Shown here: positions 1-64,000 of the stretch, one piece after another
Numbering within the stretch: position 1 is the stretch's first letter
Layout of the letters: the number at the start of each line of letters is the position of its first letter
Assembly (NCBI GenBank): GCA_903813345.2
Contig: CAIIXF020000005.1
Location: 6,541,375 to 6,605,374, forward strand
Length of the DNA: 64,000 bases
Direction of reading: 5' to 3'
DNA from: Owenia fusiformis
Taxonomy: Eukaryota > Annelida > Polychaeta > Sabellida > Oweniidae
Translations under genes and position numbers: made by a program
The notes under the pieces: model-generated
What the model saw: only the letters and a program-made list of their open reading frames with translations
Databases searched by the model: none
Told to the model about the DNA's origin: nothing

Positions 1-476
1 CTCATCCACTGATGTATGGCCTCTTGTAAATTCTCTTATTTTTAACATGGGAAATCCTCACTTCAGCAAATCCACCTGTCATTTATTTATGTCCCCAACT
101 GTAATTGACCTAACGAAAATTATGAACCAGGAATTATGATTGAAAATCGTGATGAAATTGAAAATCAATAACATCGATTCAAATATCAGAATATTCAAAA
201 GTCTAATTTCAACTGACAAAAATTTTGAAAATTGAAACGATCCCAACTTTCACATGAGATTATTTGTGTTCTCGCTGCAAGTACCGGCCATGGAATGCTT
301 TCATTTTAACCTTTGGTGATTGTGTAACATGCATGCATCATTCTTACCTTCGAAAGCTGGCAGTACGGCTCCCAAGTTGCTTTTAAGCAGCAATATTCTT
401 GAACTTGGAACTGTCCTCCATGTTGATTTCGACGCGGGAATTCCTCTATTTCTATTGGTTGATAGAACAGAATACG
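1..476. other. AT-rich sequence, no gene seen
   Basis: I see no splice-flanked coding segment, repeat array or RNA gene. The short open frames on either strand lack recognisable domains. The stretch ends at the 8-bp target-site copy AGAATACG (469-476) of the adjacent transposon-like element. Confidence 0.5.
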
Positions 477-1065
477 GGTGTTACTAAATACCACCTAGGT
501 GTCCCCTTGGGCACCTGGATTTCTAATTTAATTTTAAACCACGTACACATTTTAAATATAGTATTAATTCCTTTGTCATATTAACTTGACATTTAATAGG
601 CATGAAATAATAATTTGTAGTCGAGAATATTGCAAAGAAGATTCGAAAATAAAATGTTTTATTGTTAGAAAAATGGGCACCTGGAATTTTGCTCATGTAT
701 ATGGTCACTTATTTGTACTTAATAAAACACTGTTTATGCTAAAGTGTGCATTTACATTTGAAATATATACATTGGTCTTACTTTAGTTGCTAAAATAGTG
801 AATTTGTAGCATTTTATAGTGAGCAAATTATGAAATATTATCCTAACAAATGACTTTTCGACATCGATCAAAATTTTTTAAGAAATTAAAAAATATCATA
901 ACCAAACAGAAATATTTACACAAGCTCCATGAAAATACTTTATTTTGTACCATATTAACACTTGGAAAAATGTTAGTTTAAAATAAAGTAGTAAAATATG
1001 CCAATAAGCCATTTCAATGGGGACACCTAGGTGTGGGGCACCTAGGTGGTATTTAGTACAACCCC
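477..1065. mobile_element. MITE with 8-bp target-site duplication (hAT-like)
   Basis: The element is about 589 bp. Its ends are imperfect inverted repeats: left end GGTGTTACTAAATACCACC, right end (reverse complement) GGGGTTGTACTAAATACC. Both continue into CTAGGTG/CCCC motifs. The direct repeat AGAATACG flanks it at 469-476 and 1066-1073, which fits an 8-bp target-site duplication as made by hAT transposases. No transposase frame is present, so it would be non-autonomous. The hAT assignment rests on duplication length only. Confidence 0.6.
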
Positions 1066-1236
1066 AGAATACGATAAAAAGCCGAACGAGAAATACATCA
1101 AATTTGCGAACGATGTACTTTCCGTTTGTAACGCTCGGCCTTGTTGAAAGGGACTAAATTTTTTGTCCCGAGGTCTGACAAATCGCCGGAAGAGTGGAGT
1201 TTTAGTCAATTTACCGATAATTCGCAAACTTTAGTC

Positions 1237-1407
1237 CCGGTGTAAAAGGGTAGGAGGTCCTATCAAATTATGGTCCTACTTTCCATTGATTTATATTGTG
1301 ACCTAAATACAACTCTCCCTTATTATCGTATCCACAATCAGGGCCAGTAAGGGCCTTTAAGAAAGGGGACCATAATCCCCAGGGGACCATAATTTCTTTT
1401 ACACCGG
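1237..1407. mobile_element. small foldback element (CCGGTGTAAAAG ends)
   Basis: Both ends carry CCGGTGTAAAAG in inverted orientation, followed by AAATTATGGTCC on each side. This gives a roughly 170-bp foldback unit with no coding capacity. I could not define a target-site duplication, so the borders are approximate. Confidence 0.5.
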
Positions 1408-2289
1408 CAAGCTCCAGAGGAAGTCGACACATATCCAGCAATCGTAATGTTAAATCGGACATCACCTTATCTCCTAACTGGTACTATTACTGAGATTTCA
1501 TATCAACACTTTAGTCTACTAAATTATTGTTTAAAACTCATATATGTGAGCGTTAATGCAGGGGCATTTCATACAGCCTATAAACACCGCCCTTTCATTA
1601 AATGTGTTTTCTGGTTTCCTTAATTTCGCCAATTTCTTAAGAAATTGATGGATAATTTGAAGATTATATGATCAGACACATAAATATGGCATATACCACA
1701 TAAGTTTCTCATATTTAGTTGTTGTTTTTTAGTTGCTGTTTTTTGTTGAACCATATATTACGTACATGGATAACGTATTTTATTTACAAGTAGGCTGCAT
1801 CTTGTATTAGACCAACATAGCATCAAGTTTCACTAGAGCTGCTAAGAACACTTCTTATCAGATGTGTTGACAGCTCTCCTGATAAAGAAAGTGACCGGAG
1901 ATTTCTGGATTTGATGGACATCTATGAAGTTCAGAGGAAGAAAATATGGAATTTTATAACTCTGAGAGGAATAATACATGGAAACTTCCAATTTTGAGAG
2001 GAAATTGACATGGAAAAAATGCTCAAAAAGGGGGTCTTTGGCGCGGCACATAGGTATTAAGAGGTATATTGGAATGAACCCCCCGGGACAGAACGTCAGA
2101 CTTTTGTCAGCAATAACCCATGGCAAAATTACAACGTCGGAGAAACGTTTTCTTTACATCATATTTCCACTCTCACTCTCAATTACCACGTTAAGTTCAT
2201 CTGTGTGAGCCAACATATGCCTGTGCCTCCACCGATCAGTATTTAAAGTTACCACAACTCGAGGCATACATGTATATTCGTTATATATT
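1408..2289. other. unassigned AT-rich sequence
   Basis: No supported gene. Open frames in 1842-2208 overlap on both strands and show no domain. I see no tandem repeat or terminal inverted repeat. Confidence 0.4.
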
Positions 2290-4464
2290 TAACATTTACT
2301 TCACGTCACAAATTAAACGAATTTGTTGAGACCACAACGTCTTTGTCACGTTCTTTTTCACATACATGTATATGTATTTTTCACGTTTAAACCCCGTTTC
2401 GTCAACGTCAAAATTAACTGTTTCGACAACGTTGCAAATAAACCAATTTCGTGAGGACATAGCGTCTTTTTGTAACGTTTCCTGCACTTACAAATATTTT
2501 TTTACATTTCAATTGAAAACACGTTTCGACAACGTTGAAATTAACCGTTTGCACTACGTTGAAAATGAACCATTTTGGTCAGAAAATGACGTCTTTGTAA
2601 CGTGTGTTACAATTACAAATATTTTTCACATTCAAACCATATTTTGACAACGTTACAATTAGCCATTTTCACTACGTGGCAAATGAACCAATTTGGTGGG
2701 AAAACAAGGACTTTGTAACGTTTCCTAGACTTACAATTATCTTTCACATTTAAAACACGTTACGACAACGTCAAATTTTACTGTTTATATTACGTAGCAA
2801 ATGTAACAATTTGGTGAGAACTGCAACGTCTTTGTAACGTTTTCTACACTTACAAATATCTTTCACATTTAAAACACGTACGTTACGACAACGTCAAATT
2901 TTACCGTTTACATTACGTAGCAAATGTACCAAATTTGGTGAGAACGCAACGTCTTTGTAACGTTTTTTACACTTACAAATATCTTTCACATTTAGAACAC
3001 GTTACGACGACATCAAATTTTACCGTTTATATTACGTAGCAAATGAAACAATTTGGTGAGAAGTGCAACGTCTTTGTAACGTTTTCTACACTTACAAATA
3101 TCTTTCACATTTAAAACACGTTACGACAACGTCAAATTTTACCGTTTACATTACGTAGCAAATGTACCAAATTTGGTGAGAACACAACGTCTTTGTAACG
3201 TTTTTTACACTTACAAATATCTTTCACATTTAGAACACGTTACGACAACATCAAATTTTACCGTTTATATTACGTAGCAAATGAAACAATTTGGTGAGAA
3301 GTGCAACGTCTTTGTAACGTTTTCTACACTTACAAATATCTTTCACGTTTAAAACACGTTACGACAACGTCAAATTTTACCGTTTACATTACGTAGCAAA
3401 TGTACCAAATTTGGTGAGAACACAACGTCTTTGTAACGTTTTCTACACTTACAAATATCTTTCACATTTAAAACACGTTACGACAACGTCAAATTTTACC
3501 GTTTATATTACGTAGCAAATGAAACAATTTGGTGAGAACTGCAACGTCTTTGTAATGTTTCCTGCACTTACAAATATTTTACACATTTAAAAAACGTTAC
3601 GACAACGTTAAATTTTACCGTTTATATTACGTAGCAAATGAAACAATTTGGTGAGAAGTGCAACGTCTTTGTAACGTTTTTTACACTTACAAATATCTTT
3701 CACGTTTAAAACACGTTACGACAACGTCAAATTTTACCGTTTACATTACGTAGCAAATGTACCAAATTTGGTGAGAACACAACGTCTTTGTAACGTTTTC
3801 TACACTTACAAATATCTTTCACATTTAAAACACGTTACGACAACGTCAAATTTTACCGTTTATATTACGTAGCAAATGAAACAATTTGGTGAGAAGTGCA
3901 ACGTCTTTGTAACGTTCTCTACACTTACAAATATCTTTCACGTTTAAAATACGTTACGACAACGTCAAATTTTACCGTTTACATTACGTAGCAAATGTAC
4001 CAAATTTGGTGAGAACACAACGTCTTTGTAACGTTTTCTACACTTACAAATATCTTTCACATTTAAAACACGTTACGACAACGTCAAATTTTACCGTTTA
4101 TATTACGTAGCAAATGAAACAATTTGGTGAGAACTGCAACGTCTTTGTAATGTTTCCTGCACTTACAAATATTTTACACATTTAAAAAACGTTACGACAA
4201 CGTTAAATTTTACCGTTTATATTACGTTGCAAATGAACCAAACTGGTAAAAATTCAACGTCATTGTTACGTTTTTCACACCAGCACAAATTTCGAACTTT
4301 ACTAACACATTACTACAACGTCATTTTTTAACCATCCACCGACGTTTTGCTGAATGTCACAATTTTACGTTGCTTTGACGTTTATATAACGGAAATATAC
4401 AACGTCTCCAGTGAACTTATATACCACATATGAGTGACGTTACATGGACGTCACTGTTTGCTGG
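2290..4464. repeat. satellite array, about 120-bp monomer with higher-order structure
   Basis: About 17 head-to-tail monomers recur every 117-122 bp. Each carries CAACGTCTTTGTAACGTTTT, then ACACTTACAAATATCTTTCA, then an ACGTTACGACAACGTCAAA motif. The first monomers (about 2290-2820) are diverged and the central ones nearly identical. Two variants mostly alternate: one ends ATGTACCAAATTTGGTGAGA, the other ATGAAACAATTTGGTGAGA. A third variant, with TGTAATGTTTCCTGCAC, appears near 3541 and 4137, giving a five-monomer period of about 596 bp. The array ends in a non-repeated tail finishing GTCACTGTTTGCTGGGA, which looks like a transposon terminus, so the satellite may be the core of a mobile element. 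Confidence 0.85.
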
Positions 4465-5104
4465 GATAATATCTCGATGTCACATTCAGGAAAATATGGC
4501 TATCAACAAGTTTTGAATTCTTACAATCCTGGACGTTGTACATGTAAGCGTGCACATCTGTCAGTTCAGTTTATGTGTAAAAGTTAATCCCCTAAGCCTT
4601 AATACCTGATGCATGAAATATTATGAATGAGTTACATAATATGTACTCGTGCTCTTTAGGTAAATGTTGTGCTGTTTCACCAGATTTGACTGACATCTTT
4701 AAATAACAACAATTTGATTTGATGATCAGACAGCAACAAAACATATTAAGTGGCCAAGACAAAAGAATGTTATTATGATAGGCATTCTAGGGATTAAGGA
4801 ATGCATTCAGCTTACATAATTTGAGAAATTATTGGCATACGTAAAACCTATTTAAAACAGCATTTATCGTATTCAAAAGCGTTGAGCATCATTGATTCCC
4901 AGCCCTCTGAAGATTGAAAAATAAAAATACCTGGGTGTTAATCCATGGATTATCTTTGGAAATTAGAAATATATTTTTGGATTACATGGTGTAATCTTAA
5001 AGTAAACAAAATGTTTTAAAGTGTATTGATGTTTTTTGGATGAAAAACATAAGCGAAATTCATGAAAAAAATCGCTCGATTCATTCTACAAACAACTCGC
5101 CCTC
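4465..5104. other. AT-rich spacer, no gene seen
   Basis: No domain-bearing open frame, repeat or RNA gene was recognised between the satellite and the conserved 3' flank of copy A. Confidence 0.4.
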
Positions 5105-5508
5105 CTTTAATTAAGTGTCTGTTTATTTACTTTTACGCAGCCTAATATGATAAATCCTTAGCGATTCATTTTATACCCATAATGCCTTGCCATGGTAACA
5201 TAATTTGAAATTATTCTGTTGATATAGTCGATACTTAACATTCAATAATTGCTTATTGTTACAAAGGACAAGTTACTTATACTAAATGCCGGACTGTCGA
5301 CAGTAAGACAATAATTGCAGATTGTTACAAAAGTGTAACAACTGTTACAGATGCTGAATCTATAATGCTATATGCCAAATGTTGGAGGCTTTAACAATAA
5401 ACTACCACTTCTTGGTGATGACATAAAAACAGCCACTTAACAATGCTCCATATTTATAGTGCTAATGATTTTATTCACTTTGGATTGCATACATTGTATA
5501 TCATGTGT
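5105..5508 (-). repeat. conserved 3' flank of copy A (repeated at the other copies)
   Basis: This block downstream of copy A is repeated beside other copies (about 7692-7917, 12119-12886 with a MITE inside, 15320-15719, 20630-20951). Shared landmarks are TGCCGGACTGTCGACA, the inverted GTTACAAAAGTGTAAC and CTTCTTGGTGATGACAT. On the minus strand AATAAA lies at 5475-5470, about 35 nt past the stop codon, so the transcripts probably have a very short 3' UTR. The same kind of signal sits at 7884-7879, 12850-12845, 15686-15681 and 20918-20913. Confidence 0.75.
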
Positions 5509-7307
5509 TTAAGATGTGCAGACCACACACATCAACTCTGCCCCATCTTTGTAGTTTGGACAAGGTAAGGACCCACAAGATGCTTCCACAGCAAAAACCA
5601 AGGCACCATTCTTATCAGCCCCACTACCTGGTACTGCCTCTGGTGCTGCATCCATGCATTCAAATGTCCTTCTACTACTGTGTTTTACATAACCTGATAC
5701 AAGGTAGCCAGTATATTCGAAATGCCATGCATCTGGACATGTCTTCCAAGCTGGGATCATGATGGAGGTTGAACGAGGCACTGAACAAACAACACATGGT
5801 ACATCTGTATCATGAAGTGATTCCCTGTCACCAGGGGTAGGTGCATTGTCACCATCAAAAGGATTCGGACGTCCATCGGCTGTTCCAATCTGATATTCAG
5901 CTCCATACATTAAAGCAGAATATGTACTTTTTCCTGTGTACCTTCCCCACTGTGGGTTTGTAGGGAGGCATTGATAGTTAGAACCACCTCCTGTGTCTAC
6001 ATGACTTGAACCACCGGCTATACCTAAAATGAAGTACTGAACAGCTTGGTTGATATGATATACGGTTAGCAGAAACTAGCACACAGGCTCACTCGTCCAG
6101 ATATTGATATCAACTCGGGGATTCAATACTTTTCCAGATCCCTGTTGCAAGATTAAGGTACAGCTGGAAAATAACATTTTGGAATAAAATTGCTACACCT
6201 GCACATGTTATTTTATGGTATAAAGTAAAGTATGAAGGTATGTGTTAATTTCCTTGTCCTTTTCAGGAAATTATCGTTACATTGTCTAGTTTTAGTAAAT
6301 ATTGTAAGAGATCAATGGGAACTCCAGGATATTTCACGCTTTCTATTTTTCCAATATTCTTATGAAGTTTCCAGACAACACATGAGCTACCATTGACCTG
6401 TTTCCAGGTTTACTAAAAGTAATGATACTTTCCTGAAAAGGGAAGGAAATGCACGCCTTCATACTTAATTTTGTACCAGAAAATAACATGTGCAGGTATA
6501 GCAATTTTCCCCAAAATGTCATTTTCCAGCTGTACCTTAAGTGCACAGTCCATGCTTTTTCAACAAATCCCACGGTCAAGTGTTTTTGTTATTCATATTT
6601 TGTTTATACAAGCTGTTTTGGGCTTGCTCAAATTAAACTGCAATTGACTGTGACAAACAGGCCATGTAGTTTTTAATTTAGGAGGCACTGTTGGTTAAAT
6701 TGAACAGGTTTTGATCCTGATATTTTTTACATTAGACGTATGGTTCATTTATATACCAAAATGCCAGATTCGAAAGCTGAAGTGTTGATTTTATAACATA
6801 ATCAATATCCATTTGAATGTTTCAGGAAGGAAGGTTTTGGGTCAGAATGATTGGCTTTCTTCCAGTACATAATGGACACGTGGACCAAGAGAAAACTTTT
6901 ATTTGAAATAGAATGCAACATGAATGAACCTAAAATGGTTTGTTTCCTGAGTTTAGGCTAACCTGTATAGACAATAGCTGCTCCATCTGGACATGACGTT
7001 CTCCCCCATCTTATGTACGTAGTCTTTACAGGGGATTTCTCTGCCTTTGAATTACAACCAGCCTGAAATACACATTATCATAATAGGGATTAACTACTAT
7101 AAAAATGACAAATATGTTCTCTGAATTCACAAAACACAGTTAAGTACTGCCAAGTGTAGAGTAATTCCAATTTTTTTTATGTTTTTTTGAAAGTCTACCT
7201 ACGTGACACTGATCGCAGCATCTAGAATAGCATTCCTCACCAATGGAGTACGTAGCAAAGCAACATATAGCCAAAATAACCAAACTGCAAGTGATGCTAA
7301 CCCTCAT
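5509..7307 (-). CDS. copy A: secreted short-chain collagen C4-like protein
   Basis: The gene has three exons on the minus strand: 7307-7203, 7062-6963 and 6023-5509 (phases 0 and 1, GT-AG introns), predicting 239 residues. Residues 1-23 form a signal peptide (starts MRVSITC, hydrophobic core, ends near SIG). A Cys-rich stretch follows (E-E-C-x-x-x-C-C-x-x-C). Exon 2 encodes AGCNSKAEKS and YIRWGRTSCP. Exon 3 encodes GGGSNYQCLP, YGAEY, DVPCVVC, IPAWKTCP, FEYTGYLVS, FECMDAAPE, NGALVFAVE, CGSLPCPNY and a final ELxCVVCTS. These motifs match the domain of proteins annotated 'short-chain collagen C4-like' in molluscs. There is no Gly-X-Y collagen segment, unlike the sponge namesake. The product should be extracellular; its function is unknown to me. 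Intron 2 holds a TTAA-flanked MITE. Confidence 0.85.
6157..6536. mobile_element. 380-bp foldback MITE with TTAA target site, in intron 2 of copy A
   Basis: The left arm begins GGTACAGCTGGAAAATAACA and the right arm is its imperfect reverse complement (arms about 170 bp). TTAA flanks both ends (6153-6156 and 6537-6540). Copy C has the empty site near 13552, AGATTAAGTGCC, with a single TTAA. This confirms the borders and the duplication. TTAA targeting is typical of piggyBac-type transposition; no transposase is encoded. Confidence 0.85.
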
Positions 7308-7917
7308 CTTCTTACTGCTTCTTGTGTTGGTGCAGAAGTTTGGTAGGTATGTTAGTCTCAGTTGGCGATAACAGTTGAACTATTCTAATCTATGTTTTTC
7401 CAGGTTTTTATTAAAAACACCAATGTATTGAATTTAATATTTTATTACATTAATTAAATTGAATAATAAAAGGCATTGTTGTGATTTATGATTCCAACTG
7501 CTGCGTCACCATGAGATGGCAAGGTGAGTTCGTCCATCCTTAATCTGTTATTGCTTTGGGTTAGTCTACTCTTACAAATAATTTTGTGGTGTTATTGTTA
7601 GAGTGAGGTATATCTGGTAATAAGTAAACAGAACAGTGGTAAACAGAACATCAGTAAACAGTACAGTAGTAATTAGTACTGTAGAGGCAGCTAAATGCCG
7701 GACTGTCGACAATAAGACAATAATTGCTGATTGTTACAAAAGTGTAACAACTGTTACAGATGCAGAATCTCTTATGCTATATGTTAAACGTTGGAGGCTG
7801 CTACAATATTTTACCACTTCTTGGTGATGACATAAAAGCAGTCACTTAACAATGCTCCATATTTATAGTGCTAATGATTTTATTCAGTTTAGATTTCATA
7901 CATTGTATACCATATGT
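7308..7917. other. spacer between A and B: 5' flank of A joined to 3' flank of B
   Basis: Sequence 7308 to about 7691 matches the upstream flank of copy C (14678 to about 15055). It includes a short repeated AGTAAACAGTACAGT motif. At about 7692 it switches abruptly to the conserved 3' flank of copy B (TGCCGGACTGTCGACA, AATAAA at 7884-7879). The roughly 400 bp present between the same blocks in the C-D spacer is missing, so this is a deletion or unequal-exchange junction. I could not place a TATA box with confidence. Confidence 0.55.
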
Positions 7918-8634
7918 TTAAGATGTGCAGACCACACACGTCAACTCTGCCCCATCTTTGTAGTTTGGACAAGGTAAGGACCCACAAGATGCTTCCACAG
8001 CATAAAACAAGGCACCATCTTTATTAGCCCCACTACCTGGTACTGCCTCTGGCGCTGCATCCATACATTCAAATGTCCTTCTACTACTGTGTTTTACATA
8101 CCCTGAAACAAGGTAGCCAGTATATTCGAAATCGGCCATGCATCTGGACATGTCTTCCAAGCTGGGATCATGATGGAGGTCGAGCGAGGAACGGAGCAAA
8201 CAACACATGGTACATCTGTATCATAAAGTGATTCTCTGTCGCCAGGGGTAGGTGTATTGTCACCATCAAAAGGGTTCGAATGTCCACTGACTGTTGCAAC
8301 CTGATATTCAGCTTCATATATCAAAGCAGAATATGTACTTTTTGCACTTGTATACCTTTCCCACTGTGGGTTTGTAGGGAGGCATTGGTAGTTGGAACCA
8401 CCTCCTGTTTCTTTGTAATGGGAGCCCCCAGCTATACCTAAAATGGATTGATTAACAACTTCTTTAACATGTTTTATATAAGCAGAAACTGGCACAGGCC
8501 ACAAAGACATTGGTGGTTATGGACTAGTTACATTAGACTGTGTTGGCTCACCTTACGCCACCATGTGAATACTTTGGTGCAGAGTGCGGGGCATGGCATG
8601 GGCACATGATGGGCAAAACAAATAGTTTTATAGC

Positions 8635-9860
8635 AAGATAGATTCAATATTTTATTGTGTTTCAAAAACAATTGACTTCCTCACAAAACCAATTACAAGA
8701 CATACAGTTATGCAGTAAAATGCATTGTTAAACAAATATTTTATCTTACAAACTAATTTATTCCTTTTTCAAATAGCTCCCGACGTTGATTGAAAAGTTT
8801 ATTTAAAAATTGCATTAATTCGTTTTAAATTTCATAATCATCTGAAATCATAAAAAACCTAAATTTTTCTTCATCCGACATATTTTGAAATGAATCAATA
8901 AAACTTATCTGTAATCTTTATAACAATCGCATAAAAGAAGAAAATGCTTTTCATCTTCCACTTCCCCCTTATAGCAAATTTGACAAAGTCTTATACTTCA
9001 AGTCGATTCTTTTTGGTGCCATTTTTTCTTTCTGTTTGCTAGTCTAAACCTGGCCATTTTAAAAATTAACATTTTGTTCACACTTAAAGTTAAATATTTT
9101 TCAAGTTTGCAACCAGTTTTCATATAATTTCCTAGTTTTCTATTTTCTTTCATGACCGTACCATTATATTCTATATACATTTTCTTTGAATTTCAAGATT
9201 TTTATTCCAAACTTACTTTTGTTTTCAAAAATATGTTCAAAATTAAAATACTTTAATATGTAATTCATATGTTTGACAAATATGTCATTCTTATCCCAAA
9301 TGATATATTTACTAAACTTCTGCGTTTGTACTTCAACCAATATTTTGTGGAATATATAAGTGAATCTATAGCTAAAGAGAATCTTCCTAAATCGTTTTTT
9401 ACCGCATAACTTGAAGTATATTTATTAACCCCTAAATGGAATTTGCAAAATTTATTATGTATTTTTTCAGAAATAAAGTCTTCATAACAGCTCTCCAATT
9501 TGAGGTCTCCTTGACTAATCTTTCTGTCGACTTTCAGGTGAAACATAGACCAAAATTCACTTTCGTATTATAATACACTCAGGTTTAACATACATGTCAA
9601 AATTTTGTGTATGTAATCTACATTGATAGTTGAAAACTTAAATTTTGTCTCATCATAAATATAACTTTTAATGCCTTCTTGTTTAATTCCGATATTCCAT
9701 ATTTCAAACTCCCAGAGCTTTTTAAAATAAAACCCAAATATTTATATTCATATACTTTTTCTATATTTATAATTCCAAATCTAAAATAACTGCGCTTGAG
9801 TACTTTTCCTGATTTATTAAAAATCACAACTTACGTTTTTTTTCATTTGGTTCACATTTT
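8635..9860 (-). mobile_element. decayed non-LTR retrotransposon (LINE) 3' end
   Basis: Minus-strand fragments in shifted frames encode the C-terminal part of a LINE reverse-transcriptase protein. Around 9827-9618 are VFNKSGKV-like and YEYKYLGFIL motifs with KALKV after them. Around 9546-9265 are KFCKFHLGVNK and LGRFSLAID motifs. Around 8995-8900 is a Cys-His tail (CQIC, HFLLLC). The reverse-transcriptase catalytic core is absent, so this is a 5'-truncated, degenerate copy. Copy D lacks the insertion: its intron 2 diverges from copy B at the shared TTATAGCAAG (near 8635 and 16438). The exact clade (CR1, Jockey or related) is not resolved by eye. Confidence 0.75.
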
Positions 9861-10330
9861 ATATGCTAATGCCGAGATAAAGGAGCAAGATAAAATTTTC
9901 AAGATGAAAGCTTAATTTCAAAATGGCTAACATTTTCTTAAAAAACGTCATCTCTCTTAACGCAAATACCAGTTGACAGTTTTTGTTCAAATTTTATATA
10001 CTGATGGCTATGGATAAGGGAGCTCTGCTTGAAAAGAAATTTTCAAGATGACAGCTGAACTTCAACAGTGGCACCATCTTTGATAACTCAAATACCAGTG
10101 GGTGGATTTGGTTCAAATTCTATATACCGATGCATAGGGATAAAGGAAGTGTGCTCAAGAATAAATTTTCAAGATGAAAGCTAAATTTCAAAAAGTAAAA
10201 AGTGTATTCTTTGATAACTCAAAAACCAGTGAATGGATTTGGTTTAAACTTTATATGCTTATGTCCAGGGATAAGGGAGCTCTATTCAAGAGCAAATTTT
10301 CAAGATGGCCACTATTTATCGAAACATGTT
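9861..10330. repeat. degenerate tandem repeat, about 115-120 bp unit
   Basis: About four units share TTCAAGATG(A/G), TTTGATAACTCAAA, CCAGTGG/AATGGATTTGG and TATATGCTGATGC-like motifs followed by AGGGATAAGGGAG. A shorter version lies at about 16890-17050 in the equivalent intron of copy D, so the array was present before B and D separated and expanded in B. Open frames across it are not genes. Confidence 0.65.
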
Positions 10331-10973
10331 TTGTACATTGGGATGCTAATCCGTGGAGTTGCTGTTTTCAAGTTACTTTATTTAAAAATAAAAAAAATGA
10401 TGGCCGAAATTATTCACACGATGGCGAACGGGGAGCCCATAAGGCCCAGTGTGATAGCCATTTTAGATTGAACAGATGTTGGTTCGTCTTAATATTTTTA
10501 GATTAGGAGGCCTAGGTATGATTCATGTTGATTTATTTATAAACCAAATTCAAAATCTGAGGTTAATTTGTTGACTTTATAACATTAATTAATATTCATT
10601 TAGCGTAGATTTTTGGATTGGAAAAAATGTAGAGAAAAAATATTATAAGAAAGAAAGTTTTCGGGTCTGGATGATTGGCTTTTTGTCAGTACAGAATGGG
10701 AATGTCGATCAAATGTAATCAAAAAATATAGACAATGGCTGCTCGATCTGGGCATGATGTTCTTCCCCATCTTATATACGTAGTCTTCACCGGAGATTTC
10801 TCTGCCATTTAGTTACAACCGGCCTAAAATATACATGAACATGATGGGAGCCAAAAAACCGTTCAAAGAATATTTTTATTTGAGTGGTTTTCTGGATTTA
10901 CAAAGCGAGTCAATGTAATGATTTGAGCAATAATTCATAATTTGGTCTGTTAAGTTGATGAAAGTCTACCTAC

Positions 10974-11246
10974 CTGACACTGATTACTGCCAAGTGTGTA
11001 GTAATTCGAAGTTTTGTATGTTTAATTGACAGTCTACCTACCTGACACTAATTACTGCTGAATGTGGAGTAATTCGAAGTTTTGTATGTTTAATTGAAAG
11101 TCTACCTACCTGACACTGATTACTGCCAAGTGTGGAGTAATTCGAAGTTTTGTATGTTTAATTGACAGTCTACCTACCTGACACTGATTACTGCTGAATG
11201 TGGAGTAATTCGAAGTTTTGTTAATTGACAGTCTACCTACTTGACA
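10974..11246 (-). repeat. 68-bp minisatellite duplicating the exon-1 splice donor (copy B)
   Basis: Units start at about 10974, 11042, 11110, 11178 and 11241 (the last at the exon border), mostly 68 bp apart. On the minus strand each contains the exon-1 end followed by its donor, CAGTGTCA(G/A)|GTAGGTAGAC, then intron sequence. Copy B thus carries four extra donor-like sites. Copies A and C have none, D has one and E has four. Confidence 0.85.
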
Positions 11247-11327
11247 CTGATTGCAGCACCTAGAACAGCATTCCTCACCAATGGAGTACGTAGCAAAGCA
11301 ACATATTATAGCGACAATAACCAAACT

Positions 11328-11706
11328 CACTGATGATCCACTCGATTACGCTGGTTACCAAAACGGTTCGTTTTGGTAACAAAATGTCGGAACGTCGAAG
11401 GTACGATTTTTCTTTTTTCCTTATTTCACGCGTTGTTGGCAGAATCCCCACGACGTTTTTTCTCACAAACGTATATCAGTATCATATGTTTTAGAAAATG
11501 TTCATGTTTGCGAAAAAATAGCTCAGTAGACAACAGAATCGTCGATTTAATTCCTCACTTAAGTTACATAAACGGTTTGGGGTAAAAGTGCAGATCTTAA
11601 CTGTTTTTCGAAAACCGTTTATGTAACTTAAGTGAAGAATTAAATCGACGATTTTGTTGTCTTCTTAACTATTTGTTCGCCCATATGTACATTTTCTTAA
11701 ACATAT
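11328..11706. mobile_element. truncated foldback MITE inserted in exon 1 of copy B
   Basis: The left end CACTGATGATCCACTCGATT matches the terminus of the complete element at 12213-12748, and the interior is colinear with it (for example GGTACGATTTTTCTTTTTTC, then two arms around 11590). The right third and right terminus are missing. At about 11706 the sequence runs straight into upstream-flank sequence (ACTCTGGGTTACTCTACTC). The insertion, with an accompanying deletion, removed the start of exon 1 and the proximal promoter of copy B. Confidence 0.8.
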
Positions 11707-12212
11707 GACTCTGGGTTACTCTACTCTTGCAAATAAGGTAGATTTATCAACTTAACTTTGTGTATAATTTCATTGGATAGTAAGAGCGTTAACTTTTTTG
11801 ATGTTATTTTTAGGATAAAGTATCGCTGGTAATTAGTATACAGTACACTAGTAAACATTACTGTAGTAAACAGTACAGTAGAGGCAGCAGCGCAGGCAAG
11901 CAACTCTTCCTATGTTCAAAGCTCCAATAAATTGTGGGGTGAAATTTATTTCCAATTCCATCTGAGATCTTGCCTCATTTTTTAGTCATAAATCCTGTGT
12001 TCATGCAGCCCCATGTAAATGTAACATAATGTTGCACGTTCTATGGTCTGGACACCACACACAGAATGTTATGTAGAGATAATTGCCGATCGTAGAAACG
12101 CGAAGTTTTCTATGCAAAATACCGGACTGTTGACAGTAAGACAAAGACAATAATTGCAAATTGTCTTCAAAGTGTAGCAACTGTTTCAAATGCTGGATCT
12201 ATAACGCTATAT

Positions 12213-12748
12213 CACTGGTGATCAACTCGATTACGCTGGTTACCAAAACGATTCGTTTTGGTAACAAAATGTCGGAACGTCGAAGGTACGATTTTTCTTT
12301 TTTCCTTAATTCACGCGTTGTAGGCAGAATCCCCACGACGTTTTTTCTCACAAACGTATATCAGAATCATATGTTTTAGAAAATGTTCATGTTTGCGAAA
12401 AAATAGCTCAGAAGACAACAGAATCGTCGATTTAATTCCTCACTTAAGTTACATAAACGGTTTCGGTTAAAAGTGCAGATCTTAACTGTTTTTCGAAAAA
12501 CCGTTTATGTAACTTAAGTGAAGAATTAAACCGACGATTCTGTTGTCTTCTGAACTATTTGTTCGCAAATGTGTACATTTTCTTAAAAATATGTTACTGA
12601 TACACGTTTGTGTTAAATAATGTCGTGGGAATTCTGCCTACAACGTGTGAAATAAGGAAAAGAGAAAAATCGTACCTTCGACGTTCCTACATTTTGTTAC
12701 CAAAACGAACCGTTTTGGTAATCAGCGTAATCGAGTGGATCACCAGTG
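12213..12748. mobile_element. complete 536-bp foldback MITE with TATAT duplication
   Basis: The element is almost wholly palindromic. The left arm starts CACTGGTGATC, continues CGATTACGCTGGTTACCAAAA, and the right arm is the reverse complement ending GATCACCAGTG. TATAT flanks both sides (12208-12212 and 12749-12753). The paralogous 3' flanks (for example about 5373 and 20813) read GCTATATGCCAAAT with a single TATAT, so the empty site is known. It encodes nothing. It lies downstream of copy C, before that gene's AATAAA signal in plus-strand order. Confidence 0.9.
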
Positions 12749-12886
12749 TATATGCCAAATATTGGAGGCTGTGACAATATGTCAACACTTCTTGGTGATG
12801 ACATAAAAACAGGCATTGAACAATGCTCTGTAGTGCTGATAATTTTTATTATTCGCTTTAGATTGCATACATTATATATAATATGT

Positions 12887-14677
12887 TTAAGATGTGCAGA
12901 CCACACACGTCAACTCTGCCCCATTTTTGTAGTTTGGACAAGGTAAGGACCCACAAGATGCTTCCACAGCATAAAATAATGCACCATTCTTATTAGCCCC
13001 ACTACCTGGTACTGCCTCTGGTGCTGCATCCATGCATTCAAATGTCCTTCTACCGCTGTGTTTTGCATACTCTGATACAAGGTAACCAGTGTATTCGAAA
13101 TGCCATGCATCTGGACATGTCTTCCAAGCTGGGATCATGATGGAGGTTGAGCGAGGCACGGAACAAATAACACATGGTACATCTGTGTCATGAAGTGAGT
13201 GTCTGTCTCCAGGGGTAGGTGCATTGTCACCATCAAAAGGGTTTGGATGTCCACTGGCTGTTTCAAACTGATATTCAGCTCCATACATTAAAGCAGAATA
13301 TGTACTTTTTGCTGTGTACCTTCCCCACTGTGGGTTTGTAGGAAGGCATTGATAGTTAGAACCACCTCCTGTCTCTAAATGGCCTGAACCACCGGCTATA
13401 CCTAAAATGAAGTATTGAACACAATTGTTTGATATAGGCTACGGTAAACAGACACATCAGCCAAACCACCATTAAGGACAAACATTTAGACTAAATGTCG
13501 ATGATAAGGATTTACCCGTTGTCAATACTTTTCCGGATCCCTGTTGGAAGATTAAGTGCCCAGTCCATGCTTTTTCAACAAATCCCACGGTCAAGTGTAA
13601 TTTGATTTAGACAAGTCAAAATCATTTTTGTTATTCATTTATTGTTTATACAAATATATAAGCACTTGTGCCAAATGGAAAGGACCAAGCTGTTTTGGGC
13701 TTGCTCAAATTAAACTGCAATTGACTGTGACAAACAGGCCAACAACTATCAAAAGGAATTTCGGTAAAATCCAGGTGAGGTAGTTTTTAGATTAGGAGGC
13801 ACTGTTGGTTAAATTGAACAGCTTTTGATCTTTATATTTTTACATTTTAAGTATGATTCATGTTTTGTAAATACGCCAAAAATGCCAGATTTGAGAGCTG
13901 GGGTGTTGGGTTTATGACATAATTTATATCCATATTTCAGGAGGGAAAGTTTTGGGTCGGAATGATTGGCTTTCTTTCAGTACATAATGGATCAGACACA
14001 TGGACCAAGAGAAAACTTTTATTTGAAATCAAATGCAACGTGAATGAACCTAAATTGGTTTGTTTCCTGAGTTCAAGCTAACCTGTATAGACAATAGCTG
14101 CTCCATCTGGACATGACGTTCTCCCCCATCTTATGTACGTAGTCTTTACAGGGGATTTCTCTGCCTTTGAATTACAACCAGCCTGAAATACACATGATCA
14201 TGATAGGGACTAACTAATATAAAAATGACAAATGTGTTCTCTGAATTCACAAAACAAGATGTAAGATACTGGAGACGATCGAGGAGTACTCGGATTCAAG
14301 TTAAAAATCCGGAGGTAGGAGGAAAAAACGGGAGGACACAGACAAAATGGGGGAATGTTTTACCTAAAACATGCGAAGTTTTTTGTAAAAATCGGGAGAT
14401 GATGAAAAATTACAAAATTAGAAAATCGGGAGATGGCAAAATTGCGCAGGAGATGGGTTAAAAAAACAGGAATCTCCCGATTAAAATCGGGAATTGGCAA
14501 CTGTGCTGAGTCAAGTACTGCCAAGTGTAGAGTAATTCGAAGTTTTGTATGTTTTATTGAAAGTTTACCTACGTGACACTGATTGCAGCACCTAGAACAA
14601 CATTCCTCACCAATGGAGTACGTAGCAAAGCAACATACAGCCAAAATAACCAAACTGCAAGTGATACCAACCCTCAT
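12887..14677 (-). CDS. copy C: secreted short-chain collagen C4-like protein
   Basis: Exons are 14677-14573, 14182-14083 and 13401-12887, all with GT-AG borders, giving 239 residues. It has a signal peptide (starts MRVGITC, cleavage likely after SIG) and then E-E-C-C-S-R-C-C-N-Q-C. The conserved extracellular domain ends ELTCVVCTS. All cysteines typical of the array are present. No stop or frameshift was found, so it looks functional. Its 5' flank, exons and intron 2 are closest to copy A. Intron 1 carries an inserted repeat at about 14253-14515. AATAAA lies at 12850-12845. Expected location is extracellular; ligand and role are unknown. Confidence 0.87.
14253..14515. mobile_element. repeat inserted in intron 1 of copy C
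   Basis: Copy A joins AAAACACAGTTAAGTACTGCC here, whereas copy C has about 260 extra bases between AAAACA and GTCAAGTACTGCC. The insert contains repeated CGGGAG/AATCGGGAG motifs and ends CGATTAAAATCGGGAATTGG. It looks like a short dispersed repeat; its class is not determined. The open frame at 14225-14461 falls within it and is not considered a gene. Confidence 0.6.
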
Positions 14678-15719
14678 CTTCTAACGGCTATTTGTGTTGA
14701 TGCTGAAGTTTGAGTTTTAAGTATGTTCGTCTCAGTTGGCGATAGCAGTAGAACTATTCTAATCTATGTTTTTCCAGGTTTTTATTAAAAACACCAATGT
14801 ATGGAATTTAATATTTTATGACATTAATTAAATTGAATAATAAAAGGCATTGTTGTGAATTATGATTCCAACTGCTGCGTCATCATGAGATGGCAAGGTG
14901 AGTTCGTCCATCCTTAATCTGTTATTGCTTTGGGTTGCTCTACTCTTACAAATAATTTTGAGGTGTTATTGTTAGAGTAAGGTATATCTGGTAATAAGTA
15001 AACAGTACAGTGGTAAACATTAGTGTAGTAAACAATACAGTAGAGGCAGCAATGCAGGCAAGCAACTCTAATAACAATTCTCAAACCTCCAATAAATTGT
15101 GTGGTGAAATTTATTTCCAATTCCATCTGAGATCTTGCCTGAATATTTGGTCATAAACCCTGTGTTCATGCAGCCCCGTGTAAATGTAACATAATGTTAC
15201 ACTTTCTGTTGTCCCGAAACCGCACACAGAATGCTATGTAGAGTCATACGCTACTGTTGTATTATATTATACATGTATAGTAGTCATTAATACAAAATGA
15301 AATTATAAAATTTAAATAATCGTCTGTTTATTTACTTATACATGTTATACGTAGCCTTATCCTTAGCGATTCGACTTATTCCCATAATGCCTTGCCATAG
15401 TAACATAATTTGAAATTATTCTGTTGATATAGTCGATACTTACATGTAACTTTCAATAATTGCTAATTGTTAAAAAGGCCAAGTTACCTATACTAAATGC
15501 CGGAGTGTCGACAGTAAGACAATAATTGCAGATTGTTACAAAAGTGTAACAACTGTTACAGATGCTGAATCTCTTATGCTATATGTTAAACGTTGGAGGC
15601 TGTAACACTATGTCACAACTTTTTGGTGATGATATAAAAACAGGCATTGAACAATGCTCCATATTTATAGTGATAATGATTTTATTCACTTTGGATTGCA
15701 TACATTGTATATCATATGT
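14678..15719. other. spacer between C and D
   Basis: The spacer holds the upstream flank of copy C (shared with A and partly with B to about 15240), then the conserved 3' flank of copy D from about 15320. AATAAA for copy D is at 15686-15681. No additional gene was seen. Confidence 0.6.
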
Positions 15720-16743
15720 TTAAGATGTGCAGACCACACACGTCAACTCTGCCCCATTTTTGTAGTTTGGACAGGGTAAGGACCCACAAGATGCTTCCAC
15801 AGCATAAAACAAGGCACCATTCCTATTAGCCCCACTACCTGGTACTGCCTCTGGTGCTGCATCCATGCATTCAAATGTCTTTCTACCGCTGTGTTTCGCA
15901 TGCGCTGATACAAGGTAACCAGTGTATTCGAAATGCCATGCATCTGGACATGTCTTCCAAGCTGGGATCATGATAGACGTTGAACGAGGCACTGAACACA
16001 CAACACATGGTACATCTGTATCATGAAGTGATTCTCTGTCTCCAGGGGTAGGTGCATTGTCACCATCAAAAGGATTCGAACGTCCCATGACTGTTGAAAC
16101 CTCATATTCAGCTCCATACAATAAACCAGAATATGTACTTTTTGCACTGGTGTACCTTCCCCACTGTGGGTTTGTAGGAAGGCATTGATAGTTAGAACCA
16201 CCTCCTGTTTCTGTGTAATGGGAGCCCCCAGCTATACCTAAAATGGATTGATGAACAACTTGTTTAACATGTTTTATATAACAAGAAACTGGCATAGGCC
16301 ACATAGGCATTTTTGGTTATGAAGCAGTCACATTAGACTGTGTAGGTTCACCTTTCGCCACCGTGTGAATACTTTGGGGCAGACTGCGGGTCACGGCACA
16401 CGGTACACGGTGGGCAAAACAAATAGTTTTATAGCAAGCTTATTATTTACAAGTATCCCACAGAATTGATGTGGGATCGATGGATTGATGGATTTGATTC
16501 AAAGGAGGAGGGAAGTTAGCGCAACAGATTTTGGACAGTCATATGTTTGATTTTGGCCATTTCCTGGGGATTTAAACAGGTGCATATGTTAGGCGAATGC
16601 ATTACCTCCAGGAAAATCACTTCTAGAGATGATAAAATAATTTCGACTTTGAGACAGGGTAGATGCAAACAACCCACCCACATGTTTTTTCTGAAATGTT
16701 TTCCTGATTTTCAACCCCTTCCATCCCTGCTTTTTTGATTTTT

Positions 16744-16890
16744 CTTGCATCCGTATGTTGCGTTTTGACACACAGTTAATCCCTTAAAAGGAATAAATGA
16801 TTCAAATGGGTATCTTTAAAACCCCTAAAGGAATCACTTATTCCTTTACAGTGGTTAACTATGTGTCAAAATGCAACATATTGATGCAAG
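16744..16890. repeat. inverted repeat (foldback) in intron 2 of copy D
   Basis: The left arm starts CTTGCATCCGTATGTTGC and the right arm is its imperfect reverse complement, ending GCAACATATTGATGCAAG. Arms are about 60 bp around a short loop near 16815. It has no coding capacity; a small MITE is likely. Confidence 0.65.
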
Positions 16891-17301
16891 AAAATGGCGC
16901 CATTATATGCTGATGCCTAGTGACAAAGGAGATGCTAAAGAAGAGTTTTCAAGATGGTCACTTCATTTTTTCAAATGGCGGCCATTTTTCGTAAAAATAT
17001 AATCTTTGATAATTCAAATACCCATGTCGGATTTGGTTCAAATCGTATATTATTCACACTATGGCGAACGGTGACCCTATAAGGCCCAGTGTGATAGCTA
17101 TTTTAGATTGAACAGATGTTGGTACGTCTTAATATTTTTAGATTAGGAGGCCTAGGTATGATTCATGTTGATTCATTTATAAACCAAATTCAAAATATTC
17201 TAAGAAAGAAAGTTTTCAGGTCTGGATGATTGGCTTTTGGTCAGTACAGAATGGGAATGTCGATCAAATGTTTTATTTGAAACCAAATGCAATATGAATG
17301 A

Positions 17302-17585
17302 ATAGGGGGTAGGTACGAAAAATTTCCAATGAACATGCGGGACACATACGGGATTCGCGTGACTAATCCGAACAAATCGCGTTCGGTTTTTTCCGACGTT
17401 CGTATTTTTACCGTATCGTAAACATATTTCGAAAGAATTTCTACAGAAATATTTTTGCTTGACAATTGCCAGGTAAAATGCGTATTTTGCGTGACATTTT
17501 CTGTCACGCAAAAAAAACTGGCGTGACTTCAAATTCTTCAGCAAATGCGTGACAAATTCGCAAATTGCGGGACAGTTGACAGGCC
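17302..17585. mobile_element. repeat sequence occupying the place of exon 2 in copy D
   Basis: The roughly 280-bp block is rich in GCGTGAC and GCGGGAC motifs and has no match to other copies of the array. Its right edge AGGCCTGATAAT abuts intron-1 sequence shared with copy B. Frames at 17200-17637 arise from this block. I infer a replacement or insertion-deletion event; the repeat class is unknown. Confidence 0.6.
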
Positions 17586-17869
17586 TGATAATATTGTTAA
17601 CATGAGGTGTGTTTTCTGGATTTACAAAACGAGTCAATGTAATGATTTGAGCAATTTAATTTAAAAGGTCTGTTTAGTTGATGAAAGTCTACCTCCCTGA
17701 CACTGATTACTGCCAAATTTGGAGTAATTCGAAGTTTTGTATGTTTAATTGACAGTCTACCAACCTGACACTGATTGCAGCACCTACAACAGCACGCCTC
17801 ACCAATGGAGTACGTAGCAAAACAACATACAGCCAAAATAACCAAACTGCAAGTGATGCTAACCCTCAT

Positions 17870-19446
17870 CTTCTAACTGCTCCTTGTGTTGAATCTGATG
17901 TAATTCTTTACTGGCAACTGAGTTTGAGGTTTGGTTAGTCTTGATCAATTGTCGACAACAATATAATACGAAGTATAAGCTACGTATGTTGTACCAGGTT
18001 TTGATGAGAAACAATAACATGCAGTGATATTTCACGACAATGATATTTACTAAAGGGCAATGTCGTGAATCGTGATAGGTGACTACTTTGTCACCATGAG
18101 CTGGCATGTTGATTTAGTAAAGTTCATTGTTTCTACTCTGGGTTACTCTACTCTTACATTCGCTTGTTATACATTGATAGAATATGGATTGTATTGTATT
18201 CCACATAGTGTTGCAGCTCTGAGTTTATCTGAAACAAAATATGAATTGAATTTGCACTTGGATTCAAAACATTAAGAACTTAATTACCACTTGTTCAACG
18301 TTGATGAATCTGTTATTTCGATTTTAAGGCACATACATATTACATATATACATTTTTGAAATTTTTTATCCCTAATGCGGACAATGTATATTTCATAATA
18401 TGGTTGACCCTCCCCCTAGCGTGTTTTGAGCTGGTACGATTTTCAAGCAATTTTTGAAATGATTAACAACATTCCCACCATCCTAACTCTAGTCACTTGC
18501 CCCTTATCACCCCATTTTTGGTATTTTGTCAGTAGCTACTCCGATTACAGAAAAATATCATTTCACGGCAGAAAAGTCCTGGGGAAAAATCTGCAGGGGG
18601 GCCCCTTGTCCATATTAGGGTTAAACCTGTCCATGTTATCTTCTGGTTCAAAATAAAGTATGATGACATTTATGTATTTCTTTACTTTGCAGGAAAGTAA
18701 CCTTGCATTGTCTTCAAGTAAATCTAAATAAAATCTAGGTTAACGCCAATTCCAGGAAATTCTGATATTTCACTTAAAAGCATTTGAACATGACTGTATT
18801 CACGCCTTCTATAAACTGTGAACAAAGTCAAAATTCCACCCGGGGAATATTCGGCAACACTACCCCTGGTAATACGAGTAATGTGTGCCGTCATAACGCC
18901 GGGCCGTAGCAATGGCGGATCATTAAATAAATATTTGAAAAATTTTGGTGAGTTTTCATCTTCGAATCGTAATATAGACCTCAGAGCAGGTGTTATATCG
19001 ACGAATACATCCCCTAGGGCTAGGCACAAAAGTTTCCGACTGGAAAACGTTTGTGCCTAGCCCTGCGGGTTGTATTCGTCGATATAACACCTGCTCTAGA
19101 TCTTTGGTTTATATTTCTTAATTCAAAATGCCCACCATATGTTAGTCTCACTGATTATATAACAATGACACTGTCTTGAAAACTAAGGAAACGCACCGAT
19201 GTCTTTCTACCTCACTCGAGAATTCAATGCCCGGCTGACGGTTTAACCTAATATTTTATGTCCTACTCATTTAAATACAAGTACTGCCACTATACCTTTT
19301 GTTATCATTGTTAGATGTCAGTACCTACCTGGGCCTATATACAGTAAGAAATAGATGGCAGCATATGTTTAAGTATGCAATGTATGATAGCTAAAATACA
19401 ATAGATGGCAATGTGTCTATATATATATATATGTGTGTATAGTGTA
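17870..19446. repeat. upstream flank of copy D, duplicated upstream of copy E
   Basis: This sequence is colinear with 22396 to about 23640, with small indels. Shared landmarks are GACTACTTTGTCACCATGAG, CATTTTTGG near CAGTAGCTACTCCGATTAC, and TAGATGGCAGCATATGTTTA. Copies A and C have a different flank. The E copy lacks one arm of the inverted repeat at about 18970-19115. Antisense frames here are not supported as genes. Confidence 0.7.
18970..19115. repeat. long inverted repeat near 19038
   Basis: GAGCAGGTGTTATATCGACG on the left is mirrored by its reverse complement on the right, and both arms continue into CTAGGCACAAA. Arms are about 55 bp around a spacer of about 20 bp. The duplicated region upstream of copy E keeps only one arm (near 23190-23230), so a deletion probably removed the other. 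Confidence 0.75.
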
Positions 19447-20485
19447 CAGGGCGTTCAGTAAGTAAAGCTAATTTTGCTCTCAAACTTTTATTTCTTGTCT
19501 ATCATCGTTCAAATTTTCAGTGGAGAAGCATCAGAAAAAATGATCAAGATATGATGAATAATAGCAAAATAGTGGTTGTCATAGTAACGCGAATACGGGT
19601 TCTGCGGAGCAATTTTATAAGTTCACAGCATAGTAGATTTTGTTAACGTTAGTTTCTGTCCTGTCTATATTTCAACCATAGTTCTGTGGCTACTCCACAT
19701 TTATACTTTCAAGTTAGCATTCTAGATAATGTACCCATCCTAGGCTGATATTGGTTAGTTCTGAGAGTTCCCTTACAGTTATACTGCGGTCTTCATCTAA
19801 CAATTACCTCAAATGATTCAAGTTAGCCTCTTTGGTTAGAAGTTTTGGCCTCCCTGACCTTGGCTCATCACTTGTTGTTTTTCTCCCCTTTTGGAATTTC
19901 TGATACCATTTGTAGATTGTGTACTTAGGCACACTGTCCCCATATGCTTTTTGGATATCCCTAATGGTATCCTGCTTGGATTTCCCTAGCAACACATTGT
20001 ATCTGATGCTACTTCTCAATTGTTGTTTTATTTCATTGTTCATTTTGCTTCCATTGGCAATCCTGGCAGCCATGATTTTGATGATGTCATGGAGCAGTGT
20101 CTGATGGATCATTCTGGATCATTCCATCTGTTGAATCACCTGTCTGTGATGTCATAGTCTACTGTTGCCATGGTATCATATTTGTGTATGTTGTTGTTAT
20201 GTTTGTCGTGACTTTCAGCCATAGCAAACAAAGACATATGCAGCATTAATCTTAATCAATTTCATTGCATTATAACATTTTTATTAAAGTAAGAAATTGC
20301 TCCGCAGAACCCGTATTCACGTTACTATGACAACCATTGTTTTGCTATTATTATTCATCATATCTTATTTAATTTTTCATGGTAGTTAGAAAAATGTCAA
20401 ATGCTTCTTCACTGAAAATTTGAAAGATAAATGACAAAAAATAAAAGTTTGAGAGCAAAATTAGCTTTACTTACTGAACGCCCTG
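19447..20485 (-). mobile_element. mariner-family element, deletion derivative with long inverted ends
   Basis: The ends are CAGGGCGTTCAGTAAGTAAA in inverted orientation, extending with mismatches for about 170 bp. TA flanks both sides (19445-19446 and 20486-20487), the hallmark duplication of Tc1/mariner elements. At 1039 bp it is shorter than typical full-length mariners, about 1.3 kb. Inside is a minus-strand fragment (20112-19804) encoding only the N-terminal DNA-binding part of the transposase. No catalytic D,D34D segment was found, so it is non-autonomous. It lies in the spacer between D and E. Confidence 0.88.
19804..20112 (-). pseudogene. mariner transposase N-terminal fragment
   Basis: The 102-codon frame contains a helix-turn-helix region: SIRYNVLLGKSKQDT, then YTIYKWYQKFQKGRK, and the SGRPKLL linker typical of mariner transposases between the two DNA-binding motifs. 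It then terminates. The catalytic domain, which would need about 240 more residues, is missing, consistent with internal deletion. Only DNA binding could remain. Confidence 0.8.
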
Positions 20486-20951
20486 TATCATAGCTGTGAA
20501 ATGTGTGTAAGAAATATTATGACAACTTTGATAGAAACTGGGGTTATTTACCTGAAACAATCAAAAATATGAATTCTATATTATTATGGACCATATGATA
20601 TTATGGAATAACATCTTGTAATAACATCTTGCCATGGTGACACAATTTGAAATTATTCCGTTGATATAGTCGATACTTAACATTTAATAATTGCTAATTA
20701 TAACAAAAGATCAAGTAACCTATGCTAAATGCCGGACTGTCGACAGCAAGACAATAATTGCAGATTGTTATAAAAGTGTAACAACTGTTACAGATGCTGA
20801 ATCTATAATGCTATATGCCAAATGTTGGAGGCTTTAACAATATGTCACCACTTCTTGGTGATGACATAAAAACAGGCATTGAACAATGCTCCATATTTAT
20901 AGTGCTAATGATTTTATTCACTTTGGGCAGAATACATTGTATATCATGTGT

Positions 20952-22395
20952 TTAAGATGTGCAGACCACACACGTCAACTCTGCCCCATCTTTGTAGTTT
21001 GGACAAGGTAAGGACCCACAAGATGCTTCCACAGCATAAAACATAGCACCATTTTTATCAGCCCCACTACCCGGTACTGCCTCTGGTGCTGCATCCATGC
21101 ATTCAAATGTCCTTCTACCGCTGTGTTTTACATACTCTGATACAAGGTAGCCAGTGTATTCAAAATGCCATGCATTTGGACATGTCTTCCAAGCTGGGAT
21201 CATGATAGACGTTGAACGAGGTACTGAACACACAACACACGGTACATCTCTATTTTGAAGTGATTCTCTGTCACCAGGGGTAGGTGCATTGTCACCATCA
21301 AAAGGGTTCGAATGTCCACTGGCTGTTGCAACCTGATATTCAGCTCCATACATTAAAGCAGAATATGTACTTTTTGCACTTGTGTACCTTCCCCACTGTG
21401 GGTTTGTAGGAAGGCATTGATAGTTAGAACCACCTCCTGACTCTACATGACTGGAACCTCCGGCTATACCTAAAATGAAGTATTGAACACAATTGCTTGA
21501 TATACGGTAAGCAGAAACTAGCATAGAGGCATAGCGAGGATCCAAAACTTGGCGAGAATCTCAATACGTTGAGGTAAAAAATTGGGTCAGAATGATAGGC
21601 TTTCTTTCAGTACATAATGGACATGTGGACCAAGAGAAAACTTTTATTTGAAATCAAATGCAACGTAAATGAACCTAAATTGGTTTGTTTCCTGAGTTCA
21701 AGCTAACCTGCATAGACAATAGCTGCTCCATCTGGGCAGGATGTTCTCCCCCATCTTATGTACGTAGTCTTTACATGGGATTTCTCTGCCTTTGAGTTAC
21801 AACCAGCCTGAAATATATATCAACATGATAGGGACCAGGCTGATCTTCAAAAATCCTTATAACCTTTAACTAAAATAAATCTTTCATCCTTTAGTCAACT
21901 AATACAAAAATGTTAGTTCTCTCAATTTACAAAACTCAGTCATGTACTGCCAAATGTGGAGTAATTCGAAGTTTTGTATGTTTAATTGAAAGTCTACCTC
22001 CCTGACACTGATTACTGCCGGTACCTTACTGCCAAGTGTGGAATAATTCGAAGTTTTATATGTTTAATTGAAAGTCTACCTACCTTTCACTGGTTAGTGT
22101 CAAATGTGGAGTAATTCGAAGTTTTGCATTTTTAATTGAAAGTCTACCTACCTGACACTGATTACTGCCAAGTGTGGAGTAATTCGAAGTTTTGTATGTT
22201 TAATTGAAAGTCTACCTACCTGACACTGATTACTGCCAAATGTGGAGTAATTCGAAGTTTTGTATGTTTAATTGAAAGTCTACCTACGTGACACTGATTG
22301 CAGCACCTAGAACAGCATTCCTCACCAATGGAGTACGTAGCAAAGCAACATATTATAGCGACAATAACCAAACTGCAAGTGATGCTAACCCTCAT
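20952..22395 (-). CDS. copy E: secreted short-chain collagen C4-like protein
   Basis: Exons are 22395-22288, 21807-21708 and 21469-20952, with GT-AG borders, predicting 241 residues. Exon 1 has one extra codon relative to A and C (VIVAIICC in the signal core), as in copy B. The mature start is E-E-C-C-S-R-C-C-N-Q-C. Exon 2 has EKSHVK where the others have EKSPVK, and ends VYA instead of VYT. Exon 3 keeps every conserved Cys and ends ELTCVVCTS. AATAAA is at 20918-20913. No lesion was seen. Intron 1 carries four extra copies of the donor-containing minisatellite. Predicted secreted protein of unknown function. Confidence 0.87.
22002..22296 (-). repeat. 68-bp minisatellite duplicating the exon-1 splice donor (copy E)
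   Basis: Units begin near 22002, 22086, 22152, 22220 and 22288 (the last is the true exon border). The final three spacings are 66-68 bp. Most units repeat CAGTGTCAG|GTAGGTAGAC-like sequence, so intron 1 presents several near-copies of the real donor. One unit near 22086 is degenerate, and the first spacing is stretched by an internal insertion. Confidence 0.82.
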
Positions 22396-23776
22396 CTTCT
22401 AACTGCTACTTGTGTTGAATCTGATGTAATTCTTTACTGGCAACTGAGTTTGAGGTTTGGTTAGTCTTGATCAATTGTCGACAACAATATAATACGAAGT
22501 ATAAGCTATGTTGTACCAGGTTTTTATTAGAAACAATAACATGCAGTTGATATTTCACGACAATGATATTTACTAAAGGGCAATGTCGTGAATCGTGATA
22601 GGTGACTACTTTGTCACCATGAGCTGGCATGTTGATTTAGTAAAGTTCGCTGTTTCTACTCTGGGTTACTCTCTTACATATGCTGGGTATTTTCAAGCAA
22701 TTTTCGAAATGATTAACAGCATTTCCACCATCCTAACTCTAGCCACTTGCCCCTAATCACCCCATTTTTGCACCAAAAGTGGTATTTTGTCAGTAGCTAC
22801 TCCGATTACAAAAAATATCATTTCACGGCAGAAAAGTCCCGGGGAAAATCCGAAGGGGGGCCCTTGTCCGTATTAGGGTTAAACCATTCCATGTTGTCTT
22901 CTGGTTCAAAATAAAGAATGATGACATTTACGTATTTCTTTTCTTTGCAAAAGAGTAACCTTGCATTGTCTTTAAGTAAATCTGTAAGTAAAATCTAGGA
23001 AACTCCAGGAAATTCAGATATTTCACTAAAAAGCATTTGAACATGACTGTATTCACGCCTTCTATAAACTGTGAACAAAATTCCACCCGGGGAATATTCG
23101 GCAAAACTACCCCTATACGAGTAATGTATGACGTCATAACGGCGGGCCGTAGCAATGGCGGATCATTAAATAAATATTTTCTAGCCCTGCGGGGTGTATT
23201 CGTCGATATAACACCTGCTCTTAGGTCTTATATTTCTTAATTCAAAATGCCCACCGTTTTAACGTTCATAGTTATACGCGGAAAGTTAAGTTGACTTAAA
23301 GAAATAACTATAAATAAATACATATTCCCACCAAAAAATAAATGAACTTCAACTCTGACACTGTCTTGAAAACTAAGGAAACGCACCCATGTTTTTCTAT
23401 CTCACTCGAGACTTCAATGCCCGGCTGACGGTTTAACCTAATATTTTATGTCCTACTCATTTAAATACAAGTACTGCCATTATACCTTTTGTTATCATTG
23501 TTAGATGTCAGTACCTATCTGGGCCTATATACAGTAAGAAATAGATGGCAGCATATGTTTAAGTATGCAATGTATGATATAAATGTTATCACCAGCTCTA
23601 GCTAAAATACAATAGATGGCAGCATGTTGGTATACATGTAAGTATGAGTATTTGGCATAAATGTGATTATACTTTAGAATGGGTGTAAAAATATCATGTC
23701 AATTTAAATTGGATAGATACTGGGGTTATTTACCAGAAATGATCAAATATGGGTTCTATATCATCATGGACCATGA
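22396..23776. repeat. upstream flank of copy E, duplicated from/with that of copy D
   Basis: Colinear with 17870-19446, and beyond the mariner insertion with about 20488-20600 (TGGGGTTATTTACC landmark). One arm of the long inverted repeat is deleted. No gene supported. Confidence 0.65.
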
Positions 23777-24206
23777 TATTTATAGGATATCCTATGATTT
23801 TGAGGAATATCATTTTTATCTACGAGGTGATATTGATATCTGCACGAGAGAACGAAGCGAACGAGTGCATATATATCAATATCACCAAGTAGATTAAAAT
23901 GATATTCTGAAAAAAATCATAGGATGTTCTTATTATCCTACACTTACAAGGAGTGTACTGAATGTATAATATCATTGTAAAATGAATTTCATGCCAAATA
24001 GAGTCAATTTGGCGGGAAATCAACAAGCGGAGTATATCGTCACAATATCCTCCGCATATTGGGTTTTCCGGAGTATATCGTCACGATATCCTCCGCCCGG
24101 AGTATATCGTAACGATATCCTCCGGATATTCATTTTGCCAATAAATATCAAATTTATTTTTTCATGTTATTATACATTTAGTACACTAAGTGTAGGATAA
24201 AATGGA
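23777..24206. mobile_element. compound foldback insertion with triple palindrome
   Basis: The equivalent site upstream of D (about 20598) reads GATATT-ATGGAATAACAT with no insert; here about 430 bp intervene. The left part (23780-23935) folds on GGATATCCTATGATTTT and GGTGATATTGATAT arms. The right part (about 23934-24201) has inverted ends TATCCTACACTTA. Its centre contains three near-palindromes, CGGAGTATATCGT plus ACGATATCCTCCG, at 24029-24055, 24070-24096 and 24099-24125. Two nested elements are likely. Confidence 0.65.
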
Positions 24207-24729
24207 ATAACATTTTGTAGAGCCAGAGCCATTCTTCATATCATCAAATATCTAATTTCTACTGTAGTTCACATCTCCATTGGAATTGTAAGTTGAAACA
24301 GAATTACAAAATGTTATAGAAAACCATCTTCATATTTTATTGACATTTTAGTGAAAACAATAATATACATAATAGATATACCTGTATCTACATATAAACC
24401 AAAACAATTGGCCTTACTCTGTGCAATATGCTCAAGTTACCATGGTTACCTGATTCAATTTGGCTGCCATGTGTAACTGTACTAATAGTTAAGAGGCAAT
24501 TTTCAAATTGTTCCCAATCTAAAAAATGAAACGCTCTACATGTAATGCTTGCGATAAGGAGATTTAAACAAATGATACCACCTCCATGACAACACATATT
24601 CATTGAAGGCCGCAGTGGTCACTTCTTGTAAAATCACCACTCTATTAAGTTTAAATTGAAATAAAAGCATTCCTGTGAAATAATAGGTGTAGATATTCAT
24701 TATTTTTTGTGTAACTTTGATGGCCTTAA

Positions 24730-24952
24730 GGCCAGGGTGCATGTTCGGAATTTTTCTGCATTCCTAAAGTGAGTCACATGTTACATTTTTCAAACAGGGA
24801 TCACTCCTTCTCCACATTGTCTCCATCTTCCAGTTTTGCAAAAAGAGTGCACTTATGTGCCTAGAAAAGACTAGTAAGAAGATTTTTCAAATGATTCCAA
24901 TTTGAAAAATCAATTGGGGAATGCAGAAAAATTCCCAACATGCACCCTGGCC
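24730..24952. mobile_element. small foldback MITE (GGCCAGGGTGCATGTT ends)
   Basis: The left end GGCCAGGGTGCATGTTCGGA is mirrored at the right end by its imperfect reverse complement, and both continue into ATTTTTCTGCATTCC. Arms are about 37 bp and the element about 223 bp, without coding capacity. The target-site duplication is unclear. Confidence 0.75.
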
Positions 24953-26859
24953 ATAAGTTAGTTCCTTGGGTTATGACAACAAAGTTAGTTTTCTGAAATG
25001 TCATAACTATGAAAAGATGAAAATGAATAAGTTGAAAAGATTATTTGGCAACACTTATATACTATGCTGCCCAAACAGTGTAACACATGTGTACATGTAC
25101 ACGAGAGTACATTAGAAAGTAAAATATGGTACAGTACAGTACAGAATCAGGCAATACCATGTACAGTACAGTACAAAGACTGCAGTATATACCAAGATTA
25201 TATGAATGTTATTATGCAATTAACAGCATTTTTAAATACTGCAGTGCTAAACTAACTATATGCTACCACATAATGACATCCATATTCCCCAGATACCTTG
25301 CAGCAAAATAAATTCACAAATAATAGCATTGTGGTCACAATTGTCATTTTAAATATTCTACCACATCTGGTGATAACTGGTGAAATATTTTTAAAAATTT
25401 AATCATATACAAATTTGAATTTTTACTATTGTTCTATAAACTGATAAAAGCACTGTGGCTACCACACTACAACTTAACAACAATATCATACAAAAATCAA
25501 CAATATCATATTTTATATGTCTTAAAGACAATTCTGACCACAGTGCCATCAATGGGATATGTAAGCTACTTAAATAAACTATAACATCGAGTCATTATTA
25601 TTTACACATATGTTATATACATGAAATTGTCAGTGCAATTATAAGGTTCAATATAGAACATATTTATACTATTTTACAACAAATGTACAAATCAGTAACT
25701 AAATTCTTTACAATTTCATTTTTACAATTCAAAATTTAAATAAATCTCCAAGCCCTGGACTCTGTATTTCATTAACTGTCTTGACTAACATTAGCTACAT
25801 CTTATAATATTCTATGATTCTCTGATTTAAGGCCCATCCACTCAAGAACAATAGCTGAAACAACCAAGGTGGCTTGAATATATTTCATAATTTGGGAAAG
25901 GTGGCCATTCATAAATTCTACTAAACCCTTGTTCATGTGGATGGTATAATGGAAATAAACTAGCTCTGTCACAAAAAAAGTGTGCCTTCTTTAACAAAGC
26001 ACTTACTTCAAATTACACTTATTTCCCAAGAAAACACGAAACACGAGTTCTTGAAGTTATTTATCAATAATTTCTGTTGTTTTACAACTAACTTTACTCT
26101 AACATGATTTAATAATAATACGACATGATTGTTCTGCAAACTGGCATTCACTGCGAGTCTAATACTGGACTCATATTCAATGAAATGTTTCGGAGTTTGG
26201 CAAACATTTTGTAACATCATACAAGAATGAGGTAATAAAAATTGTAATGCTGAAGACAATTATGTAGTGGCTTGTTAATTTCTAATTTAAAAATAAACAT
26301 TTTGATTGCAATATTGTCCCAAAATATATCAATTCAAAGAATTGAGACAAGAGTCAAATATGTTACTTTTCTCAAATATGTGACGATGGAGGTAGGAAGA
26401 CTAACTGGAATCACTTTCCCCAAACCAGTACCCTCCCTCCCTCCCAATTATTTCTTTAATGTTTTCTGTATAATATCACAATGTATGGTCAGTTTCTAGA
26501 GGTGTCAGTACAATTTACTTTTGCAAGAATATTTTGATTTGCACCTTTGTCTTATTTATCACTCGGCCTTTGTAACCTCTCAGTTTTTGTAACATTTACT
26601 CAGCCTTAGTAATATGAACTCAGCCTGTAGTAACATAAACTCAACTATCACTGTATTTGGCAGAGAAAGACCCTGTTGAACCTCTGGTTAAAAGCACCTG
26701 GCTTACCAACTTAAGCTTGTTAACTAGCATAGTGGTTGCTAACAAGTATCACGGTTGCTAATGACAACATAGTTGCTAAGCAACAAAGTAGCCTCGACTA
26801 CATGCACTAGTAACACTTTACACAGCAAGAACATAAATATGATGTCAACTGTGTCTAGC
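24953..26859 (-). other. probable 3' UTR and downstream flank of the FGFRL1 gene
   Basis: This AT-rich stretch follows the FGFRL1 stop codon (26862-26860) and has no domain-bearing frame. A reverse-strand AATAAA exists at 24341-24336, beyond the MITE at 24730-24952, but I cannot tell which polyadenylation site is used. It contains short direct repeats of GTACAGTACAGTACA near 25130-25170. Confidence 0.4.
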
Positions 26860-27461
26860 TCAGGCATTTAGATAGTTGTTATGGTGATTGTTTCCTAAAC
26901 GGGGCAGTGACGACAGATCCGACCGTCCTGAGTTAATTTCACGATAGTCTGATGCTATAGAGTTTGTGTGTCTGTAGTCCCCAGGGTTTGACTGCAAATC
27001 GGGGTAATCTGATATTGACCCTGGGGCGAGATATACACCAGCATGGCTAGGGTGGGCTACCTCAGGGTAGTCCCTATATTGTCTGTCACTCCCGTACTGT
27101 ACTTCAGATACACTGTACGGCACTCCATCATATTGCTCACTATATGGAGACTCACTGTATGGAGTTTCCGATCGTTTTTGAGAATAGCCATGCGGAGATT
27201 GAGATTTCAAAGGCCTAAATTGGTCCTTGTCTAGGTGATTAGCACTAATGTTGTGCTTAGGTGTGCGAGTAACTGTTACTGTTAGTTTCTGACTGGAACT
27301 GGCCATACATGTATGTTTTCTGTGTAGTATATAAACTGTTGTTATGACGAAGAAGATAACACAGGCTGATGGGATAGCTATGACGAGCGTGAGGGTCGTG
27401 GGATTAAAGCCACTGTGTGAGGAGGAACTTCGCGCATTCTTCTCTTTCAGGAGTTGAGAAT
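26860..27461 (-). CDS. FGFRL1: FGFRL1 last exon: transmembrane segment and tyrosine-rich tail
   Basis: The acceptor TTTTCAG lies at 27462 and the codon split with the previous exon gives Asp. It encodes a short juxtamembrane stretch, a hydrophobic helix of about 23 residues, a basic stop-transfer (HRKHT) and a cytoplasmic tail. There is no kinase domain. The tail has 13 tyrosines, many in short PYSE, QYGS, QYRDY and DYPE contexts, and ends NHHNNYLNA. The His-rich end typical of vertebrate FGFRL1 is reduced to one HH pair. The stop codon is at 26862-26860. Confidence 0.92.
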
Positions 27462-30400
27462 CTGAAAACATTAAAATGGGAAAATCGTGTAAAATTCTGG
27501 TCGCATACAAAGCAAAGTGTATACAGCACATATATAATTTATATATCTACTTGTATCAATTATACATGCAAGTAGTGTTCTTGATTATTCTGTGCTGTTA
27601 ACCTCCTGAATCCCAGGCTCTAAAATCGGTTGAAACCAGAGATTTTTTCATTTTTGCCACCTTTTGACATTATACTACATACCTAATACAACTTCAGATG
27701 CTCAACTTGATAAAATTAGACGACAGATATTTCTACACATTTTAAAACAATTTTTGTGTAAATTGGATGAAAATTGTTCAAATAAGAGCAATTTTAGTGA
27801 AAAATTTTGTGATGGATTTTCTCGTCATTCTGGGTTTCAAGGTCATTTCAGAGGTGACGAGAAATCTCGTCACTCCAGGTAGTCAAGGGGTTAATTAAGG
27901 TTACGATATTTCCTGGCATAAATTACTCATTTATACTTCATGATGCTAACTCCATATTTACTTAAAATGTAAATGAACATTAAGAAATAGGCAAGCTGAT
28001 AACATACAAGTACCTGATATATTGACAGTGAGAAAAGCTTGTCGGAAGCTATAACCAAGTGTGTTAGCACCCAGACATATGTACATCCCCGCATCTGCCA
28101 TCCTCGCGTTTGTGATGACGAGTTTATTGAGGAAAGTGCCATCTTTTCTGGACCAGACATCGCCCGTTTTGAGGACAGCAAACAGTTGATTGTCAACCTT
28201 GATTGTGTTATTCAGTTGTGTGGTAGATTTGGTGCTCACTTGTTTTAGCCACTAAAAGATAAAAGTAACTATATAAATGGATCTGTTTTCAAGAATTATC
28301 CTGTATTCTCTTACTGAACATAGAAACTGGAGCATAAACTAGATTCATTATACTATAGGTTGTAGGAAGTAATTGTTCATTTATGCAATTACAACTAATC
28401 ACATTTTTAAAAAATAATCTATATATTGCAAATTGATAATTGTGCCTGAAAGATTGTACAACTATGATACAATTGGCTTAGTTATATAATACATGGACTG
28501 TATTGATGCATGTCAATAAGGGAGAAATGTCATGCATCATGCATTGCAGCTCCCTCCCCCCTCTGAATTAGAAATAACTGAATTTTGCTGAGACATCTCA
28601 GAGTAGCATGTGTACCTTTATGGTTGGCTCCGAGTCACTACGTACTCTGCATTGAAACTGTGCCATGCCTCCATATTTGACCGTCATGTTAACAGGATGG
28701 GGAGGAATTAGTTCAGGTTTCATTTTTATTTTTTCTGCAAATACATGAATTAATTATTAGTTGGATTTGGTTGAAGGGGGTTTCATCCAATGTATCGAAT
28801 GGATTATGGAAGGGTCTATGGAATATAAGGTGTCTGTGGGAATTCTGCGGAATCTGAAATGCTGTCAAAATTTGGAGTAATCATTCTCTACATGTACAAT
28901 GTACATCTATCTATATTATGGCAATAGAGGGAGCATTCGTTCATTCTGAAATCAAAGAGCTACAAAACAACAAGACTGCAGCCCAAGAAATAGAGACATC
29001 TATTTTCAAATTCCATTCCAGATCATGTTTGTCTAAATTAGAAACATGCATTTAGTTTCAGACTGCATTTATAGATGTCACATGGGAAGTACCTGCACCA
29101 GGGGAGTAATTCGGCTCTTCACTTGACAGTGGAATGATATAGACTCTCCATATAGAACTGTAGAGTTCATGGGTCTTGTACTTAATATTACAGGCTTTGT
29201 GATATGGCTTTCTAAAATATAATAGAAATATACACAACAAAAATATAACAAATATTATTAGCTTAAAACCTTGTGGTATTGTTTTTCTAGATATAAACTG
29301 TTTTTTAACTAAAAAAAACAAAAAGTTATCCACTGAAACATGGTCTTTTATATACTATATTTTCGAACTAAATCAAACTATGTAAAACAAATTATTCTAC
29401 TGTAACTGAAGTTTTGATAAAATTGAGGGAATCAATAACACTATTTCAAAAGTGCATATCCAATCTTAATCAAAGTTTAAATAAAAGTAATATTTTGTGT
29501 GAACTTGAAATCAAACATACCTATAACTTCTACTGTATATGTATAGTTGATCATGCCAGCTCTGTTATATACCCTGCATGTGTATTTCCCAGAGTCCTCG
29601 TTACGGAGATCGCTCAAATGTAGCGTCCATTTCTGTGTATGAACATGATCATTGCTATTTCGCTCCTCAACGATCTGTTTGTTGTCTTTGTACCAAATGA
29701 TCTCTGGCTTAGGTTTTCCTGTAGCTTTACAACGAAGACGTGCGGAACTGCCGACTGGGCGCTGAATATTTCGACGTCGATTTTTGGCGGGTGCGGTGAA
29801 TCTGGGTTTGTCTGAAATAATATTAAGGTGGTACATGTGAATAAAACATAAGAACAGAACAGAAATACTCGAAATGAAAAAAAAGACTGAAAATCATAAA
29901 TGCTGTATTTTGGAAATTGTATAATGAGAATGGTATCGTATAAGAATGATATTGTATAAGAATAGTACTATGATAAAGAGAGTTCTATTGGTATCGACTA
30001 TAATGAGAATGGTATTGTATAGGAATGATATTGGTATAATGAGAGTTTTATTGGTATTGACTGTAATGGGAATGGTATTGTATAAGATTGGTATTGGTAT
30101 AATGAGAGTTCTATTGGTATTGACTATATGGGAATGGTATTGTATAAGAATGGTATTGGTATAATGAGGGTTCTATTGGTATTGACTGTTATGGGAATGG
30201 TATTTCTTCCTGTTATATCAGAGAAATACACTAAGAGTCAAATATGTAAATGAAGTAAGGGAGTCGTATAGTCTTATCTTTTACATGTTTCTGAGAAAAT
30301 GAATAAAAGAGAAGAGTGTTATCAACTTACTTCCTTCGTTATCAATCACACTCGGGAAGAAATTCGACTCCAAATTTGTCAACGTGTCATTTTCATCTGA

Positions 30401-33400
30401 AAGCACACAATAAAATCAAACATAACATCTTGGTTTTGTAATATGAAATTACACATATTTGAAACACCTGGAATTTAATGACCTAAAATAATAATAAAAA
30501 TCTAATTAAAAAAAAAGTTTTTGTATGATTCAAGTTCATAAGATTAGAAAAAAAAAATCTATTAATTTTAATATTACTTATCATAAGGCCATTCCATATC
30601 TAAAAACACTGGGAATACATTAAAAAGATAATTTCGAAATCATTTAAGTAAAGAGTATAAACAAGCATCTGAGTACAACTGTGTTGGACAACTACAAAAG
30701 AAGAGACTTCTTCATTTCAAATATTCAATTTCCTTCAAATATCTTTGCTAATAGAAAGTAAACAAGTTCTAACAAGTTATATCATTTCATATCTACATTA
30801 TTACTTCTTACACTTCATGTATTATCAAATCCTTTATCAAAATAAGTTTATATGCAAATGGATTTCATAAGCAGACATTTTCAACATTCAATATGTTCAG
30901 TGAATTATATTGGGGGTGGGGCATCATAAGATATTCCATGGGCTTTCAAAATGTTAATATTTTATTCTTGATTTCTTTTATTGCTATGAATACAGCTTCT
31001 TTAAAACCTCATTTTTCAACATTAAATATATGTATAAGCAAATACGAAGGCATTTTACATGTTTTAGATGTGCTATTTTCAGTATTACATGTGAATTTTA
31101 GCAGTGGGAGGGGGCATTATAAGATTTCCAGCATTACAATATGCTTGTAGTCTACATACAAGTAGAGAAAGTTGTTTTAAAGGATGCCACTTGAGTTTTC
31201 CACCTAGCTCCTACATCTAAGCAGTCAGTGCTTCATCATTTCTAAAAACATATGCAACCAATTCTACCTGTTTATAGTAAATAGTTTCTTATCGGGACTT
31301 GAAAGAGAACTTTGCCTAATTTTACCCACACATTTATTTACTGAAGTCTAGTGTATAGCCACATGAAAACATTAGGGTAATAATCAGGGTGTATGGAAAG
31401 GAAAAGACTGGGCTAGATATCATATTGAACTTTACAATGAGGACCTAGCCTGTCTTATACAACACATGTATTTTAGGATGATAGGATAACACTTATATCA
31501 CCTTTCTACTTAAGGAAAATTCTAATCAATGATGATGATCCAAGTCATCTTCAATCACTCGGCTGACATCAGTCGAGCATGCCAAGATGGCTCAAAGTAA
31601 TCAAAGACAAATTAAAAGATTTAAAGGTCCAAAATTGCTAATTTTTCCCCTAGTTCCCTGCATGGTACTTTTATTTGTTAACTGCAAGAGTTGGAAACAG
31701 GGATGAAATTTTTGAGTATAGTCTGCAATCCAGGAGACCATTGAACAAGATGACTGTGTATCTTTTACCCATCTGCAAACTATAATTGCTATATACATTC
31801 TACTTTTGTACTGGTCTAGGGCAACGCACAGATGTTGTTATGATATTCTACGCGCTTTGCATCAACAAAAGATACCCCTGCCGATGAGTTCCTCTATCGT
31901 ATAACAAAATTCCAAATATATTCTAACGAAAACATTGAACACCTGAATCTGTTTGTGAGATATTATATTTGGAACAGTCTCAAAGGAGCATAACAGATAC
32001 TATATAACAACTAATTCATGCTGCGGCATAGTATTGGATATATGCAATCTGAATCTTTTTAAACTGACAAACTAGTATATTAACTCCTAAACAGCATGAA
32101 AGCACTGAAATCTTTTTTAAACAAAACTGTCAATGAACTGGATCAATCTGCCCTTTCTTGATGTGGTACCTTTATTTAAAGAGACACACAGTGATCTCTA
32201 TAGTAAACAGAATCCAGGGAATCGGTGCATGCCTCTTTAATTTATATTTCCTAGGTTTGGTCAAAAATATTTCTGTTCTTTTTTCATTTATAGTCACCAA
32301 CATAGACAAACACTTTTCATGATCAGATGTTGGTCTTTTATCTCCTTTATCAAAAAGATGACAACATATGATATCAGTACAATACATTTGCGTGATATAC
32401 ATGTAATGCCCGAGGACAAAAATGTGTTAAGTAGTGAGGTGTATAAGTCTTTTACCCTGGGCACAAAACATAAGCCTGCATAACACATAAAAGCATTCCA
32501 AGGGGCCTATCACGAAAATATTGAAGATGTTTTCAAACTGTGTGTGGTTTTTACAAGTTTTAATAAACTAAGAAATGTCAAGTTACACATCAGGTTATAC
32601 ATATCACTTGTCGTTTTGATTCAGCTTATTCAGATTCAATCTACCATTCAATTGTACAAGATCGAAGCATAAGTGAAATTTCAAAACTGAGAACCATCCA
32701 TCCCATCAAAAAGAGTATCTTACCATATAAATTACATTGAAGGCTAACACACAAGATGCATCTTGGGACATATACCTCCTTTGATTACTATAATTGATAA
32801 TTATACACAATTAATTCCAATGAATGATAATTTAAATGATAAACCTGCCATCATTGAAAATAGTTCCATAAAATTTGAAAACTTGGATAATGTTACTGAA
32901 CACCGCTCTGATCTTTCAGCCAGAACATGATATGTATTCATGAAGCGAATTCATGAAGCGAATTCATCAACACATCAAAGTAAGCCTACTGACTTGGCAA
33001 CGGTAACCAACAAGCTGAACAAAAAGCGAAGATACAACCAACTGCCATATGTGATTTATCATGTCACAGATACTGATCGTTAACTGTAAATCCCAGGTAA
33101 AAAACTGCCAAAAAGTCAAGATATACTCATGATTCTTATCAAAGAGATCCGCCCACAAACTGAAGTTACTCTTTCAAAGGGGAATTCCCACTGTGCTGTT
33201 GTCCATTAATACCATTCAGGTTGACAGTTACAAACATGTGCAATACTATATTTTACAACTGAACTATTCATACTCACCATAATGGTAAAACTTGAATATA
33301 GCACACTAGACTTAAATTAATACTTTTAAATAATTAAAATAGATAAGTGAATTAAAAACATAAATCTTTCTATTTGCAACCTAATGTGATACTAAATTTA

Positions 33401-36400
33401 ATGGAAATGACAAAATTCACACCAAAGTGAATCAAGGTAAACCTATCAAGTTCTTACTCCACTTTTGCAATAATCAATTTACAGTAGGCAAAAATAAATA
33501 TTGAAAAAGTGAATTAAAATGTTTAATTGAAACATAATACAGATGTATTGATGGGGAACTTCACATTTCAATGTTCTTTTAAATTGTTTTTTAAACGCCT
33601 ACTTGATGTTCATTTTCACTATTCCTACTGTAGCTTCACAGTAGAAAAAAAAGAGATTCAAAATGAGATTCAAACTTAGTATTGCTAACCAGATATCATT
33701 CACTAACCCATACTGTTAAACTAGTGTATTCCTTCAGTCATATACAATGCCTTGATATATCAAGATGACACTAACCTGGGCGCAAGTTGATGGTGATTGC
33801 ATTCCTGTTTCGCTCATTTGCTCTATTTGCCCATGCCGTTGACAGCAACAATCCAAATGACAATACCACATACATGTTTCTGACCACAACTAACATGGTG
33901 CTTGAGGAACCCCTATAAACCATATTGGTCCTTGCCCATAAAGCATGTCCACCTAATAGCTGAAGAATCATCTTTAGTAACTAAATGTTATTCAGTTCAG
34001 TTCAGTGCATAACAGATAAAAGTCAGCATCATCTCGCTCAGAATTGGGTATTTTTATTTTTTCTGTATTATCTACTTGACTGATGGGATGCAGAATTGCT
34101 ATTAGGCTAATAGCACCTTTATGTAGCCGCACAATCTTACTGACTTTTCAATAGCCGCTATAGAGATAATCCAAAAATGTTGTTCCTGAATTTTCCCTGT
34201 TACAAGTCTCAACTGAAATCTCTATCGTTGTTGTAGTAAACCAGCCTTGTAGAATTACTGTGCTCTCAGACTGTTTTCTTTGAGAGGATAATTTCTCCTT
34301 TGAAGGCTAATTAAGATTCTATCCTGCTATTCAATATGCAACTAAACTTTGCTTATTTCTTCAAGTAGTCTACAAGATTTAATTATTTATTCTAGTTGGC
34401 ACCTTATAGCATCAACAAAGCTAAGTCTAAACTCAAACAATTCATCAAAAGTTAGGATTGTTGCAGAAATGTGTTACAGGTAATCTGCATATTAATCCAT
34501 TTTAATTCCTTATTATAATAATAATGACTCCAGTTGTTACATGCTATAACTATTATCCTTTGTTTTAAATAGTGGAGTTGAATTTTGCGATGTTACAATG
34601 TTTGATCAATTATTGTGTCTATAAATCACTGTTTTCAGCATGTTGCTTTTGTGATGTGTAAACTAGTTGGCTGCTGTGAATCTCATCATTGATGAGCCAA
34701 AGTATCACTCCGCATTCCCAAGTAAAACTCCTATACAAGTCTTCATTATTAGCCTGTTCTAGTAATAAGAACTTTCAAAGCAAAATCAAAAACTTTCCAG
34801 TTTCAATCCTATCCGCTTCTTCCTTTACTCTCAGTCGTAAATTAGTATCTGTTGCTAGGATATGCAGCCTCTCTCAGTTCAAACAGATCACTAGTACAAC
34901 CATGTGTTTGGAGGTGTAATTCTAAGCTTCGATTTCATTTACTCAAACATTAACGGTGTTGTTCAAGTCATCTAGATGGCATACCTTCAGACCTCGGCAA
35001 CATGGATACTTTTAAGTGCGACCCATTTCATCAAAACAAAGTTTGACAAAATCTCGATTTTGACAACTTGAGTTTTGACAGCTGGATAGCCTAATTGTTG
35101 GTAGCCATGATAGCTGCAGAAAACAATTAAATAATCCAGATAGATATATAAACATTGGATTCAATAAATCTCCCAATCTCCACTTTAAAACAGTCCTGCT
35201 TGACAATTGCCACTATCTCAATATCTACCAGCTAACTAGGTTGATATCCTACTTTACAAATCAGCTTTCCAATTTTAATTTCAAATATTCATAAATGTAT
35301 GAATATTTGGATTGAATTGATTGTATAGGTTTTCTCTAAACACAATATCGTGCATCCAACCATATAAAAACATAATACGCCAGTAAATGGAATGATAATA
35401 TCGGCCTCAGATTTAAATGAAAGCTATATAATGTCAAGTCTGGTGTCATCCCAAATATCTTATGCTTCGGCTCACATTTATACAGAGAAATTGGGCCCTG
35501 ACTGAAAGGAGCTTCCTTAGGCTCTTACCAAGGGTGGGTTTAGGATAACATACAGATTCAGGAAAATACTTGAGGAAAATAATGATCTAACAATGCACAA
35601 TTTTCTCTCTGTATAATGATTAATAGACGATAATCTAAAAAAAAAACGGATAACTAGGTATTGCCTAATCCCCATCCCTTATCCCTTCACTACAAAAATC
35701 CTGGATACTCCCCAGTCACTGGTTCCAATAAACTGTTAAAGGTCAATGGGTTCATAGAGACCTACTCATCAATGACACTATACCTATGGGCATCATCATC
35801 ATACTTTATTACCCACAAAGAAATAAAATTCATGATCTTGTCCTATCAAAATCACTCAACTTTATTGCTGTTTAAAATTCTCTGGGAAAAACACAGCACA
35901 AATGTTGTTTATTTTTGTAAAAATTTGAATTTTGTGAATTTTGGTTCAAATCCCTCCATAGTTGTTAATGGAGCAATAAAAAATAATGTGGTAAACTAAG
36001 TAGTGCAGATAAGTGAAACTAGTGAATTCTCTCATTCCAGTGACATGATATTGGAATACTTGATTGATGGATGAGACAGATGGACATAACAATCCATGTC
36101 CACAACTTTCATCCTTGCCCATTAAAGGTCTACTACAAAACTTGGAAATACTGCCACAATAACCATCCAGCAGATAGTTAGCTTTGACAACATTTTTTTA
36201 AACAAAGGCTTATCTTCCCCCACCCCTATTTTTTACAAAGAAAAAATTATTTTCTATTTCTAGGTAGTTACGCGAATTTAAACATGAATGGAATGGTGAC
36301 AGGTACTATTCATATTTAAATGAGTTGGCCATAAAATAGTAGGTTAATCCATCAACCTGCAGTTGAATTTGCAAGTGCTACCTGACTCATTCAAAAGTGC

Positions 36401-39400
36401 CAAGATTCCATGAACTGAAGATAGTCCAGCATTTGTAGAAGCCTATATCACTTGTTCATTGCTGTCACAGCCTACTGGTCTCCCATAGACGCCCATGATC
36501 ACTGCATCAACTTAGAGACCATAAAAAATTATGGAGCCAGTACACATTCTATATTCAGAGAAGATTCAAACCTCAAAAGAAGTTAAATGAAAGAACAGTG
36601 TAAATTAATTCATTTACAAGAAAATTCACTTTACTGAAGTTGAAATTCTGTTTAATATTGATTCATTCAACTTAAATGATTCGGTAAAGAATATATTATA
36701 TCAATTATGTTAGTTGTCTATTTTTATATTTTTAATGAAATAAATGAAAAGAAAATATGATTCGAGTCAAAAGATCAAATTTCTTCTCTTATGAATAATC
36801 TTAATACAAAAGAAAAGAACCTTCCCACCAGTGACGAAAAACACTCTAGAATATCAAGCCATTCATATTTTGAAAACACACTTCACCATGACAATGACTC
36901 CATTTCGGAGAAATCCATAAACTGGTAAAACAATCAAGGTCCAACAACAAAAAAAGGCAACAAAGAACAAAATCCTGAAATGTGCTAAATGTGTATGGAT
37001 CAATTTCACTTCAACCTTAGTTTATTGGTCAATCAAACTCACACAAAATCTGACATCAGGATTTTATTGCCCATAATATTTGCCCATAATCATAGTGTAT
37101 TTCTCCACAATCAGAATAATATAGGTGCTGGACTAATAACAATAAATCACAATGTCAATGATAGGAAATACGGAATAGAAATTCATAGTTTTTATGACTT
37201 TATCTATTTCTTATACCCATCCGGTATATTCAGCATCATTCCCTTGATGCAACTTTAAATTGAAACTATGGAGTCCAACTAGGTATGTAATTAACCACCA
37301 AACCAAGAGATTATGTTATTAGGTTGCCCCCATACCACAATGTTTGCTATAACCTCCCCTACTGTGGGCTAATTGTAAATGATTACTCCCAAATGTGTCT
37401 GTTGTTTTAGCATCTTGAGAATTCTTAGTATGAAGGGAATTCTACTGAAACATCCAAGTCATTATACCCAGAGTTCAGAAACAGTACCCAGGCAATTATA
37501 CTATAGTACCAAGCATATTATACTATAGTACCAAGCATATTATACTATAGTACCAAGCATATTATACAATAGTATCCAGAATTTAGAAATGGGACCCATG
37601 CTATTATACTATAGTACCAAGTGAATTATAGTATAGTACCCAGAGTTTAGAAATGGTACCTTTGCTATTGTACTGTAGTACCAAGTGTATTATACAAATG
37701 TACTATATTACACAAGCTGTAACAATGGTACCCAGGTTTATAATACTATAGTACCAAGCATGTTATATTTTAGTACCAAGGGTAGTACAATGGTACTCAG
37801 GGTATTACACTAAAATATGTTACACTATACTGTCTTATTTAATATAATATTCATATCCCTGAGATAAAATCTCAAAATAAAATGATCATGAAAATTCCAA
37901 GACCTCTGTTTGAATATATCATGATCCATCGATGTATCTCAAGACTAAAAAGGAGTTCACTTTGGTAGTACAGTAAGTACGGAATATATAGGACAAATTA
38001 ATGATTTACTTGGTATAATTTCCACGATTTCTAATCAAGTGTTTGACATAGGCTCAGGTCATTTTATAGTTTTTGCAATATTCTTGTATTAGTCACCACC
38101 GTAATTTGTAACCATAAAATAGGTCTACTTGCCGAATGATAAGATGACGTGATGTCGTTGGAAATGCTGTATCGAGACTAGAGTATCACTGATGATATAT
38201 TTTATGATTTATATATTGACAGTTTCTAGGCAAATGTAAAGATAAAATAGATGTCAAGGGTTCTGTTTGTTCAGCAAAAAGGTATAGCAAAACCTTCTCT
38301 TGGCTGAATGTATTTGACTCTTCGTGTTATCCAACAGTTGTATTTGACCATTTTTCTTCAAAATTGCAAGATTTTTAATTACAGAATTTCATTGTGTTTT
38401 CATTAACCAATTACATACTACTGTAGTTCATTTTATTAATTTCTCTTATTCCACATATATGGGATAATTTCATATTAACTGAAATAATATCAGTACAAAA
38501 TTGAAATTGAAATTCTTTTAATAAGTCTGAACAATGCATTAACATGCAAAATGTCACCGCCTGCCATTTGTTACAGATACCAACAGCCGACACCAATCAC
38601 CGAACATCAACTACAAAACACTGTCTACAAAAAAGTTGGAGACTACAACAATATGTCACCACTATCCAATCTATATATGTTGTATGGCTTTGTCGTAAAG
38701 CCCACTTTAAGACCCAAAGTGACACGCTTGTCTGTGTGCCATTAGGTGTAAGTTTTATGAGATATTTACTGTTTCCCATCATCATAAGATCTATCAAGCT
38801 ATTTACTAAATAATTATTCCACTAAGCTCTCAATGGCTGAAATAATTACAACTGGTCATGAGTGCTGGATTTTATCACTTTTGACAACATTTGGAAAATA
38901 AAATATTTAAATTAAATACTGATGTCATCATCAGTTATCAATATATCATATACAAAACTTCATGTGTCTTATCTAATGATTCATGTGTCTTATTTAATGA
39001 TTCATGTGTCTTATTTAATAATTCATGTGTCTAGCCACGGGCCTTTTCTAGAAAGCCCAGCCCATGGTCTTGATACAATGAATACAGCAGTTTATGAAAT
39101 GTATTCCCTTTAAATCATGTTAAACATTAAAATCAATTTCTCCTAGAAGCGAGGCTATAAAGAGAACTACACTGACATTATTAAGAAAATACAAATAAAC
39201 GTTGACCAACTAGAAGGTTAGCTTAATCAATTAAGCGATTCTCTTGAATTGGTTTCTTTGAGTGGGTGCAGACAAGGTTCATTCCCAGAGGGCATTACAT
39301 CCATAAATTGTTCCAGTTGCACAATTTTTACAATCATATGTCAAACTAATAACTATATGATAGCTGAAATATGTTCGAGGGTCAAGAATGGGTCAATTAC

Positions 39401-42400
39401 TTTTGATATTCATAACCCCTACAGAAAGTATCCAACCCCAATATCAAGACTCAGATTCTTTTTCTTCACTTCACAGAACATTAAGATAATAATTTTTTTT
39501 ATTTTATCCTTATGCATTTTATGTATAATTTAATTAATGACCATGTAGTTATGCTATGCCAGTGTTCACTGTCTTAGTAATCTATGGACATAATTCACAA
39601 TCTTTTACTTTTTATACATCTACTTGGTTAATGTAAAAATTGTAGTAAAGAGTACTGCCATCTTTTATTGTGATAACAAAGTAAAACCATTTCTAACTTG
39701 AATTATTCCCACTAGTTCATAACTTGATTTATAGATGTCAGTGCATACTTAAGCCAACAAGAAGGGAAGGAACTCAAGGTATCACGAAGAACACATCAAT
39801 CATGTTCTTGTCACTCAAGAAACAATTTACATCACCTTCTGATTCAAATGCTTTGTTACAGGATATGTCCCTCTCTCGCCTATTAATTCTCTACCTAATA
39901 TGATTCCAATATTATTGAGTACGAGACTCTGTCACTCTTAAGTTAAGAAAAAGAAAATGTAGAGTGCTATTTTTTATATTTGTATCAATATCCAAGTTAA
40001 GGGAAGGGGGAGTCGAAGGCAAAGGTACGTTCATGATATTGTATAGAAATTTTGTTGGAATTTCTTTTAATACTTAGAGAATTTTAGAGACAAAAAGTAA
40101 ACCCTTTATGCTTGCCAATCTCAATTCTAAGCTCAGTACCAAAAGGTTGAGGGAGGTACCTCGCTTATTGGAGTATTTTTATTAATTTATATTGAATTTG
40201 TATGTTTTTCCGAATGTCACCCTCTCTATTCACCTTTATAGGGTAAAGGGGGACATGATAGATGGGGGTGGGGGGGGGGGTTTATTGGTAGGGGAATTGT
40301 GCAAAACAACACTCATATTATTCAATACTATATAACCACATTTTATCAACAACTTCTCCACATGTGTTTCTCACGAATGCCCTATTTCTTTTCTATCTGA
40401 GGTAGCCACTTGAGAAAAGGAATGATGCATCTAACTTCCCTCACATTGTAACAGTTCCATGCTTACTGTGGCTATTAATGTGCCAAAATATACTATTCTT
40501 AGTCTTTAAAAGATCGCAGTGTCATCATTTAACACACAGGAATCCATCAATTGGTTCAAGCAGCTAATTAAAGGCTAGCTGCTTGGAATCTGGCTTTAAA
40601 AAACTATGATGCGCTACAATTTTCACCTTTCTGTAAGTCAATCGGTAAAACACTTGAGTTTATCTGGAGTTATCAGTTGTGTTATATCTTTGCCCAATAG
40701 CTACACATTCGTCCTGCAAGAATCATCTAATGCCAGTTATACAGTGAATGACTACTTGAAATATCTTAGAATTCTCTCTTTGGAAAGTTTGTTGTTAAAC
40801 ACATGGAAACAATACTAAAGAAATTGAAAATAGACGCACGATTTTCCCGGTATAGCCTACCCCCAAGGCAGGGATTATGGGAGGTACTGTACACACTCAC
40901 ACCACTACAACAACATTTTGTAAACTATTTGAACTAAGGCTTATTCATAACCATAGGCTAAAACAGTTCTGGTTCTTTTCATACTGGATTTTAATACACT
41001 GAGATTCCATCAAACCATTGAGTTTTATTGAAGTTCCTATTTCCCCTAAAACTGCCTTTCCAAATAGAGACAAGGAGCGCTCAAAATACTTAACTCGATA
41101 AGGAATCAGTTTAAACATTCCAAAAGAGGTACAGTGAACCCTTTAAAGTGTAACATCTCTTGAAACGGAACACCTCTGTTAGTGGAACACTTTTCAGAGT
41201 CCCAAGACCAACTGACTTAATATTAAATGAACCTCTGTAAGTGGAACACCTCCCACGTAAAACAATTTTAGAGGTACCAAAGGTCTTCCACAAATAGACA
41301 GGTTTTACTGTTTACTGTTCTACAGTTTTTCCCAAGAATACCGGAATCTATATTTAATTAACTGACATGCCATATATCAAGTACTAATGATGACAAGGAT
41401 CATTGTAGATGTGATAAAATGTGCTTCATTGGCCTATTGAACCCCAATTTAATGCCTCCTCGATCCTTCTACTTTGCTTGTCAACAAAATGTTGATGTAT
41501 CTATTTTTAATACATGTCAACTTGTAAGTTTCACTCTGATCACTGTGTTGAATCAAGAGATGAAGATTACCTGTATATATTATTTTATTAACATAGGAGA
41601 TGAATAGAATACAGGAAAGTAATGGTGATGAACATACTTCTGTTGAATACATGATATATTAATCATGTCAGCCATGGAAGTTAATAATAAAATTTTAGTA
41701 CATGATTTGTATTCTCCACCAATGAGACCAAATGAAGTATTATTTATAACAGGGATGTCTAATATAATAAATTCACAATAAAATCTTTCTTCATTCAACA
41801 TAACTTGCTTAATTTATCAATAAAAAGAAATGAACAGTTCTTAAGCCGAGCCTTGGAGATTTCTTTTTAAGTCACTCTGACACATGAAATTGTCAGATTT
41901 TACGACTCATGCATATGTAAATGTCATCAATGGGTCCCTTGGGAGCTACATGTTCACATTGATAATTGGTAAAATACATTAAAGAAATTAATTTTGATAG
42001 GTTGCCTATCACGCTACATTGAATAAAACAAGATGAAGCATTCATTAATTTACTTAATTCAATAATTATATTAATCTGCAAGGCATGACTCAGTTTACCA
42101 ATTTCCAAATTTTGCATCATTTTCGTTCTTTCTCCCAGAAAAAGGAATAACATGCAATCAAACGATTTAGAAAATGACAAAATTTGGTTCATCTTATGCT
42201 AACATGCAATATGTTCTGTTCTTCTATTGTCTGGTACCCTAAGTTGATACAGCCTGACTGTATGATTTGATCTGAGTCTATACCCCTAGAGGATTAATTG
42301 TAAGGATTCCTTATATCTATCATTAAAAATGTACGAGAACAAGATTTGGATTAAACCAGTGAATTAAACATAATTCCATTTAATTTTTCAGTTCCTTTTC

Positions 42401-45400
42401 CACATGAATAGAAATAAGAAAATCAAACAGCTTTCCCAAACTGCTTTCCCCATATAATCTAGAACATGCTGTATGTACTATACCCACACAGTAACGCCTG
42501 TATGACCCCTTAACCTGTATGATATAGCCCCGATGACCCTTTAACTAAGGGGATATTATGTTTTCATTAAGTGCTCAATGGGGTTCGTTATTACTATATT
42601 GAGTGTTTGGAGACCCCAATCATGGCACAAATTAAGAATTTTGATTGAATTTGCGCTAATTCTGAAACAGTTGTGATTCATACGTAGCGGCCACAATTCA
42701 TCCACAATTATTTACATCATCATCAAGTTGGATTCATAAATGATTTTGCAATTTACCGAGTCCCTTTTCAGTGGGTCAATGAAAATAAAGCCATATTGAG
42801 TCTATAGATAAAAAAAGAATGGCAGCAAATGGGATAATATGAAACTTTTTGCCATAAAATCAGTGACTTGAGCTAAAAGGGCCTACAGTTTTATTCTCTG
42901 TATCCAAACTAGTCCCTTGGACCTCAGATCCATCCATCATAAGAAATCATGGCCTTTTATTAGCTTCAAACTAGTATGGTTGAAGACAGAAAGATGTGAT
43001 GAGTCCATCAGGTCCATGGTGAAATATCCTTTAAACTTAGTAATAATCATGATGATCAACCCTATGCCAGGGCCTCCTTTCCCGATTACAACAAGGGAGA
43101 TCAAGGAAATGAAGAGTAAATTGAATAGAATGTTAGCACCTAATCAGTCTCATGGTTAAATGTTGTACTGTACACATGTGAGGTCCTATCCCCATGACCA
43201 ATAGAGCTTGTTCTGCAATCAACACCTCTAAATCCCTCACAAAAGTCAACACCTCTAAATCTCTCACAAAAGCTTTAATTCACAAGTTCCCTGCATCTAA
43301 TGGCTCGTTGTTTACATATCTTGATTAAAAGGGTACTTCATAGATTACCTAACTGTATATATGTCTAAAAGGAATTTAATTGGGAGACTACCAATCTTGG
43401 GAAATATACAAATAAATTGATAATAAATTGATAAAAACAATTTGGGAAAAGTAATGAAAATAGACTGATTATCTAAAATATAGAAAGGTAACTGAGTCTC
43501 CATTAAAAATGACTTTCTTGAAATACTGTAGATATTATATATATATAACTTTTATTGACATATTGTATCATAACATGATTTCATTAGTCATAAACTACTC
43601 ACTAAAACTACTATTTACTACTAAACTACTTACTAAAATTACATCTTTATAAAAATATACATGATTTGATATATTTACAGAAATATAGAAACACTCAATA
43701 TCTAACAGGAAAACCACATCTGAGTGTTGGTATTCGCCATTATTGTCAATTTCTGGCTGTTAAATTCTTCATCAGTCAGTCACCCCTTCTCTCCTCTTAT
43801 TTAGTGAACAGATACATGAGAATGTCCACCAAATGTCAGAGTCTAGTACAAAGTGAAACTCTTAGAAAGGGTATTAGAAATGAGACTTATATAATATGAA
43901 TGAAAATCTACAGTATCTAGAATAGTCCCCTAATTCAGGTCCCAATATACCCCTATCCTTAATCTCTCCTCTATTCACCATTTAAAGGACGTAAGAATTG
44001 TTTTTATCATCAAAATCATATAGCTGGAACACTTGACCAAAGAGATGTGGAAGGAGTTATATAATAGTGAAGAGAAAATATTATGTTTACAATATGCATG
44101 TCAGGAGAGTTCTGATGCATCAACAAACATTAACTCTAAGATCTTTTTCACATGAACCTTTGCCTTGCTCAGGAACATATGTCAAAACATTATAGTTAAA
44201 CATACACTGTATCATATGAAGCAGCAAAAATATGAAAATCCAAGGGAATCAACATTTTTTGCTAACATAATGAAGTCAGGAGCTCGGAATCACTTTCAGC
44301 TGTTGGGGATGTAAGAATGTGAATGTCATTTGAAAATATGAACCATAATCAAAGTTAAAAAACGAATCAGAGATAGAGAGAACTTTTCTCAATTTTCACA
44401 TTTGCAGAATTTTTTGATTTTACATAATGCTTTCTTTCTAAAATCTCAAACTTCACAACTTATCTTAGAAAATCAATGACTTTAAATAACATAATCTTCA
44501 TTTGGCTATTAATCTAGCTGCATTGCTTAAAAAGTCCCCCTTCACATTTCTGATTCTAGTTTACCCCTATTTGTAAATCTAATAAAGTGAGTAGTGTAGA
44601 AAATGAGGTTTCTGAGACCAGATCCAAGCAGGAGGCTGCTGTCACTAATAAGGCAGTTCTATGTACTAAGCATGTGGTTATTTGTCAGCACCATGCCACA
44701 GTCTTGTTTTGTTTTTCTTATTTATCACCTTGCCTGTCACATATGTTTTCTGCTGGATAAAGCCTATGGGGGAAGTCAGTGTTATTCTATGGGGAAACCA
44801 CTGTCATATGAATTCCTGCAAATTTGTCAACCTATATTTCACAGAGTTTTAAGCAAGTGAACTGATAATTATAAAGATCTTGAAATAAATATTTTTGCAC
44901 AACTAAAATAAATAAAAATCCTCCTAGAAAATGTTCCCACCACTGAGCCCTGGCCTGAATCATATTTCATAAATCATAGCTCCAATTGAAATAAAATACA
45001 ATTTCGCATTATGGTGAATCTTAACTAAAGTAACTGTCATATAAGTCTTGCAGGCTCACTGTCACCACCATGTGGCTAATTTTGGGCATTAATTTTTTAA
45101 TTAACTAATCAATATCTTTATTTGGTATGATGGGAGATATGTTGCTGTTAAACTATTTGTTTTGTTCACTGTGTATCCATGTTGTGCCCCACTGTCTGCC
45201 CCAAAGTGGTGAATGGTGAGCCCACACGGCATAAGTATGACCCCGGGAGTATGACAGCTCCATTACAGAGCATCTATCAAAGAATTCCTATATATTCAAT
45301 ATTCATGCATCAGTTTGCTTTATTCCTCTATTCGCACTGTAGCACAGGGTCAGAAAATTGACAGAAGGATGCCTTGACTTTGCGAAAAAAGACTAATCTC

Positions 45401-48298
45401 CCTATGAGCCCCCATAATGAAATGGCCTACTTGTGAGTAATGTGATTAAAGGTAGTCATAACAGAGGAATCCCTAGTAAATTACCAGATCTGTCCAGGTA
45501 TGAGTTAATCCCCACATCTAATGAAATGATCAAAGGGCTAACACTGAGTTACACCAAATAGAATGTACAAGTAAATTCATTACATAGATTGCATTTACAT
45601 TCCATGTATTGGGTCTATATTTCAGCTATAAAAACAACAACATTTTCACAAATCCTCTCACCTCTCTAGAACACTGGTCTGGAGCTGGTTGTTGATATCT
45701 TTGAATCCTAATTCATCCTCTCACGATTATATAGGATGTCATTAAGATCTTAATGGCCTCAAATGAAACCTTCATGGTGTTTAAAAGTTGATTGTTAAAT
45801 ACGTCTCAGGCTCTCAGCTATTCATTGGCAGAAAAATTTCATTGGCAGAAAAATTTCATAATACTGTACAGTGGCTTTCTTACAACATGGTTAGATAAAA
45901 GCTAGATCAAAAAATAAAGGGGATGCAGGGATTAGTGACAGTAGAAAAAAAGGGTCAATACATGGTCCTACAATTGTGGGGGGGGGGGGTAAAGGGGCAG
46001 GGAGGGGGGGGTGAATACAGACTTCTAGACCAGTGGTATTTCCTAGCAGAGATATACTAATGATGAAGCATAATAGTAACATCAACATAGCTGTTACTAC
46101 AAAGATGATACCTCACATAGGGCCATTTCAACGATCTTCACATTGAAAACAACATCCTCTTTATACCTGTAGCTACCTATGAAAGTTAACTGGTCACCTA
46201 TCTGGCACAGAAACGCTTTGATCTTTTTTCTTAGTTGGAAAATAAGTTGACTTTAGCATCAAACTGTTGGTGGTTACAAAAACTTACTTTAAATATTAGT
46301 TACCTGAGCAGCCGTTGAAGCCGAATGACACCATGTTTCCCATTCAGTTTTTTTTCAAAAAGTTATGATCACTTTTCTGCTCTAAGAACAATATTCCTCA
46401 AAGGAAGTATGTATATGTATAAGTGTTTCATTAAATTAAGCCTTATATGCCAAGTCATTTTCCCAATTACTATTCATTTTCTAATTAGGCATCACTTACT
46501 AAGAGTTATGTAATAATAATGGGTATGCCTTTGTTCTTGGCTGGTAAGATACTTCCACTAAACTCCTTTTATCAACATAGTATACAACCATCAAACTCAT
46601 TTTATTAACCAGTGAGCTCCACTTTCAGATAACAATTCACAAAAGCGTGGACCACCAGTATATTGTTTGAAGTTGCTTAATTAATTTGTCTGTAAATAAT
46701 TTATGCTATATCATAATTAATTTTGATGTTAACAACTAATTTTTTGTTCGCCTTCACTTTAATGATGTGAAAACTGAAATTCATATGAACATTAATGCCT
46801 CACTGTCAGCAATGGTTTATGAGAACAAAAAATGAAATCTATGGTTATCGAAAGAATCCCTTTAGAGACAAAGTTGTCATGATGACCCAGTGAAAACAGC
46901 ATAATATAAACATGCATTATGTAAATAAGTAAATATTTTTAATCTATTTCTGGAAAATCAACAAATAAAGTATGGCTGTTATGACTGAGATAACTGTCCT
47001 CAATTTCACATCATCTTGTTTCACACCATCTCATACCATGTTGTTTATGCCATCAGGCCTGTAGCCGGCTTTTGCCAAAGGAGGGTTCACTTTTCAAAAT
47101 ATTCCACAATTTGACACTTTGGACCGAATTCACTTTAAACAGTTTCTTAAGTAGCCTACGGTTGGGGAGGGGGGGGGCTAGATTAAGATATTTTTATTGT
47201 TACCTTGATAATCTTATGCTATACTATTGTCTTCATTTGAAATCACATTCTCTACAATTTGAGACCTCGAAATAGATTCTAATTACATATTCTAAATTTT
47301 TTAATAGTTACTCAAACGTCACCCAAAATGTTACATTCCTATTCTGAACTGAATCTGAAATTTAATAAACATTAAGATAACATTTCTACTCAAATTAGAC
47401 CTACCATGAGATAGTTCATCCAATGTTGGAGAGAGTATCAAAAAGTTTATCTAAAGATGTTGTTTATGTGGTAAACATACAAAAAAGGGACAAGTCAGTG
47501 TGGCTATTATGTCTAGATTGTGATTTATCATACGCTTATCTGGATATCCAGTTAGTGTTGACATACCATGGTCACATATGTCAAAATGAATCACATATGT
47601 CATACTGTATCACATATATCACACCCTAATCACTGTCAACTCAACATAGTGCAGATCTGACCTTATAGCTAGGGGATTCCGATTGACATATCTGATACTT
47701 ATCAGATCTTCCTAACAGATGTAATGTCTTAACTCTTGTACCATGCCCCTGTCTTGCCCCCTCCCGTCTTTCTTCCCCCTTCTTTCGATCTCTGTAATTA
47801 GGTAAAGATATAAGATGGCTCCTCCTGACTAAAAGAAGACATGTTTAAACATGGGCTTTCAGTTGAAAGCCCATGGTTTAAACGACCACATTCGCTCTCT
47901 TGTCTGCCCTTCTAGATTCATTTCTGGTCCGTGCACCATAAAGGACAATGTGTAAAATCCGTCAATGCACTAAAACTTCATCTGGAATATATTTTGAATA
48001 TATATCGAATACTTACTGGTTACATGGAGTATGAACTGGACATCGATACTGCCGAAGCCATTGATAGCTTTACAGATGTAAACACCAGCATCTTCCATCA
48101 TGACATCCTTGATACGGAGGCTGTATCCATCCTTACTGGTCTTGAATCTCTCCCATCCATGGTCAATGCTCTCACCATCTTTGGTCCACCTTATCAAGAG
48201 ATCTGGGTTGCCCTCAACGGGGCATGTTAGACGTGTTGGCTCTCCCAGTTTTACCAATTTGTTCTCCTGAATCCGATTCTCTGTCAAAGTTGGGGGTC
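26860..48298 (-). CDS. FGFRL1: FGF receptor-like 1 (kinase-less three-Ig receptor)
   Basis: Exons in transcription order: Ig1 48298-48017; alternative first exon 33971-33776; linker 30396-30331; Ig2 29811-29521; alternative Ig3 first halves 29211-29093 (a) and 28734-28616 (b); Ig3 second half 28251-28014; membrane/tail 27461-26860. All borders are GT-AG and phases chain correctly. Strings shared with vertebrate FGFRL1 include [46 protein letters not shown] and [20 protein letters not shown] hydrophobic segment (LTLVIAIP...VYIL) precedes a roughly 150-residue tail with no kinase, as expected of FGFRL1. The family binds FGFs and heparin at the cell surface and acts in adhesion and as a decoy or modulator. 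The signal-peptide exon for the Ig1 form was not found in this window. Confidence 0.92.
27602..27890. mobile_element. TTAA-flanked MITE-like element in FGFRL1 intron
   Basis: TTAA lies at 27598-27601 and 27891-27894. The ends are weakly inverted (CCTCCTGAATCCC against CCCCTTGACTACC). The inside contains GAGAAATCTCGTCACTCC and the related TTTCTCGTCATTC. This resembles piggyBac-type non-autonomous repeats. It sits in the intron before the last exon. Confidence 0.5.
28014..28251 (-). CDS. FGFRL1: FGFRL1 exon: second half of Ig domain 3
   Basis: Phase 0 start (TTTTAG|TGG) and phase 1 end (ATCAG|GTACTT), 238 bp. It encodes [40 protein letters not shown] and [12 protein letters not shown]. The Cys in MYICLG pairs with the Cys supplied by whichever first-half exon is used. 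No second version of this exon was seen, unlike the IIIb/IIIc arrangement of vertebrate FGFR1-3. Confidence 0.93.
28616..28734 (-). CDS. FGFRL1: FGFRL1 alternative exon b: first half of Ig domain 3
   Basis: 119 bp, acceptor TTTGCAG and donor AAG|GTACAC, entering in phase 1 and leaving in phase 0. Forty residues including the split codon. It encodes [18 protein letters not shown] and then [14 protein letters not shown]. The Ig Cys (FQC) and an N-glycosylation sequon (NMT) are present. RVRSD..P.I is the version closest to vertebrate FGFRL1. Confidence 0.9.
29093..29211 (-). CDS. FGFRL1: FGFRL1 alternative exon a: first half of Ig domain 3
   Basis: 119 bp, acceptor ATTTTAG and donor CAG|GTACTT, entering in phase 1 and leaving in phase 0, exactly as exon b. 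It encodes [18 protein letters not shown] and then [14 protein letters not shown]. By hand count it matches exon b at 14 of 40 residues. Those kept include the Ig Cys, the N-x-T/S sequon and the TV-x-YG turn, while the linker and the stretch after Cys differ. An overlapping longer frame (29058-29333) is out of phase and not the product. Confidence 0.85.
29521..29811 (-). CDS. FGFRL1: FGFRL1 exon: Ig domain 2
   Basis: 291 bp, phase 1 to phase 1. It encodes [21 protein letters not shown], then [28 protein letters not shown] and [14 protein letters not shown]. The basic KNRRRNIQR stretch matches the position of the heparin-binding surface of FGFR-family Ig2. Both Ig cysteines and the core Trp are present. 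The exon ends in TVEVI with the first base of the next codon. Confidence 0.94.
29920..30200. repeat. minisatellite of about 60 bp in FGFRL1 intron
   Basis: About four units repeat GGAATGGTATTGTATAAGA, TTGGTATAATGAGAGTT and CTATTGGTATTGACT motifs between the Ig2 and linker exons. The open frame running through it is a by-product. Confidence 0.8.
30331..30396 (-). CDS. FGFRL1: FGFRL1 exon: acidic linker between Ig1 and Ig2
   Basis: 66 bp, phase 1 to phase 1 (TTTCAG|ATGAAA ... GGAA|GTAAGT). It encodes [20 protein letters not shown], an acidic and Ser/Asn-containing stretch at the place of the Ig1-Ig2 linker in vertebrate FGFRL1. It can be joined in frame from either the Ig1 exon or the internal signal-peptide exon. 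Confidence 0.85.
30397..33775. other. FGFRL1 intron
   Basis: AT-rich, with short GAATTCATGAAGC direct repeats near 32940. No further exon with Ig or other known motifs was seen on either strand. Confidence 0.5.
33776..33971 (-). CDS. FGFRL1: FGFRL1 alternative first exon encoding a signal peptide
   Basis: The ATG is at 33971 with an in-frame stop shortly upstream. A second in-frame Met (codon 26, at 33896-33894) has A at -3 and directly starts a typical signal peptide, [18 protein letters not shown], with likely cleavage after AWA. The exon ends CCCAG|GTTAGT in phase 1, the same phase as the Ig1 exon, so it joins the linker exon in frame. It lies 3' of the Ig1 exon, so a transcript starting here lacks Ig1. 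The joined product would be 503 residues: signal, acidic linker (66-87), Ig2 (88-184), Ig3 (185-303), membrane segment (about 327-349), tail. Confidence 0.75.
33972..37489. other. FGFRL1 intron / upstream of the internal first exon
   Basis: If the exon at 33776-33971 is a first exon, its promoter should lie just above 33971. I see no clear TATA box. A short TTCAGTTCAGTTCAGTG triplication lies at about 33991-34007. Elsewhere no exon, RNA gene or mobile element was recognised. Confidence 0.4.
37490..37800. repeat. degenerate tandem repeat (ACTATAGTACCAAGCATATT)
   Basis: Ten or more units of about 23-30 bp share TATACTATAGTACCAAG with variation, in the large FGFRL1 intron. Confidence 0.75.
38570..38665. 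repeat. diverged relative of the collagen-C4-like 3' flank block
   Basis: GTTGGAGACTACAACAATATG followed by TCACCACT matches the GTTGGAGGCTTTAACAATATG and TCACCACT motif of the conserved 3' flank near 20824-20850. A second fragment lies at about 58620-58665. The block may therefore derive from a dispersed repeat. Confidence 0.45.
38955..39034. repeat. 21-bp minisatellite
   Basis: Four units of TTCATGTGTCTTATTTAATGA with few changes. Confidence 0.85.
39035..41131. other. FGFRL1 intron, no feature except G-run
   Basis: Nothing recognised apart from a poly-G run at about 40266-40280. No Ig-like or other exon seen. Confidence 0.4.
41132..41310. mobile_element. Tc1/mariner- or pogo-like MITE remnant
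   Basis: It begins CAGTGAACCCTTTAAAGTG after TA and ends CAGGTTTTACTG, with repeated GTGGAACACCTC motifs inside. Inverted CAGTRAAMCC-type ends and internal GGAACACCTC repeats are common in pogo/Tigger-type short elements. The right TA is mutated, so the assignment is tentative. Confidence 0.45.
41311..47053. other. FGFRL1 intron, unassigned
   Basis: AT-rich with poly-G runs near 45978. No supported exon, RNA gene or element. Open frames here (for example 44603-44860) lack recognisable domains and splice context. Confidence 0.4.
47054..47180. mobile_element. partial copy of CAGGCCCGTAGCCAG MITE family
   Basis: It starts CAGGCCTGTAGCCGGC and includes GGAGGGTTCACTTTTCAAAA, matching the left half of the complete element at 54457-54657. 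The right end is degenerate, near a GGGGAGGGGGGGGGC run. Confidence 0.55.
48017..48298 (-). CDS. FGFRL1: FGFRL1 exon: Ig domain 1
   Basis: 282 bp, phase 1 to phase 1 (TTCCAG|GACCCC ... ACCA|GTAAGT). It encodes [35 protein letters not shown], a DAGVYICKA motif and [20 protein letters not shown] and [14 protein letters not shown] are diagnostic matches to vertebrate FGFRL1 Ig1. It is separated from the linker exon by about 17.6 kb. Because it is a symmetric 1-1 exon, it can be skipped or bypassed without a frameshift. Confidence 0.94.
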
Positions 48299-51200
48299 CT
48301 GGAAAATATAGGAAGATGGGAATATGAAAATACAATACCTAATTTGCTTCCCCAAGACATAAAAAAATAATGTTTGTATAAATATCAACCAAGAACCAGA
48401 ACTACATGGTACAGCTGTGGTTAAAGGTACAGCTATCATCAAATTATAATTTTCTCCACTTGATATGTTTTAGATTGATGTTACGAACAAATTTTATGAG
48501 TTATTGATACAAAAGCCAGGCAAACACGCCCCCTCTATTTTGGTGTAAGTTTGCCCAATATCATAAAAGTAGGTTACAAGCCCACAAAAGTGCAGATCAC
48601 ACGTGGGGAAGCTGCAACACAAATCATCAAGTATCTTCCTTTATCATTCCCACTGTATTATATGTCAGTGTGTGATACTCAATCGTCAAGATAAAATAGA
48701 ATTTGAACTCTCAAGTGGCGAAAAAACACTTTTCCGTTTAGATGCTTACATGGCTATTTGGCAGTATTTATGCTCCACGTGAGAACAATCTTGTAAAACA
48801 GGCAAATATTCGACTAGAATTTCAGATTCTCAAGTTGTAAGTTGATGGGAAGGGCATAGAATGACCAGCGGTGAAATAGAAATCTTTGTTTGACATTTTA
48901 CATTAAAAACATTATGGTTAGGTTTCAGAAGAGGTCCTGCTTAGAAGCATCAAAATGTATCTTAGGAGAGATATCAAAAACTAACAACTCCAAAATGAAA
49001 AATTATGCTGAGAACTTACAGGTTACATTTGTGATTTTATAGTTGAGTCTAATTCAAAACTACACAATAAGAGCTGAACAATATACAATTAGAAAACCAC
49101 CCAAATTCCAAGGATGTTGTGCAAATCCCACATGATAATGTTATATAAATCCTTCACATGGAGGTTAACTGAACGTCTCAATCTTTAGTTTCCTGCAATT
49201 TACAGCAAGATAAGACTTGGCATCAAGTGACCTTTCTAATTAATTACAATCTAAGTGTAAATTGCATGGCTTCTCTCCACAACTAATGCATTTCTAATAA
49301 AGAAAGGCATATCCCATGGGGCAAAGTAGTACAGTCTGACCCAGCTAGACCAATGACAATGAAGATACCAAAACATATGCAGATATTGCATGGGATTGAA
49401 ACTATAGCTGCTTACTCACCACTTTACACTGTAAAATGAAAAAATCCATTTCTAAGAAATCTTGGATATTTTGAGCACAAAAATCAATTGAAATAGTCAG
49501 GTTATTTTAATCCCTTCAACCTAATGTAGATAAACCATCGACTAACATGCATGAATTCAGGATGTTTCTTTCTGAGGAGAGGGTCATGGGGCATGTTCAC
49601 AGGAGAGGCATGCATGCATTTAGGAGTAAGGCTTCTCACTGAGCCGATGATATTGTAAGCAAATTCATAGTACCTTCCGTATTCACAAATGAAATATTCT
49701 AGAAAACATTGCCACCCACCATATCATCCCCATATATAGTTTAAATTGTGCTTTTTTATACTGGTCATCCTTCTTTGATTTCAATTCAATGCCATTCATA
49801 TACTAGAAAGGATCACTTCAGGTAATTTTTTAATTAATAAATATGTTTATTTATTTATACTGAGTAACAAAGTTAGAGGTTTTGATAGATTTATTCTACA
49901 TCTTGTTCTATTTGATATCATTTGCCGTCCAAATGAAGAGATTGTCATGGCAATCCATGATGCATCTTTTTCTATTTAATTTAACTCCATAGAAGGCACG
50001 TGTAAATATTGGGAGATGTATGGCACATCATATATAGGTTAAATATTTCCTAGAAATATATCTCTGAGCAAACCCCAATTTTCTTAGTGGTCTCAGATCT
50101 GCCATATCTGCCAACCATGTTCTCCAACCATGTCACTAATTATGGCTAATGATGATATGATACCACACTGCTAATCCACTACAACCCAGCCACTACTAAT
50201 TGAGCACAGATAACACATAGTATTAGCACCATCCACTGGACATATGTACAACATCAGCCAGGTAACAAGCTTTCAAATGGATTCGGACTTACTGTTCCCT
50301 TGTTGGAACCCTTCCCCCCTCCTCTCCTTCCCAGTGTCTGGAGAGACAGGCAAGCTTTAAGCCTCTAGCTGCTACCATGGTAACAATCTCATCTATTACA
50401 ACCATACCTTTTTGGTTTTCCAATTAGATTTGTGGGTATCTTGTTTAGAAAATCAATGGGCTCAATGTTACAAACTTGACACAAGTTTGCTTTAATCCAT
50501 GTACTTTCATTATATTTTCCAAATTGAATTCTGGGTATATACCTCTTGTGTAGGCTGATAGGTCTACTAAGAATGTGCTGAAAGATAAGAACCTTGACAG
50601 GAGGCAGACAGGACCATGATACCTGGGGTAGAGTGTCACAACAACAAGTAATACATTAAGACCACCTTTATTCAATCTACTTAGCACTTACTAATCTTCT
50701 ACTTTGGAATTAGCCAATTCCTTCTCATAGACCAGAATTTTATAATAACTTGTGACATAATTTTGCTGACTCAGTGTTTTCTGCCAATGATGTATACTAA
50801 AAATATATTATTTGTTCATCATCCATGTGCAAATTAAGCATCCTTAACCACAAAATCTAGGGTATTCATATAGCATTCATGATCGGTTTTAATGACCCTA
50901 AAATGAAAAACTAAACAGAGCAACAATTTAATTGCAAGCTGTGTCACATTGAGAATAGAGAAAATCTCTTCATTATCATTTCCTCAGAAAATATCAACCT
51001 TTTGATTGAAGCTGAAGATGGAGCAGATGGCGTTTAAACATAAGACAGTGCAGTTCAATGTTAAACCCATTCTAGAGCTTATTATTCAGGAATCTGAATT
51101 CACAAAATCCTAATTCTTCATGTAAACTCATGTCCCATTTTATAATTTGCCAATTTTTATATTCTGGTTCACAAGAACCAATATCACTACAAGATCTGCA

Positions 51201-51359
51201 TAAGAAAATTGAATGAGAATAAAATTTACTAATCCCTCTACTGATGAAGATTCATGCCCTTTTATCATATTGGCCAATTATTCCTGAGACATAAGGGTAA
51301 TGCCCATTTCATCAGTTTTAAATCCCAAAACCTTACATATAATTTACTTTTTGAGACTA
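48299..51359. other. upstream intron of FGFRL1
   Basis: No exon recognised. The signal-peptide exon belonging to the Ig1-containing form must lie on this side, but no minus-strand segment with a signal peptide and a phase-1 donor stands out. Confidence 0.4.
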
Positions 51360-51590
51360 AGAGGAGGACATCTAGGGCCTGCTTATGGCCTAAAAGTTGG
51401 AGGGTATCTAAGGTCTGAAAGAAAGAGGGCATGAAGGAGTGCATCTAGGGCCTTAAATGAGGGTATCAAGGGTCTGAAAGAATGACGACATCTAGAGCTT
51501 AACAGGAGGGCATCTACAGCCTGAAAGGAGGGCATCTAGGACCCTAAAGATTGGCATCTTAGGCCTGATAAAATGCCAACTAAACCAGGA
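51360..51590. repeat. degenerate minisatellite (GGAGGGCATCTAGGGCCTGA)
   Basis: About eight units of 25-35 bp share AGGGCATCTAGGGCCTGAAAG-like sequence with many substitutions. Confidence 0.7.
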
Positions 51591-54159
51591 AGGTCTTAAT
51601 AAACAGGACAACTGTTGACATATTAATTAATCATCACCCCAGTTATCTGATCTCACCCAAGTCTGATTTTATCTCTAGTTTATACTGTTGATTCATTAGT
51701 CATTTCAATTTCATCTTGTTTTTCCTTTATTTAATTGACAAGGTTGCCTCCCAAACAATTATCTAAATTCTGTGAAATATGATTTTAATAAGGCTGGATA
51801 ACATAGGTTTTATTTAGGCTTTTTCACTGACTTCTGGTGCTTTGTCAAGCTTGTATATATAAAATGTCAATGGGGTGGACTATATGGATTGTCAGGTATT
51901 ATATTTTATAGGTGATTAATCAAGGAAGGAAGGTATAAATGACAGGTAAAAGTAGCGTGTACACATTCTCAAAACACCTTAATGCGGAATTAAGACAGCC
52001 ATCGTATGTCAGATTTCTACCATAGTTTCAATATGATAGTTTGAGAAGTACTTAAGTCTCAACCGAACAGGCTCAAGATGGGCCCGATGTTCAAATATTG
52101 GTTCAATATCAATATTATTTATGTGTGTATCATCATGGTTGGGTATTTCAAGGAGTTCTTTAAATATGTACTTCTTTGGTGTGAAATAGATCAGGTCAAG
52201 ATTTAGATAGTTTAGTTTTAGTTTGAATGATGGTGCTTCCAAATGTTACCCTTTGCTCATCATGATAAATCATTCATAAAATCAACAAAATCAATTCTTG
52301 AGAAGTGTAGCAAAGGAATCTTTTTTATATTAAAGGCTTCCAACTGAGACTTCCACAGATGTGAGGGTTTCATACAGAAAAGCTGGAGTTAAGTAAACAT
52401 GATCATATTCATTGGATTTCATTGTTGACATTTGATTTTTTATTTGATGTTTACTCAAAGTGTAAAAACTTGAATCTCTTGGTGCTTTGTCAATATTATT
52501 ACAACTGAGGTACGAGGGTTTACAAAGTCTTGGGTCAGAAATTGCCATTCTTGTGAATTTGCTCTGTTCGGCTTCTGATATTGAAGTTATTTTATGTGCA
52601 ATTGATCGTGGCGAGCAAATACAGCATAGCGAAAAATATAATGTGGACAAGTCAAAAGGGTATTGATAATACAGGTAGCTAGTTATATTCTATCTGTATG
52701 AACACAAAGGAATTTATTCTGAAGGATTCATTTTAAAAACATAGACTTCAATCTCTTTTTAAAGTCCATAAGAAAATTACCTTGAAACTGACTATATAAA
52801 TGAAAGCCTCCATGTGAATATAATTCAATGAATACAGCTGGGATTAAGAAAAGGACGAGTTCTGTTGTTCAGGTAAAAGTAATTGTATCCAGTTGAAAAT
52901 TTGCAGACAATATGTTTTGTGTATAATGAGTTGCTATCCCTTTCAAGCTGGCAATTAGCAGGTAGAGCATAGATAGTCTCTCCATCAATGGAAGATAAGG
53001 CAAAGCTTTAAGTTCTGGGGGATCTCAGGACAGGATGACGGATCAAAGTGGAGGGATGGCTGATAAAAGATTGTGATGGTTGTGTTTGAAGTTGTTGATT
53101 GTGCTATATTGTGTTTTATCTTCAATTTAATGGCATGTATTGTTTTATGTCCAAATATCACATCGCAAATGAATTTTGGATGCATAGAAATAATTGTGTT
53201 TTGAATCTTGTTGCGTTGTATCTATTCTGTGGTATCGTACCAAATACAGTTGGGAAAGCAGGGACGGGGGCGGGGGGGGGGGGGGGAGAAACAAAAGCAC
53301 CAGCACTGAAGAGTCCTTATGCAAGAAGCATGCTAAAGACTCCTAGATCCTTCAATAGTATAGTTTAACTGAGGTAAACATAAAGTCAAGCCAACTAGGA
53401 AAGATAACCTCTTACTACTGACAAATTACTCTGACGAAACATATCTGCCAAAGTAGTTTCTTTAGCTTAATGAGCTTATAATCTTTATTTTGACCTGCAC
53501 TGTGAGTATATTCAATTGAGATTGCATTCCATGGATGGTTGTTAGGTACAACCCCTGCCATGGTGAACTATCTGTCTTGTCTATGGAGGCCACACAGTGC
53601 TGCGGGAGGGTGGCAGGTATAGGGGTTTTATACCATGATAGCCCTCTTTAAATGATAGTGTTACATCTTTAAATGATTGTATTACTAAATGAGAGACAGG
53701 AAATACAATGGCAAACTGAGTACAAATGACCAAATTGAACTAATTAAGTAAATAAATGAACTATTTGTTCAAAATACAATATCTGGCATTTATGATTCAC
53801 CATCTTGGAGGAGGGAGTGATTTCAAATGTTGCTCTTCGTATACTATACAGTATATGGAGGTCTAGTCTTGACCAGTGAGATTCATATTCACATTTCACT
53901 TTGAGTAAACCATAATCATAATCATAACCCTACTGGAAAAACCTGTACAGATGCCTGCAAGTATACTGTTTCTGCTATTACATTTGGTTGGAATTAACTT
54001 TTTATTTCAAAAGCAACACTTATCTTATAAAAATAACGAAGCAAGAAACGAGGCATGCTGGTGCAGGGTGTTTATAATAACGATCATGGATGAGCTCAAG
54101 CAGACATGCTTATATCACATGTTATTTCATTGGGATCCAAACCTTGTAATATGTTGAAT
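51591..54159. other. upstream intron or flank, unassigned
   Basis: Nothing supported apart from a poly-G run at about 53267-53286. Minus-strand open frames near 52009-52650 show no signal peptide, Ig or other recognisable domain. Confidence 0.4.
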
Positions 54160-54715
54160 CCATTTGGCATGTGCATGTGACAGTTGGAATACCAAACATG
54201 TGATAGTTCGACTACCAAACATGTGATAACTTCAACGCCAAACATGTGATAACTACAACACCCAAACATGTGATAGCTTCAATACCAAACATTTGATAGC
54301 TTCAATACCAAATATGTGATAGCTTCAATACAAAACATGTGATAGCTTCAATACCAAACATTTGATAGCTTCAATACCAAATATGTGATAGCTTCAATAT
54401 ACCAATCATATGATAGCTTCAACACCAAACATGTGGAAGCTTCAATATCAAACATGGCAGGCCCGTAGCCAGAATTTCCTAAGGGGGGTTCACTTTTCAA
54501 AAAAATTCTAGGGGGGGTTCACTTAGACAAATTTGGCCAAAAATCACTCAAAAAATAGTCAAAATGGTGAAAAACTGCATGATTTTGAAATAAATTTTGG
54601 CCAGGGGGGGGGGGGGGTTCGCCCGAACCCCCCCCCCCCCCCTGGCTACGGGCCTGCATGTGATAGCTTCAATGCCAAACATGTGATACCTTCAATACCA
54701 AACATGTGAAACATA
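54160..54715. repeat. 23-bp minisatellite interrupted by a MITE
   Basis: Units of ATGTGATAGCTTCAATACCA plus AAC recur about 13 times between 54190 and 54450 and resume after 54658. The interruption at 54457-54657 is a complete transposon-like element. Confidence 0.85.
54457..54657. mobile_element. 201-bp MITE with 3-bp duplication, G/C-run ends
   Basis: Perfect terminal inverted repeats GCAGGCCCGTAGCCAG. ATG flanks it (54454-54456 and 54658-54660), and the surrounding minisatellite shows the empty site as AAACATGTGATAG. It contains GGGGGGTTCACTTTTCAAAA and long G and C runs near the right end. Related copies lie at 57384-57581 and, partial, 47054-47180. Confidence 0.85.
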
Positions 54716-57383
54716 TATCATTCATTGCTCTATTTCTCAGTCCCCATGTATTTTAGAATGGCATTAATTTGTATTGTTGTTGATTTTGAACAATTTGTTA
54801 GGTCTTATGACTAACTGAATAAAGATTATCAAAAAGTACATTACATGAAGCACGGTGAAAAATAGAAAAATCTCTAATAACCAATACATATAAATATAAT
54901 GAAGACCATAATGCACATATAGTTGTTCAGTTCCTGGGAAAATCCAGAGCTGGTAAGAATGATGAAACCACCAGTATACAGAAAGAACCCTAATGAGAAG
55001 TCAACAGTAGAGAAGGCCTGATGTTTTCTAAGGAAACTAGAAAAATGTGCTGGTGTGAAAATGATTCTTGCCCCAGCATGATACAATTCTCTCTAACTCA
55101 GTAGTAGACCTATAATGATTCAGATCACTTACCTTTCCCGTAATTGAAGCCAGCTTAATATACTCCCAACACACCATATATCTAACCCTTTTCAAGAGTT
55201 GGATTTTGAGGCATTAAAAGAGCTTTGTCTATACTCTGCCAATAAGATATAATCATTTGATCTAATCTTGCCCAATCATATTAGGTCAGTTAGGTCAATC
55301 ATGGAGAGTAACATAATCGGATTTCCGGTCACAGAGTTTTGGATCTATATAATTGTCTAACCTTCTCAGAGTGTAGTCAGTATTACTAGCCTCTCTGGGT
55401 CCCAGGGTACAAACAATTCTACGTTCAGGAGGGTTATATTCCAGTTTCAGGCATGGTCTGACCAATATAAGACTTCAGAACATTCATTACATGTGTTATA
55501 CCAGATGGTCCAATGCCAATGTCTGACATGATTATTAAAAAATGTGTCACCCCCTACCCCAGGATATAACTATTGCAAAATTGACAGCATCTTATTGTGA
55601 AGAATATGTTGACCTCTTACATTATTTCATTTTAAATCTGAACCTAAAAAATGTTACTGTTGTGATACATCCTGCAAAAATAAAATACATTTTGAATGTT
55701 TTGAGCTTGGGAGTTTAATATAGAATGATTCACATGTTCTTTGATCAATTTTACTCTTTAGAACAACGTAAACCTTTACAATAAAACTGAAGAGGAATCT
55801 CTGACGGGATAATCTTGTTTTTATTGATGTTTTCACCGCCGTTTATGATTTTTACTTTTAATAGTACTGCTAATGTCCAATAAATGATATTTTCAACTGA
55901 AGTAATATCGGTTATATTTGGTTATGATTTCTTGTGATATTTGCTGTGCATGACGCTGAATAACATTCCCATTCCTTAGCAACATATTTTATCGATACAT
56001 TTAATAGGAATTCTTCATATGCTGATAAAATCACTAAAACAAATAATAAACTTAATTTCAAATTGAGTATTGGATACTTAAAAAACAGTAAATCAATGAT
56101 ACAAATACGACCGGGATATATTTTGAGAAGCATTTTATTATTTTTAACAGAGATGATCATAAAGTTTGTTGTTTAAAGTGACACATGGTGAAATCTCTCA
56201 TGGCCAACTGGGTGCCCCTTTGAAGAATTAGATGAAGGTTGCATCATGGGGTATAAAAGCAGTCTCCTCTGCTACATGAAAGATAGTAACTGTTGCATCA
56301 CTGTATGTGGCAAGGTGATGCCATGTCATAATCCAAAGAAGGTATAAGGGTAAGTATCCCAAGATGCAACAGTGCTACAGACATATACATGAATGGTGCA
56401 GAGAATGATGGGATTGATAATGTCTCATAAAGTTGCTGATATATCACACAGTATGCCACAGAATGAGTAATATAAAATATATCATATTGCATGGTAGGGG
56501 GTGACCAAAAACTTTGTAAATAAAAAACTTACAAAAACAAAAACATTTCTGAATGCTGACTTTATGATGTGGAGTCTACTGTTTTATATTCTCTCATTTC
56601 TGAGATATTCAAAAACGTTTGTGATACTAGCCAATATTAGCCATAATTAGCCAACTTGCAACTTGGATTCCTATCAACTAGCCACACAAGATGAAGTTGA
56701 GTATAGAGAATACCAATGTGTCATATTTGAAATGGTTGAAATGATAAAGAATGGGTGTCATCGGTTCATCCGAGTCAATAGATGTCATGTATAAGTTTAC
56801 TTTTTGTATTACAATGCTTCATTAGTTTAAGTAAACTGGCACTAAAAATGGATTATCCCACTGTCATGATGGGAATGTTGTGTCCTGTCATGTCATGTCC
56901 GACAGCCAAGATTCAATATGATGACAGCCAAAAATAATATTTGAAACTCTGTAACTAGCAGGTAGTTTAACCATTAGGTCAACTACATGCTATTTTGAGA
57001 TCCAGATCAACTAGAGAAAACTTGGAATTTTGTTTTAAGTTATGCAAATGTTTTCATTTCTATTCAATGCCCGGGCGTCATACATGTGTCTGGCCTGACC
57101 TCAACATGCACTTGTTCCACTTTAAGAGGTAATAATTCAATTACTGCATGTGTACCTATAGACATGTTGTATTCCACATTGTGAGGAGGTACAATCAATG
57201 TATCTCATGGTCTATTCAGTCAAAGAATAGCTCCTTGTTGCGCTATTTGATCAGGTTACAAAGACATCAAACCAACTTCTCTTCACGCTGGTGTGTCCCA
57301 TACAGGCATTCTTTGTTGCCGACAACACTTTGTCATGATGGACAAACTAGTAGCTAACTAGATCAGAACCTCAATAATTATAT
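54716..57383. other. upstream intron or flank, unassigned
   Basis: No supported exon or element. Open frames on the minus strand (54874-55086, 55912-56160, 56298-56492) have hydrophobic residues but no signal-peptide exon structure that I can support. Confidence 0.35.
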
Positions 57384-57581
57384 CAGGCCCGTAACCAGGG
57401 GGATACGATGGGTTGGAGGGACCCCCCCCAGCCAAAAATTCTTTCAAAATCATGCAGTTTTTCACCATTCTGAGCACTTTTTAAGTAATTTTGGCCATTT
57501 TCAGACCATAATTGTAAAAGTGACCTGCCTGGATATTTTTAAAAAAGTGAACCCCCTCGGCAAATCCTGGCTTCGGGCCTG
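57384..57581. mobile_element. second copy of the CAGGCCCGTAGCCAG MITE
   Basis: Ends CAGGCCCGTAACCAG and, inverted, CAGGCCCGAAGCCAG. The interior contains AAAATTCTTTCAAAATCATG and GTGAACCCCCTCGGC, the inverted layout of the element at 54457-54657. No clear target-site duplication remains. Confidence 0.75.
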
Positions 57582-60500
57582 AGTACAAAGAAACATCTGA
57601 GGTCAGTAGCAAGAGACTCCTAGAAAAACCTCATGATGAAAATGTCATCTCTGTCAGTCTCAAGTAACCAGTAAATGATATCAATACAGTATTATATATA
57701 GGAGGATGTTATGAGTATCAGAATAGAATAGACATATTTGCCAAAAGAAGTCTCCCTTGAGAGCAGTGTCATTTCTATAAAGAGAAGTCTCATCTCCCTT
57801 AGGAGCAGTTTCGTCTCCATATGAAGAAGTCTCATCTGCCAAAAATGAAGGTCACTTGATTTCATTGTAATGCCAAATAAACCACTCAATAAAATCATAA
57901 AATCCTCCCCAGAGAGAACCTATCATAATTCTTCATGTCTACTGATTTGCTCATGTTTCATCGTAACAGCTCCCATTTTCTCCTGTGGGAGATGTGATGC
58001 AGACACAATTTAGAATTGGGATTAGCAGTCTAATTATTGATGAGAGCTTATGTATGAGACAGTAATATGAGAATAATAGAACCAATATCGTCAAGAACTT
58101 CTTGAGTGTCGTTATATATCAACTGTAAGGCCGTATATCCCCCAATGCGTTTGTCATAATTCATAGCGATTCTCTTATTGATTCGCGTGATGACAACTTG
58201 ATCCCCACTTAAAAAAACATCATTATTTGATCTGCTGGTCTATTATCTTCCGCTTTATAATATTCTATGAGTCATGCGGGATTTACTCAATGAGGCTGAC
58301 AAGGGAACATCGCCTTCCAATAACTGTGTGGTAGCTAGTTGAAAACATGAATAGGGGGATGTCACCTAACTGCGGACATTGGGTGAACAATTTTGTATGT
58401 TCTCTAATATGATCATTTGTGATTTTTCATTACAGAGGGTACTGTACCAGGCTTTGTAAAATTGGAGATTTAAAAAAGATCATGATATAGAGAGGTTAAA
58501 TTAGAAACAAAAGAACAAAATACCACCAACTACGTTATAATCACGAAAGTATAACCATTTGATACAGTTGCTACGACCGAATGTAAAACAGCCAGTGCCT
58601 AACATTGATCACAAAAATGATGGCCATAACAATATGTCACCACTTCTTGTTAATGACACACAAATGTTTCTCCAAATGAATTTGAAATATGTATCTAATC
58701 GAACAAAGTGAATAAATTCAATTTTTGCTTCTTCGAAAAATGAACTCATATAATTTGATTATGACGCATGATTTGGCATAATACTTGATGTCATCACATG
58801 ACGGCAGCCCCTACACTGGACGATAAATTAATGAAAATGTCCCACTCAATATTGGAAATTACCACATAAGAAAATAATTTAATCATTAAGTCTTAATTGA
58901 AGACAGGGACCTTTGACAGTACATCTGTACGCAACACAACTACATCATCACTCACAATGGAGGGTATATTATTCTTTAATTAAATTTATTTAGGAATTGC
59001 AATAATGAATTCATTTTGTGAGTGGTTGGGTTGAATGGGATGATGATCCCTAATGCAAGCAGCCAATGAGCTTATTCAAAGAGAGTTGGAATATCCCATC
59101 GACTATAATAAAATCTGAAGAGACACTAAGATAAAAATACAGAGACAGATTGTGAGGCTTTTTACTTTATTGTGAATTTTTGGCATTGATATAACATTAT
59201 ACATTAAGGCTGAAATGGCACAATTGCGAAATGAACACATGTAACATTACAATTAGCTATCATTGATAACCTACATATAGAGGAATAAATAATTTCACTT
59301 CATTGGTCAAATTACATCAATTTGTTTCCGTAGTTCATAAACATTAATCAAATTGCTTTCCATCCTCAAGAAAAAACTTCTACAAACTTTAAAACTCTAC
59401 AACACAGCTTTCCAATTTGCATCAAAATCTATCAGAGATGACCTTAGACTGATCTTTGATATATTTACAGATATTCTAGCTGCACTATCTCACCCAATGA
59501 TTACTTTATGACCCCTATTGGGGCAATTACACCCATAAAGTGATAAAATGCTGTAACAGTGTATAGTTATCAAGCCATGCATCTGTGTTTAGTGAGATAT
59601 CATGATGACTTTATTACCCTTATTGCTACCAATAAAATGCTCCAATGCTCCTGGGAAGGCTTCAGTTTAAAGATAGTGAAGGAAATAAAATTATTGAATT
59701 GTGATAGCTTCATCATAAAATACTCAACTTTGAAGCGATATTTTCTGTATATGAGTACATATAGTAAACATATCAGATTTATTTGATTATACTGAGATTG
59801 TTAATATGCATTCTGATTGATCAGTCCCTCTTTATCTAAAGCTTCAATGCTCTCTTCAAGAGAGACTACAGCTATAGGCTTTGGATCTCACAATATCTAT
59901 TGTAGTATTTCCTTCATCTAATCTAGGATTCACACCTCTTTATAGACTTTCTGATTTTCTTATGATGTTGGGACTCTACTACCAGTTATGATTAAATATA
60001 AGTTATAATTCAAAGAGAAGTGATATATTTTTGTTTTTATACTTTTATGTTTTGTTTACCTTTATAGACACATATAAAAAACATCGAATGACCAACAAGT
60101 CAGAGATACCGACATGATCAAGAGTCAATAAAAGAAAATTTACAAATCTACAACTGCATTGAATTCTTAGAGTACACCCATTGGCAATTCAATCACAGCT
60201 CATTGCATTGAGAGATCAAATCATTTCATATGGGATTAGATGGTTCATTGATAAATTCAGCATCCAACAATTTATTTCACATTAGAGCTATCAAGAGGCC
60301 ACATCCAGAATCAGAGTTGTTAGTCTCCACCAGATCTATCCAATAGATTGTACATACCCTGAGCTAAACAGTAAGTACTTCGCCCTCTGATTAGAACTAA
60401 TGATTTGATAGTTTAGTGTTCAACAAATCAGAGGGTACCGTACAGCTATGCTTAGAAGTTTACATGTATCACAAGCCCCCCCCCCTCCCCCCAGGTACAA

Positions 60501-61540
60501 ACCATCACTGAGGGATGACAGGCTCTGAATGGCTTGGCAAGTCGAGATGCTTATTTAGAAAATTAAGAGTAAAATATGAAGTGAATCTCAGGGTAATATA
60601 TAGCATTATTGAGATTCCATTAGGCAAAGGGGCCTTAGAAACTACTCAGAAGAAACTAATCAAATCATTCTACAACTTCTCCGTAATTGAATTTTTTACT
60701 ACCATTCATATAGGAGATTACGTGATTGCTGGTCAAATGATTTCTTGGAGAATATTAACAGTAGCAAGTAAATGAGACAATTTCCAAGATTTTAAGAACA
60801 TTTCAGGCTATTTGTTTCTTAGTTTTACTGTATGTAACACTTTAAGTATTCTATGTGAATTTTCTTGATAAAAGTCAGATATACAGATAAAAGTCTGAAT
60901 TGTGTATTTCAATGTCTCCATAAAGATGACAATAAAACATTTATCAAATCTAATACAACTTGTATCCTATTGGCAGATGGATGGCTTTCTAACCAAATGA
61001 AGTCAATGAAGCCAGCCACGTAGCCACAAATCAAGCAAACGCATAAAATTGTGACCACAAAACCATGTCGCAATCAATCACAGCCAACTTGTGTATTTAT
61101 CAATCCTAAATATCTTCATTAGTTTGATATGATGTTAGAGCCATCTGGTGTTTTCTCCTGTTGTTTTTCTTTATTGTGCATACTCTAGTATCAAAGTTGG
61201 AATCTACCATGACAGTCAGAACAAATTTTAAACCATGTCTGAGAAAAATGACATCAGACATGACATCTAAATAACGTATGAAACCAATACCTAATTAACC
61301 TAATTAAGTATATCTAATTAGTAATTATGACCAATATATAACATCTTTTAATAATGCTTTCAAGTCAGATTATTACACTGTCTATCTTCCAAACTCTGGG
61401 GATGCAATTTGTTTATGTTATTAGTAACTTGTAGGTAAGATACGAGTAATCTAGGAGATCAAACAAAGATGTGAGTTTCCTAATAAATGGTTAACTTATG
61501 TACATCTAGGACAATGTATAAGCTCTAGATAGGACTGAAT
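57582..61540. other. upstream intron or flank, unassigned
   Basis: It contains a diverged fragment of the collagen-C4-like 3' flank block near 58620-58665 (ACAATATGTCACCACTTCTT), short GAGAAGTCTCATCTCC-type repeats near 57745-57840 and a poly-C run near 60478. No gene supported. Confidence 0.35.
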
Positions 61541-61598
61541 ATGTTGCAGTTTTACAGTATGTTGCAGTTTTACAGTATGTTGCAGTTTTACAGTATGT
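61541..61598. repeat. 18-bp minisatellite
   Basis: Three full units of ATGTTGCAGTTTTACAGT and the start of a fourth, nearly perfect. Confidence 0.85.
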
Positions 61599-64000
61599 TG
61601 AGCTGCTCTCTCATCATGGAAAGAAATATATTAAATTTCAGTGCAAGATGGTCCTTTGAGTCAGATAAGGAAAATAGTCAGTCCCTATTACAGAATGATA
61701 TGTCACTTTATAATGAAACTATCCTGCATGGAAATTAGATCATTTCACTCACACTCTGAGGGATACAGATATATATCAATGTCAAGGATGATATAAAAAA
61801 CTTATATTTGTCCTAACTTCCAATTCTGGCAATTGATTGTACAGTTCTACAGTTCTTGAAAATATGATTAAAATTTGACATACATGAATGAAAGCATCTA
61901 GTTCATGTAATCATCATCCACAAGAAGATCAAGAATTGTGTATTTTTTGGAGGAAAATGCCAATCTCCAACTACAATTAAATCCCCATCATTGCTAGTCT
62001 CTTGTGACGGTTGATAATTGCAAAAATAAAGCTGCATCAGCCACCTGCTGTGGGAGGAAATTACAAACAATGTTTGAATTTGTTAACATTGCACTTGTTG
62101 CTATGGGATTTCATTTGGTTGCCATGGTAAAAGATGAGATGTAAATTGGTTGGACAGCTTACAAAAGAGCAATGAACAGAACATCTCTTTAATAGTTTCA
62201 ACTTGTTGTCAGGTATCAAATATTTTACACTCCAGTCAGGTTACCCTGAGCTTAACTTTTCAGCTTGAGCGCTATCCTCTTATAAGGACTGATCATTTAT
62301 TTCAAAGTTTGGTATTCAATCAGAGGGAATGATAGTTTCTCATTGATTTAGCAAGGCGAGGGAATATATAGAGTTTGATATAAAGTCAATCACTTGTAAA
62401 CTAAATCTTGACCAAAAGAGTTTGTTTGCTTGCTTTGTTTGTTTGTTTGTTTGCTTGCTTTGTTTGTTTGTTTATGTGATTGCTTTATTTTGTGCAGACA
62501 AAGTGATGTCACAATGGATAGATTATTCCCCATCCCTTAAAATCCCATTTCAACTTGAAGCACAGCATATGAGTATTCCATATTTGGCTCTGATTTCAAA
62601 CCATCAGATCAAATATGCTCACCGTAAGGGCATTTCCTGATGAACTTATCTGGTACACTTATCCCGGACAATTGATTTCTCCAGATTAATCATATAAACT
62701 AAAAAGCCAATATTTAGAAATGATGTTAGAGCATTCTAAGCCTCTGAGGTATTCCACCAATAAATCTTTCTACATTCCTACTTTGGGATTACTGTAATAT
62801 TTACTGGACCCATAGCTTTAGGATTTACGTACCATGTAAACTTGTTTTATTTGGACATCCTGTCTCCACCAGGATTACGGGAGATAACACTCTACCATTC
62901 CTAGGGATTAAGATCAAATTCTCCTTTATAAACTACTATGGTTTCAATATGGCTAGCTACTGATAACTTAATTAGGATTTCCCAGATTAATTGCTATTAA
63001 TTGGACAGACCTGATTCATGCTGACATCACAATAACAATTGATAAATTTATTCAGACATAGAAATACAAAGTTGAGAAGTTTTTGATTGCAGATATGGAG
63101 CACTGGCACCAATGGAAGTGGTCTCTACTGAGAGATCAATTTATATTGAAGGGGGAACTTCAAACACCGGATCACTTCAAGAAGTCAAACAACAATTCCA
63201 CCTAAAAACAATATACTTCAAACATCATAATCTAGAACAAAACAGTTATGAAATATTATGAGTGATAAAAATGCCGACAATATGTTTGATAAAAGATGCC
63301 GTTTTTAGTTTTCACCCAAAGATTTTCGGAACCTGACGTTAAATGTTAATCTTAGCCTGTCTCGCTAAAAAAACATAAAAAAATGTCAAAATTATCCTCA
63401 TTTTTCATTTTTCCAAATTCTGGTCTAAAAAACAAATTTTCAATTGGTGATTTCAAAATTCTTTTCTAGTTGTTGCTATATCGACCGAACATCTAAGACA
63501 AAGATTCACATTTCCTTCATAAGATGGCAAAAGTGCAAAAGAAAGTTTAACAAAAAGTTTGGGATTTGAAAAATTATAAAATGCTCTACCGTTAGCTTTA
63601 GATCAAATAATTTCAATATTACAGATTTTATCCAGAATGTTGCTCTCATGACTTTGAGCCTCATACACTATCAGTACAGACTAATTATGGGATATCAGAT
63701 TTTCTCTCACGTTCCCTATTTGTGATATACAATTGATTAGCTAATCAATTCCAAGAGAGTTTTTCGAATCTCATCTAAAAATCTTTAGTAATTATCTCGT
63801 GATTATGGTGAAATTACCAATTACACATGAAATTGAAAACAGTCTTTGTAAGAAGTATTCATTTGTAGAATACGATATATTAATTATATGGCATCTTTTG
63901 CAATCCCATGTGTGCTGGGAGATTTAATCATAATTGCACTTAATATTGCATTCTGGTGCAAATTGAGAATGATGAGGTGAATAAGAGAACCAGACAGGAT
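61599..64000. other. upstream intron or flank, unassigned
   Basis: It includes a GTTT/GCTT microsatellite at about 62420-62473. No exon, RNA gene or transposon was recognised to the end of the window. Confidence 0.4.

Follow-up and report, generated by a model that had tools for sequence, protein, structure and literature searches.

Two alternative exons, probably mutually exclusive, for the first half of the third Ig domain in an FGFRL1-type gene of Owenia fusiformis

INTRODUCTION

FGFRL1, the kinase-less member of the FGF receptor family, is usually taken for a decoy or adhesion receptor with a single form, and its third Ig domain (Ig3) takes part in cell fusion. In the vertebrate kinase receptors FGFR1-3, the mutually exclusive exons IIIb and IIIc exchange the second half of Ig3. 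This swap changes FGF affinity (PMC5703972), and in FGFR2 it is under Fox/UGCAUG control (PMC2880598); in the mouse gene, Fox2 works via UGCAUG in the intron that separates the two exclusive exons (PMC2880598, PMC3585155). Splicing of the exclusive exons 5A and 5B of Caenorhabditis elegans egl-15 is likewise under Rbfox proteins (ASD-1/FOX-1) acting via UGCAUG (PMC3585155, PMC2880598). Mutually exclusive IIIa exons, which encode the first half of Ig3, are described for insect FGFR in section 12 and the Fig. 7 legend of PMC5703972; oyster-specific exons are noted in the same section, and the Ig3 region is presented in that paper as a hotspot for new splicing. Outside the FGF receptor family, exclusive exons of the arthropod Dscam clusters swap half an Ig domain (PMC4244043).

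Here we analyse a stretch of 64,000 nt of the annelid Owenia fusiformis (hereafter the window), whose minus strand holds an FGFRL1-type gene with two 119-nt exons, a and b. In our reading, to which we give a probability of roughly 80%, a and b are tandem duplicates that would be spliced in a mutually exclusive manner, so that the receptor would have the Ig2-Ig3 linker and first Ig3 half of either a or b. Like the insect IIIa exons, they are alternatives for the first half of Ig3 in a gene of the FGF receptor family; the insect exons belong to a kinase receptor and are called insect-specific, whereas here the gene is the kinase-less FGFRL1 and the 119-nt exon ends before the core Trp. Like IIIb/IIIc, they are alternative Ig3 exons, but the exchange falls in the first half and the linker instead of the second half. 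The egl-15 exons, also exclusive exons of the FGFR family, alter another protein region than a and b, and egl-15 encodes a kinase receptor, unlike the FGFRL1-type gene. Dscam clusters offer many alternatives each, compared with two copies per gene here. Because insect FGFR and, as described below, the FGFR of this genome have first-half pairs, exclusive first-half Ig3 exons are already known as a kind, and what is new is their occurrence in FGFRL1. The sequence-only reading that preceded this work knew of no such description for FGFRL1, and we also found none in the open-licence literature, which was covered mostly by titles and the beginnings of abstracts. A first-half exon swap in FGFRL1 is not mentioned in the portions of PMC2754479 and PMC2806250 that were covered, and 'fgfrl' does not occur in the main text of PMC5703972.

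RESULTS

Layout and identity of the FGFRL1-type gene

The gene encodes three Ig domains, with exons in the order Ig1, linker, Ig2 and Ig3. The Ig1 exon (48017-48298, minus strand as all exons of this gene; 282 nt, leaving in phase 1) coincides with an Ig match at C5:6589395-6589640 on the contig that contains the window. It is followed by the Ig1-Ig2 linker exon (30331-30396, 66 nt, phase 1 to 1), the Ig2 exon (29521-29811, 291 nt, leaving in phase 1), exons a and b, the exon for the second half of Ig3 (28014-28251, 238 nt, phase 0 to 1) and the last coding exon (26860-27461), which encodes a transmembrane segment, identified by eye, and a kinase-less tail ending in TGA. No signal-peptide exon was found in a crude scan upstream of Ig1, which gave one weak candidate at 59186.

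FGFR1-4 chains cover Ig2-Ig3 fully in one stretch, with FGFR3 chain 1ry7_B at E 5.3e-35 and 112 bits; titin, Robo2 and Dscam outrank 1ry7_B only via summed weaker stretches, of which the best single ones reach 36-42 bits. No Pfam family was met in the tail at E 0.001. By eye, histidines are only scattered there, with one HH near the end, and the histidine-rich, zinc-binding region reported for deuterostome-type FGFRL1 (PMC2806250) was not seen. We judge that a histidine-rich tail is not a defining feature of FGFRL1 outside deuterostomes. The exon borders that separate domains lie in phase 1, and Ig3 is split over two exons, as it is in Lottia and Capitella FGFRL1 (PMC2754479, section 7), the comparison being one of intron presence; in human, sea urchin and Nematostella, Ig3 of FGFRL1 lies on one exon (PMC2754479). 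Sections 7 and 8 of that paper do not mention a duplicate Ig3 exon in Lottia or Capitella, and 'splic' is absent from its main text. Moreover, the contig also carries an FGFR gene at a distance of ~155 kb (kinase exons at C5:6410744-6412717, last FGFRL1 exon at about C5:6568234), and linkage of FGFRL1 with FGFR is known in human, sea urchin and Drosophila (PMC2754479, section 8). Given the FGFR-type Ig2-Ig3, the kinase-less tail, the phase-1 borders, the split Ig3 and the nearby FGFR, FGFRL1 appears to be the best name for the gene. No other strong match, as an assembly duplicate of the locus would give, was present among the matches listed.

Exons a and b are locked by reading frame

Exon a (29093-29211) and exon b (28616-28734) were described in the sequence-only reading as two 119-nt exons that run from phase 1 to phase 0, keep the Ig cysteine and an N-x-T/S sequon, and leave the frame intact only when one of them is used. 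All of this held on re-examination, and both exons have AG/GT borders. Read on from the Ig2 exon, either exon alone continues openly into 28251-28014, inclusion of both leads to a TAA at the third codon past the a/b junction, and skipping of both to a TAA after 14 codons. Each exon starts with a Glu, directly followed by the counterpart of the Arg-Ser-Pro hinge in the alignment with FGFR2 (chain 1iil, which has Arg instead of that Pro), and ends one residue before the core Trp of Ig3. GC content is 0.41 in both, compared with 0.22-0.36 in the flanking introns. The acceptor of exon a is T-rich, that of exon b has the weakest pyrimidine tract among the seven acceptors, and position +5 of the donor is not G for a, b or the constitutive exon downstream.

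Anatomy alone proves little, because open 119-nt AG..GT slots in this phase are common: the minus strand of the 64-kb window has 33 of them, two of which are a and b, and the plus strand has 16. No further copies of the 119-nt exon were found in the window, only weak matches. The exon for the second half of Ig3 was found by tblastn in one copy, 28251-28014, together with weak matches to Ig1 and noise; thus tblastn gave no sign of an exchange of the IIIb/IIIc type in this gene.

Homology and coding constraint of a and b

Exons a and b share 14 of 40 residues with a BLOSUM62 score of 70, a value reached by none of 20,000 shuffles of a, and they find each other by tblastn at E 7e-6 to 1e-5 when the window and three loci are searched. 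Against the whole genome of 498 Mb the signal is weaker: with b as query, a appears at E 0.16, while two places elsewhere score better and one equally well; with a as query, b appears at E 0.25 and one place elsewhere scores better. Since Ig domains look alike, the case for duplication is built on the combination of similarity with tandem arrangement, identical length and identical phases. The better-scoring places elsewhere would also fit an origin of exon a by shuffling from another Ig gene instead of tandem copying of b, but we regard this as most improbable, considering that a and b are adjacent with the same length and the same phases, and that a is nearer to human FGFRL1 (20/43) and to b (17/43) than to the FGFR exons of its own genome (12-13/43).

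Nucleotide identity between a and b at codon positions 1, 2 and 3 is 19/39, 21/40 and 12/40, respectively, and positions 1 and 2 together differ from position 3 with a Fisher P of 0.025. When neutral decay of b to the observed nucleotide identity was simulated, the frame stayed open in 347 of 4,000 runs and at least 14 identical residues were kept in none. Because protein similarity persists despite a third-position identity of 30%, both exons have probably been under coding constraint, as far as a single pair of 40 codons in one species can tell. The pattern argues that a stayed coding over most of its history, which would still be compatible with a recent death.

Such a death is one alternative: exon a would be a duplicate, dying or already dead, that splicing no longer includes, and b alone would be in use. 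Over 43 columns, b matches human FGFRL1 at 24 positions and a at only 20, and a is without residues common to b, FGFR2 and FGFR3, for example the SD before the C strand. In comparison with FGFR2, b also leads with 16/43 against 13/43, and with FGFR3 the two are about equal (b 17/43, BLOSUM 85; a 16/43, BLOSUM 91). However, exon a has an open frame, intact splice borders, the cysteine, the sequon and a T-rich acceptor, and neutral decay did not reproduce its protein similarity to b, so we consider a dead exon a quite unlikely. The two exons match each other at 17/43, so that each is nearer to human FGFRL1 than to the other, and b is as near to human FGFR3 as to a. From this and from the weak genome-wide E values, the duplication would seem to be old, or exon a fast-evolving. 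We regard a and b as a real and probably functional pair.

A parallel exon pair in FGFR of the same genome

A human FGFR kinase stretch had 53 genome matches at E 1e-10 or better, among them four pieces at C5:6410744-6412717 that are 51-71% identical to the query. The Ig exons shortly before them (locus L001, C5:6396001-6406000) were joined to the kinase gene by adjacency, and they are arranged as an acidic exon, the Ig2 pair, two exons for the first half of Ig3 (IIIa1 and IIIa2), a second-half exon (L001:9010-9151) and a transmembrane exon. IIIa1 (L001:7194-7378, 185 nt) and IIIa2 (L001:8013-8209, 197 nt) both run from phase 1 to phase 0 and are 44% identical over 45 residues. Either one alone leaves the frame open, and both or neither lead to stops; the codon-position test (positions 1 and 2 versus 3) gave a Fisher P of 0.018. 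IIIa2 is without the Ig cysteine, yet Ig3 scores 48.3 bits against I-set with IIIa2 and 47.4 bits with IIIa1.

The 3' borders of the duplicated exons differ in position between FGFR and FGFRL1, and a and b match either FGFR exon of this genome at 10-13/43, fewer than they match each other. For these two reasons the duplications in FGFR and FGFRL1 look like separate events, although 43 columns make this conclusion a tentative one.

Exons of Ig2-like domains in FGFR lie at L001:2665-2813 with 3249-3375 and at 4381-4526 (or -4535) with 4821-4947. By eye, the domain before the acidic exon is so close to a copy of Ig2 that Ig1 might have been replaced by, or duplicated from, that domain. A long tandem array of ~41-base units fills L001:1-2660, directly before the FGFR Ig exons. 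The best-scoring kinase, on contig C9, was considered as another FGFR and rejected, with no FGFR-type Ig seen by eye and the Ig2-Ig3 query unmatched in that locus (L003, C9:20348500-20353500). On its minus strand, this locus has a single open frame of >1,100 codons for a receptor tyrosine kinase whose kinase part resembles that of FGFR.

TGCATG motifs next to the duplicated exons

The Rbfox-type motif TGCATG was first spotted by eye in FGFRL1, and FGFR served as a separate check afterwards. In FGFRL1, one copy (29050-29045, minus strand) starts at intron base 43 past exon a, and two (28543-28538 and 28536-28531, minus strand) start at intron bases 73 and 80 past exon b. Five introns that flank the duplicated exons, three from FGFRL1 and two from FGFR with 2,465 nt in all, contain 10 sense-strand copies where 0.89-1.02 are expected, and among the hexamers present TGCATG ranks lowest in Poisson P under two backgrounds. 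Its reverse complement occurs once in these introns, and across 2,000 dinucleotide shuffles the copy number averaged 1.26 and peaked at 5. One FGFR copy, at L001:7532, lies within a sequence that occurs twice in the analysed DNA, and 9 of the 10 remain when it is excluded. The 2,246-nt FGFR intron before IIIa1, which was omitted from the five-intron count, holds four more (0.74 expected).

Counted separately, the FGFR introns have 7 copies against 0.54-0.60 expected (rank 1 of 989 hexamers), and the FGFRL1 introns have 3 against 0.39-0.43 (P 0.007-0.010; rank 16 of 739 observed hexamers). At least three copies were seen in 50 of 793 overlapping 1,400-nt segments of the analysed DNA, those of FGFRL1 and FGFR included, and the highest counts, six and five, fall in the FGFR region. 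Judged on motif counts, the FGFR cluster is striking, and the FGFRL1 cluster is only suggestive. A search for an Rbfox-like RRM gave one genome match, 78% identical over 36 residues, which is confined to the RRM's second half and has one TAG inside. The layout of TGCATG, past a as well as past b, gives no prediction of which exon Rbfox would favour.

DISCUSSION

We propose that each pre-mRNA of the FGFRL1-type gene would keep one of a and b, and that transcripts with both or neither, which run into an early stop, would be removed by nonsense-mediated decay. Several ways of enforcing exclusion were considered. Steric blocking between a and b is ruled out, as the 358 nt between them are too long, and U2/U12 incompatibility is unsupported, the examined borders being GT-AG. 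Docking RNA structures were also sought: the region has six inverted pairings, the longest of them AT-rich and imperfect, and none is convincing. A 12-nt hairpin overlaps the two TGCATG motifs past b, and the RNA fold past b is no better than that of shuffled sequence (z -0.34, with 65 of 200 shuffles as good). The choice between a and b would be made by splice-site competition under regulation, probably by an Rbfox-family protein and partners, with the Rbfox protein on the UGCAUG past a and past b, by analogy with mouse FGFR2 and worm egl-15.

Regulation of a and b need not be strictly exclusive. Joint inclusion or joint skipping might instead serve to lower FGFRL1 or to yield a truncated soluble ectodomain, which would end after Ig2 or early in Ig3; the stops lie suitably, soon past Ig2 when both exons are skipped and just past the a part when both are included, and one comparison reported joining reads in 18 clusters of frame-incompatible exclusive exons (PMC5740500). 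This explanation would not in itself account for the full-length, Ig-compatible frame that either exon gives on its own, and we hold it to be rather unlikely compared with mutually exclusive use.

Under mutually exclusive use, the hinge and one face or edge of Ig3 would be altered and the Ig core kept. The sequence-only reading was right in placing the swap in the first half of Ig3 of an FGFRL1-type gene, as a frame-locked pair, but the case for the change of ligand choice that it implied is weak, since FGF8 is bound by mammalian FGFRL1 chiefly via Ig2, and the linker and Ig3 contribute little (PMC7600612). For this reason the exchange would more likely tune adhesion, dimerisation or contact with a co-receptor or partner than FGF ligand, and an altered FGF choice by the a/b swap is a guess. 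If true, a built-in isoform switch would change the view of FGFRL1 as a single-form receptor.

Since FGFR in the same genome has an analogous pair, receptor FGFR and kinase-less FGFRL1 may be switched together, with UGCAUG/Rbfox as a candidate shared regulator of both pairs. The more specific idea, that one Rbfox-driven switch flips the first half of Ig3 in FGFR (IIIa1/IIIa2) and in FGFRL1 (a/b) in the same cells, is tentative, and we think it possible but doubtful. If it holds, two separately duplicated exon pairs would be under one regulator, and receptor and decoy isoforms would be matched by tissue. The parallel pairs in FGFR and FGFRL1 would also extend the view of Ig3 as a splicing hotspot to the kinase-less member of the family.

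Other features of the window

A fragment of a Mos1-type transposase HTH (PF17906, E 1.3e-10) lies at 19804-20118 on the minus strand. Three near-identical translated stretches, at 5458-5550, 15669-15761 and 20901-20993, represent a local repeated gene or repeat family; the last of them overlaps a Cys-rich open frame without Pfam match, which extends over 20952-21560 on the minus strand.
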